Of a stretch of DNA of 64,000 bases, positions 1 to 64,000 are shown one piece after another. Numbering within the stretch: the first letter of the stretch is position 1; each line of letters opens with the position of its first letter. The notes beneath the pieces were generated by a model, which had not been told where the DNA came from, searched no databases, and saw only the letters and a program-made list of their open reading frames with translations. Origin of the DNA: Prosthecomicrobium sp. N25. GTDB lineage: Bacteria > Pseudomonadota > Alphaproteobacteria > Rhizobiales > Ancalomicrobiaceae. The translations under genes were made by a program, and so were the position numbers. The stretch is from NCBI RefSeq assembly GCF_037203705.1, contig NZ_JBBCAT010000001.1, positions 1,399,418 through 1,463,417 of the forward strand, in the 5' to 3' direction.

Positions 1-202
1 ACGGGTGGCTCTGGCTCGGGATGCCGTCGCTGCGCACCACCGCGACCGCATAGGGCATCAGGAAATTGAGCCCGCGCTCGGGCCCGCCGAGCGGGGCGCG
101 CTCGTCGGGGCGGAACCAGCCGGGACGATAGAGGGCGTCGCTCCTCAGGTCGGCGAGGCCCAGGTCGTAGGCGGTCCGGATCAGGTCACGTTCGGCAGTC
201 AT
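1..202 (-). CDS. unidentified protein, 5' part only
   Basis: The reverse strand opens with an ATG at 202 preceded by a GGAGAA ribosome site 5-6 bases upstream. It reads without a stop to the window edge, giving about 67 residues beginning MTAERDLIRTAYDLG and including LNFLMPYAVAVVRSDG. I do not recognise the family. It lies upstream of, and on the same strand as, the acyl-CoA synthetase gene at 256-1887, which would be transcribed first. The 53-base gap suggests the two could be co-transcribed. The 3' end is outside the window, so function is left open. Confidence 0.6.
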   Translation of the reverse strand, partial: MTAERDLIRTAYDLGLADLRSDALYRPGWFRPDERAPLGGPERGLNFLMPYAVAVVRSDGIPSQSHP

Positions 203-255
203 CGTGGTTCTCCGTTCATGATACCGGCCCCCCGGTGGTGATGGCGTCCTCTCTG

Positions 256-1887
256 TCAACTCGTCCCCGGGAAGCGATAGTCCCGGAACTGCTCCCTCAG
301 CGTGGTCTTCTGGATCTTCCCCGTCGCGGTGTGCGGGATCTCGGGCACGACCACGACGTCGTCCGGCATCCACCACCGGGCGATCTTGCCTTCCATGAAG
401 CCGAGGATCGACTCCTTCGACGGCTCCCGGTCCTTGCGCGGCACCACCACCAGGAGCGGCCTTTCGTCCCACTTCGGATGGGCGATCCCGATCACCGCCG
501 CCTCAGCGACGTCCGGATGGCCGACCGCCAGGTTCTCCAGGTCGATCGACGAGATCCACTCGCCGCCCGACTTGATGACGTCCTTCGCCCGGTCGGTGAT
601 CTGCATGTAGCCGTAGGGATCGATCGTCGCGACGTCGCCGGTATCGAACCAGTGCTCGGCATCGAAGGACTCCGCGCCCGTCCCCTTGAAGTAGGACTCC
701 GCCACGGCCGGCCCGCGCACCTTCAGCCGCCCGAAGGTCTTGCCGTCGTGCGGCAGCGGGCGGTCCTCGTCGTCCGTGATCTTCATCTCCACGCCGAAGG
801 GCGGCGACCCCTGCTTCACCTGCAGGTCGAGCCAGGCTTCGTCGTCCGCCGGCCGGGTCTCCGGCTTGGGCGTGCAGATGGTGCCGAGCGGGCTCATCTC
901 CGTCATGCCCCACGCGTGCCGGACCTCCACCCCGTAGCGCTTCAGGAACTTCTCCGTGATGGCGCGCGGGCAGGCCGATCCCCCGATCACGACGCGCTTG
1001 AGGCTGGTCAGGTTCCCGCCGGTCGCCTCCAGGTGCTGCAGCAGCATCAGCCAGACGGTCGGCACCGCAGCCGTGAAGGTCACGCCGTAGGCCTCGAGCA
1101 TCTCGTGCACGGCGGCGCCGTCGAGCCGCCCCCCGGGCAGCACCAGGCCGGCCCCGGTCAGCGGCGCCGTGAAGGCGAGGGACCAGCAGTTGGCGTGGAA
1201 CATCGGAACCACGGGCATGACCACGTCGGCCGCCCCGATCCCCATCATGTCGGGCGTCGCGGCCATCCAGGCGTGCAGCACGTTGGAACGGTGCGAGTAG
1301 ACGACGCCCTTGGGGTGGCCGGTCGTGCCGGAGGTGTAGCACATGCCCGCCGCGGTGTTCTCGTCGAACGCACGCCACGCGAAATCGCCGTCCGCCTCGG
1401 CCAGCCAGTCCTCGTACGCCACTGCGTTGGCAAGCGAGGTCGCCGGCATGTGGGCGGCGTCGGTCAGCACGACGATCCGCTCCACCGTCGGGAGGGCGGC
1501 GGCGATCTTCTCCACGATCGGCAAGAAGGTGAGGTCGACGAAGAGGAGCCGGTCGGCCGCGTCGTTGATGATCCAGGCGATCTGGTCGGGGAAGAGCCGC
1601 GGGTTGACCGTATGGTAGACGGCCCCGATCCCCAGGAGCCCGTACCAGACCTCCAGGTGCCGCCAGGTGTTCCAGGCCAGCGTCGCGCAGCGGTCGCCGA
1701 GGCGGATCCCGTGCCGGTCGAGGCGCTGGGCAGCCCGCAACGCGCGGGCCCGCAGGTCGGCGTAGGTCGTGTGGTGGATCGGCCCCTCGCAGGATCGGCT
1801 GACGATCGGCCTGCCCCCGTGCTGGAGCGCCGCGTGGTCCAGGATCTTGGTGCACAGGAGCGGCCAGTGCTGCATCGTGCCGAGCAT
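256..1887 (-). CDS. fatty-acyl-CoA synthetase (AMP-binding enzyme)
   Basis: A 543-residue adenylate-forming enzyme that would activate a medium- or long-chain carboxylic acid to its acyl-CoA with ATP. The phosphate-binding loop [17 protein letters not shown] is at residues 184-200. The GMTEMSP motif lies in the middle, [11 protein letters not shown] and the hinge [15 protein letters not shown] follow, and the catalytic lysine is in the C-terminal TATGKIQK. Length and motif order are complete for the long/medium-chain acyl-CoA synthetase group. Substrate cannot be read from sequence. The neighbouring 499-base upstream gap contains a perfect inverted repeat at 2145-2163 that could be an operator. 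No signal peptide is seen, so it is cytosolic. Confidence 0.93.
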
Positions 1888-2144
1888 TGGAGCGTTTCTC
1901 CGGTCGTTTCTTGGTTCGGGGTCCGGCCTTCGGGTGAGGATCGCGGGTCGAGGCCGCGCTGTCCAGTCGGCACCTTACGGGACGGCCGGCTCCCGGACGG
2001 CAGGCTCGGCCGAAGGACCCCGCGGGTCGGGGGCCGGGCGGGCCAGCGGCCCGCCAGGGCGATGAACGATCTCGGCAAGGGCCCCCGGGCCGCTCCCGCC
2101 GGCCGCGCCGCCTGCTGGCACGACCGTCCGGAGGCGAACCCGTA

Positions 2145-2163
2145 TTGTTCCGAAACGGAACAA
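2145..2163. promoter_or_regulatory. perfect inverted repeat, candidate operator
   Basis: TTGTTCCG-AAA-CGGAACAA has 8-base arms around a 3-base spacer. The size and symmetry resemble dimeric repressor operators such as those of TetR-family proteins. It lies 258 bases upstream of the acyl-CoA synthetase start and 224 upstream of the TadG-like start. No regulator gene is adjacent. The role is inferred. Confidence 0.45.
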
Positions 2164-2270
2164 CCGTACTCCATCCGCACAGCATACACCGGCGGCGCAT
2201 GTCCGGTTGCGGGCCTGCGTTCCTTAACGAAAGATTGATGAGTACCCCCTCCCGCGGGCCGCCGTTTACG

Positions 2271-2299
2271 TCTGATCGGAAAACGCCTTTCCGATCAGA
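2271..2299. promoter_or_regulatory. strong inverted repeat upstream of the TadG-like gene
   Basis: TCTGATCGGAAA and its exact reverse complement TTTCCGATCAGA are separated by five bases (ACGCC). The 12-base stem would be stable in RNA or could bind a dimeric protein. It is not followed by a T-tract on either strand, so a simple terminator is unlikely. It sits 88 bases before the start codon at 2387. Confidence 0.5.
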
Positions 2300-2386
2300 G
2301 CGGCGCGGTCTGGCACGGCGGGGGCGGGGGGCGCTGGCACGCGGGTTGCGATGGGAAGGCCAGACCGCCTTCCGAGGACCGACCCC

Positions 2387-3679
2387 ATGACCCGCAGCCT
2401 CTTCCCCGCCCTCACCGACTTCGCCCGCGACGAGCGCGGCTCGATCGCGGCGACCTTCGGCGGCGCGCTCCTCGGCATCATGGTGACCACCGGAGTCGCC
2501 GTCGACTACAGCCGCGCCGCGGCGGTCCGCAGCGAAATGCAGGGCGCCGCGGACGCCGCCTCGCTCGCCACCGCCCGGGCGATCGCCGCCGGCGAGAGCG
2601 ACACCAAGAAGCTCCAGGCCGTCGCCCGCTCCATCTTCGACGCCAACATGCGGGCCGACATCGCCGAGACCGTGAAGTCGGCGGACTTCAAGGTCGTCAC
2701 CGACCTGAAGACCAAGACCGCGAGCGTCAAGGCGACCGCGCACATGAAGACGGTCCTCATCGGCATTGCCGGCGTCGACGTGGTCGACCTCGGCGTGTCC
2801 TCCGACTCGACCGTCGACGGCACGAAGTTCGAGATCGCCATGATGGTCGACATGACCGGCTCGATGGCGTCCAAGCCGAAGGCCGGCGGCCCGACCAAGA
2901 TCGCCTCCCTGAAGTCCGCCTCGACGGACTTCATCAACACGCTCCTGCCGGCGAACGGCGCCAACAAGGAGGTGGTGCGGATCGGCGTCGTCCCCTTCGC
3001 GGCCTCCGTCAACGCCGGCGCCTACGCGGCCGCGGTGAGCGGCGGCAAGAGCACCGCCTGCGTCACCGAGCGCTACCTGTCCGGCGTCATCGACAGCTCG
3101 GACGCGAGCGGCAAGGTCTCCCCCGTCGGCGTGTCCGCCGCCGCCGACTGCCCGGCCAACAAGGTCCGTCCGCTCACCAACGACCGCACCGCCCTGCTCG
3201 CCGACGTCTCCGCCTTCACGGCGAGCGGCACCACCGCCGGCCACCTCGGCACGATCTGGGCCCGCTACGTCCTCTCCGCCAAGTGGAGCGACGTCTGGAC
3301 CGGCGCGGCCGCCTCCGCCACCGGCGCCAAGGGCGTCCGGAAGGTGGCGATCCTCATGACCGACGGCCTCTACAACACCTCCTACGGCACGACCGGCAAG
3401 CAGACCGTCGTGGAGCCCAACCCGGCCTCCATGGACGCCGCGCTCGCCGCCTGCGGGGCCATGAACAAGGAAGGCATCACGGTCTACACCATCGGCTTCG
3501 ACTTGACCGGCGCCTCCGGCACCTGGGCCAAGAAGATGCTCGAGGATTGCGCCTCGACCATCACGGACCAGAACGGCGTCAAGCGGAAGGCCTTCTACGA
3601 CGCCGCCGACGGCGCCGCCCTCAAGGCCGCCTACGACGAGATCGCCGCCCAGATTCTCAAGATCCGCCTCTCCTCCTGA
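2387..3679 (+). CDS. TadG-like protein with von Willebrand factor A domain
   Basis: A 430-residue protein. The start at 2387 has a GAGGA site upstream. The N terminus (DERGSIAATFGGALLGIMVTTGVAVDYSRAA) is the typical TadE/TadG segment: a short cytoplasmic piece, then one membrane helix with a charged boundary, as in Flp/Tad pilus-associated minor proteins. The rest is a vWA domain whose metal site begins DMTGSM, with the later LMTDGLYN strand. Such proteins are exported to the periplasm or surface and are thought to assist pilus assembly or adhesion. No other tad genes lie in this window, so it is a stand-alone TadG homologue. A terminator follows at 3738-3769. Confidence 0.85.
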   Translation: MTRSLFPALTDFARDERGSIAATFGGALLGIMVTTGVAVDYSRAAAVRSEMQGAADAASLATARAIAAGESDTKKLQAVARSIFDANMRADIAETVKSADFKVVTDLKTKTASVKATAHMKTVLIGIAGVDVVDLGVSSDSTVDGTKFEIAMMVDMTGSMASKPKAGGPTKIASLKSASTDFINTLLPANGANKEVVRIGVVPFAASVNAGAYAAAVSGGKSTACVTERYLSGVIDSSDASGKVSPVGVSAAADCPANKVRPLTNDRTALLADVSAFTASGTTAGHLGTIWARYVLSAKWSDVWTGAAASATGAKGVRKVAILMTDGLYNTSYGTTGKQTVVEPNPASMDAALAACGAMNKEGITVYTIGFDLTGASGTWAKKMLEDCASTITDQNGVKRKAFYDAADGAALKAAYDEIAAQILKIRLSS

Positions 3680-3737
3680 TCGCGGCGGAGACGGAATTTA
3701 AGCAGACCTTTTCACCAGTGGTTCTTGCAGGAAAACC

Positions 3738-3769
3738 AGGGGAGCTCCCGATCAGGGGCTCCCCTTTTT
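3738..3769 (+). terminator. rho-independent terminator after the TadG-like gene
   Basis: AGGGGAGC pairs with GCTCCCCT, with extra CCC/GGG pairing inside, and five T follow at 3765-3769. It lies 59 bases after the stop at 3679 and before the aminotransferase gene, so it isolates the two transcripts. Confidence 0.85.
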
Positions 3770-3901
3770 CACGAGGACGGCCCGCCCGGCATGCCCGACG
3801 GGCATGACCGTCGTGCGGCCCCGCACCTGACGGGCGGCTCCGCCTCGGCTATGGTCCGCGCTTCCGCCGCGCACGGCGCGCCGCCTTCGTGAGAGACGAC
3901 C

Positions 3902-5284
3902 ATGACCCAGCTCACCAACATGCAGGTCCGCGACATCGAGGCCCTGGTGCATCCCTACACGCCGCAGCATCGGCTGCGCGAGATCGGGCCCCTGGTCCTG
4001 GAGCGCGGCCATGGTGTCTTCGTCGTCGACACGCAGGGCAAGGAATACATCGAGGGCATGTCCGGCCTCTGGTGCGCCGGGCTCGGCTTCTCGGACGAGG
4101 AGATGATCGAGGCGGGGACGGAGCAGCTGAAGAAGCTGCCCTACTACCACCTCTTCGGCGCCAAGGGCTACGAGGTCGCCATCGAGCTGGCCGAGAAGCT
4201 CAAGGAGATCGCGCCGGTGCCGATCTCCAAGGTGCTGTTCTCCTCCTCCGGCTCGGAGGCGAACGACACGCAGATCAAGCTGGCCTGGTACTACAACAAC
4301 GCCCTCGGCCGCCCCGACAAGAAGAAGATCATCAGTCGCATCAAGGCCTACCACGGCGTCACCGTGATGACCGCCTCGCTCACCGGCCTGCCCAACAACC
4401 ACATCGACTTCGACCTGCCGGTCGCGCGCGTCGTCCACGCCGACTGCCCGCAATACTACCGCTTCGCCCAGGAGGGCGAGACCGAGGCCGAGTTCGTCGC
4501 CCGCCTCGCCGCCAGCCTCGAGGCGCTCATCCTGCGCGAGGGTCCCGAGACCGTGGCGGCCTTCATCGCCGAGCCGATCATGGGGGCCGGCGGCGTGGTC
4601 GTGCCCCCCGACAGCTACTTCCCGGCCATCCAGCCGATCCTGGCGAAATACGACATCCTCTGCATCTCCGACGAGGTGATCTGCGGATTCGGTCGCACCG
4701 GAAACTGGTTCGGCTGCGAGACCATGGACTTCGTGCCGCACACGATCTCGGTGGCCAAGCAGCTCACCGCCTCCTACGCACCGCTCTCGGCCGTCCTCCT
4801 GCCCCAGTTCATGATCGACGCGCTGGAGAGCCAGTCCGCCAAGATCGGCACCTTCGGGCACGGCTTCACCTATGGCGGCCACCCGCTCGGCTGCGCCCTC
4901 GGCATCAAGGCGATCGAGATCTACAAGAAGCGCGACATCCTCGGCCGCGTGCGCGGGCTCGCGCCCCGCTTCGCCGAGCGCATCAAGCGCCTGGAGGACC
5001 ATCCGCTCGTCGGCAACGGCCGCTCCAAGGGCCTCGTCGGCGGCGTCGAGCTCGTCGCCGACAAGGCGACCCGCCGGCCCTTCGACCCCAAGAAGGGCGT
5101 CGCGGCCCAGTGCGTCGCCTTCCTGCAGGCACGCGGCGCGATCCTGCGCGCGATCGGCGACACCATCGCGATCTGCCCGCCGATGATCATCGCCGAGGCC
5201 GAACTCGACGAGCTCTTCGACCGGCTCGAAAAGGCGCTCGACGACGGCGAGGCCTGGGTCCGCAAGGAGGGCCTGCGCGGCTGA
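3902..5284 (+). CDS. class III pyridoxal-phosphate aminotransferase
   Basis: A 460-residue fold-type I PLP enzyme of the class III (omega-amino acid/diamine:pyruvate) aminotransferase group. Visible landmarks are the phosphate-binding SSSGSEAND, the YHG at the cofactor face, the DEVICGFGRTG strand carrying the PLP-nitrogen aspartate, and SVAKQLT with the Schiff-base lysine. The C-terminal substrate-binding domain is complete. It would transfer the omega or alpha amino group of an amine to pyruvate or 2-oxoglutarate; the exact substrate is not predictable. The gene starts 132 bases after a terminator and ends 124 bases before hutI, so it may have its own promoter. Confidence 0.9.
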   Translation: MTQLTNMQVRDIEALVHPYTPQHRLREIGPLVLERGHGVFVVDTQGKEYIEGMSGLWCAGLGFSDEEMIEAGTEQLKKLPYYHLFGAKGYEVAIELAEKLKEIAPVPISKVLFSSSGSEANDTQIKLAWYYNNALGRPDKKKIISRIKAYHGVTVMTASLTGLPNNHIDFDLPVARVVHADCPQYYRFAQEGETEAEFVARLAASLEALILREGPETVAAFIAEPIMGAGGVVVPPDSYFPAIQPILAKYDILCISDEVICGFGRTGNWFGCETMDFVPHTISVAKQLTASYAPLSAVLLPQFMIDALESQSAKIGTFGHGFTYGGHPLGCALGIKAIEIYKKRDILGRVRGLAPRFAERIKRLEDHPLVGNGRSKGLVGGVELVADKATRRPFDPKKGVAAQCVAFLQARGAILRAIGDTIAICPPMIIAEAELDELFDRLEKALDDGEAWVRKEGLRG

Positions 5285-5345
5285 GGGCAGGGGCCCCGGC
5301 GGGATCGCGGCAACCCCATGTGCCGCGGTCCCGGGTCACGGGCTC

Positions 5346-5375
5346 TTGCGTCTGCGGTGAATATGTCTATACATT
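5346..5375 (+). promoter_or_regulatory. candidate hut promoter overlapped by a HutC-like operator
   Basis: TTGCGT (5346-5351), an 18-base spacer and TACATT (5370-5375) form a plausible sigma-70 promoter 33 bases before hutI. The palindrome-like TGTCTATACA at 5364-5373 overlaps the -10 region. It resembles the TGTATATACA core known for HutC operators in pseudomonads. The octamer TCTATACA recurs at 5437-5444 inside hutI. This is inferred from pattern and from the hutC gene at 13182-13958. Confidence 0.5.
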
Positions 5376-5408
5376 ATCCGGGTGCTTCCCGCTCCCGGAT
5401 GATGCGTC

Positions 5409-6632
5409 ATGGCGCCTTCACTCGAGCCCGCCCGCCTCTATACAGACTGCCGCCTCGCCACCATGCGCCCGGACCGCCCCGGGCTCGGGGTGGTCGAGGC
5501 CGCCGCCCTCCTGACGCGCGGCGGGCGCATCGTCTATGCCGGCCCGGCCGCCGACCTGCCGGCCGCCGAGGCCCGCGATGCCGAACGCGTCGTCTGCGAC
5601 GGCCGCTGGATCACCCCCGGCCTGATCGACTGCCACACCCACCTGGTCCATGCCGGCGACCGCGCCCACGAGTTCGAACTGCGCCTGCAGGGCGCCAGCT
5701 ACGAGGAGATTGCCCGCGCTGGTGGCGGCATCGTGTCGACCGTCCGGGCGACCCGAGCGGCGAGCGAGGACGACCTCGTCCGCCAGACCCTGCCGCGCCT
5801 CGACGCCCTGATCGCCGAAGGCGTCACGACCGTCGAGGTGAAATCGGGCTACGGCCTCGACCGCGAGACCGAGCTCCGGCAGCTCCGCGCCGCCCGCCGC
5901 CTCGGCCGCGAACGGGATGTCGACATCGTCACCACCTTCCTGGGCGCTCACGCGCTGCCGCCCGAGGCGCAGGGCGACAAGGCCGCCTACATCGCGCGCG
6001 TCGTCGACGACATGCTGCCGGCCGTCGCCGCCGAAGGCCTCGCCGATGCGGTCGATGGCTTCTGCGAGGGGATCGCCTTCTCGTCCGACGAGATCGCCCG
6101 CGTCTTCGAGGCCGCCCGCCGGCTGGGCCTGCCCGTCAAGCTCCACGCCGACCAGCTCTCGAACCTCGGCGGGGCCGCCCTGGCGGCGCGATACGGCGCT
6201 CTCTCGGCCGACCACCTCGAGCACACCGACGAGGCCGGCGCCGCCGCCATGGCGGCGGCCGGCACCGTCGCGGTGATCCTGCCCGGCGCCTTCTATTTCA
6301 TCCGCGAGACGAAGCGCCCGCCGATCGACCTCTTCCGCGCCGCCGGGGTTCGGATGGCGGTCGCCACCGACTGCAACCCGGGCACCTCGCCGATGACGTC
6401 GCTGCTCCTCGCCTTGAACATGGCCGCGACGCTCTTCCGCATGACGGTCGACGAGTGCCTGCTGGGCGTCACCCGCGAGGCCGCCCGCGCCCTCGGCCGG
6501 CTGTCCGACGTGGGCACGCTGGAGCCCGGCAAGGCCGCCGACCTCGCGGTCTGGACCGTCGAGCGCCCGGCCGAACTCGTCTACCGTCTCGGCTTCAACC
6601 CGCTTCACGCCCGCATCCGGAGGGGTCGATGA
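5409..6632 (+). CDS. hutI: imidazolonepropionase
   Basis: A 407-residue amidohydrolase-superfamily enzyme. It hydrolyses 4-imidazolone-5-propionate to N-formimino-L-glutamate, the third step of histidine breakdown. The metal-binding [10 protein letters not shown] lies near residue 75. The HADQ and SADHLEHTD histidines and the [10 protein letters not shown] aspartate loop follow in the expected order, and length is normal. It heads the hut operon; its TGA overlaps the hutH ATG (ATGA at 6629-6632), so the two are translationally coupled. A HutC-type operator lies just upstream. Confidence 0.96.
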
Positions 6633-8164
6633 TCACGCTTGCGCCCGGCGACGTCCGCCTCGCCGACTGGCGCGCCGTCTGGCGCGGCGCCCCGGCCTCC
6701 CTCGACCCCGCCTGCCGCCCGCAGGTCGCCGCCGCCGCCGCCGCGGTCGCCCGCATCCTGGCGGCCGGCGAGCCGGTCTACGGCATCAACACCGGCTTCG
6801 GGAAGCTCGCCAGCGTCCGCATCGACACCGCCGACCTGGAGACCCTCCAGCGCAACATCGTCCTCTCCCATGCCGCCGGGGTCGGCGAGCCGATGCCGAA
6901 GCCGGTCGCCCGGCTGATGATGGCGCTGAAGCTCGCCAGCCTCGCGCAAGGGGCCTCGGGCGTGCGGCTGGAGACCCTCGACCTGCTCGAGGCCATGCTG
7001 GAGCGCGATCTCGTGCCCGTGGTGCCGGCGCAGGGCTCGGTCGGCGCCTCCGGCGACCTCGCCCCGCTCGCCCACATGACCGCCGCGATGATCGGGGTCG
7101 GCGAGATCCTCGTGCCGGAGGGCCGCGTCCCGGCCGCCGACGCCCTGGCGCGCGCCGGGCTGAAGCCGGTGGTCCTCGGCGCCAAGGAGGGCCTTGCGCT
7201 CCTGAACGGCACCCAGTTCTCGACCGCCCATGCGCTCGCCGGGCTCTTCGAGGCCGAGACGGTCTTCTGGGCGGCGCTGGTCGCCGGCGCCCTGTCGACC
7301 GACGCCGCGCGCGGCTCCGACACGCCGTTCGACCCGCGCATCCACCGCCTGCGCCGCCACCGCGGCCAGATCGAGACCGCCGACGCGCTCCGCGCCCTGA
7401 TGGCCGGCAGCCCGATCCGCGCGTCCCACCGTACCGGCGACCCGCGCGTGCAGGATCCCTACTGCCTGCGCTGCCAGCCGCAGGTCATGGGCGCCGTGCT
7501 CGACCTCCTGCGCCAGGCCGCCGCCACGCTAGCCGCCGAGGCGAACGGCGTCTCCGACAATCCGCTGATCTTCCCCGAGGCGGACGAGGCCCTTTCGGGC
7601 GGCAACTTCCACGCCGAGCCGGTCGCCTTCGCGGCCGACATGATCGCGCTGGCGATCTGCGAGATCGGCTCGCTGGCCGAGCGCCGAATCGCCATGCTGG
7701 TCGACCCGGCGCTGTCCGGCCTGCCCGCGTTCCTGACCCCGAAGCCCGGCCTCAACTCCGGCTTCATGATCCCCCAGGTCACCGCCGCCGCGCTCGTCTC
7801 GGAGAACAAGCAGCGGGCGCACCCGGCAAGCGTCGATTCCATCCCGACCTCGGCCAACCAGGAGGACCACGTCTCCATGGCGGCCCACGGCGCCCGCCGG
7901 CTCCTGCCGATGGCGGCCAACGCCGCCGCCGTGGTTGCCATCGAACTCCTCGCCGCCGCCCAGGGCCTCGATTTCCACGCGCCCCTCGCGTCCAGCGAAC
8001 CCCTGGAGCGCGCGCGCGCCGTCCTGCGCGGCGCCGTGCCCCATCTCGACGACGACCGCTACATGCACCCGGATATCGAGGCCGCCCTGACGCTGGTCCG
8101 ATCGGGAGCCCTGGCGGAGGCCCCGGGCATCGCCCTGCCCGGCATCGCCGGGGAGGCGGCGTGA
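6629..8164 (+). CDS. hutH: histidine ammonia-lyase
   Basis: A 511-residue enzyme that removes ammonia from L-histidine to give trans-urocanate, the committing step of the pathway. The Ala-Ser-Gly triad that cyclises into the MIO electrophile is at residues 140-142 ([15 protein letters not shown]). [10 protein letters not shown] near residue 51 and the later [11 protein letters not shown] and [10 protein letters not shown] segments are all intact. The ATG at 6629 overlaps the hutI stop. The next hut gene begins 504 bases later because REP-like repeats lie in between, so polarity on hutG is possible. Confidence 0.97.
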
Positions 8165-8272
8165 TGACCCGCCCCTGCGCGAGCGCTCGCCGCACTGCGG
8201 GCAGCGCGGCTCGCCCCTTCCCTGACTGCACGCCTGGCCCGATGGTTCGGCCCTGCTCGGGCCAGTCCCCGG

Positions 8273-8393
8273 GTGTCATCCCGGCCACCGAGCCGGGACC
8301 CATTGGCCGTGCCGCGCTACACGAGTGTGCCCTTGAGAAAGGCCATCCCCATTGCCCCGCCGATAGGCCCCGGCGCGATGGCCGGGGTGACAC
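8273..8393. repeat. REP-like palindromic element, family A copy 1
   Basis: A 121-base element whose ends are imperfect inverted repeats: GTGTCATCCCGGCCACCGAG at the left, and a right arm ending GATGGCCGGGGTGACAC. Each arm has internal palindromes (CCCGGC...GCCGGG) and an inner ATTGGC/GCCGAT border. Near-identical elements of the same length are at 25570-25690 and 27762-27883. All three are intergenic. Confidence 0.85.
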
Positions 8394-8456
8394 CCGTGGG
8401 GTGGGCCTTGCCGCATCCGCCCCGCCGCCGCGGTGGTCCGGTCATGCTGCGGCCCT

Positions 8457-8590
8457 CCCTCCCGCACTCCCGGCCGGAGCGCAGCGGAGAGCCGGGATCC
8501 AGCGCCGTCCGCCTGCCGCACCGTTGCGGCCCGGGTCCGGCGCTGGCCCCAGGATCTGCGGCGCTCACGCGCCTTGGCCGGGGATGCGGG
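8457..8590 (+). repeat. repeat family B, copy 1
   Basis: This stretch aligns along most of its length with the reverse complement of 27561-27688. Shared blocks include CCGGCCGGAGCG, AGCGGAGAGCCGGG, CCAGCGCC and GCGCTGGCCCC. It contains back-to-back palindromic segments and lies 63 bases from a family A element, as does the other copy. Confidence 0.75.
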
Positions 8591-8668
8591 GCCTCGCCGG
8601 CATCCTCCCCCGCGGCGCCTCCGCATGCCCCGCGCCGGGGCCCGATCCCGCCCCCGGAGCCCGCGACC

Positions 8669-9505
8669 ATGCCTGAGACGCCCTCCTGGCTGACGGTCAC
8701 CCGCGGCGACGCTCCGCTGCTGGTCTCCATCCCGCACACCGGCACCGAGATCCCTGCCGCCGTTGAGGCCGGCCTCGTCTCCCCCTGGCTCGCCCGCAAG
8801 GACGCCGACTGGTGGATCGAGCGGCTTTACGATTTCGCCGCCGGCCTCGGGGCGACAGTCGTCCGCACCGCCGTCTCGCGCACCGTGATCGACGTCAACC
8901 GCGACCCGTCCGGCGCCTCGCTCTATCCCGGGCAGGCCACCACCGGGCTCTGCCCGACCACCACCTTCGACGGCGAGCCCCTCTACCGCCCCGGCGCCGA
9001 GCCCGGCCCCGCCGAGATCGCCGACCGCCGCCGCGCCTTCTTCGAGCCGTACCACGCGGCGCTCGAGGCCGAGATCGCGCGACTCGGCGCCGCCCACCCC
9101 CGGATCGTGCTCTACGACTGCCACTCCATCCGATCCGTCGTCCCGCGCCTCTTCGACGGCGTCCTGCCCCACTTCAACCTGGGCACCAATTCGGGCGCGA
9201 GCTGCGCCCCCGACCTCGCCGCCCGCATCGAGGCGATCTGCGACGCCACCGGCCTCTCGCGCGTGACCAACGGCCGCTTCAAGGGCGGCTGGATCACCCG
9301 CCGCCACGGCCGCCCCCGGGAGGGCGTCCACGCCGTCCAGATGGAGCTCGCCTGCCGCGGCTACATGGCCGACCCCGAGGGGCCGCTCGACGAGACCACC
9401 TGGCCGGCGCCCTACGACCCCGACTTCGCGGCCCCGATGCGCGCCGCACTCACCGCCATCCTGGAAGCCTGCAAGAACTTCGCCCTGGAGGGACCCCGCC
9501 CATGA
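8669..9505 (+). CDS. hutG: N-formylglutamate deformylase
   Basis: A 278-residue member of the N-formylglutamate amidohydrolase family. It would release formate from N-formyl-L-glutamate to give glutamate, the last step of the five-step histidine route. The opening [13 protein letters not shown], the [10 protein letters not shown] and DVNRDPSG segments and the YDCHSIRS strand carry the expected metal/active-site residues. The ATG at 8669 has GGAG nine bases upstream. Its TGA overlaps the hutU ATG at 9502. This enzyme type needs HutF to make its substrate, and no hutF is in the window. Confidence 0.93.
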
Positions 9506-11181
9506 ACCGCCCCGCCGGCCGCCTCGACAACGCCCGCGTCATCCGCGCCCCGCGCGGACCCGAATTGACCGCCAGGAGCTGGATGACCGAAGCCCCGCTC
9601 CGCATGCTGATGAACAACCTCGACCCGGAGGTCGCCGAGAGGCCGGGCGAGCTCGTCGTCTACGGCGGCATCGGCCGGGCCGCGCGCGACTGGGAGAGCT
9701 TCGACCGCATCGTCGCCGCGCTGAAGCGGCTCGAGGAGGACCAGACCCTCCTGGTCCAGTCCGGCAAGCCGGTCGGCGTCTTCCGCACCCACGCCGACGC
9801 ACCGCGCGTGCTTCTCGCCAATTCCAACCTGGTGCCCCACTGGGCGACCTGGGACCATTTCCACGAGCTCGACCGCAAGGGCCTCATGATGTACGGCCAG
9901 ATGACGGCCGGCTCCTGGATCTACATCGGCAGCCAGGGCATCGTGCAGGGCACCTACGAGACCTTCGTGGAGGTCGGCCGGCGCCACTACGGCGGCAGCC
10001 TCGCGGGCCGCTGGATCCTGACCGCCGGCCTCGGCGGCATGGGCGGCGCCCAGCCGCTCGCCGCCACCCTGGCGGGCGCCTCCTGCCTGGCCGTCGAGTG
10101 CCAGCCCTCGCGCATCGAGATGCGGCTCAGGACCCGCTACCTCGACGTCCAGGCGAAGGACCTCGACGAGGCCCTGGCGATCATCGAGCGGTCCTGCCGG
10201 GAGCGGAAGCCCGTCTCCGTCGGCCTCCTCGGCAACGCCGCCGACATCTTCCCCGAACTCGTCCGCCGCGGCGTCCGCCCGGACGTCGTCACCGACCAGA
10301 CCTCCGCGCACGATCCGGTCAACGGCTACCTGCCGAAGGGCTGGACGCTGGCCGAGTGGGAGGCGAAGCGCGAGGCCGACCCCAAGGCCGTGGACCGCGC
10401 CGCGCGCGCCTCCATGGCGACCCACGTCCGCGCCATGCTGGACTTCCACCATGCCGGCGTGCCGACCCTCGACTACGGCAACAACATCCGCCAGATGGCC
10501 AAGGAGGAGGGCGTCGCCGACGCCTTCGACTTCCCCGGCTTCGTCCCGGCCTACATCCGCCCGCTCTTCTGCCGCGGCATCGGCCCCTTCCGCTGGGCCG
10601 CTCTCTCCGGGGACCCGGAGGACATCTGGAGGACGGACGAGAAGGTGAAGGAGCTCCTGCCCGACAACCGGCACCTCCATCACTGGCTCGACATGGCGCG
10701 GGACCGGATCGCGTTCCAGGGCCTGCCCGCGCGCATCTGCTGGGTCGGCCTCGGCGACCGTCACCGGCTCGGCCTCGCCTTCAACGAGATGGTGGCCCGG
10801 GGCGAGCTGAAGGCGCCGGTCGTGATCGGCCGCGACCACCTGGACTCCGGCTCCGTCGCCTCGCCCAACCGCGAGACCGAGGCCATGCGCGACGGCTCGG
10901 ACGCCGTCTCCGACTGGCCGCTCCTCAACGCGCTGCTCAACTGCGCCTCCGGGGCGACCTGGGTCTCGCTCCACCACGGCGGCGGCGTCGGCATGGGCTT
11001 CTCCCAGCACTCCGGCGTCGTGATCTGCTGCGACGGCTCCGAGGCAGCGGCCAGGCGCATCGCCCGCGTGCTCTGGAACGATCCGGCGACCGGCGTCATG
11101 CGCCATGCGGACGCGGGCTACGAGATCGCGCTCGACTGCGCCCGCGAGCAGGGCCTCGACCTGCCCGGCATCCTCGGATGA
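9502..11181 (+). CDS. hutU: urocanate hydratase
   Basis: A 559-residue NAD-dependent lyase that hydrates urocanate to 4-imidazolone-5-propionate, the second step of histidine degradation. The dinucleotide-binding [12 protein letters not shown] segment, the [10 protein letters not shown] stretch, the catalytic-region [16 protein letters not shown] and the C-terminal [16 protein letters not shown] are all present, and the length matches the family. It is coupled to hutG by a 4-base overlap and to hutD by an ATGATG overlap at 11178-11183, so hutG, hutU and hutD form a tightly packed block. Confidence 0.97.
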
Positions 11182-11756
11182 TGCGCCTGCTGCGCGCCGC
11201 CGACCGGACGCCGCAGCCCTGGAGGAACGGCGGCGGGGTGACCGCCGACGTGTTCGTCTCCCCGGCCGGGGCCGGGCTCGACGCCTTTGCGGTCCGCCTG
11301 AGCCTCGCCCGCATCGAGGCCGCCGGGCCCTTCTCGCCCTTCCCGGGCATCGACCGGACGCTGACGGTGGTCGCCGGCGACCTCGAGCTGGCGGTCGGCG
11401 GGGCTCCGGCCGTCCTGCTCACGCCCGCTTCGGCGCCGTTCCGCTTCTCTGGCGACGCTCCCGTCGCCGCCCGGCCCACGGGGAGCCCCGTCCTCGCCTT
11501 CAACGTGATGACCCGCCGCGGCGAGGCATGCCACCGGGTCGAGCGCATCCGCCTCGCACCGGGCCAGGCGATGGCCCGCGACCTGCGCGGCGCGCTCCTG
11601 CTCTGGGTGGAGGGCGACGGGGTCGTCGAGGTCGGGGACGAAACGCTGGCCCCCGGCCCCCTCGACGCGCTCGCCTGCCCGGACCCGTGCCGCCTGACCT
11701 TGAGCGCTGGCGGGACCCTGCATCTGGTGCTCGCCGAGTTCGACGGAGCTTGCTGA
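11178..11756 (+). CDS. hutD: HutD family protein
   Basis: A 192-residue cupin-fold protein of the HutD/Ves family, commonly encoded at the end of hut operons. In Pseudomonas the family is implicated in tuning histidine use, possibly by binding an intermediate such as N-formylglutamate; a catalytic role is not established. [15 protein letters not shown] near the N terminus and the [20 protein letters not shown] strand are characteristic. The start overlaps the hutU stop. It is the last intact hut enzyme gene before the foreign-looking block at 11.8-13.1 kb. Confidence 0.9.
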
Positions 11757-11949
11757 CCATTGCGGGCAGGACATCCTGTTGGCGGCCCGATCGCTCCACT
11801 CGTCTTCCTTGGCCTCTGCGTGCCGACACCGTCAGTCTAGCGCGTTGATGTTACGGCGGCGCGGCAGACGATTGACTGGACGCTATCGTCGGGCACCATT
11901 ACAGTCCTGCGGTCAGTCGACCGATATGGACCGTAATTGAAGTATTTGA

Positions 11950-13110
11950 ATGATTACGAAGCTCGCGATTTCTGGCTACCGATCACTTCGGAACATCACG
12001 TTAGGCCTTGGGCCGGTCAACGTCGTCACGGGACCGAACGGTTCCGGTAAGTCGAGTCTCTATCGCGCGCTCCGGCTCTTGGCAGATGTTGCACAGGGGC
12101 GGATCATCCAGGCGCTTGCCGCGGAGGGTGGTTTGGACTCGACCCTTTGGGCCGGTCCCGAGACCCTCTCCCGCGCCATGAAACGTGGCGAGCACCCCGT
12201 CCAAGGAACGGTTAGGAAGGGGCCGATTTCGCTGAAGCTCGGGTTCGCAGGCGAGGACTATGGCTATGCCATCGACCTCGGGCTGCCGATCCCTCAACAT
12301 CGGCCGTCCGCCTTCAAAAGCGATCCGGCCATAAAGACGGAAACCATTTGGACCGCCGAAACACTTGGAAGATCGAACGCTTTCGCGATCCGGCAAGGTC
12401 CGGGTGTACGCATTCGCGACAGCAGCGGGTCATAGCGGCAGGCGTACGATAGTCTGGCTCCATTCGACAGCATGATGACGCACTGCAGTGATCCGAGAGA
12501 TGGCCTCGAACTGCTGCTGTTGCGCGAACGTCTGCGCGGCTGGCGCTTCTACGATCACTTCAGGACGGACGTTGAAGCGCCCGCGCGGCGCCCGCAGGTA
12601 GGCACTTACACTCCTGTCCTTGCCAGCGATGGAGCCGATCTGGCGGCGGCAATTCAGACGATCAGGGAGATTGGGGACAGCGATGCCCTCGATGAAGCCG
12701 TCGCTGACGCCTTCGACGGCGCCCGTGTGGATGTCAGCGGTGACCGGGGCTATTTCGAAATCGAAGTGCGGCAGCATGGTCTGCTGCGACCGTTGAAGGC
12801 CGCTGAGTTGTCGGATGGAACACTGCGTTATTTGCTCCTGACTTCTGCTTTGCTATCGCCGCGCCCGCCGACATTGATGATTTTGAACGAGCCCGAGACT
12901 AGTCTCCATGCGGATCTGCTTGCCCCACTTGCTCGCCTCATCGCCGCAGTCGCGTCGACATCGCAGATTTTCGTGGTTACCCACTCGAAGCCGCTGGCCG
13001 AGGCATTGTTGGCCCAGTCGGACTGTCGCTCGTTCGAACTCGGCAAGGAACTCGGCGAGACCGTGGTCGCCGATAACGATCGGCCAGCCTGGACTTGGCC
13101 CTCCCGCTGA
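11950..13110 (+). pseudogene. predicted AAA ATPase (COG4637-like) with in-frame TAG
   Basis: The same frame runs from ATG 11950 to TGA 13110 (about 386 codons) but is interrupted by TAG at 12433-12435. The first part has Walker A GPNGSGKSS near residue 29 and the family-typical WAGPETLSRAMKRGEHP. The second has LAPFDSMMTH, ELSDGTLRYLL and the Walker B region LMILNEPETSLHADLL. Both halves form one RecF/SMC-like predicted ATPase of normal length. The TAG sits where homologues, as I recall them, have Trp, so a single TGG-to-TAG change explains it. The region is visibly AT-richer than its neighbours, suggesting transfer. If read through, the protein could still be made. Confidence 0.8.
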
Positions 13111-13181
13111 CAGCACCGGCCGTCGTCGGACCGGCATTGCCGGACGGCACCGAAAGCCCGTCGTCTTCCGACGAAGTCCAG

Positions 13182-13958
13182 CTACCGTCCAGCCGTCATC
13201 GTCGGCGTGAACCGCGCCACGAGGCGCTGGCGGTCGCCCGGGTACCAGAGCTTCACCGCGGTGATCGGCAGGCCGGACTTCCAGGTGTGGCGTTCCACCA
13301 CGAGGCAGGCCGTGCCGGAGGGCACGTCGAGGAGCGCCGCCGTCCGCGGGTCGGCGGCCGTCGCCCCGATGGCATGCTCGGCCTCGTGCCACGGAACGTG
13401 CTCGAGCAGCCAGGTGCCCGGCAGCGCGCGTTCGAAATCCACGGCCTCGGCATGGGGGGCCGCCTCCAGGGAGACCAGTCTCTGCTCCAGAGCATGCGGC
13501 CGGCCGTCCCCGAAATGGCGGCATTGCAGCGCGAGGACCGGCGTGCCCGGGGCGACCCCGAGCCAGCCCGCGTCCTCCGGCGTCGCCTTGCGGACCGTGC
13601 GCGCGAGGAGCTCGTACCGGTACGGTTCGCCGCGCGCCGTCACCTCCGCCTCGACGTCCGGGATCTCCAGCACGGCGGACAGGGCCGTCGGGCGCCGCAC
13701 GAAGCTGCCGGCCCGCCGCCGCCGCTCGATCAGCCCCGCCTCGACCAGGGAGGAGAGCACCTTGCTGACCGTCATGCGCGCGCAACCGTACTCGTCCATG
13801 AGCTCGTGCTCGAACGGGATCCGGTGCCCGGGCGGCCATTCGCCCGACAGGATCTTGCCCTCGATATCCGATCGGATCCGCTGATTGAGCGAGGGAACGC
13901 CGGCCGTCCGGTGGCCGCGCCGCCGCTCGCCCGTCTTGCCGACTGCCAAGCCCGTCAC
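13182..13958 (-). CDS. hutC: histidine utilisation repressor, GntR/UTRA type
   Basis: About 258 residues from a GTG at 13958; the frame stays open upstream to 14090, so the start is uncertain. The N-terminal winged helix (LNQRIRSDIEGKILSGEWPP, then FEHELMDEYGCARMTVSKVL and GLIERRRRAGSFV) is the GntR type. The C-terminal UTRA ligand domain carries LQCRHFGDGRPHALEQRLV. These stretches match HutC, which represses hut genes and is released by urocanate. It lies convergent to the hut operon, separated from it by the broken ATPase gene. It most likely acts at the TGTCTATACA site before hutI. Confidence 0.9.
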   Translation of the reverse strand: MTGLAVGKTGERRRGHRTAGVPSLNQRIRSDIEGKILSGEWPPGHRIPFEHELMDEYGCARMTVSKVLSSLVEAGLIERRRRAGSFVRRPTALSAVLEIPDVEAEVTARGEPYRYELLARTVRKATPEDAGWLGVAPGTPVLALQCRHFGDGRPHALEQRLVSLEAAPHAEAVDFERALPGTWLLEHVPWHEAEHAIGATAADPRTAALLDVPSGTACLVVERHTWKSGLPITAVKLWYPGDRQRLVARFTPTMTAGR

Positions 13959-14444
13959 TCCCGTCCAGCATGCGGGGAAGGGGTGGACTCGCCCGCATGC
14001 CCGGAATGCATAGCGCAGAACGGGCCGCCGCGCCCGTTCGGAAGGCGGCAGCCGCGCGGGAGGACGTCGGGTCTTCCCGCGGGCGGCCACCTTCCGGATG
14101 TAGCTCCCGCAACGGGAGAAGCTCCGATCGAAAAGGCCTGCTCAAATGACGTCGCGACCGCCGCGGCCCAATGGCCGGGCATCGACCCGTCCGGCTGCCC
14201 CCCAGGGACTGGAGCAAGGGCCGGCTGCCGTGGCTCCGCAGTGCGGGCGGACCAGGGCTCGACCGGCGAGCAGGCCGGAAATCCCAAAACCGGCGGCTCG
14301 CCGACCGGTTGGTTCCGGGCGACGTATCGCAGTCTGCGCATTCACCGTGAGTTCAGCGTGAGGCACGGCAGAATTGCGGCGAAGCGCGTGCGGTTGTATG
14401 CATGCAGAGCTGCACCGGAGCCGCACGGACGACCTGCCGCCCTC
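13959..14444. other. intergenic region between hutC and the YcaO gene
   Basis: This 486-base gap lies between the divergent hutC and ycaO-type genes. No supported gene was found. An 8-base palindrome TGCATGCA is at 14399-14406. A 16-codon frame (14398-14448) overlaps the ycaO ATG as ATGA, but it lacks a good ribosome site and is not called. The promoters of both genes presumably lie here. Confidence 0.5.
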
Positions 14445-15632
14445 ATGATCGAACCCATCCCCCTGGCCGCCGTTCCCGGAATGCTGGATGGTGCCGCCGT
14501 TCGGCTGGCCGCCGTCGCGGGCCACCTGGAGGACCTGTTCCGGATCGTGCCGCCGGCCGCGCCGCAAGCGTGGTTCTTCGGGGCACGGCTCCGGCCCGGG
14601 CCCGGGGTCCCCGCATTCGGCGTCGCAGGGCTCGGTACGAGCCCGGCCGAGGCGCTCGCCAAGTGCCTCGGCGAGGCCGTGGAGGTCGCATCCCTGTTCG
14701 AGCGGGGCGACGAGGCGCTCTCGGACGAGTTGGCCTCCCGTCTTCCGGACGCGGGGCTGGGAGCCGACGTCGCGCCGCCCGCGCGCCTCTGGGCGGCGGT
14801 GCGGCGTGAGCCCGACGGTGCGCCGTTCCGGATTCCGCTCGCGCTTCGGGTGCGCACATGTCCGCCGGACCGGCACGGCGTGCCGAGCGCGCCCCTCGGG
14901 CTCGGCACCGGAGCCGGCCCGACCGCCGGGGACGCACTCCGCCACGGCCTCCTGGAACTGATCGAGCGGGACGCCGTCGCCCTCTGGTGGCGGGCGGGGC
15001 GGCCCGCCCGCCGCCTGGCCGCCGATGCCGTCGAGGCCACGGCCGCCTTCGCCGAACTGGCGGCCCTGCGCGGCACGATGCCGCACCGGCCCGTCACCGT
15101 CGTCGACCTTGCCACCGACCTGCCCGTGACGGCGCTGGCCGTCTTCTCGACGGGGCCGGACGGCCGCGGCTTCGCGTTCGGCGCGGCGGCGCGGCCGACC
15201 TTCGCGGAGGCGCTGCGGGCGTCCCTCCTGGAACTCCTGCAGATGGAACTCGCCCAGGATCTCGCCGCCTGGAAGGCCGATACCCTCGGTGACGGCACCC
15301 TGACGGATCTCGATCGCCGCCACCTCGCCCGGCGACAAGGCCCCCCGCCCGCCGAGCTTCCCCAGGTCGCCGCCATGCCGCGCGCCGACATCGGCCCGGA
15401 CGAAGATCTGGCCGGCAAGACGCTCCCGGCATCGGCAACTGAAATTTTAGAAGGTTGTGCAACCATGGGTCACACAATCTACTCGGCCGACTGTACCCGG
15501 GCGGACCTGCAGCTGCCTGTAATTCGAGTGTATGGACCAGAAATGCAACCGGAGCCTTGTCGTATCGTCAAATTTCGCATGGTTTCCTGGAGAGCAAGAA
15601 CCGGGTTCACCTGGGATAGCCCCCTTTTCTAG
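14445..15632 (+). CDS. YcaO-domain protein (ATP-dependent peptide backbone-modifying family)
   Basis: A 395-residue YcaO homologue. The family uses ATP to phosphorylate a peptide amide oxygen, giving azolines, amidines or thioamides in natural products, or thioamidated/other targets in housekeeping roles. The ATP/metal motifs are visible: CLGEAVEVASLF (Glu77, Glu80) and LGTGAG...LLELIERDAVALWW (Glu171, Glu174, Arg175). The C terminus LPVIRVYGPEMQPEP fits the family, but the protein ends TWDSPLF rather than in a proline-rich tail. No partner (TfuA, ThiF/E1-like, dehydrogenase) or precursor peptide was found nearby. The last 200 bases are clearly AT-richer. An in-frame GTG at 14388 is an alternative start. 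Confidence 0.85.
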   Translation: MIEPIPLAAVPGMLDGAAVRLAAVAGHLEDLFRIVPPAAPQAWFFGARLRPGPGVPAFGVAGLGTSPAEALAKCLGEAVEVASLFERGDEALSDELASRLPDAGLGADVAPPARLWAAVRREPDGAPFRIPLALRVRTCPPDRHGVPSAPLGLGTGAGPTAGDALRHGLLELIERDAVALWWRAGRPARRLAADAVEATAAFAELAALRGTMPHRPVTVVDLATDLPVTALAVFSTGPDGRGFAFGAAARPTFAEALRASLLELLQMELAQDLAAWKADTLGDGTLTDLDRRHLARRQGPPPAELPQVAAMPRADIGPDEDLAGKTLPASATEILEGCATMGHTIYSADCTRADLQLPVIRVYGPEMQPEPCRIVKFRMVSWRARTGFTWDSPLF

Positions 15633-15640
15633 TCTAGACT
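15631..15640. promoter_or_regulatory. 10-base palindrome between ycaO-type and SARP genes
   Basis: AGTCTAGACT is a perfect palindrome overlapping the YcaO stop codon and lying about 112 bases before the ATG of the SARP-like gene. It may be a regulator site; it is too short to terminate and no T-tract follows. Confidence 0.3.
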
Positions 15641-15751
15641 GAAACCGGCGGCCGCCTGGCTGCATGCCGTCACGGACCTTGGCCTTTGCAGACGATCGAC
15701 GAACGCCTGGAGACGAGGCCTGGTAGCCCGGCCGCCCCTGGACAGGGCGGC

Positions 15752-17758
15752 ATGCTGTTCTTCGACCTCGTCGGCGGCTGCCAGATCCACTTCGACGGCC
15801 GCCCCGTCGAGTTGCGCGGGCGCAAGGGGCGCGCGCTGCTCGCCTATCTGGCCCTGCACCCCGGGCAGCCGCAGCCCCGGGAGCGGATCGTCGGCCTGCT
15901 CTGGAGCGAGACCGAGGAGGAGAAGGCGCGGGCATCGCTGCGCCAGACCCTGAAGGAGGTCCGCCAGGCCTTCCTGGCCGTCGGCTACGACGGCTTCGCG
16001 GCCGAGCGCTTCGACGTGGCCCTCGGGACGGGCGGCGTGCGGCACGACCTGGGTGCCGTGGTCGAGGCGCTGGACGAGGGCAGGGTGCCGGCCGCACTGC
16101 TCGAACGCCGCCGCCTGGGCGAGGCCGTCCTGGCCGGCTACGAGGAGATCGATCCCGCCTTCCGGGTCTGGCTCCTCGCCTACAGGCAGCAGATCTCCGA
16201 CCGGCTCACGCGGCTGCTCGAGGCGGGCATGACCGTCGCCGAGCGGCTCGACGACCGCGACCGGCTCAAGCTGCGCGCCGAGGCCCTCATCAACCTCGAC
16301 CCGACCCATGAGGTGGCCTGCCGCCATCTGATGCGCCTCAAGGCCCAGGCCGGCGACGTTGCCGGTGCCCACAAGCACTACAAGACCCTCTGGGATCTGC
16401 TCGACGAGGACTACGGCACCGAGCCGGCCGACGAGACCCAGGCCCTCATGGTCGCCATCAAGATGGGGCAGGTCGGCGAGGCTCCCGCCCCCGCGGCCCG
16501 CCTGCCCGCCGCGCCGGAACCGCCCGAGGCGCTGCCGCGCCCGGTGATCGTGGTAGCCCAGCTCCGCGCCATCGAAGTCTCGGCGCTCAACGCCGACAAG
16601 CTCCTCTGCTTCCGGCACGAACTGGTCGCGAGCCTCGTCCGCTTCCGCGAATGGCGGGTGGGCGACCAGATCCCGGCCGGCAAGCCGCCCGCCACGGAGG
16701 GCAACCACTACCTGGTCGAGATGACAGCCTATGAGGCTGGCGACGAGACCAAGCTCGTCATGACACTCCAGGACCTCAGCGCCTCGGCGTATATCTGGAG
16801 CGAGCAGTACACCCTCTCGCCGTCCAACTGGTTCGCCGTCCAGCGCAACATCGTGCGCGCCATCGGCATGGCCCTGCGGGTGCATCTCTCGACGGAGCGC
16901 CTGAACCGCCTCGCCGGCCGCGCGCCCGTCTCCATGGCGCTGCACGACCGCTGGCTGCAGGGCCAGGTCTCCATCATCGGATTCCGCTCGGAGGAATGGC
17001 GGCAGGCGGAGGCCATCTTCCGCGAGATGACCGGGCTCGACGAGAATTTCTCGCCGGCCTTCTCGAGCCTCGCCCAGCTGCACAACGGCCGCCATCTCGC
17101 CTTCCCGGGGCTGACGCGCGACCCCGTCACCGAGGCCGAATCGCTTCGGGTCGCCCGCAGGGCCGTGCAGATCGACCCGATCGACTCGCGCGCCCACCTC
17201 TGCCTCGCCTGGTCGCAGGCGCTCGCGGGCCAGTACGCCCTGTCGGCGGAAAGCTTCCGCCTCGCCCATTCCCTGAACGATTCGGATCCCTGGACCTTGA
17301 TCTCCGCCGCCCACGGCCTCGCCTTCATGGGCGAGATGGCCGAGGCCGCCCGGCTCGAGGCCCAGATGGTGGCCCTCGTCACGACCCCGACGCGCAGCCA
17401 GTGGGGCTACCTGGTCGGCACCCGCTTCCTTTGCGGCGACTACGAGGGATCGATTTCCGCAGGGATATCGGCGGTCGACGTCATCTCCAACCTCCCGGGC
17501 TGGATGGCCGCCGCCTACCACCATCTCGGCCGCCGACGCGAGGCCGAGGCCGAGATGACGCGCTTCCTCGACCTCGTGCGCGCGCACTGGTCCGGCGCCG
17601 ATCCGCCGACGGACCTGGCCATCACCCGCTGGTTCCTGCACAATTTCCCGATCCGCCGCCGCGCGGACTGGGAACGGCTGCGCGACGGGGTCCACGGCGC
17701 GGGTGCCCCTCACGTGCCCTGGGCCGACCGCAGCCCCTCGCAGGTGGCCAGCGAGTGA
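15752..17758 (+). CDS. SARP/BTAD-type transcriptional regulator with TPR region
   Basis: About 668 residues from ATG 15752; a TTG at 15686 would add 22. The N terminus is an OmpR-like winged helix ([55 protein letters not shown]). A bacterial transcriptional activator domain follows ([26 protein letters not shown]), then a proline/alanine-rich linker and a C-terminal helical part with TPR-like pairs ([30 protein letters not shown]). SARP proteins activate secondary-metabolite operons in actinomycetes; proteobacterial forms are less studied. It lies directly downstream of the YcaO gene on the same strand, making it a candidate regulator of that gene. No AAA domain is present. Its stop overlaps the next gene. 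Confidence 0.85.
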
Positions 17759-18090
17759 CCCTCCCGCCCGTGACGGCGCTTCTCTATGCCGCCGCAGCGG
17801 CCGCCGAGATCGCGGGGTGCTTCGCGGTCTGGTCGTGGTGGCGTCTCGGCCGGTCGGCCCTGTGGCTCGTCCCCGGCCTCGCGGCCCTGGCGCTCTTCGC
17901 CTGGCTGCTCGCCCTGGTGCCGGTCAGCCACGCCGGACGCGCCTTCGCGGCCTATGGCGGGGTCTATATCGCCGCCTCGCTGGTCTGGATGCGGCTCGTC
18001 GAGAACAAGGCGCCGGACGCGTTCGACCTCGGCGGCGCCGCGCTCTGCCTGCTGGGCGCCTTGGTGATCCTCATGGGCCCGCGCGGCTGA
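17755..18090 (+). CDS. YnfA/UPF0060 family small membrane protein
   Basis: A 111-residue protein with four hydrophobic segments, starting at GTG 17755, which overlaps the SARP stop (GTGA). The family features are clear: the N-terminal [42 protein letters not shown], and a final [15 protein letters not shown]. YnfA proteins resemble small multidrug resistance transporters and sit in the inner membrane; their substrate is generally unproven. The overlap suggests co-translation with the regulator, though the functional link may be incidental. Confidence 0.9.
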
Positions 18091-18174
18091 GCGGCCGCGG
18101 GGGCCTGATCGCCCCGCCGGACGTGCCGGGCACCTCCGGGGAGCGCGCGGCTCCCCGAAGCGAACCGCGGTCGG

Positions 18175-18621
18175 TCAGACGCACTGCGCGATGGTGTAGT
18201 CGCCGATCCGTTCCGCGTGGAGCCGCATGGCCTCGCCCGGTCCCTGCTTCGGCTCCTCCGGCGCGCCGTCGAAGAAGTCCGGCGAATAGAAGCCCGGGAG
18301 CTTGTAGTAGCCGCCCTCCTCGAGCCACTTCTCGGACTCCTTCAGCATGCGCGCCATGGGCAGCCGCACCACGAGCGTCGACTCGGTCGACTGGACGAAG
18401 CGGATCTTCTTCATCTTGCCCTGGAACGAGGCCAGCCACGCGTCGCAGTTGGCCTTCGTGGTCGCCCCGGCCTTCACCAGCATGGCGAGGAACTCCTCGA
18501 GCGTCTTCGGCTTCGGCAGGTAGACGCCGCCGTTCTGGACGCGGTCCTGCTTCAGGGCCCAGGTCTTGGTTAGCTTGCCGAGCTGTTCGTAGTTGGTGAT
18601 CTCGAGTCTCTTCAAAGCCAT
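18175..18621 (-). CDS. uncharacterised protein beside the haem peroxidase
   Basis: A 148-residue soluble protein beginning MALKRLEITNYEQLGKLTKTW. It has no signal peptide or membrane segment and ends HAERIGDYTIAQCV. I do not recognise a family. It lies 65 bases downstream of the peroxidase gene on the same strand and could be its partner or an accessory. Codon use is like its neighbours, which supports a real gene. Confidence 0.75.
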   Translation of the reverse strand: MALKRLEITNYEQLGKLTKTWALKQDRVQNGGVYLPKPKTLEEFLAMLVKAGATTKANCDAWLASFQGKMKKIRFVQSTESTLVVRLPMARMLKESEKWLEEGGYYKLPGFYSPDFFDGAPEEPKQGPGEAMRLHAERIGDYTIAQCV

Positions 18622-18686
18622 GGTCGAACTCCAGCCCTTGCGCGGCGATCAAGAGGCCCCGCCGCTTGGCCATTTCGCGAGGACGG

Positions 18687-20546
18687 TCAGAGGAAGGAGG
18701 GTCCCGGGATCCCGCCCTTCACGAGGCGGGGCAGAGCCTGCAACAACTTGGGGACGCTGTCGATCTCATTTGCACCCGTGCCGGTGAGCTCCGGCAGGCA
18801 CCCCGCCGCCCGGGCCCCGAGCCGCGCCACCAGCGCCGCCCGGATCGAGGTCGCGAGCGGCCCCCCCGCGGTCTCGCTCGGCGGAATCGTGGCGGCGAGG
18901 CCGCCGAAGATGGTCTCGGCGACGATCAGCGAGCCGAGGATGCCGAGGTGGCGGCCGTGGTCGCCGCCGCCCTCCGCGGCCCCGGCCATCCCGGCCTCGA
19001 AGCGCAGGAAGAAGGGCAGGGGCGGATCGTCCGCGAGCGCGCTGGCGATCGCGGCCGGCACCGGCCGCAGCGAATCGGCCAGGAAGGCGCCCACCAGGCC
19101 GGACCGGTAGGCCTTGTCGGCCAGCATCCGGTGGCCCGACACCCAGTCCGGCGCCAGGGCGGAGAGCCGGGCGACGAGCGGTTCGAGCCGCCATAGACGG
19201 GCGAGCCCGGCGCTGATCAGGTCCCGGTAGTCGAGCCCGACCGCCCCGGTGCCGTCCGTCGCCGGGAACAGGGAGGCGTCGAAGAGCGGGCCCGTGGAGG
19301 TCGGCCCGATGCGCCGCGCGAGGTCGGGCCGCCGCCTCGGGTCGACCTCGAAGAATCGCGACCAGGTCGCCAGCCAGTGAGCGTTGGGCGGGATCCGCAC
19401 GCCGCCGGCCTCCGAGCTCTGGCTGAGGATGGCGGCGAGCGAGACGCTCTGCCCGGTCCGTGCGGCCGCGTCGCTGAACCCGTATTCGTCGCGCACCAGG
19501 CTGTGTCCGGTCCGGAACGCCGCATAGGCGAACTCGAAAACCGGCGGCGCCTCGGGCCGGCAGGAGAGCGGATCGAGAAAGGTCGGCTTGTCGCGGTCGT
19601 AGGCGGCGAGGACCGCCGGATGCAGCAGCCGCCCCATGGCGTCCCGGCGCAGGATGCGACGGTACACGAGCGTCACCACCTCGCGCGCCGCATGGTATTG
19701 GTCGAGCCGCATCTCGTCGTCCGTGGCGGCGTATTCCGTGCCGAGCCCGAGGCCGTCGAGCCGGTCCACGACCGCGTTGTGGAGGAGCGAGAAGGCGACG
19801 ACGAGCTGCGAAAGCGTCGCGTTGTCGTCGTTGCGCGCGTCCGCGATCAGGACCTCGGTCGGACGGTTGATCTCGATCGGACCCGGGGCGGCCGGCGGCG
19901 CCTCGAACAGGCGCTGGCGCGGAATGTCGCGCGCCGGGGTGGAGCCGTCGTCGAGCAGAGCCGGTCCGATCCGCAGGTAGCGGCGCGGCCGGCCCAGCCG
20001 CTCGAACCGGTAGGCGCGGCTCCCCTGCACCGGGCCGTCGCCGTAGAGCGTCTCCAGCACCAGCGGCTGCCGGCGCAGGTTGCCCTGCGAGACCCCGCCG
20101 TCCCCGGCCTCCGAGAGCGGGACCGCGGACTGGACGAGATCGTGGGCGACGAACTGCAGGAGATAGGTGTAGCCGGCCGGGAAGCCGGGATTGTCATGCG
20201 GGTGCAGGCCGGGCGCGAGCGGCGTCGTGAAGCCGGGATCGGCCAGGAGCCGGTCCGAGAGGGCCTGCATGGCCCGCCGGAAGCGGTCCTCGGTCGGCCG
20301 CGACGCCTGCGGGGGCTGGCCGTCGAAAAGGGTCTTCTCGTCCGACCCCGGCTCCCCGAGGAAATGGCGGAACCCCGGGACCGACCCGGCCGCATGCGGG
20401 CAGACCGGCTGGACGCCTGCGCCCTTGCGCGAGCCGAATTGGGCGCCCGATCCGGGAATGCCGAGCCCGAGCCCGTTGGCGCCGGTGCCGACCGCGCTTC
20501 CGGCCGGCGTCGCCGACCTGCCGCGGCCGATCCTGTGTCCTCCCAA
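18687..20546 (-). CDS. animal-type haem peroxidase family protein
   Basis: A 619-residue bacterial member of the animal haem peroxidase (cyclooxygenase/myeloperoxidase) superfamily. The distal site QFVAHD is at residues 131-136 (Gln131, His135). The catalytic arginine region ADARNDDNATLSQLVVAFSLLHN is at about 235-257, and the proximal haem ligand lies in FRTGHSLVRDEY (His348). The N-terminal 80 residues are Gly/Ala-rich without an obvious signal peptide. The start is a TTG with GGGAGGAG just upstream. Such enzymes oxidise halides, lipids or phenolics with peroxide; the substrate here is unknown. The small gene at 18175-18621 follows it. Confidence 0.85.
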   Translation of the reverse strand: MGGHRIGRGRSATPAGSAVGTGANGLGLGIPGSGAQFGSRKGAGVQPVCPHAAGSVPGFRHFLGEPGSDEKTLFDGQPPQASRPTEDRFRRAMQALSDRLLADPGFTTPLAPGLHPHDNPGFPAGYTYLLQFVAHDLVQSAVPLSEAGDGGVSQGNLRRQPLVLETLYGDGPVQGSRAYRFERLGRPRRYLRIGPALLDDGSTPARDIPRQRLFEAPPAAPGPIEINRPTEVLIADARNDDNATLSQLVVAFSLLHNAVVDRLDGLGLGTEYAATDDEMRLDQYHAAREVVTLVYRRILRRDAMGRLLHPAVLAAYDRDKPTFLDPLSCRPEAPPVFEFAYAAFRTGHSLVRDEYGFSDAAARTGQSVSLAAILSQSSEAGGVRIPPNAHWLATWSRFFEVDPRRRPDLARRIGPTSTGPLFDASLFPATDGTGAVGLDYRDLISAGLARLWRLEPLVARLSALAPDWVSGHRMLADKAYRSGLVGAFLADSLRPVPAAIASALADDPPLPFFLRFEAGMAGAAEGGGDHGRHLGILGSLIVAETIFGGLAATIPPSETAGGPLATSIRAALVARLGARAAGCLPELTGTGANEIDSVPKLLQALPRLVKGGIPGPSFL

Positions 20547-20699
20547 GCGCGCTCCTCCCGCTCCCGCCGGACCGGTCTCGCCACGGCCCGGGTCGCCGAA
20601 GGCGGCTCCGGCGCGGGTCGCACGTCGGAACCGAAGGGGGACGCGGTCTCGGCAGGAGCCGATCTTCGAACGGCTCGAGAGTGCCCGAGAAGCGTGAGA

Positions 20700-21797
20700 C
20701 TATCGTGAAGCCGAACCCGCCGGAATGCGCCGTCCTGGCGCCCCGAAGGCGACCTGCGCCTCGGTCTTCAGAAGGTCGGCATAGCGGGCGAGGCGGCTCT
20801 CCATCATGGCCACAAGCCGGCCATAGACCTCGGCCGTGGTGAGGGCGCGGAACTTTCGGCCCTGCCGCGCGTAGAAGAGCGAGCGGTTCGCCCGCGCGGC
20901 GGCGGGGAAGCGGGCGTTCGCGGCCATCGTCGGCTTGTCCGCCTTGAGCTTCAGGAGCCGCTCGGCGCCCGCCGACCCGAGCAGGTGCGAGAAGTAGAAT
21001 TCGCGCGTCTCCAGCGGACGGCCGAGTTCGGCCTCGAGCGCCGCACGGTCGCGCTTCAGGAGCGCGGCGGCGAGGAGACCGGACACATAGGGATCGCGCC
21101 GCAGCCCCAACACCCGCTCGCGCGCGGCCGGGTCCTTCACGGTCCAGCGGTCTCCGTCCCGTTCGACGAGCGCGGCCTCCGCGGCGAGCCCGTAGGCGGG
21201 CCCGTCCCGCCGGACGCTGTCCAGCCAGGTCTGGTCGATGAACTGGAAGAGGCCCTCCGCCGAGGAGGTCCGGGCCCGGATCGTCGGATCGAGGCTCGAC
21301 TCCTTGTCGGCCAGCGCGACCAGGTAGACGGCATCGACCCCCGTCTCCGCCGCGACCCGCTGCAGGATGCGCGTGACCGCCTGCCGTCCCGGGTTCGGCT
21401 GGAAGCGCGTCGGAAGCGTGATCAGGTCCGCCGTCTCCTCGCCCTCCTCGGCCCGGCATGTCCGCTCCGGTTCCGCGGGGGGAACGGCTGCGCCGGAGCT
21501 TTCGGCCCCCGCAGCCTCCGGCGCCGGCAGCACGCTGCCCGGGATCATTGCTTCGGGCGGCAGGAAGAGCGGATCGACGCCGCCCAACCCTCCGGCCGGC
21601 TCCTCCCGGAGCGAAATCTGTTCGAACCTGACGACGGGAACCTCGTCGGTCTGTCCGTTCGCAGCGGGCGCCGTGGCGATCATCGAGCCGAACAGGACCG
21701 CCGCGGCGACCGGTGAAGCGCTCCGCGGAGCGCCGAAGACGAGTCGCGAAAAGCCATGAAGAACCGTTTCGCCCTTGGCGAGAATCGTGAGCGCCAT
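20700..21797 (-). CDS. lytic transglycosylase-like protein (SLT domain)
   Basis: A 365-residue exported protein with a hydrophobic segment near residues 27-47 followed by ATAPAANGQ, which looks like a signal peptide after an extended N region. The lysozyme-like domain has the catalytic glutamate in LADKESSLDP (Glu166), then the SAEGLFQFIDQTWL motif typical of the soluble lytic transglycosylase fold. The family cleaves peptidoglycan between MurNAc and GlcNAc with 1,6-anhydro product formation. It stands alone on the minus strand, so it may be general wall turnover or part of an assembly process not encoded here. Confidence 0.82.
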   Translation of the reverse strand: MALTILAKGETVLHGFSRLVFGAPRSASPVAAAVLFGSMIATAPAANGQTDEVPVVRFEQISLREEPAGGLGGVDPLFLPPEAMIPGSVLPAPEAAGAESSGAAVPPAEPERTCRAEEGEETADLITLPTRFQPNPGRQAVTRILQRVAAETGVDAVYLVALADKESSLDPTIRARTSSAEGLFQFIDQTWLDSVRRDGPAYGLAAEAALVERDGDRWTVKDPAARERVLGLRRDPYVSGLLAAALLKRDRAALEAELGRPLETREFYFSHLLGSAGAERLLKLKADKPTMAANARFPAAARANRSLFYARQGRKFRALTTAEVYGRLVAMMESRLARYADLLKTEAQVAFGAPGRRIPAGSASR

Positions 21798-22042
21798 CCA
21801 GTCCAGTCCGAGGCTATTGCCAAGCTTGTTTCCGCCCGGCAGTTGTCGTTGCCTCGTTCAATGGCCGGATGATGTGACCAAAATGAGCAAGCACGACCGT
21901 TGCCGTGCCGAAAAACTGCCAAGAGCCGCAGCATCATCTTTGAATTTCAACGCAGTTCCGGCTCGCGCCACACCTCTTAAAATTCCGTTGCCGCCGTCTT
22001 GCGGACGTCGCCGAGCCCCCTCGGAACGGTTCCGGACGACCT

Positions 22043-22747
22043 TCAGGGCATGACCGGGCCGGCCGTAGCCGGCGCGCTGACGGTCTGCGCCCGCGCCGGC
22101 GGTGCGCTGGCGCTCGCCTGGTGGAACGCCCTGTTCTTCTCGTAGCGTTCGCGATCCATGACCATCAGCGTGTAGGAGAGCACCTTCCCGTCCGCCACAT
22201 CGAGCAGCATCAGCGCCGCGGTCCGCGCGGTGCCCTTCGACAGGAGGTCGATCTTGCCCGAATAGGTCTCGAGCTGGCCGGAGCCCTCCGGCACGCGCCC
22301 CCACAGGAGGCGGACCACCTGGCGGCTGCCCTTGCCCTTCTCGGCCGCTGCCGGCAACGCTTGGCGCTTCGTCTCCCGCCCGTACTGGCGCTTCACGGGA
22401 TCGAGGACGCGCGACAGGGAGGTCGGCGTGGCGAAGCGCGTCCGGATCGTCAGGAGATAGGCCTCCTCGCCGAGCGCGGTGGCGGTGAAGTCCACGTCCG
22501 CCGAGCTGCAGATCCGGCCCTTGTCGCTGCAGGCGGTCGGGAACGAGAGTTCCGGGTCGCCGCCGGCGTTGCGGTCGGCCTCGCCGGAGGAGCCGAGACT
22601 GTCCAGTCCCACCTGCTCCATGTCGGCGAGCGTCAGGCCGAGCTTGAGGTCACCCAGGGCTTCCGGTCCGAACGCCGCCGCGGGCACGGGCGCGAGGGCG
22701 GCGGCGATCATCGCGGCGGCGGCCGCGGTGCGGCGGGTTCTGGTCAT
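22043..22747 (-). CDS. secreted protein of unknown function
   Basis: A 234-residue protein with a clear signal peptide (MTRTRRTAAAAAMIAAALAPVPAAA, cleavage after AAA). The mature part contains LGLTLADMEQVGL, two cysteines in TACSDKGRICSS, and a long segment on RYE/KRQYG with a Pro/Ala-rich tail. I do not recognise a family. The 5' end at 22747 is chosen because the signal peptide begins there; the frame remains open upstream. It probably acts in the periplasm. Confidence 0.75.
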   Translation of the reverse strand: MTRTRRTAAAAAMIAAALAPVPAAAFGPEALGDLKLGLTLADMEQVGLDSLGSSGEADRNAGGDPELSFPTACSDKGRICSSADVDFTATALGEEAYLLTIRTRFATPTSLSRVLDPVKRQYGRETKRQALPAAAEKGKGSRQVVRLLWGRVPEGSGQLETYSGKIDLLSKGTARTAALMLLDVADGKVLSYTLMVMDRERYEKNRAFHQASASAPPARAQTVSAPATAGPVMP

Positions 22748-22860
22748 GACTCGTCTCCCGGAAGATCCCGCCGGGCTATCGCGGGACTCCACCAAGGACG
22801 ATCGAGCGGCCGGATCGTTCCCGCCCGGCCGCGCATCCCTGTTCCGCGCCCGTGGAGTCC

Positions 22861-23265
22861 TCAGGCCTCCGGCACGAAGGTCAGCGCCACGCCGTTGATG
22901 CAGTAGCGCAGGTGCGTCGGCGGCGGACCGTCCGGGAAGACGTGGCCGAGATGGCTGCCGCAGCGGCTGCAGTGCACCTCCGTGCGGACCATGCCGTAGC
23001 TGCGGTCCTCTGTGGTCTCGATCGACCCGTCGACCGGGTCGTTGAAGCTCGGCCATCCCGTCCCGCTCTCGAACTTGCGCTGGGAGCGGAAGAGCGGCTG
23101 GTCGCAGCCCGCGCACACGAACGTGCCGGCCCGCTTTTCATGCAGGAGCGCGCAGCTCCCCGGCCGTTCCGTCCCATGGCCGCGCATGACGGCATACTGT
23201 TCGGGCGTCAGCCGCTCGCGCCATTCCTTGTCGGTGCGGGTCACGGGGAAATGGGTGCCGTGCAT
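22861..23265 (-). CDS. msrB: peptide-methionine (R)-S-oxide reductase
   Basis: A 134-residue MsrB. It reduces methionine R-sulfoxide in proteins, using thioredoxin to recycle. The zinc-binding CxxC pairs (CAGC and CSRC), the GTGWPSF substrate motif and the catalytic cysteine in [10 protein letters not shown] are present. The ATG at 23265 has AGGAGA upstream. It is a single-domain cytosolic form. It lies near the haem peroxidase and other oxidation-related genes but with independent spacing. Confidence 0.95.
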
Positions 23266-23443
23266 GGGCGGTCTCCTTCTGGTGCGGCGGCCTCCTATTG
23301 TGGGGGCGCGCCCGCCCGCAGGGTAGGGGGCGCGGCGATCACGATGCGGTGGCCGTCTTTGCCGCAAGGCGGGTACCGCTCCGGCGGGCTTGCCCCGGAG
23401 CCCTTGCCGGGGCACACGAGGCGTGACCAACGGAGATCCAGTC

Positions 23444-23860
23444 GTGAGCGCATCCTACGACCCCGCCGCAGACGGCTGGGACAGAATCGATCAAGGCGGC
23501 TTCGAGAGCTTCATCGGCCCCTTCTGGCAGAAGCGCGAGCCGGACGGCCGCATCGCCGTGGGGCTCATGACCCGGGCCGACCACATGAACCGCAACGGGG
23601 TCGTCCACGGCGGCGTCACCCTCGCCATGGCCGACCAGGCGCTCGGCCTCGCCGCCTACGACGACACCGGCGGCCTGAAGCAGGCGACGATCCAGCTCGA
23701 CGTCCACTTCACCGCCCCCGTCCGCATCGGCAGCTTCCTGGAATGCCGCGCCGTCGTCACCCGGCGCGCCAAGGGGGTGATGTTCATGGCCGGCACCTTG
23801 ACGGCCGGCGGTCGCCCGGTCGCCACCGCGCAGGGCATCTGGAAGATCGCCGAAGGCTGA
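23444..23860 (+). CDS. PaaI-family hotdog thioesterase
   Basis: A 138-residue hotdog-fold protein. The start is GTG 23444 with GGAGA seven bases upstream; longer starts are possible. The diagnostic [14 protein letters not shown] follows the [11 protein letters not shown] strand, and the [19 protein letters not shown] region completes the dimer-forming sheet. Members hydrolyse acyl-CoA thioesters, such as phenylacetyl-CoA, but the substrate cannot be assigned. It is single-copy here and has no paa genes around it. Confidence 0.88.
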
Positions 23861-23866
23861 CGACGG

Positions 23867-24172
23867 TCAGAGCCGCTCGATCGGATGGGCCCGGATCACG
23901 ATCGCCTCCTGGCGGAAGCGCCGCTCCAACTCGGTCCGGTAGCTGCTCCACCAGCCCCGGTCGAGGCTCCCGACCATCACCTCGATCACCACCACGTCCT
24001 CCGAGACCGTCGCATGCGCGCCCGCCCAGACCCCCTGGGCCGGCGCCCGCAGATGGGCCGTCACCCCACCATGGCGCGCCACCAGTTCGTCGCGGACACG
24101 CGCGAAGGCTTCCGCCGGAAAGGCCTGCCCCTCGTTGTCCGCGGTCGGCAGTAGAATTTCGACCAATTGCAT
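23867..24172 (-). CDS. small protein of unknown function
   Basis: A 101-residue protein starting MQLVEILLPTADNEG (ATG 24172, with GGAGGG about 12 bases upstream). It lies tail-to-tail with the thioesterase, six bases apart. Features are the conserved-looking WAGAHATVSEDVVVIEVMV and a C-terminal RTELERRFRQEAIVIRAHPIERL. I do not recognise a family; the predicted fold is alpha/beta. No signal peptide is seen. Confidence 0.7.
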   Translation of the reverse strand: MQLVEILLPTADNEGQAFPAEAFARVRDELVARHGGVTAHLRAPAQGVWAGAHATVSEDVVVIEVMVGSLDRGWWSSYRTELERRFRQEAIVIRAHPIERL

Positions 24173-24404
24173 CCCGGTCCGCCCTCCCTGGCGTCTCAAC
24201 GCGGCGAGCGTGGTTGCAGTTCTGCCGATGTCGGCGACGCCACGTCCCGCCATCTCTTCCTGGGCTGCAAGTTCTTGCCAAGGCCCTGGCGATTAACCCA
24301 TTTTCCGGACCTTTAACCTTCCTTTCGTCTTGCCGGATCCCCATCTCGGGCGTTAGGAGCGTGTCAGACCGCTTCCCGCCCTACGCCTTTTCAGGAGACC
24401 CTTC

Positions 24405-25469
24405 ATGCCGCTCGTGTCCATGCGCCAGCTTCTCGACCACGCCGCCGAGAACGGCTACGGCCTGCCCGCGTTCAACGTGAACAACCTCGAGCAGGTCCGC
24501 GCCATCATGGAGGCGGCCGAGAAGACCAAGTCCCCCGTCATCCTGCAGGCTTCCGCGGGCGCCCGGAAGTATGCCGGCGACAACTTCCTGCGCCACATGA
24601 TCCAGGGCGCCCTCGAGACCCATCCGACCATTCCGATCGTCATGCATCTCGACCACGGCGCCGCCCCGCCGGTCTGCTACTCGGCCATCGAGAACGGCTT
24701 CACCTCGGTGATGATGGACGGCTCGCTGCAGGCCGACGGCAAGACCGTGGCCGACTACGAGTACAACGTCGACGTGACCCGGTCCGTCGTCGAAAAGGCC
24801 CACGCGCTCGGCGTCTCGGTCGAGGGCGAACTCGGCGTGCTCGGCTCGCTCGAGACCATGAAGGGCGACAAGGAGGACGGTCACGGCGCCGAGGGCACCA
24901 TGACCCGCGAGCAGCTCCTGACCGACGTCGACCAGGCCGCCGACTTCGTCGCCAAGACCCAGTGCGACGCCCTCGCCATCGCGATCGGCACCTCGCACGG
25001 CGCCTACAAGTTCACCCGCAAGCCGACGGGCGAGATCCTCGCCATCTCCCGCATCAAGGAGATCCACGCCCGCATCCCCAACACCCACCTCGTCATGCAC
25101 GGCTCCTCCTCCGTGCCCCAGGAACTCCTCGCCGAGATCCGCCAGTATGGCGGCGAGCTCAAGGAGACCTACGGCGTGCCCGTGGAGGAGATCCAGGAAG
25201 GCATCAAGCACGGCGTCCGCAAGGTCAACATCGATACCGACCTGCGCCTCGCCATGACGGGCGCGATCCGCCGCGTGATGTTCACCAACAAGGGCGAGTT
25301 CGATCCCCGCAAGTATCTCGGCGAGGGCGTGAAGGCCATGTCGGCCGTCTGCGCCGCCCGCTTCGAGGCCTTTGGCACGGCCGGCCAGGCCGAGAAGATC
25401 AAGCCGCTGCCGCTCTCCGAGATGGCGAAGCGCTATGCGAGCGGCGAGCTGAAGCAGGTCGTCCGCTGA
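24405..25469 (+). CDS. fba: class II fructose-bisphosphate aldolase
   Basis: A 354-residue zinc aldolase of the Calvin-cycle-type subgroup. It reversibly joins dihydroxyacetone phosphate and glyceraldehyde 3-phosphate. The zinc-binding LDHGAAP (Asp83, His84), the [10 protein letters not shown] and the MHGSSSVPQ loop carry the metal ligands and phosphate contacts. It is complete. The next gene 347 bases downstream is rpe, but a REP-like element lies between them. No RuBisCO genes are in the window, so a glycolytic/gluconeogenic role is as likely as carbon fixation. Confidence 0.96.
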
Positions 25470-25815
25470 CGCTGCGGGCCGCTCGGCACGGATGAGAGGG
25501 GGCGGGCTGGCGGGTCCCATGGGTGCAACATCCCCGGGGCGATGGCGTCCCGCCCCGACCTTGCCACGGGTGTCACCCCGGCCATCGAGCCGGGGCCCAT
25601 TGGCGGTGCGCCGCGGCACGACCGCACGGTGAGGCTCCCGCAGGGCAGGAGGAGAGGCCAGTGGATCCCGGCTCGATGGCCGGGATGACAGTCGTGGAGA
25701 GGCCGTGGCGGGACAGCGGCGCCTCGACTGCTTTCCCGCGCCGCGTCGGCCTAGCCCCGACCCCACCGGACCGTTAGAACCGGTCCCGAGCCATCAACGC
25801 CTGCGAGTCTCCGCC
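25470..25815. other. intergenic gap holding a REP-like element
   Basis: This 346-base stretch between fba and rpe has no gene. The family A repeat fills 25570-25690; the remaining sequence contains nothing I can assign. Confidence 0.6.
25570..25690. repeat. REP-like palindromic element, family A copy 2
   Basis: The left arm begins GTGTCACCCCGGCCATCGAG and the right arm ends GGCTCGATGGCCGGGATGAC. It is 121 bases long, equal to the copies at 8273 and 27762. It lies between fba and rpe. Confidence 0.85.
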
Positions 25816-26499
25816 ATGCTCCCCGCCGTCATCGCCCCGTCGATCCTCTCCGCCGACTTCGCACGCCTCGGCGAGGAGGTGAGGGCCGTCATCGACGCCG
25901 GCGCGGACTGGATCCATTTCGACGTCATGGACAACCACTACGTCCCGAACCTCACCATCGGCCCGATGATCTGCAAGGCGATCCGCCCCGTGACGCCCGC
26001 GCCGATCGACGTCCACCTGATGGTGAAGCCGGTGGACGCCATGATCGAGGCCTTCGCGGATGCAGGGGCCGACTGGATCAGCTTCCACCCGGAAGCCTCC
26101 GAGCATGTCGACCGCTCGCTCGACCTGATCCGGCGCCGGGGCTGCAAGGCCGGCCTGGTCCTCAACCCGGCGACCCCGGTCGACTGCCTGGAATGGGTCA
26201 TGGACCGCCTCGACCTGGTCCTCCTCATGTCGGTCAATCCGGGCTTCGGCGGGCAGGCCTTCATCCCCTCGGCGCTCAGGAAGGCCGAGCGCGTCCGCCG
26301 CCTGATCGAGGCCTCCGGACGCGAGATCCGGCTCGAGATCGACGGCGGCGTGAAGACCGACAACATCGCCGCGGTGGCGGCCGCCGGCGTCGACACCTTC
26401 GTGGCCGGCAGCGCCATCTACGGGGCGCCCGACTACCGGGCCGTGATCGACGCCATGCGTGCCGAGATCGCCAAGGCGCGCGACGGATTGCCGCGCTGA
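25816..26499 (+). CDS. rpe: ribulose-phosphate 3-epimerase
   Basis: A 227-residue TIM-barrel enzyme that interconverts D-ribulose 5-phosphate and D-xylulose 5-phosphate. Expected active-site strands are present in order: [34 protein letters not shown] and the final [11 protein letters not shown], with the phosphate-binding GSAIYGA. The start [11 protein letters not shown] is the family's usual N terminus. With fba it belongs to pentose phosphate/central sugar metabolism. Confidence 0.96.
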
Positions 26500-26720
26500 G
26501 CCGTTCCTAAGGACGAGGCACGGCCCACGGCCCCGCCCGCGCCGCCGAACCGGCCGCGCGACGCTATCTCTTAGAAAGAGCTTATCGTTTCGCCCGTGCA
26601 AGGTCCGCGAAAGCACGGCAATCTCCCTCCGACTGGAGCCGGTGCAACGGCCCGCCCGGCAGGCCTGTCCTCGCCCCCCGCAGGACGGCCCGCCGGTCTT
26701 TTCGCGAAAGGGAGACCGCC

Positions 26721-27158
26721 TTGAAGCGCTTCGCCGTCCCGTTCCTCGCCGCCGCCCTCGCCCTCGGAGCGGCCGCCCCGGCCTTCGCCGCCGGGGACCT
26801 CATGAAGGGCCGCACCCCCCTCGACGAGATCAAGCTCGGCGACGGCCAGCAGAACGACTATGCGGTCACCAATCCGGAGATCACGCTGGAGACCGGCAAG
26901 GGCTACCGCCTGCCGATCACCTCCTCGGGCGGCAAGGAGTACAAGTTCGTAGCCCCGAACTTCTTCCGCCACATCTGGGTCGACCAGATCGTCATCAACG
27001 ACCTCGAGGTCCACATGGCCGGCCCGCCGGCCTGGCTCGAGTTCGACGCCGAGGGGACGATCGAGGTCCACTTCACGCCGGTGAAGACCGGCACCTACGA
27101 GTGGTACATCGAGGGCCTCGCCGACAAGGGCATGAAGGGCAAGTTCATCGTCAAGTGA
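26721..27158 (+). CDS. cupredoxin-fold secreted protein lacking copper ligands
   Basis: A 145-residue protein from TTG 26721 with GGGAG upstream. The signal peptide is MKRFAVPFLAAALALGAAAPAFA. The mature part has the beta-sandwich layout of plastocyanin/azurin-like proteins (ITLETGKGYRLPITS, then VKTGTYEWYIEGLADKGMKGKFIVK). In copper-binding relatives the last region reads YxxYC...H...MxG; here the cysteine and histidine positions are Ile and Asp while the Met is retained. A type 1 copper site is therefore unlikely. It lies 17 bases before a small secreted protein and may form an operon with it. Confidence 0.75.
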   Translation: MKRFAVPFLAAALALGAAAPAFAAGDLMKGRTPLDEIKLGDGQQNDYAVTNPEITLETGKGYRLPITSSGGKEYKFVAPNFFRHIWVDQIVINDLEVHMAGPPAWLEFDAEGTIEVHFTPVKTGTYEWYIEGLADKGMKGKFIVK

Positions 27159-27175
27159 CGGGGGGAGGGGACGTC

Positions 27176-27427
27176 GTGAAACAGGCCATCATCACAGCCC
27201 TGGCGCTCGCGCTCTCGGCCGGCGCCGCAGCCGCCGACGACAGGGCCGAGTGCGAGAAGGGCATCGCCTTCATCAAGGCCGAGATCGGCAAGAACCCGGC
27301 CGAGCCGGTCATGACCAAGCTCAAGAAGGCGCTCAAGGACGCGAACCGCGAGCTCGGCGAGACCGAGTACGACGAGTGCATGGACGCCGTGAAGGACGCC
27401 CAGAAGGCCCTGGGGAAGAAGAGCTAG
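27176..27427 (+). CDS. small secreted protein of unknown function
   Basis: An 83-residue protein from GTG 27176 with GGGGGAGGGG upstream. The N terminus MKQAIITALALALSAGAAAADD is a signal peptide. The mature part is a short helical, lysine-rich segment with two cysteines (AECEKGIAF and YDECMDAVKD) that could form one disulfide. I do not recognise it. Close spacing suggests co-expression with the cupredoxin-like gene. Confidence 0.75.
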   Translation: MKQAIITALALALSAGAAAADDRAECEKGIAFIKAEIGKNPAEPVMTKLKKALKDANRELGETEYDECMDAVKDAQKALGKKS

Positions 27428-27560
27428 GCCGCGGGGCCTGACCCCAGGGACGCCTCACTGCCGACCCCGGGGGCAGTCGTCGCCCGACCTCTCCCCGGCA
27501 GGCCGCCCTCGCCACCCGCAACGGCCTCCCGCGGCCGATGCCGGGACCCACCCCTCCACC

Positions 27561-27688
27561 CGCAACCCCGGACAAGGCGCGGCACGCGCCGCCGATCCGG
27601 GGGCCAGCGCGGGCGGCGATCCGCAGCGCTGCGGCCGACGGAGGGCGCTGGCCCCCGGCTCTCCGCTTCGCTCCGGCCGGGGATGCGG
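27561..27688 (-). repeat. repeat family B, copy 2 (inverted relative to copy 1)
   Basis: On the minus strand this aligns with 8457-8590 over most of its length, sharing CCGGCCGGAGCG, AGCGGAGAGCCGGG and GCGCTGGCCCC blocks. A family A copy lies 74 bases to the right. A shorter related stretch is at 27958-28005 (CGCTCCGGCCGTGGATGCCG). Confidence 0.75.
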
Positions 27689-27761
27689 GGAGGGGGTGAC
27701 CGGGGCCTCTCTGCTGGGTGCCGTGCGAGGGCGCCGCCTTCCGGCGCCGGCCTTCCCACGG

Positions 27762-27883
27762 ATGTCATCCCGGCCATCGAGCCGGGACCCATTGGCCTTT
27801 CCGCCTGCAGAGCGGGTACCTTCCAGCACGCTCGTGCCGCGCCGAGCCGCCAATAGGCCCCGGCTCGATGGCCGGGGTGACAC
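27762..27883. repeat. REP-like palindromic element, family A copy 3
   Basis: It begins ATGTCATCCCGGCCATCGAG and ends CTCGATGGCCGGGGTGACAC. At 122 bases it matches the other two copies, and its arms are inverted repeats of each other. Confidence 0.85.
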
Positions 27884-28032
27884 TTGTGGGGGAGGCTTTC
27901 CCGCGACGGCACCGTGGCGGCGTTCGGCGCGGGCGGAGCAATGGCATAAGCGTAACGGTGCCGGGTCCCCGCAGCGCTCCGGCCGTGGATGCCGCAAGGG
28001 AGGCGCGGGTCTCGCGACGTGGGGCGTTTCCG

Positions 28033-28395
28033 CTACTGGCCCGGGAGCTTCACGCTCACCTCGATGGACGAGTACCAGGCGGCGAGGTCGGCGATGTCCT
28101 GGTCGCTCAGGGCCTTGGCGACCACGGTCATGTTCTCGTCCTTGCGCTCGCCGGCACGGAAGGCTTTCAACTGCTTGTCCAGGTAGAACACGGTCTCGCC
28201 CGCCAGGTTGGCCGCGTTGGGGAGCTTGGCGAGACCGTCGATGCCGTGGCACGGCGCGCAGGCCTGGGCCTTCTTGCGGCCGGCGGCGGCGTTGCCGTCC
28301 GCGAAGGCGGGGCCGGCGGCCACGGGCAGGACGAGCGATGCGGCAAGGCTCAGGGCGGCACCTCGGCGGAGCCGGGCTCGGAGGGTCATGGGCAT
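28033..28395 (-). CDS. class I cytochrome c, periplasmic
   Basis: A 120-residue protein starting MPMTLRARLRR with a signal peptide ending near GPAFADG. The haem-binding motif is CAPCH; the axial Met is probably in RKDENMTVVAKAL. It ends LAAWYSSIEVSVKLPGQ, typical of small cytochrome c domains. It lies 72 bases downstream of the PQQ-type sugar dehydrogenase gene on the same strand. It is likely the electron acceptor for that enzyme, passing electrons to a terminal oxidase. Confidence 0.9.
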   Translation of the reverse strand: MPMTLRARLRRGAALSLAASLVLPVAAGPAFADGNAAAGRKKAQACAPCHGIDGLAKLPNAANLAGETVFYLDKQLKAFRAGERKDENMTVVAKALSDQDIADLAAWYSSIEVSVKLPGQ

Positions 28396-28467
28396 GTCCG
28401 GGTCGTGTGCGACTGAGGGGAGGAGGGAGGCGGCCCGCCCCACGGGGGGCGGGCCGGTTCGGCAGGC

Positions 28468-29736
28468 TCAGCGGCCCTCGTACCAGATCCGGTAGAGAGC
28501 GCCGGCGAGGTCGTCGGAGACCAGGATCGAGCCGTCCTTGAGCTGGGCGACGTCGACCGGGCGGCCCCAGTACTCGCCGTTTTCCGTCAGCCAACCCGAG
28601 GCGAAGACCTCGGTCTTGTCCGCGGAGCCGTCGGGCTTCAGCGAGGTGAACATCACCCGGGCGCCGACCGGGTCGGTCCGGTTCCAGGACCCGTGCTGGG
28701 CGGAGAAGATGCCGCCCTGGTATTTCGCCGGGAACATGCGGCCCGAGTAGAAGCTGAGGCCGAGGTCGGCCGCGTGGGCGTCCATCTCGACTTCCGGGAA
28801 GACCACGTTGGCGGGCGGCGTGTCCTCCTTGTACTCGACGGTGCGGATCTTGCCGCCGCCGTACCAGGGGAAGCCGAAGTGCTGGCCGGCCTGCGTGGCG
28901 CGGTTCAGTTCGCCCGGCGGGATGGTGTCGCCCATGCCGTCGACCTGGTTGTCGGTGAACCAGAGCTGGCCGTTCTTCGGATTGAAGTCGATTCCGACCG
29001 AGTTGCGGATGCCGCGCGCGTAGACCTCGCGGCCCTTGCCCTCGCGGTCGACCCGGATGATGCCGCCGATGCCGAGCTTGTCGAACTCCTCGACCTTGTC
29101 CTTGGCCTGCACGTTGAAGGGCTGGCCGAGCGCGATATAGAGCTTGTTGTCCGGTCCGACGCGGCAGACGCGGGCGGTATGGTTGTAGCTCTCGTGCTCC
29201 TTCGGGATCAGGTCGCCCTTCTTCAGGACGTTGAAGGCGGCGACGTCCGGGCTCTCATAGAAGAACTCGGCCGCCGGGAAGGTCAGGACGCGGTTCTGTT
29301 CGGCGATGAACAGGAATCCGTCCTTCGAGAAGCACGGTCCGTTCGGGATCGAGAAGCTGATCGACGGCGCGAACTCCTTCACCTCCTCGGCGAATCCGGC
29401 CTTGCCGCGATCGGTGACCGCATAGACCTTGGTCTTGCGGGTGCCCACGAAGGTCACGATGCCCTGCGGCCCGACCGCCATGTGACGGGCGTCGGGGACG
29501 AGGGCATAGAGGCTGATCTTGAAGCCGTTCGGCATCTTGATCTTGGACAGGTTACGCTTGATCGCATCGGCCTTCGGGCCGGTCTGCGGCACCATCGGGA
29601 TTTCCGTCATCCCGGTGGTCTTGAATTCTCCGAGGCGTTCCAGGTTGTCCACGGTGGGCTGCTGGGCCAGGGCGGCCGTCACCGACGCAGCGACCATCGC
29701 GGCGGCAGAAGCCGCGGCGAGCATGAGGCGTTTCAT
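28468..29736 (-). CDS. PQQ-dependent sugar dehydrogenase, sorbosone dehydrogenase family
   Basis: A 422-residue secreted beta-propeller protein with signal peptide MKRLMLAAASAAAMVAASVTAALA. Repeated strands such as RHMAVGPQGIVTFVGTR, GIIRVDREGKGREVYARGIRNSVG and LWFTDNQVDGMGDTIPPGEL resemble soluble glucose/aldose and sorbosone dehydrogenases. These oxidise sugars with PQQ and pass electrons to cytochrome c. The QHGSWNRTDPVGARV segment matches the cofactor-facing part of the family. The cytochrome c gene downstream supports the role. The exact sugar and PQQ use are inferred. Confidence 0.87.
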   Translation of the reverse strand: MKRLMLAAASAAAMVAASVTAALAQQPTVDNLERLGEFKTTGMTEIPMVPQTGPKADAIKRNLSKIKMPNGFKISLYALVPDARHMAVGPQGIVTFVGTRKTKVYAVTDRGKAGFAEEVKEFAPSISFSIPNGPCFSKDGFLFIAEQNRVLTFPAAEFFYESPDVAAFNVLKKGDLIPKEHESYNHTARVCRVGPDNKLYIALGQPFNVQAKDKVEEFDKLGIGGIIRVDREGKGREVYARGIRNSVGIDFNPKNGQLWFTDNQVDGMGDTIPPGELNRATQAGQHFGFPWYGGGKIRTVEYKEDTPPANVVFPEVEMDAHAADLGLSFYSGRMFPAKYQGGIFSAQHGSWNRTDPVGARVMFTSLKPDGSADKTEVFASGWLTENGEYWGRPVDVAQLKDGSILVSDDLAGALYRIWYEGR

Positions 29737-29911
29737 TAAATCCCTCCAAATTTATCGTTACTTGGCGTCTTCCCCCGCGCGCTCTCCGGCGCGTCCTCTC
29801 CCTCCCCCGAGGGACCGGGGACCGACACCTTTGCCGGAAACCCGCATTCGTTCAATCGATTTATTGAATGCACCGCAAAAGGCCGTCTGTCGCTCGGCCG
29901 GCGCCCCTGGA

Positions 29912-30925
29912 TCAGAACTGCGCATCCCCCAAGGCGGCCGCAGCCCTCACGGAGCCGACCGGCCAGCGGTTTCGGTTGAGGAGGGCGGGCTCGACGAAGG
30001 GCCGCATCTCGGGGCTCTCCTCGAGGCCGAGCAGCCGTGCCGCGAGCGTGGCGAGAATCACCTCGGCGGCCCGCCCGGCACCGTCGTCGCACTTGACCGC
30101 GATGCCCAGGCCCTGCTCGGGCAGGGCCGCGCAGAAGACGCCTTCGGCCCCGGTCTTGGCGTAGAGGCGCCCGGGGAAGGCGGACATGAAGCGCGTGCAG
30201 AACCGGTTGGTGCCGGCCACCATGTAGGGCTCGGCCATGCCGGCCTCGAGGATGCGGCGGGCGGCGGCGGCGCGTCCGGGCGTCAGGCCGACCCCGGTGG
30301 CGAGCCGGGCAAAGCCGGCGGCGAGCCGCTCCAGCGGGATCGCCCAGGTCGGAATCGAGCAGCCGTCGATGCCCTGGACCTCGGGGCCCAGCGGCGTGCG
30401 GAAGACGTTCTCCATCGTGGTCCGGATCTCGCGCTGGACCGGGTGCTCGGGGGCGACGTAGCCGGCCGGGTCGAGGCCGGCGTGGCAGGCGAAGCAGACG
30501 AAGCCGGCATGCTTGCCCGAGCAGTTGTTGTGCAAGGCCCCCGGCTTCAGCCCGGCGATGTGCAGCCGGCCGATGTCGTCCTGCCGCTCGGGCCATTGCG
30601 GGCCGCATTCGAGGTCGGCCTCGGTGCGCCCGACCCTCGCCAGCATGGCCGCCGCGGTGGCCACGTGCCGGGGCTCGCCGTTGTGGGAGGCGCCCGCCAG
30701 CGCCAGTTCGGCCGGACCGAAGCCGAGCGCGTCGGCCGCGCCCGATTCGACCAGCGGGATCGCCTGCACGGCCTTGACGGCCGAGCGGGGGAAGATCGGC
30801 CGGGCGACGTCGCCGAGCGCCAGCAGGAGCTTTCCGTCGGCGTCCGAAATCGCCGCCGCGCCCCTGTGCCAGCTCTCGACCAGCGGCCCGCGCGTGACTT
30901 CGACCAGGACGGGATTGGCGGACAT
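29912..30925 (-). CDS. L-asparaginase, class 3 (Rhizobium etli ReAV type)
   Basis: A 337-residue protein of the asparaginase II family first described in rhizobia. It hydrolyses L-asparagine to aspartate and ammonia, with a serine beta-lactamase-like fold. The known ReAV residues sit at the same numbers here: Ser48 and Lys51 in FPRSAVKAVQ, Cys135 and Lys138 in NNCSGKHAGF, and Cys189 in DGCSIPT. The last three ligate a zinc ion in ReAV. It appears monocistronic and cytosolic. The identical numbering is strong support. Confidence 0.93.
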   Translation of the reverse strand: MSANPVLVEVTRGPLVESWHRGAAAISDADGKLLLALGDVARPIFPRSAVKAVQAIPLVESGAADALGFGPAELALAGASHNGEPRHVATAAAMLARVGRTEADLECGPQWPERQDDIGRLHIAGLKPGALHNNCSGKHAGFVCFACHAGLDPAGYVAPEHPVQREIRTTMENVFRTPLGPEVQGIDGCSIPTWAIPLERLAAGFARLATGVGLTPGRAAAARRILEAGMAEPYMVAGTNRFCTRFMSAFPGRLYAKTGAEGVFCAALPEQGLGIAVKCDDGAGRAAEVILATLAARLLGLEESPEMRPFVEPALLNRNRWPVGSVRAAAALGDAQF

Positions 30926-31022
30926 GGGAGTCTCCGGCGGAATTACGAAGGCGGATTGAGCCGCATCAAGGCGGCCCGGAGGAGAGAGGGAATAGATCCG
31001 GTTCTGTCAACAGGAGGCGCTC

Positions 31023-31286
31023 ATGATCTCGAAGGAGGACATCATCGGTCTCTGCGGGCTGGAGCCGGAGGAGGTCGAGGCGATCGCCGAGCACGAGCAC
31101 ATCCCCGATGTGGCCGCGGCCGCGCTCGCCGACTACCTGCTGCACCGCGCGCACGGCACCGACCGGATCCGCGACATGATCGTGGAGGACCTGCGTGCGG
31201 CTCTCGGCCGCGGCGAGAGCGAGCACGCCTCCAGGCTCTTCATGGCGCTGAGGCACTTTCTGGCGGAGCACCCGGACGCGGCCTGA
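31023..31286 (+). CDS. short uncharacterised protein
   Basis: An 87-residue soluble protein with an AGGAGG site before ATG 31023. The sequence is helical and acidic (ISKEDIIGLCGLEPEEVEAIAEHEHIP, then VAAAALADYLLHRA). I do not recognise a family. It lies just before the sulfotransferase gene, 21 bases away, and may be co-transcribed with it. Confidence 0.75.
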   Translation: MISKEDIIGLCGLEPEEVEAIAEHEHIPDVAAAALADYLLHRAHGTDRIRDMIVEDLRAALGRGESEHASRLFMALRHFLAEHPDAA

Positions 31287-31307
31287 TCACGGGGGACGTG
31301 GGTACCC

Positions 31308-32411
31308 TTGAAACGGAGGCCTTTTGCCGCCAAACAGGCGGCATCAGGGCAGGCCGCCGCGGACCTGCGCTTCAACCGGGACCCGGCGTTGCTCTCCCTC
31401 CTTCGTCGCCTCAGGCGCAACTTGGTGCTGGTCCACCTGCCGAAGACCGGCGGCACCTCCGCCCGGGTCGCCCTGATGAAGCACGAGCGGAAGCGCCAAT
31501 TCATCCTGGATTACGGGCCTGACCAGAAGGACACGTCGAGCGCGTTCAGGGACATCCTGGCAGATCCCGTCCGGTTCGGGTCCCTCGGCGACCGGCTCGA
31601 CCGCGAGCGCGGCACCTTCGTGCTCGGCCATTTCCGCGGCATCAAGTACAGGCGCTACTTCGCGCTCGAGGACTTTGCCACCTTCCTGCGCGAGCCCTAT
31701 GCGAGGCTCCTGTCCGAGTACAACCATCACGTCGTGCGCGGCCGGATCGAATGCAGCTTCGGCGACTTCCTGGCGATGCCCCGCTTCCGCAACACCATGA
31801 GCCGCGGCCTGGACGGGCTCGACGTCGAGCGCTTCGGTTTCCTCGGCGTGACCGAATCCTTCGAACGGGACTTCCCGCGCTTCCTCGCCTTCGTCGGGAT
31901 CGGCGGTGCCGTCGAGCGCGCCAACAGCGGCCGATACGGGCCGGAAATCGCCGCCCTGAGGCGGGATGCGGAGTTCCAGGCGCTGGCGCGCCGCCTGAAC
32001 GAGGACGATTTCGCGCTGTACGACTTCGTGGCCGGCCGGCTCGCCGGCCGGGACCTCGCCACGCCCTCCTGGCTGGAGGCCGCGCGGGCCGGCATCCGCG
32101 GGGAGGCGGCCATCGCGCCGGACGGGACCGTGCACGGCTGGGTCGCGCGCGGGCAGGACGAGCCCCCGCGCCGCCTGCGCCTCGTCGCCGAGGGCCGGGA
32201 GATCGGATCGACCGAAGCCGCCATGGAGCGGGACGACATCCGCCGCCATTTCCTTAGCGAGCATCCGGACTGCGGATTCGGCTTCGCGCCAGACCTGCTG
32301 CGCGGTCCCGGCGTGGTTCCCTCGCGCGTCTGGGTGGTCGACGTCGAGACCGGGGCAACCATCCCCGGCTGCCCGCTCCACGTCCCGCCTCTCAGTCCGC
32401 CCGCGGCATGA
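31308..32411 (+). CDS. sulfotransferase family protein
   Basis: A 367-residue protein starting at TTG 31308. The 5'-phosphosulfate loop is HLPKTGGTS at residues 43-51 and the 3'-phosphate motif lies in LREPYARLLSEYNHH, so it can bind PAPS. Members transfer sulfate to sugars or lipids. The C-terminal 100 residues (EAAIAPDGTVHGWVARGQDEPP and after) form a separate domain without known role. It opens the polysaccharide locus. Its last 20 bases overlap the convergent glycosyltransferase gene. Confidence 0.82.
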   Translation: MKRRPFAAKQAASGQAAADLRFNRDPALLSLLRRLRRNLVLVHLPKTGGTSARVALMKHERKRQFILDYGPDQKDTSSAFRDILADPVRFGSLGDRLDRERGTFVLGHFRGIKYRRYFALEDFATFLREPYARLLSEYNHHVVRGRIECSFGDFLAMPRFRNTMSRGLDGLDVERFGFLGVTESFERDFPRFLAFVGIGGAVERANSGRYGPEIAALRRDAEFQALARRLNEDDFALYDFVAGRLAGRDLATPSWLEAARAGIRGEAAIAPDGTVHGWVARGQDEPPRRLRLVAEGREIGSTEAAMERDDIRRHFLSEHPDCGFGFAPDLLRGPGVVPSRVWVVDVETGATIPGCPLHVPPLSPPAA

Positions 32412-34608
32412 AGTTGCCGTTGCCCCGGTCGAAGTGCCGCGAATAGAACGGGTCCGCCTCGAGCGCGGCTCCCCAGGTCCGCGCCATGTGGTCGACCTCC
32501 TTGAGGAACCGCGCCTTCTTGTCCGGCGCCATGTCGTCGCCGCGCGACACGGACTCGTGGTGGACCAGTTCGGCGTATGGGGTCCAGACCACGCGGTATC
32601 CCGCGCGCCGCAGCCGCAGGCAGAAGTCCACGTCGTTGAAGGCGACTGCCAGGTTCTCGGCGTCGAGGCCGCCGACTTCGGCGTAGACCGCCGACCGGAC
32701 GGCCAGGCAGGCGGCCGTCACCGCACTGAGGTCCTGGGGGAGGAGCAGCCGATCCTGGTAGCCGCGGGCGTTCCCCGGTTCGCCGAGGTGCAGGTGCCCG
32801 GCGACGCCGCGGCGCGAAAGGAGGCCGACGCCCCCGTGCTGCACCGTTCCGCCCGGATAGAGGAGCTTGGCCCCGACCGCGCCGACATCGGGCTGCATGA
32901 CCCAGCCGGCGAGCTCCCGAAGCCATTCCGGGTCGCGGACCTCGGTGTCGTTGTTCAGGAGGACCAGGATCTCTCCGCGCGCCGCCGCGGCTGCCGCATT
33001 GTTGATGGCCGAGAAGTTGAAGGCTCCGGGCCACTCAAGGATGCGGACCCGCGGATCCCTTGCGAGTTCGGCGAAGAGGTCCCGCGTCGCCGGCTCCACG
33101 GACCCGTTGTCGACGACGAGGATCTCGTAGGCCGGATAGTCTGTCTTGCCGAGCACCGACCCGATGCAGACGGCGAGGAGATCGGCGCGGTCGCGCGTCG
33201 GGACGACAAGCGTGACGAGGGGGACCGGATCGGGCAGCCGCCAACGGACCCGGTTCCCCTGTCGCACCGGATCGTAGGCGACGGTTGCCCGGCCCGACAG
33301 CGCCTCGGCGACCGCCGGCGTCCGCGCCGCCGGATCCTCCCAGGCAATCGGTTGCGCCCGCCCGGTCCGATGGACGAGCACGGAATCCACATGCACGATC
33401 GCGCCGGGCGTGCCGGCGTGGCGAAGCACCAGCCGCGTCAACGGGGCCGACCCCGGACCGGTCGGGCCGGCGTCCCGCAGGGCGGATGCGCGGACCGCCA
33501 GCACGGCGCCGAGATAGTCCCGGGCATGGTAGAGCGCCTCTGACCATGCGGGGCGGAACACCGGATCGCAGCGATGGCCGTCTTCTCCGATCCGATCCTC
33601 GTCGCAGTAGGCGAGGACCGCCTCCCGGTGGCCGGCGACGGCGTGCGCGAAGGCCACCAGCGCGTGGCGGGCGAAGCGGGCGTCCGGCGGGGCGAGGAGA
33701 ACCCAGTCGCCTGCGTCCGCCGGCAGGGATCGCGCGGCGGCCAGCAGGGCGGCAGCCGGTGAGCCCCCCGATCCCGGATCCGCCTCGTGCAGACTCCAGT
33801 GAGGGTAGGGCTGGGCCTCCAGGGTCCCGCGCAGCGCCATTGCGGTCGCGGGGCCGCCGCCGGCCGTCGCCGGCAGGACGACGGCGAAGGAGGGCGGAGG
33901 ACCGGCGATCCCGAGCCTGCCCTCTCGGTAGCCGGCGAGGAGGCGAACGGCCGAGACCTCCTCGATGCCCGCCCAGCGCCGGTAGCGTTCCTGGACCGTC
34001 AAGGGCGGGGGAGGGGCGCTGCCGCCCTCGTCGAAGCTGTCGAAATCCCTCTTCGCCAGAGTCCCGGCGGCCCCCGCCAGGAACCGGAGCAGCCCGGAGG
34101 GTCCCTTGCGGAGGCTCGCGCGCCCAGCCCGCAGGCCGGCGAGCGCCAGCTCGAGCGCGGATAGCCGCCGGAGCCGGCAGTTTTCGACCTGGAGCTCGAG
34201 GCGGACGCGGGAAAGCTGGAGCCGCAAGGCCAGCGCGGGACGCGGCAGGCGGAAGAAGGCCGAATAGGACCCGCGCGCGCCGGCCTTTAGGTTGAAGGCG
34301 TAGCGCTCCTCGAAACGTCCGTCGAGGTCGACATACAGGCGCGGCTTCACCGGGATCGGGGCCCTGATGCGCAGGTCCAGCGCATACCATCCCGGCGCCA
34401 GCCCCCGCTCCGACGCGAAGTCCAGGGCGGCGGCATCCTCGAGAAGCACGAGCCGCTCGTCCTCGGCGATCACCGCATCGGCGGCGCTGAGGCGCGCCGG
34501 CAGGTCCCAGCCGGCCACCAGCGCCGCCACGGCCGCCGGCACCGGCCCGGCACCCCCTGGCACCGGGGCAGCGCCCGGCGCCGGATGCGTGTCTTCCCGC
34601 AGTGCCAT
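32392..34608 (-). CDS. two-domain family 2 glycosyltransferase
   Basis: A 738-residue protein from ATG 34608; a TTG at 34662 would add 18. The C-terminal half is a full GT-A fold: VTLVVPTRDRADLLAVCIGSVL, ILVVDNGSVE, LLNNDTEVRDPEWL (metal/nucleotide site) and DVDFCLRLRRAGYRVV. The N-terminal half has a weaker GT2-like domain (FAVVLPATAGGG, YCDEDRIGEDG) preceded by a leader of unknown role. Such tandem proteins assemble surface glycans in rhizobia and relatives. The donor sugar is not predictable. It lies opposite the sulfotransferase and divergent from 34870. Confidence 0.88.
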   Translation of the reverse strand: MALREDTHPAPGAAPVPGGAGPVPAAVAALVAGWDLPARLSAADAVIAEDERLVLLEDAAALDFASERGLAPGWYALDLRIRAPIPVKPRLYVDLDGRFEERYAFNLKAGARGSYSAFFRLPRPALALRLQLSRVRLELQVENCRLRRLSALELALAGLRAGRASLRKGPSGLLRFLAGAAGTLAKRDFDSFDEGGSAPPPPLTVQERYRRWAGIEEVSAVRLLAGYREGRLGIAGPPPSFAVVLPATAGGGPATAMALRGTLEAQPYPHWSLHEADPGSGGSPAAALLAAARSLPADAGDWVLLAPPDARFARHALVAFAHAVAGHREAVLAYCDEDRIGEDGHRCDPVFRPAWSEALYHARDYLGAVLAVRASALRDAGPTGPGSAPLTRLVLRHAGTPGAIVHVDSVLVHRTGRAQPIAWEDPAARTPAVAEALSGRATVAYDPVRQGNRVRWRLPDPVPLVTLVVPTRDRADLLAVCIGSVLGKTDYPAYEILVVDNGSVEPATRDLFAELARDPRVRILEWPGAFNFSAINNAAAAAARGEILVLLNNDTEVRDPEWLRELAGWVMQPDVGAVGAKLLYPGGTVQHGGVGLLSRRGVAGHLHLGEPGNARGYQDRLLLPQDLSAVTAACLAVRSAVYAEVGGLDAENLAVAFNDVDFCLRLRRAGYRVVWTPYAELVHHESVSRGDDMAPDKKARFLKEVDHMARTWGAALEADPFYSRHFDRGNGNFMPRAD

Positions 34609-34869
34609 GGCCGAGCCCACCCCCTGTCGTCCCGACCTATACGATCGCTCCGGCCCGGGCAACCGGCCCGGCCCGCCCCTCCCATGAGGCTACCCCCGAC
34701 AGCCCGAGCCACCGCGGCGGACACGCGGCGGTAGACCCGGTGCGGGAGTCCTGGCACGGTCCGGATCGAACGATTCCGGCCGGGAACAGGTCGGGCAGCG
34801 CCGCGACGGCGCGCTCGCCGGCCGTCTGTCGGCTGACCCCGATCGGCGGGGCGGAGACGCGGGAGTATC

Positions 34870-37314
34870 ATGCGCAAGCGCAGGCAGGCCATCATCGTCC
34901 TCGGCATGCACCGGAGCGGCACGTCGGCCCTGACCCGCGTCGCCTCGCTGCTCGGCGGCGTCGCACCGCGCCACACCCTCGCCGCCAATCCCGCGAACGA
35001 GAAGGGCTACTGGGAGTCCGGCGTGCTCGTCGGGATCAACGACGAGATCCTGGCGTCCGCCGGGCTGTCCTGGTCCGACTGGAAGCCCTTTCCAGACGCC
35101 TGGTACGCGTCGCCGGTGGCCACCGAGGCGCGATCGAGGCTCGCGGAGGCCGTCACCGCCGAGTTCGGATCCGCTCGGAGCTTCGTCCTCAAGGACCCGC
35201 GGATGTGCCGGCTGATGCCGCTGTGGCTCGACGTGCTGGCCGAGTTGGAGATCGAGCCACGCATCCTCCTCTCGGTCCGCCATCCGCTCGAGGTCGTCGA
35301 GTCGCTCGGCAAGCGCGACGGCCTGTCGACCCAACACGCTCTTTCGCTCTGGCTCCGGTACAACCTCGACGCCGAACGCGGCAGTCGGGGGCAGCCCCGG
35401 GGCGTCGTCCGCTACGACAGGTTGATCGAGGACTGGCGCGACGAGGTGGCGCAGGCGGGGGCCGTGGCAGGCATTCCGTGGCCGCGGCTGGGGTCAGGTG
35501 TCGATCGCGAAGTGGACGAATTCCTGGTCGACGATCTGCGCCACCATAAGGCCGGTGCGAAGGCGGCGCGGAAGCTCGCCTCGCTGTCGCCCTGGGCCGC
35601 CGACCTCTACGGCGCCCTGCTGGACCTCCAGGCTGATCCGGCCCGGCGCGACCTTTGCGAAAGGGTCGATGCGGTCCGGCTCGCCTTCGACGAGGCCGAC
35701 CGGCTGTTCGGGCGGGAACTCGGGCGGGTCCGGGCCGACCTCGAAGCCGAGAAGACCGCGAAGAGCGAGGCCGAACGGACGCTTTCGGCCGAATTGGAGT
35801 CCCTGCGCGCCGCGCTCCGTGACGTCGAGGCCACCTCCGCCGAGCAGCGCCGCGAAGCGGAGGCCCGGATCGCCGAGGCGCAGGCGGAACGGGAAAGGCA
35901 GGTGGAGGCCCGCCTCGTCAACAGCGCCGCGGCGCTCGCCGACGCCGAGGAGCGCGCCGGCCGAGCCGCGGAGGCCCTCGCGGAGGCGGAGGAGCGGGCC
36001 GCCCGTTCGGCGGCTGCGCTTTCGGAACTGCAGGCGCGGGCGGAGCGGTCGGCGACGGCGCTCGCGGTCGCCGAGGATCAGCACCGGGCGGCGACGGCGC
36101 GCGAAGCGGCCGTGCGGTTCCGGCTCGCCGAGGTGGAGCGGGATCTCGCGGTGGCGCGGGCCGAGAACGGGCGGGTTTCCGAGGTCAATGCCGCCTTGAC
36201 CCGGAGCCTCGCGGACATCGGCGCCGCCATGGGGCAGAACCAGGCGGCCCTGGCGTCGCTCGAGCAGCGGCTCGGCCAGATGCAGGCGGAGGCGCGCGCC
36301 GCGGAGGCTCTGCCGACCCTCAAGGCCGAGCGGGACGAGGCGCGCGAGAAGGCCGCCGCCGCCGAACTGGCGATCACCCGGCTGCACCGCGACCTGGCCC
36401 AGCGTTCGTCCTCGATCGCCGTTCTGGAGGCGGAGGTCGCCGCGCTCCGTGCGGAGGTGGCGGCCGCCCTGGACCGGTCCGCGCGACTGGAGCAGGAATC
36501 GCGCGCAACCGCTCGGGTCGTCGACACGGACCGCACGGCGCTCGGCGAACTCCACGAGGAGGTGGCGACCCTGGGGCAGCAGGCGCTCCAGATCAGCGCC
36601 GCCGCCCAGAAGCGGGCCGCCGAGCAGGCCGCCTTGCGGGAGCAACTCCGAAACGCGGGAAAGACCTACGGATCGATCTTCGGGCTGCTCGGCGGCAAGC
36701 TCAGGGCCGACCTGTTCGGAAAGCGGGCGCCCCGCGCCGAGCCGCCCGCGAAGCCGCGCGTCTCGGAGACCAGCGTCGCGCTGGTCGGCGCCAGCCCCCT
36801 GTTCGACGCCGCCTACTACCTGACCCGCAACCCGGACGTGGCCAAGGCCGGCTGGGACCCCGCGCGCCACTACCTGGTTCACGGCTGGCGGGAGGGCCGA
36901 GATCCGCATCCGCTGTTCGCCACCCGCTGGTATCTCGCCGCCAACCCGGACGTGGCCTCGTCGGACCGCAATCCGCTGATCCACTTCCTGCGTGTCGGGG
37001 GGCGCGAGTTCCGCGACCCGAATCCGCTCTTCTCCTCCGGCGACTATGCCGCCCGGAAGGGCATGGCGCGGGACGGCGGCGAGATCCCGGTCCTGCACTA
37101 CCTCGCAGCGCGGCCCGGCGCGGAACCGGAGATCCTCGCGCTGTTCGACGAGCCCGCCTATGTCGCCCTGTGCCCGGCAGCCGCCCACGACCGGCACGGC
37201 GCGCTGGGGCACTACCTGCGCGTCGGCAGGGCGTCGGGTGTCGCCGTGACGCTTTCCCCGGAGGCCGAGGACCGGCTGCGGGCGGCTGCCGGGCCCGTTC
37301 CCATATCCGATTGA
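34870..37314 (+). CDS. sulfotransferase / coiled coil / FDxxYYL-repeat protein
   Basis: An 814-residue three-part protein. Residues 1-210 form a sulfotransferase-like P-loop domain (VLGMHRSGTSAL at 10-21, RILLSVRHPLEVVESL). About 255-620 is a long alanine/glutamate-rich coiled coil. From residue 645 there are four copies of a short repeat of the form LFDAAYYLTRNPDV...HYLVHGWREGRDP. The same repeat begins the next gene's protein. The coil could oligomerise and present the catalytic domain to other assembly proteins; this is inference. No membrane segment or signal peptide is seen, so it is probably cytosolic. Confidence 0.8.
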   Translation: MRKRRQAIIVLGMHRSGTSALTRVASLLGGVAPRHTLAANPANEKGYWESGVLVGINDEILASAGLSWSDWKPFPDAWYASPVATEARSRLAEAVTAEFGSARSFVLKDPRMCRLMPLWLDVLAELEIEPRILLSVRHPLEVVESLGKRDGLSTQHALSLWLRYNLDAERGSRGQPRGVVRYDRLIEDWRDEVAQAGAVAGIPWPRLGSGVDREVDEFLVDDLRHHKAGAKAARKLASLSPWAADLYGALLDLQADPARRDLCERVDAVRLAFDEADRLFGRELGRVRADLEAEKTAKSEAERTLSAELESLRAALRDVEATSAEQRREAEARIAEAQAERERQVEARLVNSAAALADAEERAGRAAEALAEAEERAARSAAALSELQARAERSATALAVAEDQHRAATAREAAVRFRLAEVERDLAVARAENGRVSEVNAALTRSLADIGAAMGQNQAALASLEQRLGQMQAEARAAEALPTLKAERDEAREKAAAAELAITRLHRDLAQRSSSIAVLEAEVAALRAEVAAALDRSARLEQESRATARVVDTDRTALGELHEEVATLGQQALQISAAAQKRAAEQAALREQLRNAGKTYGSIFGLLGGKLRADLFGKRAPRAEPPAKPRVSETSVALVGASPLFDAAYYLTRNPDVAKAGWDPARHYLVHGWREGRDPHPLFATRWYLAANPDVASSDRNPLIHFLRVGGREFRDPNPLFSSGDYAARKGMARDGGEIPVLHYLAARPGAEPEILALFDEPAYVALCPAAAHDRHGALGHYLRVGRASGVAVTLSPEAEDRLRAAAGPVPISD

Positions 37315-37321
37315 CGTAACG
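37311..37321 (+). promoter_or_regulatory. TTGACGTAACG element before the repeat-GT gene
   Basis: The 11-mer TTGACGTAACG lies 27 bases before the start at 37348 and overlaps the preceding stop. The same 11-mer is on the minus strand at 47547-47557, upstream of hddC-gmhB. It may be a -35 region or regulator site shared by glycan operons; this is inferred from the repeat alone. Confidence 0.35.
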
Positions 37322-37347
37322 GAACGAATCGCAGCTTTGGATGGAGA

Positions 37348-39348
37348 ATGACGAGCGGCGGGTATGGACGCGCGGGAGCTTTCGGGGAACGGCTTTTCAT
37401 GGGGATCTGGCACGCCATCACGGGTCATAGCCGGCAGCGCCGGGCCGTGCTCGGCAGCGGGCTCTTCGACGCCGCCTACTACCTGTCGCAGTTCAAGGAT
37501 TCCAGGGAGATCCCGGCGGATCCGCTCGCGCACTTCCTCGCTGCCGGGTGGAAGCAGGGCCGGCAGCCGAACCCAGTGTTCCACACCGCGTGGTACCGGT
37601 CCCGGCATCTCGGGACGCGGCGCAAGGTCAATCCACTCCTCCACTACATCGCGAGCGGCTGGAAGGCGGGCCTCGCGCCGCACCCGCTCTTCGACCCCCG
37701 CTGGTACCTAGCCCGTTACCCCGACCTCCAGAAGAAGCCCCTGGACCCGCTGCTGCACTTCCTGCGGCATGGCTCGGCGGAATTGCGCGACCCGAACCCG
37801 CTCTTCGATGCGGCACACTACGTCGCACGGCACCGGACCCCGGAGCCGACCTCCCTCTCGGCCTTGGCCCACTACATCTCGGCCAACGGCGACCCGGCGG
37901 CGGTGAGCCTGCCGCTCTTCGACGCGGGGGCCTATCTCTGGAACAACCCCGACGTCGAACAGAGCACGCTGACGCCGCTCGGACACTACCTGCAGCATGG
38001 GCGCCACGAGAACCGCCGCATGGTGCTGAACGGGGCCGCGCGATCCCGCATGGACCTGGCGGAGGGCCGCCCGACGGCGGGCCCGATTCCGCTCGCGATG
38101 GGGTTGCCCGCCGCGACTGCGGTGGCGCCTCCGCCGCCCGCCGGCGCGATAGCGGAACCGGCGCCCCCGGCCGCCGCGGCGCCGGCCGGCGCACCCGCGC
38201 CGTTCCGGTCGATCCTCGTGGTCAGCCAGTACTGCCCCTCTCGCGCGCATGCGGGCGGGCTGCGTATCCTGGACCTTTACCGCTTCATCAAGTCCCGCTG
38301 GCCGGGCCTGCGCGTCGACCTCTACACGCATCCCCGCCCGGGGATCGACTGGAGCTATGCGGACGCCGAGGCTCTGTTCGACGCGGTCCACTACGCCGCG
38401 ACCGAGGACCTGACGGCCGCCGAGATCACGAGGCTCGCCGGCGGCCGCCACTACGACGTGGTCGACTACCAGTTCGTCCATGCCGGGCGCGATCACCGCG
38501 CCATGCGGGCGATCGGCGACCGGTTCCTCTTCACGCCCATGGAGGTCCTCACCCGGTCGCTCCACATCGCCGCCCAGTCGGCGGACCGACGCAAGGTGTT
38601 CAACCGCATACCCCATTTCGCCACCACGCTGGCGGCCGCGGCGGCCGAGGTGGACCTGACCCATGCGGTCGACTGGACCGTCTGCGTCAGCCGCTCGGAT
38701 GCGGCGTTCCTCCGGGCCATAACGGGCCGTCGCACGATTCAGCCGATCGAGACGGGGCTCTCGGGTCTGGAGTTCGACCTCGACCGGCTGGCGCGCGAGA
38801 CACCGCCGGCGCCCTCGGGCAAGCGGAACGTGATCGTCTACGTCGCCTATTTCGGCTCCGACACCAACGTGCAGGCCTTGGACTGGCTGCTCCGGGAGGT
38901 GCACCCGCGCATCCGCGACGCCGTTCCCGACTACCGACTGGACGTGGTCGGCCGCGGGGACCTGGAGCCGTTCCGGGCCCTGGCGGACGAGGCCGTCGAG
39001 CTCGTCGGCGAGGTGCCCGATCTCGCGCCCTTCATCGCACGCGCCAAGGTGGGCATCGCCCCCGCCCTCGGCGGCGCGGGGTTCCGGGGCAAGGTCAACC
39101 AGTATGCCCTCTTCGGCGTGCCGAGCGTGGTCTCCCGGCTCGCCGCCAAGGGCCTCGCCTATCGCGACGGGTCCGACATCCTCGTCGCCGATGGCCCGGA
39201 AGACTTCGCGCGGGGCTGCATCCGGCTTCTCCAGGACGGCCCCTATGCCGACCACATGGCGCGCCGCGCCAAGGAGACCTGCCTCGCCCGCTACACCTGG
39301 GCCGGACAGGCCGACCGCATCGCCAAGGTCTATGGGCTTCCCCGATGA
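37348..39348 (+). CDS. glycosyltransferase with N-terminal FDxxYYL repeats
   Basis: A 666-residue protein. Residues 40-225 contain five repeats of about 38 residues starting at Phe40, 78, 115, 153 and 191 (e.g. LFDAAYYLSQ, LFDPRWYLARYPDL). A Pro/Ala linker follows at about 240-285. The C-terminal part is GT-B fold, GT4-like (LVVSQYCPSRAHAGGLRI, RNVIVYVAYFGSDTNVQALDWLL, VGIAPALGGAGFRGKVNQY). It would add a sugar to a nascent glycan using a nucleotide sugar. Its stop overlaps the next gene (ATGA). An in-frame ATG at 37399 is an alternative start. Confidence 0.85.
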   Translation: MTSGGYGRAGAFGERLFMGIWHAITGHSRQRRAVLGSGLFDAAYYLSQFKDSREIPADPLAHFLAAGWKQGRQPNPVFHTAWYRSRHLGTRRKVNPLLHYIASGWKAGLAPHPLFDPRWYLARYPDLQKKPLDPLLHFLRHGSAELRDPNPLFDAAHYVARHRTPEPTSLSALAHYISANGDPAAVSLPLFDAGAYLWNNPDVEQSTLTPLGHYLQHGRHENRRMVLNGAARSRMDLAEGRPTAGPIPLAMGLPAATAVAPPPPAGAIAEPAPPAAAAPAGAPAPFRSILVVSQYCPSRAHAGGLRILDLYRFIKSRWPGLRVDLYTHPRPGIDWSYADAEALFDAVHYAATEDLTAAEITRLAGGRHYDVVDYQFVHAGRDHRAMRAIGDRFLFTPMEVLTRSLHIAAQSADRRKVFNRIPHFATTLAAAAAEVDLTHAVDWTVCVSRSDAAFLRAITGRRTIQPIETGLSGLEFDLDRLARETPPAPSGKRNVIVYVAYFGSDTNVQALDWLLREVHPRIRDAVPDYRLDVVGRGDLEPFRALADEAVELVGEVPDLAPFIARAKVGIAPALGGAGFRGKVNQYALFGVPSVVSRLAAKGLAYRDGSDILVADGPEDFARGCIRLLQDGPYADHMARRAKETCLARYTWAGQADRIAKVYGLPR

Positions 39349-40337
39349 CGACGCAACCGCCCAAGGTGACCGTTGTGGTCCCCTCCTACAATCACGGCGC
39401 CTATATCGGGCAGCGTCTCGAATCGATCCTGAACCAGACCTACCGGGACTTCGAGCTCGTCGTCATCGACGACCGGTCGCCCGACCACTCGGACGACGTG
39501 ATCCGGTCCTACCTGGACAGCCACCAGTTCCGATACATCCGCAACGAGAAGAACAGCGGGACACCCTTCGCGGCCTGGGAATATGCCGCGCGGACCGCAC
39601 GCGGCACCTACCTGTGGATCTGCGAATCCGACGACGTCGCCGATCCGCAGTTCCTGTCGGTCGCCGTGCCGGCCATGGACGCCAACCCCGACGCCGCCCT
39701 GTTCTACACCGACAGCTGGATCATCGACGCGAAGGGCGAGCGCATCGATTCCACCGACAGCTACTTCCACGACATCTGGCAGGAATCGCGCTGGGACGCC
39801 GACTTCAAGGCGGACGGCTTGCAGGAGCTGAAGCACTTCCAATTGCGCGGCCAGACGGTGCCGAACATGAGCTCGGCCCTGATCCGCACCGACGCCTTCC
39901 GGGCCGCCTACACGCCCATCCTCAAGCGATTCCGGCTTTGCGGCGACTGGGTCTTCATCGGGCTCGTCATGCTGCAGGGGGCCGTCCTGTTCCGGAACGA
40001 GGCGCTGAGCCACTTCCGGCGGCACGAATCGACCGCGCGGGTCCGCGTCAAGTCGGCGCTGTCGCAGGCGGAGTTCGTGCTGACCAAGTACCTGCTCTAC
40101 CGGGCCGGAGGCTACCCGCCGCGGGACTTCGCCCACGCGGTCCGCCTCGACGGCATCCGGTTCATCTACGAGCCGGCGAGCGCCTGGGACGTCGTCAAGG
40201 CGATGCTGTCGGTGTCGCCGGTCAAGACGATCGGGGCCGGATTGATGCTGGCCTACTCGCTCGCCCACCATCGGGACTACGTCGCCCGCTACCGCGCCCG
40301 GCGGCGCCAGCAGGCCCTCGCCGCCCGAGGATCGTGA
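39345..40337 (+). CDS. family 2 glycosyltransferase
   Basis: A 330-residue single-domain GT-A enzyme. The opening VTVVVPSYNHGAYIGQRLESIL, LVVIDDRSPDHSDDVI, and WICESDDVADPQFL (DxD-like site) are standard. The C terminus has hydrophobic stretches (VKTIGAGLMLAYSLAH) that may touch the membrane. It starts within the preceding gene's stop (ATGA), so both are co-translated. It presumably extends the glycan made by the same operon. The donor is unknown. Confidence 0.92.
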   Translation: MTTQPPKVTVVVPSYNHGAYIGQRLESILNQTYRDFELVVIDDRSPDHSDDVIRSYLDSHQFRYIRNEKNSGTPFAAWEYAARTARGTYLWICESDDVADPQFLSVAVPAMDANPDAALFYTDSWIIDAKGERIDSTDSYFHDIWQESRWDADFKADGLQELKHFQLRGQTVPNMSSALIRTDAFRAAYTPILKRFRLCGDWVFIGLVMLQGAVLFRNEALSHFRRHESTARVRVKSALSQAEFVLTKYLLYRAGGYPPRDFAHAVRLDGIRFIYEPASAWDVVKAMLSVSPVKTIGAGLMLAYSLAHHRDYVARYRARRRQQALAARGS

Positions 40338-40343
40338 AGCCGC

Positions 40344-40452
40344 GTCATGCCGGCCCCACGAAGATCCGACCTTTCGATCTGTCTTTTGCCGGGCTTGTCC
40401 CGGCAATCGACGCCACCAGGACCGAACGCCCGTCCTGGATGCCCGGCATGAC
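40344..40452. repeat. REP-like palindromic element, related family
   Basis: The outer arms are GTCATGCCGG (40344-40353) and CCGGCATGAC (40443-40452). Inside is a perfect hairpin TTGCCGGG-CTTGT-CCCGGCAA (40386-40406), with GTCTTTT/AAAAGAC nearby. It is about 109 bases long and lies between convergent genes ending at 40337 and 40482, where it could act as a bidirectional terminator. Its ends resemble family A, but the interior differs. Confidence 0.75.
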
Positions 40453-40481
40453 AGAAGAAAAGACGCTACAAGGGGACTAGA

Positions 40482-41330
40482 TCACTTCCTGGCGACGAAC
40501 TGCAGCTGGTAGCCGCCGAGGTAGCCGAATTCCAGCGAGTACATGCAGAGCGCATAGACGTCGCGGAAGCCGAGGCGCCGGACGTCGTCGAGCATCTCCC
40601 AGCCGAAATGGGTGAAGCACAGGCAGCCTTCAGTGGTCAGCGGGTCGCCGTGATACTCGGGCGGCAGGATGTGCTCGATGCCGGTCTCGGTGAGGCGGGC
40701 CCGGATCGTGTTGCGCGGATTGCCGGACACGAACGGAACGGACCAGAAGAGGTGGCCGTCGGGCCGCAGGACCCGGTGGCATTCCCGGAAGGCTGCCATG
40801 AAGTCCGGAATGTGCTCGAGCACGTCGAGCGACACGACCGCATCGAAGCTGTCGTCCGCGAAGGTGAGCGCGGTAAGGTCCTCGTTGCGCACCCCGGCCG
40901 CGTTGGCGGCGCCCCGCGGGACCGCCGCGCCCAGATATTCGCTGCCGACCGTCGCCGGGTAGGCTCCCGCGAAATAGGCGTACATGGGGGTGACCTGTTC
41001 GGTCGCATAGATCGTGCTGTCGTCGTGCAGCCCGAGCTCCATGTCGACCGCGTGGATGGTCGCCCGCATGCGGTTGTTGAAGTAGGTCAGCGGGCAGAGC
41101 ACCCGCTCCCGCCAGTTCACCACCGGCGGACCGGGCGAATGCTGGAAGTCGACCAGGAAATCGACCTGCCGGCCTGCCGTGTAGGAATAGCCGGGCACCG
41201 TGAAGGACCGGTTGTCCGGCGGGACAAGCGCCTGGATGGCGTCCATGTGCCGCGCCAGGTTGCCGGCCTCGCGCGCCGAATAGCGCAGGAAGTCCTCGTA
41301 GGTCCGCAGTCTCGCCACGCGCAGCGACAT
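40482..41330 (-). CDS. SAM-dependent methyltransferase, class I
   Basis: A 282-residue protein from ATG 41330 with GGGAG upstream. The methyltransferase core appears late in the chain: FDAVVSLDVLEHIPDFMAAFREC and LRPDGHLFWSVPF. The glycine-rich SAM site is not in its usual form but TVGSEYLGAAV precedes it. Several glycan loci use such enzymes to O-methylate sugars. It is the last gene of the minus-strand block that starts at hddC-gmhB. A role in methylating a deoxysugar is a reasonable guess only. Confidence 0.85.
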   Translation of the reverse strand: MSLRVARLRTYEDFLRYSAREAGNLARHMDAIQALVPPDNRSFTVPGYSYTAGRQVDFLVDFQHSPGPPVVNWRERVLCPLTYFNNRMRATIHAVDMELGLHDDSTIYATEQVTPMYAYFAGAYPATVGSEYLGAAVPRGAANAAGVRNEDLTALTFADDSFDAVVSLDVLEHIPDFMAAFRECHRVLRPDGHLFWSVPFVSGNPRNTIRARLTETGIEHILPPEYHGDPLTTEGCLCFTHFGWEMLDDVRRLGFRDVYALCMYSLEFGYLGGYQLQFVARK

Positions 41331-41397
41331 GCCCGTCTCCCTGCCGCGGGCAGGAGCGGGCCGATTTCGGCGCGCCTGCCCGAGCTCGATGATTCTG

Positions 41398-42561
41398 TCA
41401 TTCCGGCACCGGCGGCACGGCCGCCCGGCGCCACGACCGCAGGCTCCGGATCGCTCCGGCCAGGTGATAGAGCGTGCTGGCCGGCATCGTCCGGCTGACG
41501 GGGCGGTCGACCTCGTCGAGCTGGTCGATCCAGCCGCCGCCGAGTTCCGCGACGGCATAGCAGCGCCTCAGCCGCTCCGCCATCGCTTCGACGAGGGCCG
41601 CCCGGGCCATGCCGCCGGCGGCGGCCTCGGCGACAAGGGCCTTGAGGGCTTCGCAGTGGGGCCAGAGGCGGCTCGATCGCTTGCGGACGGCCCCGTCCTC
41701 GCCCGTCTCGTCGACGACCCGCCCGGTCGCCGGATCGACGCCAGTCGCCAGCGCTGCGGCGACCAGCCGCCCCGGCAGGCCGGGGCACGCGCGCCCGGTG
41801 ATCGCCGCATGGCGGTCCAGGAGCCAAGCCCACTCCATCTGGTGTCCCGGCTCCACGCTGCCCAGGCCCGGCGCGGGCGCGACGGTCCAATCTTCGTGGA
41901 ACAGCTCCCGCACGGTGCCGGCCTCGGGGTCGACGAAGCGCGCGAGCGCCAGGTCGAGCACCTCGTCCCGGAGGCGGGCGATCCGCTCGTCGGGAAGGAC
42001 CACCGAGAGCTCGAGGAGAGCCTCGAAGAGGTGCATGTGCGGGTTCTGCCGGCGCAACCCGTCGGGCCGCGGCAGGGCGTCCCAGAAGCCGCCGTGCCGC
42101 GGGTCCCGGAAGTCGCGCTCCAGATGGTCGAGGCTCCGATCGACGGCCGACCGGAAGGGCCCCGGCACGCCGAGGCGCAGGAGCCAGGCGAGGGCGTAGA
42201 GGACGAAGGCATGGGCGTAGAGATCGCTCGTGGCGACGCTGCGGCCGGGCTCGGGACCGATCGAGAAGAGCCACCCGGGGGCATCGCCCGCCGGCCGCCA
42301 ACGGGCGAGCAAGGTGCGTCCGGCCAAGGCGGCCAGGTCGGCGCCGGGCGGAAACGTGCCGTCGAGCCCGGCCTCGGCGAAGACGCTGATCTGGCGCGCC
42401 TGCACCATGACGCGCCGCGGCGCCGTCGCGACGGGCAGGCGGTCGAACCCGAGCTGCTCGTGGAAGGCGCCGGTGTCCCGGTCGAAGCCGGCGCCGGCCC
42501 AGAGCGGCAGCGCCTCCGCGGCGTACCAGTCCAGAAGGGAGTCCACGGCCGCGGCGCTCAT
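41398..42561 (-). CDS. AGE-family sugar epimerase/isomerase
   Basis: A 387-residue (alpha/alpha)6-barrel protein of the N-acylglucosamine 2-epimerase family, which includes mannose and cellobiose epimerases and phosphomannose isomerase-like proteins. Conserved stretches are QARQISVFAEAG, SDLYAHAFVLYALAW, RQNPHMHLFEALLEL, VEPGHQMEWAWLL and the final STLYHLAGAI. The histidines in these motifs are the likely catalytic pair. It lies among heptose and mannose genes and may supply mannose or fructose phosphate; the substrate is not certain. Confidence 0.85.
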   Translation of the reverse strand: MSAAAVDSLLDWYAAEALPLWAGAGFDRDTGAFHEQLGFDRLPVATAPRRVMVQARQISVFAEAGLDGTFPPGADLAALAGRTLLARWRPAGDAPGWLFSIGPEPGRSVATSDLYAHAFVLYALAWLLRLGVPGPFRSAVDRSLDHLERDFRDPRHGGFWDALPRPDGLRRQNPHMHLFEALLELSVVLPDERIARLRDEVLDLALARFVDPEAGTVRELFHEDWTVAPAPGLGSVEPGHQMEWAWLLDRHAAITGRACPGLPGRLVAAALATGVDPATGRVVDETGEDGAVRKRSSRLWPHCEALKALVAEAAAGGMARAALVEAMAERLRRCYAVAELGGGWIDQLDEVDRPVSRTMPASTLYHLAGAIRSLRSWRRAAVPPVPE

Positions 42562-42587
42562 GCCTTTGCGTCCCGGTTCGGCGAGGG

Positions 42588-43163
42588 TCAGATGAACCCG
42601 ACGGCGCGAAGGCCGTCCTCGATATGGGCGCAGAGCGCGTGTTCGAGGAACACATGCGCTTCCTGGATGACCGAGTTCGCGTCCGACGGCACCACCAGCG
42701 GTACCGTCGCCAGGCCGGCGGCCTGTCCGCCGCCCTTGCCGAGGAGACCGATGCTGGCGATGCCGAGCCGGGACGCGACCTCCAGCGCGCGCAGGATGTT
42801 CTCCGAGTTGCCGGAGGTGGAGACGGCGACCAGAACGTCGCCGCGCCGTCCGAGCGCCTCGACCTGTCGGGAGAAGATCTCCGCGAAGGAGAAGTCGTTG
42901 GCGATCAGCGTCAGGGCCGAGCTGTCCGTCGTCAGCGCCAGCGCCGCGAGCGGCCGCCGGTTGGTCGAGTAGCGGCCCGTGATCTCGGAGGCGAAATGCT
43001 GGCAGTCCCCGGCCGAGCCGCCGTTGCCGCAGATCATCAGCTTGCCCCCCGACGCCAGTGCCTCCACCGCGAGGCCGGCGGCACGGGCGAGATCCGGTCC
43101 GAGCCCGCGCATCGTCGCGAAGGCCTCGAGATGCCGGTTCAGCATGTCCTCGAACAGAGCCAC
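42588..43163 (-). CDS. gmhA: sedoheptulose-7-phosphate isomerase (phosphoheptose isomerase)
   Basis: A 191-residue SIS-domain protein. It converts sedoheptulose 7-phosphate to D-glycero-D-manno-heptose 7-phosphate, the first step of heptose nucleotide synthesis. The ICGNGGSAGDCQHFASEITGR stretch is the hallmark, and STSGNSENILRAL is the second phosphate loop. It lies in one run with hddA, hddC-gmhB, the 4,6-dehydratase and the reductase, so it feeds that pathway. Confidence 0.93.
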   Translation of the reverse strand: MALFEDMLNRHLEAFATMRGLGPDLARAAGLAVEALASGGKLMICGNGGSAGDCQHFASEITGRYSTNRRPLAALALTTDSSALTLIANDFSFAEIFSRQVEALGRRGDVLVAVSTSGNSENILRALEVASRLGIASIGLLGKGGGQAAGLATVPLVVPSDANSVIQEAHVFLEHALCAHIEDGLRAVGFI

Positions 43164-43188
43164 GTCCCCTCCAGAGCCGATCAGGCGT

Positions 43189-44109
43189 TCAGGCGTTCAG
43201 GCCGTACCAATCCCAGGTCTCCCGGAGGCCGACCTCGATCGGGTAGACGCATTCAAATCCGATGGAGGCGAGCCGGCCGAGGTCGTAGGCGCGATAGTCC
43301 TGGCCGTTCGGCTTGCTCGCGTCCCAGACGATGCGGTCGGAAAGGCCCGAGATGCGGCCGAGCGCCTCCACGATCTCGGCGATTCTGTAGACGCGGCCGC
43401 TGCCGATGTTCACCGGCCCGCTCAGCCGCTCCATGATCGCCAGCCCGACCCGGGCGGCGTCCTTCACGTACATGAAGTCCCGCCGCGCCGAGCCGTCGCC
43501 CCAGACCACCACCTCTCCGCCGGTCCGGCCAGCGTCGTGGAACTTCTTGACGAGCGAGGGCACGACGTGGCCGCCGACCGTGTCGAACTTGTCCCGGGGA
43601 CCGAAGAGGTTGCAGGAGACGATGTAGGCCCAGTCGAGCCCGTAGCTGTCCGTGTAGGCCTCCAGCATGGCCAGCATGGCCCGCTTGGCGTGCGCGTAGG
43701 CGTTCTCGGACGGGTGCGGGCGGCCCGCGAAGATGTCGTCCTCCTTGAGCGGCAGCGACGGCGGCGGATAGGGATAGACCGCTCCCGTGCCCATCACGGT
43801 GATCTTGCGCACCCCGGCGCGCCGGCTCGCCTCGACCACGTTGGTGTTGATGGTGACGTTGTCGAGGAACGACAGGCCCTGGTTCATCATGTTGCCGAGG
43901 ATGCCGTAGACCCGCGCCGCCGCATGGAACACATAGGCCGGCCGATGCGCCTCGAAGAACGCGAAGGTCGCCGCCCGGTCGGTGAGGTCGCAGTCCTCCC
44001 GGCCCAGCGGGACCACGTGGCCGAAGCCTTCCCCGGCGAGGAGTTCCACGAGAGCTGAGCCGACCAGCCCCCTGGCTCCGGTGACGAGAATGACGGCGTC
44101 CCTATCCAT
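43189..44109 (-). CDS. GDP-L-fucose synthase-like reductase (probable GDP-6-deoxyheptose step)
   Basis: A 306-residue short-chain dehydrogenase with N-terminal VTGARGLVGSALVELL. The catalytic Tyr-Lys is in YAHAKRA and the Ser/Thr in GTGAVYP. In E. coli GDP-fucose synthase the equivalent loop is GSSCIYP, with a cysteine that assists epimerisation; here that position is Ala. The later GGHVVPSLVKKF keeps the histidine. The changed loop suggests C4 reduction without full epimerase activity. It lies next to the 4,6-dehydratase and hddA, so its substrate is probably GDP-4-keto-6-deoxyheptose rather than a mannose form. Confidence 0.8.
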   Translation of the reverse strand: MDRDAVILVTGARGLVGSALVELLAGEGFGHVVPLGREDCDLTDRAATFAFFEAHRPAYVFHAAARVYGILGNMMNQGLSFLDNVTINTNVVEASRRAGVRKITVMGTGAVYPYPPPSLPLKEDDIFAGRPHPSENAYAHAKRAMLAMLEAYTDSYGLDWAYIVSCNLFGPRDKFDTVGGHVVPSLVKKFHDAGRTGGEVVVWGDGSARRDFMYVKDAARVGLAIMERLSGPVNIGSGRVYRIAEIVEALGRISGLSDRIVWDASKPNGQDYRAYDLGRLASIGFECVYPIEVGLRETWDWYGLNA

Positions 44110-44127
44110 GGTCTCGCTCCCGCGGGT

Positions 44128-45138
44128 TCAGCGCGTCAGGAAATACTCGTGCTTGTCGACGCGCTGGCGCCAGTAGTCGAGGAGGTCCCGCATGGTGGTC
44201 TCGAACGGGATCTCGGGCTGCCAGCCCGTGTGGTTGCGGAATTTGGTCGTGTCGGGGACCTGCAGGTCGGCGTCGATAGGGCGCAGGCGTGCCGGGTCGG
44301 TCTCGACCGCGATGGCGTCCATGGTGGAATAGCCGATGAGCGTGTCGAGCATCGTCCGGATGCTGCAAGTGTGCGAGCCGCCGATGTTGTAGTAGGCGCC
44401 CGCGGTCGGGTTGACGGTGACCAGCATGTGGTAGGCGCGCACAGCGTCGCGCACGTCCGCCCATGTGCGCAGGCTGTCGAGGTTGCCCACCTTCACGACG
44501 GGCGGAAGCTTGTTGCGCTCGATCATCGCGATCTGCTTGGCAAAGGTGGATTCGGCGAAGACGTCCCCCCGGCGGGGGCCCGTATGGGTGAACATGCGCG
44601 TCGTCATCACGCACATGCCGTAGGCCTCGGCGTAGTAGCGGCCGACCAGGTCCGTGCCGACCTTCGAGATGGCGTAGGGCGACGCCGGATGGAACGTGCA
44701 TTCCTCGTCGATCGGCAGCTTCTCCTTCGGCACGCGGCCGAACACCTCCGAGGACGCGCAGACGTGGATGACCGCCTCGGGCGCATGGGTCCGCAAGGCG
44801 CCGAGCAGGCGTTCGGTGCCCTGGATGTTGGTGTCGAGCGTGTCCAGCGGCGCCGTGAAGGAGGTCTGCGGATAGCTTTGCGCGGCCAGATGGAAGACGT
44901 AGTGCGGCTTGGCGGCGGCGACGCAGGCCTGGATCGCCATCGTGTCGCGCAGGTCGGCATAGTGGAGCATGATCCGGTCGCCGCGGTTGATGCGGTCGAG
45001 GTGCGCGGCGATGTTGTCGAGCGGGCTGCGCCAGCGAAGCATGCCGTGGATCTCCCAGTCGGTCCGCTCCAGGAGGAAGTCCAGGAGGTGGGAGCCGACC
45101 ATCCCGGTCACGCCGGTGATGAGTGCGCGTGTGGCCAT
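44128..45138 (-). CDS. GDP-mannose/GDP-heptose 4,6-dehydratase family
   Basis: A 336-residue extended short-chain dehydrogenase. The Rossmann motif is ITGVTGMVGSHLLDFLL. The GMD-like SSEVFG and YAISK catalytic segments follow, as does the RMFTHTGPRRG substrate loop. The family removes water from a GDP-sugar to give the 4-keto-6-deoxy sugar. Neighbouring hddA/hddC-gmhB make GDP-heptose, so GDP-D-glycero-D-manno-heptose is the likely substrate, as in Yersinia and Campylobacter 6-deoxyheptose pathways. GDP-mannose from manC is the alternative. Confidence 0.87.
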   Translation of the reverse strand: MATRALITGVTGMVGSHLLDFLLERTDWEIHGMLRWRSPLDNIAAHLDRINRGDRIMLHYADLRDTMAIQACVAAAKPHYVFHLAAQSYPQTSFTAPLDTLDTNIQGTERLLGALRTHAPEAVIHVCASSEVFGRVPKEKLPIDEECTFHPASPYAISKVGTDLVGRYYAEAYGMCVMTTRMFTHTGPRRGDVFAESTFAKQIAMIERNKLPPVVKVGNLDSLRTWADVRDAVRAYHMLVTVNPTAGAYYNIGGSHTCSIRTMLDTLIGYSTMDAIAVETDPARLRPIDADLQVPDTTKFRNHTGWQPEIPFETTMRDLLDYWRQRVDKHEYFLTR

Positions 45139-45188
45139 CGCGTTCGCCTGTCCTTGGTGCCTGTTCGGGCCGAAGCCGTCCCGCCTTA

Positions 45189-46181
45189 TCAGCGGGTGAC
45201 GATCCGGGCGCCCTCGTCCTCGGTCTCGATCTTGACGAAATTCTGCGGCCCGAACGCCTCGGCCAGACGCTTCTGGCATTCGGGCGGAGCCAGGAACATG
45301 AAGAAGCCCCCGCCGCCGGCCCCGCACAGCTTGCCCCCGTAGGCGCCGAGCTTCATGCCGACCTCGTAGATCTCGTCGACCCGCGGCGTCGTGATGGCCG
45401 AGGAGAGCTTGCGCTTCGTCTCCCAGCCCTCGCTGAGCAGCCGGCCGAAATCGGCGAGGAGCCGCTCGGCGTCGTCGTTCTCCAGGATGCGCAGGCCCTC
45501 CCGGCAGAGGTCGACGAGGTGGCGCAGCTCGGTCCGGATCTTCCCCTCCGCGGTGCGCCGCACCTGCTCGTCCAGGGTCTGTGACGCCGAGCGCTGCAGG
45601 CCGGTATAGACGAGGCAGAGGCTCTCATTCAGCGCGTCCCGGTTCTCGGTCTTCATGCGGATCGGCTGGATCGCGAAATCGTCGCCCTGGAAGGTGTAGA
45701 GGCTGAGCCCGCCGAAGGCCGCATGGGTCTGGTCCTGGATCCCGACGTTTTCCTGCAGCAGGTCGTGCTCGATCCTGACCGCCTTCCGCATCAGGTCGTA
45801 CTTGGTGATCTTGCGCCCCGACAGGTGCTCGATCAGCCGCACGAACCCCACCGTGAAGGCGGACGAGCTGCCCAGCCCGGAATTGCCCGGCAGGTCGGAG
45901 ATGATGGCGATGTTGAGCGGCTCGTCGTAGCCGCAGTCCTGCAGGGTCGCCCGGATCGCGTTGTGCTTGATGTCCTCGATGCGGTCGACCGTCTCGACCA
46001 TCCGGTAGGTGACCCGGAATCGCGTCTCGGCATAGCCGACCATCGGCAGCGTGACGATGTAGATGTATTTGTTGATCGACGAGCCCAGCACCGCGCCCGG
46101 GAACTCCCGGAAATAGGCCGGATAGTCGGTTCCGCCGCCGAAGAAGCTGACGCGGAGCGGGGATCGGGCGATGGTCAGCAT
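45189..46181 (-). CDS. hddA: D-glycero-alpha-D-manno-heptose-7-phosphate kinase
   Basis: A 330-residue GHMP kinase. It phosphorylates the anomeric position to give heptose 1,7-bisphosphate. The family motifs are present: RSPLRVSFFGGGTDYP, the ATP loop LPGNSGLGSSSAFTVG, and GAGGGGFFMFL near the C terminus. Its 5' end overlaps the hddC-gmhB stop by seven bases, so they are coupled. The alpha-anomer kinase implies the GDP branch, not the ADP-heptose branch. Confidence 0.9.
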   Translation of the reverse strand: MLTIARSPLRVSFFGGGTDYPAYFREFPGAVLGSSINKYIYIVTLPMVGYAETRFRVTYRMVETVDRIEDIKHNAIRATLQDCGYDEPLNIAIISDLPGNSGLGSSSAFTVGFVRLIEHLSGRKITKYDLMRKAVRIEHDLLQENVGIQDQTHAAFGGLSLYTFQGDDFAIQPIRMKTENRDALNESLCLVYTGLQRSASQTLDEQVRRTAEGKIRTELRHLVDLCREGLRILENDDAERLLADFGRLLSEGWETKRKLSSAITTPRVDEIYEVGMKLGAYGGKLCGAGGGGFFMFLAPPECQKRLAEAFGPQNFVKIETEDEGARIVTR

Positions 46182-47413
46182 GGCGCGGCGGCCCGTCGGT
46201 GTTGCGGGGAGGAGAGGATCCGGCCGACGACGGCGGCGAGATCGCCGACGTTCGGCTCGATGGCGAAGCCGGGGATGCCCGCGGCCTCGGCGGCCTGCAG
46301 GTCGGTCGGCCGGTCGCCGACGAGGAAGCTCGCGCTGCGGTCGAGCGGCCAGTCGGCGAAGGCCCGCTCGATCATGCCTGATCCGGGCTTGCGGTCCGGA
46401 TGGTCGCCGATGTAGCCGGGGACCTTTCCTTCCGGATGGAAGGGGCAGTGGTAGAAGGCGTCGATCCGGGCGCCCGCCTCCAGAAGACGCGCCCGCATGG
46501 CCCTGTGGAAGTCGGCCACGTCGCCCTCGGTATAGTAGCCGTGGCTGACGCCGGCCTGGTTCGTGACCACGACGACCCGGTATCCGGCCCGGTTCAGGAG
46601 GCGGACGGCTTCGACGGCGGTCGGGGTGAAGCGCAGGTCGTCGACGCGGTGGGTGTAGCCGCCGTCAATATTGAGGACGCCGTCGCGGTCCAGGAAGGCG
46701 GCCGGGCGGCGAAGCGCCGCGTCCAGGCTGCGTTCGCCGCTCGCCAGGCTCTCCGGCGTTCCGATATCCAGGAAGAAGCCATCGGCGGTGATGCCGTCCA
46801 GCGCGCCGCAGCCGACCAGGGCCGGGAAGACGTCCTGCTCGATCGAGGACGGCGTCCGGTCGATCGTCGACAGGACGGCCTCGCGCCGCAGCAGATAGAG
46901 GCCGGCGTTGATGAGGCCGGGTCCCGCGACCGCGGCCTTTTCCCGAAAGGCCGCGATCCGGCCGTCGTCCGAGAGCTCCACGCGGCCATACCGGGCGGTG
47001 TCCTCGATCCGGCGCAGGAGCAGGCGCCCGGCCCGGCCGGCGACGAGCGGAGGGGCGAGCAGGGGCGCCAGATCGGCGAGAAAGAGGGAATCGCCGTTGG
47101 TCATCAGGAAGGTGTCGTCGAGCCGGTCCGCGACCTGCGTCAGGGCGCCGGCCGTCCCGAGCGGCGCCGGCTCCACGGAGACCTCCACGTCGACGCCGTG
47201 GACGGACCGCCCGCGGAAGTGCGCCTCCACGAGGTCGCCCCGGTATCCGGCGAGGAGGAGCACACGGTCGATGCCGTAGGCGCTGAGCTCCCGGATCACG
47301 TGCTCGACGAAAGGCCGGCCGGCGACCTCCAGCATGGGCTTCGGGCGGTCGATCCCGAGGGCCCGCAGACGCGTCCCCAGTCCTCCCACCAGAACGACGG
47401 CCTGCCTGGTCAT
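46175..47413 (-). CDS. fused HddC guanylyltransferase and GmhB phosphatase
   Basis: A 412-residue fusion. Residues about 1-235 are a nucleotidyltransferase (VVLVGGLGTRLRAL, FLMTNGDSLFL, LINAGLYLLRRE) of the HddC type, which makes GDP-D-glycero-alpha-D-manno-heptose. From about 245 a HAD phosphatase follows (FLDRDGVLNIDGGYTH, VVVVTNQAGVSHG, CPFHPEG, KPGSGM, VGDRPTDLQAA) of the GmhB type, which removes the 7-phosphate. Both active sites look intact. The start at 47413 is chosen over the longer frame at 47476 because family proteins begin at MTRQAVVLVGG. The fusion places consecutive pathway steps on one chain. Confidence 0.88.
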   Translation of the reverse strand: MTRQAVVLVGGLGTRLRALGIDRPKPMLEVAGRPFVEHVIRELSAYGIDRVLLLAGYRGDLVEAHFRGRSVHGVDVEVSVEPAPLGTAGALTQVADRLDDTFLMTNGDSLFLADLAPLLAPPLVAGRAGRLLLRRIEDTARYGRVELSDDGRIAAFREKAAVAGPGLINAGLYLLRREAVLSTIDRTPSSIEQDVFPALVGCGALDGITADGFFLDIGTPESLASGERSLDAALRRPAAFLDRDGVLNIDGGYTHRVDDLRFTPTAVEAVRLLNRAGYRVVVVTNQAGVSHGYYTEGDVADFHRAMRARLLEAGARIDAFYHCPFHPEGKVPGYIGDHPDRKPGSGMIERAFADWPLDRSASFLVGDRPTDLQAAEAAGIPGFAIEPNVGDLAAVVGRILSSPQHRRAAAPC

Positions 47414-47546
47414 CCCGCTCCATCCCATCCGGCAGTCGCACCTGAATCGGCCGCTCGGCCCCTGCCAATCGTGCAAGGCCGCCGACGGCCTGGTCGAATC
47501 GCCAGCCGGAGCGCTTGCCGTCCCGACGTTGATCGGCTGCGTATCA

Positions 47547-47557
47547 CGTTACGTCAA
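47547..47557 (-). promoter_or_regulatory. TTGACGTAACG element before hddC-gmhB
   Basis: On the minus strand this is identical to the 11-mer at 37311-37321. It lies about 134 bases upstream of ATG 47413, in the 173-base gap after rfbA, where the promoter of the heptose block is expected. Confidence 0.35.
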
Positions 47558-47586
47558 CAACCAGGGCACGCGCACGCGTCCCGCCA

Positions 47587-48450
47587 TCACGAGACGAGAG
47601 CGAGCAGGTAGCGCCCATAGGCGGTCTTCTCGAGCACCCGCCCCCGCGCGCGCACCTGGTCGGCGCCGATGAAGCCGTTCACGTAGGCGATCTCCTCCAG
47701 GCAGGCGACCTGCAGGCCCTGGCGCTTCTGGATCACACGCACGAACTCGGACGCCTCCACCAGGCTGTCATGGGTGCCGGTGTCCAGCCAGGCATAGCCG
47801 CGGGACAGGACTTCGACGAAGAGTTCGCCGAGTTCCATGTAGATCCTGTTCAGGTCGGTGATCTCGAACTCCCCGCGTGCCGACGGCTTCAGGTTACGCG
47901 CAAAGTCGAGGACGCGGTTGTCGTAGAAGTAGAGCCCGGTCACCGCGAAGCTGGACTTGGGCCGCTCAGGCTTTTCCTCGATCGACAGGGCGCGCCCGGT
48001 CGGGTCGAGCTCCACCACGCCGTACCGCTGCGGGTCCTCGACATGATAGGCGAACACCGTGGCGCCGCGTCGTCGCTCGGTGGCCCGTCGCAGCAGCTCG
48101 CGCATGCCGGCGCCGAAGTAGATGTTGTCGCCCAGGATCAGCGCCGCCTGGTCGTCGCCCACGAAGTCGCGCCCGATCGTGAAGGCCTGCGCGAGCCCTT
48201 CCGGCCGCGGCTGCACCGCGTAGCGGATGTCCAGGCCGAGGTCCGACCCGTCGCCGAACAGGCGGCGGTAGTTGTCCAGGAACTCGGGCGAGGAGATGAT
48301 CAGGATCTCCCGGATGTGGGCCAACATCAGGGTCGACAGCGGATAGTAGATCATCGGCTTGTCGTAGACCGGCAGAAGCTGCTTGTTGACCGCGAGGGTC
48401 GCCGGATGCAGCCGGGTCCCGGAGCCGCCCGCGAGCACGATGCCTTTCAT
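47587..48450 (-). CDS. rfbA: glucose-1-phosphate thymidylyltransferase
   Basis: A 287-residue enzyme that makes dTDP-glucose from glucose 1-phosphate and dTTP, the first step of dTDP-rhamnose synthesis. [49 protein letters not shown] and [19 protein letters not shown] are all characteristic. Its ATG overlaps the rfbD stop by four bases. It is the last gene of rfbCBDA on the minus strand. Confidence 0.97.
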
Positions 48451-49352
48451 GGGGAGGTCCCTTGCTGGCCCGGCTCCGCCAGCAGCCGCTCGACGAGCGA
48501 GTCGATGCCGGCCTGCCACGGGCGGGGCGTGATGCCATAGTCGTTGCGGAGGCGCTCGAGCGAGAGGCGGGAATTCGCCGGCCGCCGCGCCGGGGTCGGG
48601 TAGTCGGCCGTCGCGATCGCCTGCACGTCGGGCGCCGGCCCGCCGTGGCGTCGCGACGCCTCGAAGACGGCCCGGGCCAGTCCGCACCACGTGGTCTCGC
48701 CGCTGCTGGTGAAGTGGAAGGTCCCGGTCGGCGCCGCCGGGTCGCGGACGAGACGGATCATCATGGTCTGCAGCACCGCCGCCACGTCCGCCGCCAGGGC
48801 GGGGGCGCCCCACTGGTCGTCGACCACGCGCAGCACCGGCCGCTCGCGGCCGAGCCGGAGCATGGTCCGGACGAAGTTCGCGCCATGCGCGCCCACCACC
48901 CAGGATGTGCGCAGGATGGCGTGGCGCGCGCGCGCAGTGCGCACGGCCTGCTCACCCCCCTCCTTGGAGGCGCCGTAGACGCCGAGGGGACGCACCGGAT
49001 CGTCGACGTCGTAGGGCCCGGCTTTCGACCCGTCGAAAACGTAGTCGGTCGAGACCTGCACGATCGGGATGCCGCGCCGGGCCGCATGGGCCGCCAGGAC
49101 GGCCGGCGCGAGCGCGTTGACGCTCCAGGCCTCGGCGACCTCGCTCTCGGCTTTGTCGACCGCCGTGTAGGCGCCGACGGAGAGGATGCCGGCGAGATCT
49201 CGCGACATGAGCCAGTGCTCGATCGAGGCCCGGTCCGCGAGGTCGAGTTCGGCCCGCGCCGGCGCGATCGGCGTCAGGCCCTCCGGCCAGTCGAGCGCCG
49301 CCAGCTCCGCTCCGACCTGGCCCGTGCTGCCCGTGAGGAGGATGCCGGCCAT
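48447..49352 (-). CDS. rfbD: dTDP-4-dehydrorhamnose reductase
   Basis: A 301-residue short-chain reductase that performs the final NAD(P)H step to dTDP-L-rhamnose. [20 protein letters not shown]-like [20 protein letters not shown] and the Tyr-x3-Lys in YGASKEGGE identify it. The start lies five bases after the rfbB stop. Confidence 0.95.
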
Positions 49353-49356
49353 CGGG

Positions 49357-50415
49357 TCAGGCCGACTTCAGGCCGAGGCGCTGGCCGACATAGCCCCGCT
49401 CCTGGACCGCCCGCCACCAGGCCTCGTTGTCGAGATACCAGCGCACCGTCCGCTCCAGTCCGCTCTCAAAGGTCTCGAGCGGCTGCCAGCCGAGCTCCCG
49501 GCGGATCTTCTCCGCGTCGATCGCATAGCGCGCGTCGTGCCCGGGACGGTCCGCCACGAAGGTCACCTGCTCGCCGTAGGACCGGCCGTCGGCCCTCGGG
49601 CGCAGGCGGTCCAGGATCCCGCAGACGGACGTCACCACGTCGATGTTGCGGCGCTCGGCGTTCCCGCCGATGTTGTAGGTCTCGCCCGGCCGCCCCGCCT
49701 CGAACACGCGCGTCAGGGCGCGCACGTGATCCTCCACGAAGAGCCAGTCCCGGACGTTCTCGCCCTTGCCGTAGACCGGCAGCGGCTCCCCGGACAGGCA
49801 CTTGATGATCATCAGCGGAATGAGCTTCTCGGGAAAATGGTAGGGCCCGTAGTTGTTCGAGCAGTTGGTGACGAGGGTCGGCAGGCCGTAGGTGTGATGC
49901 CAGGCCCTGACGAGATGGTCGGACGAAGCCTTCGAGGCCGAGTAAGGCGAGCGCGGGTCGTAGGGGCTCGCTTCGGTGAAGAGCCCGTCTGGCCCGAGCG
50001 AACCGAAGACCTCGTCGGTCGAGACGTGATGGAAGCGGAACCCCACCGCTGCCTCCTGAGGCAGTCGGCGCCAGTAGTCGAGGGCCGCCGCCAGCATCGT
50101 GTAGGTGCCGACCACGTTGGTCTCGATGAAGGCGCCCGGGCCGTCGATCGAGCGGTCCACATGCGATTCGGCCGCCAGATGGGTCACGACATCCGGCCGG
50201 AACGCGTCCAGGATCTCGGCGACCTTGGCGGCGTCGCATACGTCGGCCCGGACGAATCGGTAGCGGGGCGACCCGGCCACCGGCTCCACGGAGGCGAGGC
50301 TGCCCGCATAGGTGAGCTTGTCGAGGTTGAGGACCTCGTGGCCGGTCTCCCGGATGAGGTGGCGCACCAGCGCCGATCCGATGAACCCGGCGCCACCCGT
50401 GACCAGCACCCGCAT
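49357..50415 (-). CDS. rfbB: dTDP-glucose 4,6-dehydratase
   Basis: A 352-residue NAD-dependent dehydratase, second step to dTDP-rhamnose. [57 protein letters not shown] and [13 protein letters not shown] are family-specific. It lies 14 bases after rfbC on the minus strand. Confidence 0.97.
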
Positions 50416-50429
50416 GCCCCGTCCTCCCT

Positions 50430-50996
50430 TCAGCTCTCGATCGGCGCGAGCGGCCGTCCGTCGTAGGGGAACGGACTCTCGAAGGCCCGCAGCCCCGGCA
50501 GGACGGCGTCCTTGGACGAGGTCACCGGGTCGATGCCGGCCGGGATGGGCCAGGGCAGCGCAAGGTCCGGATCGTTCCAGCGCAGGCCCCCGTCGCAGTC
50601 CGGGGCATAGAAGTCCGAGACCTTGTAGGTCACTTCCGTGTCCGGCTCCAGCGTCAGGAACCCGTGGGCGAAGCCGACCGGGATATAGAGCTGGCGGCCG
50701 TTCGCGGCGGACAGCTCGGCCGCCGCCCAGCGGCCGTAGGTCGGAGACCCGCGCCTGATGTCGACCGCCACGTCCCAGATCCGTCCGCGGATGCAGCGGA
50801 CCAGCTTGGCCTGAGCCCGGGGCGGCCTCTGGAAATGCAGGCCCCGGAGGACGCCGGCCGGACGTGACAAGGAATGGTTGTCCTGCACGAAGCGGACGTC
50901 GATGCCCCGCCTGCTGAAGTCCGCCTCGCTGTAGACCTCGGTGAACCAGCCCCGGTCGTCGCCGAAACGCCGTGGTTCGATGAGAAGAACGGGCAC
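50430..50996 (-). CDS. rfbC: dTDP-4-dehydrorhamnose 3,5-epimerase
   Basis: A 188-residue cupin enzyme. The start is GTG 50996 with GGAG nine bases upstream; the longer frame to 51164 is not supported. [36 protein letters not shown] (catalytic histidine region), [14 protein letters not shown] and [10 protein letters not shown] are diagnostic. It heads the rfb block and is divergent from the manB-type gene. Confidence 0.95.
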
Positions 50997-51178
50997 GGTG
51001 AGCGGCTCCGAAATGCGTCGAGCCCGGGCATGGTGACGCTGGGACGCGTTAACAGATCCGGCCCCGGCTGACAATGCCGGCCTGGGTTCGGCCGCCCGCC
51101 GTCGACCTCGCCCTCGAAGCCTCGATTGACGGCGGCCGGGGCCTGTGCAATCCCGATCGGACACTCCCGCGAGCGCTC

Positions 51179-52678
51179 ATGTTCCCCCGTCCCCGCCCCT
51201 TCCTCACGCCGAACACCTTCGCGTACGAGTCCGAGCCCATGGTCAAGCCGACCGGGTTCCGGGAGTACGATGCTCGGTGGCTGTTCGGGACGGAGCTCAA
51301 CCTCATGGGCGTGCAGGCCCTGGGGATGGGCCTCGGGACGCTGCTGGGCGAACGCGGCGTGGCGCGCGAGATCGTCACCGGCCATGATTTCCGGAGCTAC
51401 TCGGCCGCGATCAAGATGGCGCTCGTCTCCGGGCTGATGGCCGCGGGATGCCGCGTCCACGACATCGGGCTCGCGCTGACGCCGATGTGCTACTTCGCGC
51501 AGTTCGCGCTCGACGTCCCGGCCTGCGCCATGGTCACCGCCTCCCACAACGAGAACGGCTGGACCGGGGTGAAGATGGGCGCGGGCCGGCCGCTCACCTT
51601 CGGGCCGGACGAGATGGGCCGGCTGAAGGAGATCGTCCTGTCCGCCGCGTTCGACCTCTGCGGCGGCGGGTCCTACGTCTTCGTGCCGGATTTCGCCGAG
51701 GCCTACATCGCCGACCTGACCCGCCGGCCGCGCTTCGCCCGCCGGCTCAAGGTCGTCGCCGCCTGCGGCAACGGCACGGCCGGCGCCTTCGCGCCGCGGG
51801 TCCTGGAGGCGCTCGGCTGCGACGTGGTGCCGCTCGACGCGGAGCTCGACCACACCTTCCCGCGCTACAACCCCAATCCCGAAGACCTCCGGATGCTGCA
51901 CGCGATCCGCGACGCCGTCCTGGAGCACGGGGCCGACGTGGGCCTCGGCTTCGACGGCGACGGCGACCGCTGCGGCGTCATCGACGACAGCGGCGAGGAG
52001 ATCTTCGCCGACAAGGTCGGGGTCATGCTGGCGCGCGACCTTTCCGCGCTGCATCCGGGGGCGACCTTCGTGGTGGACGTCAAGTCGACCGGGCTCTACG
52101 CCACCGACCCGGTGCTGAAGGCCCGCGGCGCGGTGACCGACTACTGGAAGACCGGCCACTCCTATATCAAGCGGCGCGTGCAGGAGCTCGGGGCCGTCGC
52201 CGGATTCGAGAAGTCCGGACACTACTTCTTCAACCCCCCCGTGGGTCGCGGCTACGACGACGGGCTCGTGTCGGCCATCGCCGTGCTGGACATGCTCGAC
52301 CGCAACCCGGGGCGGTCCATGTCCGATCTGAGGCGGACGCTGCCGCGCACATGGTCCTCGCCCACCATGTCGCCCCACTGCGCCGACGAGGTGAAATACG
52401 ACGTCGTCGAGCGCGTCGTGGCGCGTTTCCGGGCGATGCGGGCCGCCGGGGACGCCGTGGCCGGCCAGCCGATCACCGAGCTCGTCACCGTGAACGGCGT
52501 CCGGGTCACGACCGCGGACGGGACCTGGGGCCTGGTCCGGGCCTCGTCCAACAAGCCGGAACTGGTCGTGGTCGTCGAGAGCCCGGTCTCCGAAGCACGC
52601 ATGCACGAAATCTTCCGGGCCGTCGATACCGTGCTCCGGGAGAACCCGGAGGTCGGCGCCTACAACCAGTCGCTCTGA
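51179..52678 (+). CDS. manB: phosphomannomutase/phosphoglucomutase
   Basis: A 499-residue alpha-D-phosphohexomutase. The catalytic serine is in TASHNENGWTG, the metal site is FDGDGDRCGVID, the sugar-specific GFEKSGHYFFN follows, and the phosphate-binding ASSNKPEL ends the chain. It interconverts mannose 6- and 1-phosphate (or the glucose forms) for nucleotide sugar synthesis. ATG 51179 is preferred; an ATG at 51074 in the same frame would add 35 residues. It lies 17 bases before manC. Confidence 0.9.
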   Translation: MFPRPRPFLTPNTFAYESEPMVKPTGFREYDARWLFGTELNLMGVQALGMGLGTLLGERGVAREIVTGHDFRSYSAAIKMALVSGLMAAGCRVHDIGLALTPMCYFAQFALDVPACAMVTASHNENGWTGVKMGAGRPLTFGPDEMGRLKEIVLSAAFDLCGGGSYVFVPDFAEAYIADLTRRPRFARRLKVVAACGNGTAGAFAPRVLEALGCDVVPLDAELDHTFPRYNPNPEDLRMLHAIRDAVLEHGADVGLGFDGDGDRCGVIDDSGEEIFADKVGVMLARDLSALHPGATFVVDVKSTGLYATDPVLKARGAVTDYWKTGHSYIKRRVQELGAVAGFEKSGHYFFNPPVGRGYDDGLVSAIAVLDMLDRNPGRSMSDLRRTLPRTWSSPTMSPHCADEVKYDVVERVVARFRAMRAAGDAVAGQPITELVTVNGVRVTTADGTWGLVRASSNKPELVVVVESPVSEARMHEIFRAVDTVLRENPEVGAYNQSL

Positions 52679-52695
52679 GGGCGGGGAGCCCACCC

Positions 52696-54108
52696 ATGGC
52701 CGAGATCATTCCCGTGGTGCTCTGCGGCGGTTCGGGGTCGCGGCTCTGGCCGGCCTCGCGCGACAGCTATCCCAAGCAGTTCCTGGCGCTGTCGGGGCCG
52801 GACTCGCTTTTCCAGGCGACGCTCCGGCGCGTCGCCGGCGTGGGGTTCGGCCCGCCGGTCGTGGTGACCGGGGCCGACTACCGCTTCCTGGTCGCCGAGC
52901 AGATGCGCGCGATCGGCGCGGAGGGCGATATCGTGCTCGAGCCGCTCAGGCGGGATTCCTGTGCGGCCATCGCGGCGGCGGCCGAGATCGCCGCCCGTCG
53001 GGATCCGGCCGCCCTCGTGCTGGTCCTGGCTGCCGACCACGCCATCCCGGACCGGGACGCGTTCCTGGCCCATGTCGAGCGCGGCCGGGCGGCCGCGGAG
53101 GCGGGACGCATCGTGACCTTCGGCATCCGCCCCGACCGGCCCGCGACCGGATACGGCTACATCCGCCCGGGTGCGGAACTCGCCGGCGCGCCCGGCGTGC
53201 ACGCGATCGCAGCCTTCGTCGAAAAGCCGGATGCGGCGACGGCCGAGCGCTACCTCGCCGACGGCTATCTCTGGAACTCCGGCAACTTCCTCTTCGCCGC
53301 CCGCGTCTTCCTCGACGAACTGGCGCGGCTCGCCCCCGGCATCGCCGGCCCGGTCGGCGAGGCGGTGGCCGGCGCGGCGCGCGACCTCGACTTCCTGCGG
53401 CTCGAGCCCGCGGCCTTCGCGCGCTCGGTCGCGAAGTCGGTCGACTACGCGGTGATGGAGAAGACCGAGCGGGCCGCCGTCGTGCCCTCCGACTTCGGCT
53501 GGTCCGACATCGGCTCGTGGTCGTCTCTCTGGGACCTCGCCGCCAAGGACGCCGACGGCAACGCGGCGGTCGGCGAGGCGGTCTTCGTCGGCGCGCGGAA
53601 CTGCTACGTCTCCTCGCCCGACATGCTGACCGCGGTGATCGGTCTGGAGGACACCGTGGTGGTCACCACCAAGGACGCCGTGCTGGTCTCGGCGCGCGGC
53701 CGGGCCGAGGAGGTAAAGACCGTGGTGGCGCGGCTCGCGGCCGAGCACCGCGAGGAAGCGACGCAGCACCGGATGTCGTACCGGCCCTGGGGCTCCTTCG
53801 AGTCCATCGACCGCGGCCTGCGCTATCAGGTGAAGCGGATCACGGTCAGGCCGGGCGGCAAGCTGTCGCTGCAGAGCCACGTGCACCGGTCCGAGCACTG
53901 GGTCGTGGTTTCGGGAACGGCGCGCGTGACGGTCGGCGACGAGGTCCGGCTCCTGACCGAGAACCAGTCGATCTACATCCCGCTCGGCGCGCTGCACCGG
54001 CTCGAGAACCCGGGCCACATCCCGCTCGAGATCATCGAGGTGCAATCCGGCAGCTACCTTGCCGAGGACGACATCGTCCGCCACGAGGACATCTACCACC
54101 GGACCTGA
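52696..54108 (+). CDS. manC: mannose-1-phosphate guanylyltransferase / mannose-6-phosphate isomerase
   Basis: A 470-residue bifunctional type II enzyme. The N-terminal nucleotidyltransferase has IIPVVLCGGSGSRLWPASR, the FVEKPDAATAERYL loop and GYLWNSGNFLF. The C-terminal cupin has YRPWGSFESIDRG and the metal-binding LSLQSHVHRSEHW, which carries the isomerase site. It makes GDP-mannose for glycan synthesis. ATG 52696 has GGGGAG upstream. It is the last plus-strand gene before the convergent ABC permease. Confidence 0.95.
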   Translation: MAEIIPVVLCGGSGSRLWPASRDSYPKQFLALSGPDSLFQATLRRVAGVGFGPPVVVTGADYRFLVAEQMRAIGAEGDIVLEPLRRDSCAAIAAAAEIAARRDPAALVLVLAADHAIPDRDAFLAHVERGRAAAEAGRIVTFGIRPDRPATGYGYIRPGAELAGAPGVHAIAAFVEKPDAATAERYLADGYLWNSGNFLFAARVFLDELARLAPGIAGPVGEAVAGAARDLDFLRLEPAAFARSVAKSVDYAVMEKTERAAVVPSDFGWSDIGSWSSLWDLAAKDADGNAAVGEAVFVGARNCYVSSPDMLTAVIGLEDTVVVTTKDAVLVSARGRAEEVKTVVARLAAEHREEATQHRMSYRPWGSFESIDRGLRYQVKRITVRPGGKLSLQSHVHRSEHWVVVSGTARVTVGDEVRLLTENQSIYIPLGALHRLENPGHIPLEIIEVQSGSYLAEDDIVRHEDIYHRT

Positions 54109-54113
54109 GCAGA

Positions 54114-54938
54114 TCAGGAATCCGCGGTCAGCTTCTGGCGGGCGAAGCGCTCCAGCGAGAAGGCGACGACCCCCAGCGCCAGCAGGCTCCCGTAGAAGTA
54201 CGGGAGATCCATCGACTTGCTCTCATAGTAGGGATAGAAGCCGGAGCGAGCCAATTCGATCGGGTGCATCAGGGGGTTCCAGTAGATGACCTCCCGGACC
54301 GTCGTGGGCGCGTAGTCCACTACGAACATCTTGCCCGAAAAGATGTATTGGCCGCGGCGAACCCACGAGAAGATGTTCTCCCAAACCGGCCAGAACTGCT
54401 CGATGGAGGCATTCAGGATCCCCAGGACGAAGCCGTACATGGCTGCCATGATGATCGCTTCGTAGATCCTCAGGATATCCTCCGGCCAGAGCACCTGGTT
54501 CGGGTAGATGGCAATCATGATGAAGTTATGCGCCAGCAATATGAAATGATATAGGAAGAACATGCTGACGAACACATAGAGCATCTGTGAGAGGTAGAGG
54601 TCCATCGGGACGATGACTGAGAAGTTCAGCAGTTGCTGGTTTTTCCCCATCGTGTTGGAGACGTAGGCTTCGACCTTGTTGAAGACGTAGAACACCACCA
54701 CGCCGTTGAGGAAGAACAAGGGCATGCTCGGGCCGAGCGGCGGGATCGGGTTCAACTCGTAGCGCAGCGCGGACAGCCCGACGACGAGGGCCAGGGGCTC
54801 GGCGATCAGCGCGAGATACCCCATGACGCCGCTGCCCTTGCGGGCCGCCTCGCGCTGGAGCAGGGCGTGGATCACGCGCACCCGGGTGGCGAGGATTCCG
54901 CCCCGATCTTGTTTCGCCTTGGCCATGGAATCTTGCAC
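54114..54938 (-). CDS. ABC-2 type polysaccharide export permease
   Basis: A 274-residue integral membrane protein with about six hydrophobic segments (LALIAEPLALVVGL, FFLNGVVVFYVF, LYVFVSMFFLYHFILL and so on). It belongs to the KpsM/RfbA-like permease group that moves capsule or O-antigen across the inner membrane, with an ATPase partner. No KpsT-type ATPase is in the window. The sequence is AT-richer than neighbours at 54300-54700. A second ATG (54926) is possible. It lies convergent to manC. Confidence 0.87.
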   Translation of the reverse strand: MQDSMAKAKQDRGGILATRVRVIHALLQREAARKGSGVMGYLALIAEPLALVVGLSALRYELNPIPPLGPSMPLFFLNGVVVFYVFNKVEAYVSNTMGKNQQLLNFSVIVPMDLYLSQMLYVFVSMFFLYHFILLAHNFIMIAIYPNQVLWPEDILRIYEAIIMAAMYGFVLGILNASIEQFWPVWENIFSWVRRGQYIFSGKMFVVDYAPTTVREVIYWNPLMHPIELARSGFYPYYESKSMDLPYFYGSLLALGVVAFSLERFARQKLTADS

Positions 54939-55473
54939 CCCGATGATCCGGCATTGCGGTCACCATGCTCCTATCCCGCAGGAAAATGTCCAGATGGTGT
55001 TGTGGCGCGGATCTGCCGATCGGGGGGTGACGCAGCGGCCGGCCCTGTTCGCTGGCGTACCCCCGGCCGGAGAGCGCGATGCGCGACGGGGCCTGCCCGG
55101 CCGGGTCGCGCCAGATCGCGAAGCCTCCTCGGTGTGATCTGGACGTCACCGGCCGGGACGATCGGGCCGCTTGCCCTTGCTGGCCGCCGCAGGATGCCGC
55201 TGGAGACGGCGCGGGTCGGATGGAAGAGGCAAGCCCGATCGACCTCGAAATTCTTGCAAGGACATCGGGTCAGTTCCGGCATTCACGAGAGATCCTATAC
55301 GTAAATCGACCCGAAGTAGGCTCACGCTTTTGAGTATGACAGCTTCGAGCATTACTCGGAGAATTGTCTCGGTATCCGTGACAGAGCCAGAGCACGACAC
55401 TATATTGGTGATCTCTATTGCATTCTGGCTGCTATAGGATTTGCACAAGGCCAGGAAGCTCAGGAACCATTTC
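54939..55473. other. intergenic region upstream of the poly-HAMP kinase
   Basis: This 535-base gap has no convincing gene; short frames on both strands show no family or ribosome site. The last 200 bases are AT-richer and hold a good sigma-70 promoter (55378-55406). Confidence 0.6.
55378..55406 (+). promoter_or_regulatory. sigma-70-like promoter for the poly-HAMP kinase
   Basis: GTGACA (55378-55383), a 17-base spacer and TATATT (55401-55406) match TTGACA/TATAAT at five of six positions each. It lies 67 bases before ATG 55474 in an AT-richer stretch. Confidence 0.6.
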
Positions 55474-61803
<6,330 letters not shown>

Positions 61804-61835
61804 CGGGGTCTTCATTGGACAAGGAATCGACCCGC

Positions 61836-63920
61836 ATGGCCGGGGACAAGGTCAATATCCTGCTCGTCGACGACCAGCCGGCGAAGCTGCTGTCCTACGA
61901 GGTGATCCTCGGCGAGCTCGGCGAGACGCTTGTGACGGCGTCCTCCGCCCGGGAGGCGCTCGAGCACCTGCTGAAGTCGGACTTCGCCGTCGTGCTCATC
62001 GACGTGTGCATGCCGGAGCTCGACGGCTTCGAGCTCGCCGCGATGATCCGCGAGCATCCCCGCTTCGAGCAGACCGCCATCATCTTCGTCTCGGCGATCA
62101 TGATGACCGACCTCGACCGGCTGCGCGGCTATGCGGCCGGGGCGGTCGACTACGTCCCCGTGCCGGTCGTGCCGGAGGTGTTGCGCGCCAAGGTCCGGGT
62201 CTTCGCGGAACTGCACCGCAAGACCCGCCAGCTCGAACGGCTGAACGACGAGCTCGAACGGCGCGTCGCGGAGCGGACGGCGGAGCTCGAGGCGTCCAAC
62301 GCCCGTCTTATCGACAGCGAGCGGCGGCGCACCCTGGCGCTCGCAGCGGGGCGGATGGGCTCCTGGGACTGGGACATCGCCGCCGGCGAGATGACCTGGG
62401 ACGAAGGCCAGCACCGGATCTTCGGCACCTTCCCGCTCGGCTTCAAGCCGACGCCGCAGAGCGCCTGGCACTTCGTCCATCCCGACGACCGCCCGCACCT
62501 GGAGGCGTTCATCGAGCACGCGCTGCGGGACGCCACCCCCTTCGACGTGGAGGTGAGGATCCGGCTCCTGTCGGGAGAGACGCGCTGGATCATGATCTCG
62601 GCCGCGCCGACCTTCGACGGCGAGGGCCGGCCGCAGCGGCTCAGCGGTGTCATCCTCGACATCACCACGCGCAAGACCGCCGAGGAGGAGCTACAGCGGC
62701 TCAACGAGGATCTGGAGCACCGCATCGAGGAGCGCACGCGCGAACGCGAGGAGGCGCTCGCCAAGCTGTTCGAGGCGCAGAAGCTCGACACCATCGGCCA
62801 GCTCACCGGCGGCGTCGCGCACGATTTCAACAACCTGCTGATGGCGATCCTCGGCAGCCTCGAGCTGATGCGCAAGCGCACGCCGGAGGACTCGCCGATC
62901 TCCCGCCTGATCGAGAACGCCACCCGCGGCGCCGAGCGCGGGCGCACCCTGACCCAGCGGCTCCTCGCCTTCGCGCGCCGGCAGGAGCTGAAGCCGGAGG
63001 CGGTCGACCTCAAGGGCCTGATCCTCGGCATGGAGGAACTCCTGAAGCGCGCGCTTGGCCCTGTGATCACGGTTGATCGTCAGATCCCGGACGGCCTCGC
63101 CCCGGCGCGGGTCGACGCCAACCAGCTCGAACTCTCGCTCCTGAACCTCGCCCTCAACGCCCGCGACGCCATGCCGAACGGCGGCACCCTGACGATTCGG
63201 GCCGCCAGCGAGACCGTGTCCGGGCAGGACGGGCGGGACGGGCTGGCCCCGGGCGAATACCTGCGAATCTGCGTTCACGACACGGGGCTCGGCATGGACG
63301 AGGCGACGCTCGCCCGCGCCACCGAACCCTTCTTCACCACGAAGGGGCTCGGCAAGGGGACCGGCCTCGGTCTCTCCATGGTCCACGGGCTCGCCGCCCA
63401 GTCCGGCGGCAAGCTGGTGCTGTCGAGCCGGGCCGGCGAGGGCACGACCGTGAACCTGTGGCTTCCGCGGGCGGAGCCTGCCGCAGCGAGCCCGCGTCCG
63501 CAGGCGTCTACCGCCGCGGCTCCGAACTTCCAGGAGCGCCGGACCGTGCTTCTCGTCGACGACGACCCCCTGGTGCTGTCGGGCACCAGCGCCATGCTGG
63601 AGGACCTCGGCCACGAGGTGATCGAGAGCGAATCGGGTCAGTCGGCGCTGGCCATCCTGAGCGAGGGGCGCCCGGTCGACCTCGTCATCACCGACCATGC
63701 CATGCCGGGGATGACCGGGGTCGACCTGGCCCGCAGGATACGGCAGTCGCGGCCGGACCTCGCCATCGTGCTCGCCACCGGCTACGCGGAGATTCCAGCC
63801 GACTCCGGCGAGGACGCCTCCGACATCGCCAAGCTCGCCAAGCCCTACCGCCTCGAGGAACTGGCGGCCGCCATCGACGCCGCCTGGCGCGCCCGCGCCG
63901 AGATCCGCGCGGCCGTCTGA
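61836..63920 (+). CDS. hybrid histidine kinase REC-PAS-HK-REC
   Basis: A 694-residue soluble kinase, ATG 61836 with AGGAA upstream; it begins 32 bases after the poly-HAMP kinase. An N-terminal receiver (NILLVDDQPAKLLSYE, VVLIDVCMPELDGFE) is followed by a coiled coil, a PAS domain of the PAS_3 type (GRMGSWDWDIAAGEMTWDE), HisKA (GGVAHDFNNLLMAILGS), HATPase (NLALNARDAMPNGG, DTGLGMDE, GKGTGLGLSMVHG) and a final receiver (VLLVDDDPLVLSG, LVITDHAMPGMTGVD). Receiver-first kinases accept phosphate from another kinase, so it may sit downstream of the preceding protein. Confidence 0.93.
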   Translation: MAGDKVNILLVDDQPAKLLSYEVILGELGETLVTASSAREALEHLLKSDFAVVLIDVCMPELDGFELAAMIREHPRFEQTAIIFVSAIMMTDLDRLRGYAAGAVDYVPVPVVPEVLRAKVRVFAELHRKTRQLERLNDELERRVAERTAELEASNARLIDSERRRTLALAAGRMGSWDWDIAAGEMTWDEGQHRIFGTFPLGFKPTPQSAWHFVHPDDRPHLEAFIEHALRDATPFDVEVRIRLLSGETRWIMISAAPTFDGEGRPQRLSGVILDITTRKTAEEELQRLNEDLEHRIEERTREREEALAKLFEAQKLDTIGQLTGGVAHDFNNLLMAILGSLELMRKRTPEDSPISRLIENATRGAERGRTLTQRLLAFARRQELKPEAVDLKGLILGMEELLKRALGPVITVDRQIPDGLAPARVDANQLELSLLNLALNARDAMPNGGTLTIRAASETVSGQDGRDGLAPGEYLRICVHDTGLGMDEATLARATEPFFTTKGLGKGTGLGLSMVHGLAAQSGGKLVLSSRAGEGTTVNLWLPRAEPAAASPRPQASTAAAPNFQERRTVLLVDDDPLVLSGTSAMLEDLGHEVIESESGQSALAILSEGRPVDLVITDHAMPGMTGVDLARRIRQSRPDLAIVLATGYAEIPADSGEDASDIAKLAKPYRLEELAAAIDAAWRARAEIRAAV

Positions 63921-63953
63921 GAGGACGAGCGGGGCGGCCCCCGAGCGTCCCGT

Positions 63954-64000
63954 TCACGCCGCCAGTTCGGCGGCGCGCATCAGGTCCTCGGTGAAGCGGC
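63954..64000 (-). CDS. 3' end of an unidentified gene
   Basis: On the minus strand the last bases read RFTEDLMRAAELAA then TGA (63954-63956). The 14 residues are too few to identify a family. The gene would be convergent with the second kinase gene, 33 bases from its stop. A hairpin GCCGCC-AGTTC-GGCGGC overlaps its final codons. Confidence 0.45.
   Translation of the reverse strand, partial: RFTEDLMRAAELAA

Follow-up and report, generated by a model that had tools for sequence, protein, structure and literature searches.

The window analysed in this study, a 64,000-nucleotide stretch of the genome of Prosthecomicrobium sp. N25, contains four genes arranged as two converging pairs. The plus-strand pair consists of a standalone YcaO of 395 aa (14445–15632) and a SARP/BTAD transcriptional regulator (15752–17758). 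Beyond the SARP gene, and convergent with it, lie the minus-strand genes for a small protein of 148 aa (18175–18621) and an animal-type haem peroxidase (18687–20546), the latter upstream of the former and separated from it by a 65-bp gap. A consensus scan of positions 14100–20900 detected no intrinsic terminator and a single sigma-70-like site, which is on the minus strand and falls within the YcaO gene. Pfam scans of the four proteins gave no protease, transporter or RRE domain.

The YcaO matches PF02624 at 115.6 bits (cut-off 25.7) and is the only match to that model in the whole genome. Its ATP/Mg residues Glu77, Glu80, Glu171, Glu174 and Arg175 are invariant in a 23-sequence alignment, in agreement with the first-pass annotation, which had described the enzyme as complete with these residues intact. 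The AlphaFold2 model has a mean pLDDT of 86.4, and its best fold match in the PDB is the LynD heterocyclase. LynD and TruD, both azoline enzymes, are also the closest PDB entries by sequence profile of the YcaO clade (152.2 and 145.7 bits). MJ1094 matches the profile at 94.7 bits; McbD, another azoline enzyme, has the lowest score of the PDB profile matches (22.3 bits), and the housekeeping YcaO of E. coli matches the clade profile only weakly (30.2 bits vs 152.2 for LynD). Unlike LynD and TruD, which are 775–781 aa long and carry an N-terminal part, the 395-aa protein lacks that part and shows no additional Pfam or NCBIfam domain; no fused leader-binding part was recognised. Its score against TIGR03604 (SagD-type TOMM/LAP cyclodehydratase), 86.4 bits, lies below the curated cut-off of 219.25. 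Of the usual partners, none of which was visible in the first-pass annotation, the organism's own genome yields no matches to TfuA (PF07812), the SagB dehydrogenase (TIGR03605) or the E1-like/Ocin-ThiF protein (TIGR03882, a model that gives sub-cut-off matches in 5 of 14 control genomes). A 'plasmids' search with the YcaO returned no match at E values up to 1e-5.

The peroxidase matches PF03098 at 31.9 bits (cut-off 25). Its start is uncertain, being either TTG at 20546 or the next in-frame start, ATG at 20270. Residues Q131, H135, D136, R238, R345 and H348 are invariant in all 15 sequences, and the regions around R238 and H348 can be aligned with those of lactoperoxidase, while a role for H135 is presumed from the Q-x3-HD motif. 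In lactoperoxidase, an Asp at the residue before the motif His links the haem; the residue preceding H135 is Ala or Gly in 15/15. Judged by the model match and the haem-site residues, the protein is an animal-type haem peroxidase.

SARP regulator and operator-like repeats

The regulator contains a BTAD domain (PF03704, 35.9 bits against a cut-off of 22.1), as had been proposed for the gene following the YcaO; an OmpR-type winged helix (Trans_reg_C) scores 23.4 bits, under its cut-off of 26.2. The likelier start is ATG at 15752, with TTG at 15686 also possible. The 17 homologues that were aligned show identities of 34–58%.

Both gene pairs are preceded by the repeat CGTGA-N6-CGTGA, which has an 11-bp period, and the two sites are the only exact matches in the 64 kb: the two-copy SARP-type operator CGTGAGTTCAGCGTGA (14346–14361, plus strand) ahead of the YcaO and SARP genes, and CGTGAGACTATCGTGA (20693–20708, plus strand) ahead of the peroxidase and small-protein genes. 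Across the 33 loci described below, 41 exact matches were counted in 34.3 kb of upstream regions vs 10 in 534.8 kb elsewhere, counts that are not independent at the 22 loci whose upstream regions served to derive the motif. The enrichment lies upstream of the YcaO and the peroxidase/small-protein genes, and CGTGA repeats at seven other gap lengths occur there once or not at all. Among the 11 loci outside the derivation, nine have an exact operator before the peroxidase, small-protein or YcaO gene, the exceptions being L031 and L106. The signal resides in the two-copy repeats, since three-copy scores are mostly no higher than those of shuffled sequences. Operator-like repeats were also observed before lipoprotein genes of unknown family at some loci. 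Direct repeats of 11-bp period ahead of target genes, as expected for a SARP, are thus present, and binding of the regulator to them is predicted.

Conservation of the gene set and placement of the YcaO

Members of the small-protein family were found at 33 loci, including that in the window, and a SARP and some form of YcaO accompany them in every case. The YcaO is whole in a single frame at 29 loci, cut by a contig end at two (L033 and L105) and broken at two (L023, in two frames, and L161, in fragments). An intact peroxidase gene stands upstream of the small-protein gene, on the same strand, at 25 of the 33 loci; it is missing at seven and reduced to a remnant at one. Because the tail of the small protein is kept at these eight loci, an intact peroxidase is not essential. 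Eight genomes other than the organism's own, picked up by the small protein alone in two surveys, all have SARP, peroxidase and YcaO genes adjoining it (one YcaO being fragmentary), and in two distant Rhodobacteraceae loci (L053 and L075) a peroxidase likewise adjoins the YcaO and SARP. The YcaO–SARP pairing raised in the first-pass annotation is itself conserved, a SARP being present in 25 of the first 27 loci among the matches listed (not L035 and L036). The YcaO and SARP are therefore members of a set of four genes that recurs among alphaproteobacteria.

A family tree, also proposed in that annotation, placed the cassette YcaOs in a clade of their own, with 32 cassette rows united at 99/96, in a sampling that left out L105, L023, L039, L161, the E. 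coli YcaO and the streptamidine clade. The clade is separate from the sampled TfuA-linked (seven), archaeal, cyanobactin and actinobacterial YcaOs, and the idea that the YcaO belongs to one of the TfuA-linked, archaeal and cyanobactin groups was rejected on this basis. Two rows from S. scabiei, an adjacent pair in that genome which we take to be the bottromycin YcaOs, have very long branches (2.9 and 4.1) and fall apart from each other, outside the cassette clade. Two clade YcaOs were found in other surroundings: at L094 the 13 kb of sequence covered include neither a SARP nor a small protein nor a peroxidase, and L095 has a SARP with neither a recognised small protein nor a peroxidase.

The small protein and its C-terminal tail

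The first-pass annotation had seen no clear precursor; a conserved candidate is encoded, together with the peroxidase, on the minus strand shortly beyond 14445–17758. The 148-aa protein of the window has no Pfam or NCBIfam match, and its ATG is preceded by GGAG at a distance of 7 nt. Its C-terminal tail, RIGDYTIAQCV, is encoded by codons 18178–18210 of the minus strand (translation checked), with the conserved Tyr at 18196–18198 and the conserved Cys at 18181–18183. All 35 small proteins end in Tyr-x4-Cys, and in 34 of them Tyr stands at −7 and Cys at −2 from the stop. The tail, or putative core, is the most conserved part of the protein, the reverse of the pattern in most RiPPs. In close pairs dN is well under dS, indicating purifying selection over the whole protein. 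The protein is predicted to be folded (mean pLDDT 79.8); comparisons with the PDB gave neither a fold nor a sequence match, so that assignment to a solved fold is unsupported.

Leader peptides of the nitrile-hydratase-like type (NHLP) were considered next to this family. TIGR03793, which is matched at E≤0.001 in 69 of 190 alphaproteobacterial genomes and above its cut-off in 5 of 190, matched none of 23 family members at E up to 1, and none of nine proteins at E up to 10; NHLP membership is accordingly not supported. When the family was compared by hhalign with an NHLP profile (ten sequences from four of the five genomes above the TIGR03793 cut-off), the probability was 73.1% with a score of 33.1 for 29 sequences and 56.4% with a score of 30.3 for 33 sequences, vs column-shuffle maxima of 16.7 and 16.9, respectively (100 shuffles per test). 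These values suggest a weak resemblance to NHLP leaders. No double-Gly cleavage site is conserved before the core in the 29-row alignment, inspected by eye. The Rhodobacteraceae small proteins, compared with the main family by hhalign, gave 3.1% and a score of 19.0; they appear to be only analogous to it, homology being unsupported.

Proposed pathway and alternative readings

Taken together, these data favour, with a probability of roughly 0.6, the reading that all four genes act as a single RiPP-like modification cassette under SARP control, with the small protein as substrate. The first-pass suggestion of an undescribed SARP-controlled peptide- or protein-modifying unit is thereby supported, except that the unit is larger than minimal: it also includes a peroxidase and a candidate substrate, and these conserved neighbours rule out an orphan YcaO. 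In the proposed pathway the SARP would bind the CGTGA-N6-CGTGA repeats before both converging gene pairs and turn them on together, thereby regulating itself. The small protein would be the substrate, as conserved synteny, the fixed tail and the similarity to the NHLP-leader profile suggest; its folded N-terminal part would act as the leader, and modification would take place in the tail, ...[I/V][G/A]DYT[I/M]xxCx-COOH. With ATP, the standalone YcaO would activate a backbone amide of this tail. Azoline-type chemistry is suggested by LynD and TruD being the closest PDB profiles; the most likely site is the penultimate Cys, giving a thiazoline, with reaction at the Thr/Ser beside Tyr, an amidine or a thioamide as less likely outcomes. 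The haem peroxidase, where present, would next oxidise the tail, either from azoline to azole or at the conserved Tyr.

Several observations were counted against the cassette reading: the core is the most conserved part and purifying selection extends over the entire protein; TIGR03793 and the PDB are unmatched, and a double-Gly site is lacking; no protease, transporter or RRE domain was recognised, and McbD scores lowest; the YcaOs of L094 and L095 occur without a recognised small protein, the peroxidase is sometimes missing, and the Rhodobacteraceae homology is unsupported.

The small protein could instead assist the YcaO as an adaptor or partner, in the manner of TfuA or the E1-like C proteins, with its Tyr-x4-Cys tail docking on the enzyme while some other cellular protein is modified. 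Selection over its whole length, its predicted fold, the failure to recognise a cleavage site, protease or transporter, and the lack of any other known YcaO partner in the genome would all fit such a role. We consider it unlikely, however, given that the small protein is paired with the peroxidase gene and not with that of the YcaO, that it weakly resembles NHLP leaders, and that an invariant Cys at a set distance from the stop is the form expected of a modified C-terminus. More improbable still is thioamidation of the tail, as by the YcaO–TfuA or archaeal McrA enzymes, with the peroxidase handling sulfur or protecting the product; the match of MJ1094 to the clade profile and the fact that the substrate of archaeal YcaOs is a folded protein speak for it, but the genome lacks TfuA, the cassette clade stands apart from the TfuA and archaeal rows, and LynD scores higher than MJ1094. 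The peroxidase, finally, may be a bystander that shares the SARP switch but serves in antioxidant protection or defence, with only the YcaO and small protein cooperating. Its loss or decay at eight loci and the operator-like repeats before lipoprotein genes are compatible with that, but its regular position upstream of the small protein, and its presence beside the YcaO and SARP in the distant L053 and L075, leave this explanation with a low probability.

If the cassette reading holds, the set may represent a new RiPP class or a peptide-derived cofactor or signal, in which YcaO and peroxidase would turn the fixed Tyr-x4-Cys end of a folded small protein into one conserved product across many alphaproteobacterial families, with a SARP that would control its own expression, through operators of its own, in a Gram-negative setting; this extension is tentative. 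In PQQ and mycofactocin, peptide-derived cofactors with a fixed tail, the precursor is small and the modified stretch highly conserved. The candidate shares these features, but the four-gene set has a YcaO and a peroxidase in place of a radical SAM enzyme. To ten alphaproteobacterial NHLPs the small-protein family shows a weak profile similarity, above that of shuffled columns.

In the available part of the MprE/MprC report (PMC12455567), an NHLP precursor is modified by a YcaO cyclodehydratase, MprC, which has an RRE domain and pairs with the flavin oxidase MprD. The cassette resembles that system in its (predicted) folded leader and in using a YcaO as modifying enzyme, and differs in having a standalone YcaO, a haem peroxidase as candidate oxidase and a fixed tail, and in not matching TIGR03793. 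As in bottromycin and streptamidine biosynthesis, to judge from the accessible portion of PMC8442711, the YcaO is standalone, lacks an E1-like or TfuA partner, and forms a separate clade that goes with a separate family of precursors. The survey described in that portion covered Actinobacteria and six Firmicutes, its new precursor family has 31–89 residues and other motifs, and neither "SARP" nor "peroxidase" is mentioned there. From the excerpts available of PMC10936776 and PMC10972967, actinobacterial SARPs such as AfsR likewise have a BTAD domain and 11-bp direct repeats before their targets; unlike them, the cassette SARP is non-actinobacterial, 668–690 aa long with a long C-terminal part, and associated with a CGTGA-based repeat.

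In the open-licence PMC literature, nothing was found for YcaO, heme peroxidase and SARP together; among the matches listed, no title for YcaO with peroxidase concerned such a pathway, and none described the four-gene cassette. A haem peroxidase would be a type of partner oxidase not found with a YcaO among those matches. What looked like an orphan YcaO can now be placed in a pathway open to experiment: there is a candidate for the substrate, the reaction probably falls within a stretch of about 11 residues, and the switch has DNA sites that can be seen in the sequence. The invariance of the core is more suggestive of a conserved function (cofactor, signal, metal handling) than of an antibiotic, and SARP control of such a cassette beyond Actinobacteria would broaden both fields.

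The YcaO gene, its neighbours and its place among YcaOs

The YcaO gene (14445–15632, + strand) encodes a complete protein of 395 aa; the strain's genome of 5.95 Mb has no other match to PF02624. The first-pass annotation had described an enzyme with its key residues intact, and the residues that it named are invariant across 23 aligned YcaOs. It had also reported the usual partners to be missing, and models for TfuA, TIGR03882 and SagB indeed gave no matches in the genome. Its description of the YcaO as an orphan with no clear precursor peptide does not stand. Directly past the SARP/BTAD regulator gene (15752–17758, +), and convergent with it, lies the gene for a 148-aa small protein (18175–18621, −); this gene is preceded on its own strand, across a 65-bp gap, by one for an animal-type haem peroxidase (18687–20546, −). 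Homologues of both occupy the same place beside related YcaOs. No description of this four-gene cassette was found among the open-licence papers listed for YcaO and its partners. A standalone-YcaO survey covered Actinobacteria (PMC8442711), the main text of an azole-RiPP survey does not mention Stappia, peroxidase or BTAD (PMC4603692), and an Acetobacteraceae genome survey notes a YcaO cluster in one Roseomonas (PMC8776678).

Other features of the region were recorded. A YnfA/UPF0060 membrane protein gene (17755–18090, +) overlaps the SARP stop codon; among the loci compared, L016 and L021 are the only two others with a match, 4–6 kb upstream of YcaO. An AAA/SMC-like ATPase gene (11950–13110, +), related to PADLOC HEC-01A models, lies in two frames (11950–12435 and 12472–13110) and looks broken. 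Over 15400–15700, at the 3′ end of YcaO, the G+C content falls to 0.56, compared with 0.67–0.79 in adjoining stretches; the C-terminus encoded there is still homologous to its relatives.

An AlphaFold2 model of the YcaO (mean pLDDT 86.4) matched LynD, archaeal YcaOs, MusD, TruD, E. coli YcaO and McbD in the PDB. The sequence profile of the cassette clade scored 152.2 and 145.7 bits against the cyanobactin heterocyclases LynD and TruD, 125.1 bits against MusD, 94.7 and 65.9 bits against the archaeal MJ1094 and M. kandleri YcaO, and lowest against E. coli YcaO (30.2 bits) and McbD (22.3 bits). A maximum-likelihood tree was constructed from 69 YcaOs, with the last two left out; beside the cassette rows it held 13 actinobacterial, seven TfuA-linked and three cyanobactin-type sequences, two each of archaeal and bottromycin type, and ten others. 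A branch supported at 99/96 separates the cassette rows, 32 in number and including L094 and L095, from all the rest. Placement of this YcaO within the TfuA-linked, archaeal or cyanobactin-type groups was rejected, as the cassette rows stand apart from all of them at that support. Twelve of the 13 actinobacterial rows group with the cyanobactin rows. The nearest row outside the clade, L097 (88/83), bears all four genes.

Conservation and distribution of the cassette

A scan of genome contigs gave at least 590 YcaO pattern matches and at least 411 relatives, the best 80 of which are loci L014–L093. It is apparent that the YcaO–SARP pairing noticed in the first-pass annotation is conserved: this SARP was found in 25 of the 27 first-listed loci of these 80 (exceptions, L035 and L036), and the small protein in 23 of those 25. 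In the other two, L015 and L039, the contig ends inside the SARP gene. Among the remaining 53 of the best 80 (L041–L093), no small protein was detected by HMM; two of them, L053 and L075, have SARP and peroxidase. SARP-profile matches, mostly weak, were observed in 35 of these 53 loci, mostly actinobacterial.

Scan loci and loci from genome surveys together gave 33 loci with the small protein, this one included; these are not independent, near relatives being present (L024/L031, L026/L028, L162/L163 and L016/L029). The SARP covers at least 90 % of its profile in all 33. A whole, single-frame YcaO is present in 29; the gene runs into a contig end in L033 and L105, is spread over two frames in L023 and is fragmentary in L161. 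The peroxidase is intact in 25, a remnant in L031 and absent in seven (L016, L021, L022, L023, L025, L029 and L033), the absence in L023 to be read with its contig stopping 2.2 kb beyond the small protein. In the reverse test, genome surveys were queried with the small protein alone, and matches were found in 4 of 385 genomes (class sample) and 6 of 398 (phylum sample), the strain's own genome in both. All eight other genomes, one of which (G054) is that of L026, have SARP and peroxidase beside the small protein; all eight also have a YcaO, in one case fragmentary and in one cut by a contig end.

The distribution of the cassette is patchy. Matches to this YcaO were found in 10 of 61 genomes searched, the strain's own counted, and in neither of the two congeners searched. 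Within the clade, L094 has no SARP, small protein or peroxidase in the 13 kb of its locus covered here, and in L095, which has YcaO and SARP, neither a small protein nor a peroxidase was recognised. The YcaO of L161 consists only of fragments (10797–11130, −) next to intact SARP, small protein and peroxidase genes, which could mean either that the cassette tolerates YcaO loss or that the genome sequence contains errors. The peroxidase remnant of L031, a Stappia (12010–12186, −), is matched by an intact gene in its near relative L024, which suggests recent loss. In L164 a second peroxidase homologue (12419–13732, +) adjoins the cassette.

Direct repeats upstream of the cassette genes

SARPs bind direct repeats spaced 11 or 22 bp (PMC10936776). 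Near-identical heptamers with an 11-bp period numbered 66 upstream of YcaO (20 regions) and 64 upstream of the peroxidase (15 regions), versus 2–26 and 2–16, respectively, for other periods of 8–33 bp. Five regions before small proteins lacking a peroxidase gave 10, versus 0–7. The word common to the repeats, CGTGA-N6-CGTGA, has 41 exact matches in 34.3 kb of upstream regions and 10 in 534.8 kb of other sequence from the 33 loci; in the upstream regions, seven other gaps gave 0 or 1 and four control words gave 0. Of the 33 loci, 23 have an exact site ahead of the peroxidase or the small protein, and 12 of these 23 also have one ahead of YcaO; the other 10 have none before any of the three genes. 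A one-mismatch form precedes YcaO in all nine Stappiaceae loci, and 9 of 11 loci outside the motif discovery have an exact site.

In the 64-kb window the only two exact matches, at 14346 and 20693, bracket the cassette; two or more were seen in 1 of 100 shuffled windows. The whole genome has 11 matches. The pattern read backwards gives 1 there, whereas approximately 20 would be expected from the window shuffles, with their mean of 0.21 per 64 kb. Repeats resembling the operator, in some cases with one mismatch, also lie before predicted lipoprotein genes of no assigned family in L034, L037 and L040 (near 7.2–7.4 kb) and L027 (near 13.7–13.8 kb); these genes are possible further regulon members.

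The small protein, the peroxidase and a proposed pathway

The small protein had no Pfam or NCBIfam match at E values up to 1. Over 23 aligned members, each hit was to a single member, the best (L097 to IniB_NTERM, 5e–5) being under the model cut-off. In all seven pairs compared dN was below dS. Five close pairs had ratios of approximately 0.05–0.15, the pair L019/L020 had one of 0.20, and this protein paired with L014 gave 0.42. The predicted structure is mostly helical (mean pLDDT 79.8), with no PDB match. Of 35 sequences compared (33 family members and two from Rhodobacteraceae loci), 34 have a Tyr at position −7 and a Cys at −2 relative to the stop. In the remaining one, L106, Tyr-x4-Cys is retained with a one-residue shift. 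Position −6 is occupied by T in 28 sequences, by S and F in two each and by I, C and L in one each, the L being that of L106, whose shifted T follows its Tyr. A penultimate Cys recurs in L035, where a 159-aa frame (7309–7788, +) ending in FKRCR lies just upstream of a Mesorhizobium YcaO that has no cassette-type SARP or peroxidase.

The middle part was aligned by hhalign with NHLP (nitrile-hydratase-like) leaders, giving a score of 33.1 (probability 73.1 %) with 29 sequences and 30.3 (56.4 %) with 33. The highest scores among 100 column shuffles were 16.7 and 16.9, respectively, and three unrelated profiles scored 10.9–19.5. The profile alignment is thus above the shuffles, yet single sequences gave no match to the NHLP leader model TIGR03793; the small protein is therefore said to work, putatively, like an NHLP-led precursor, and is not claimed as an NHLP member.

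In the peroxidases, Q131, H135, D136, R238, R345 and H348 are invariant (15/15), and the R238 and H348 regions align with lactoperoxidase; the role of H135 is presumed from the Q-x3-HD motif. The residue preceding it is Ala or Gly in all 15, where lactoperoxidase has the Asp that links the haem. No signal peptide was obvious by eye. The start codon is uncertain.

We infer the following pathway, beyond the gene set, its conservation, the predicted YcaO fold and the repeats, from known YcaO enzymes (PMC12455567, PMC8442711). The SARP would activate both converging gene pairs, and the folded part of the small protein would present its tail to the YcaO. The YcaO would activate a backbone amide with ATP, the most likely product being a thiazoline from the penultimate Cys, and the peroxidase, where present, would oxidise the ring or the Tyr. 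In the main rival explanation, the small protein would act as an adaptor instead of the precursor-like substrate favoured here.

The Rhodobacteraceae loci L053 and L075 fall outside the clade, yet carry SARP, YcaO and peroxidase. Between SARP and YcaO each has a small minus-strand frame ending in RYFMRHCR. This frame has no significant similarity to the main small-protein family (hhalign, 3.1 %) and aligned with NHLP at 64.4 % (score 31.4; shuffles at most 19.8). Since these loci combine SARP, YcaO, peroxidase and a small NHLP-like frame outside the clade, the partnership may be wider than the cassette clade.
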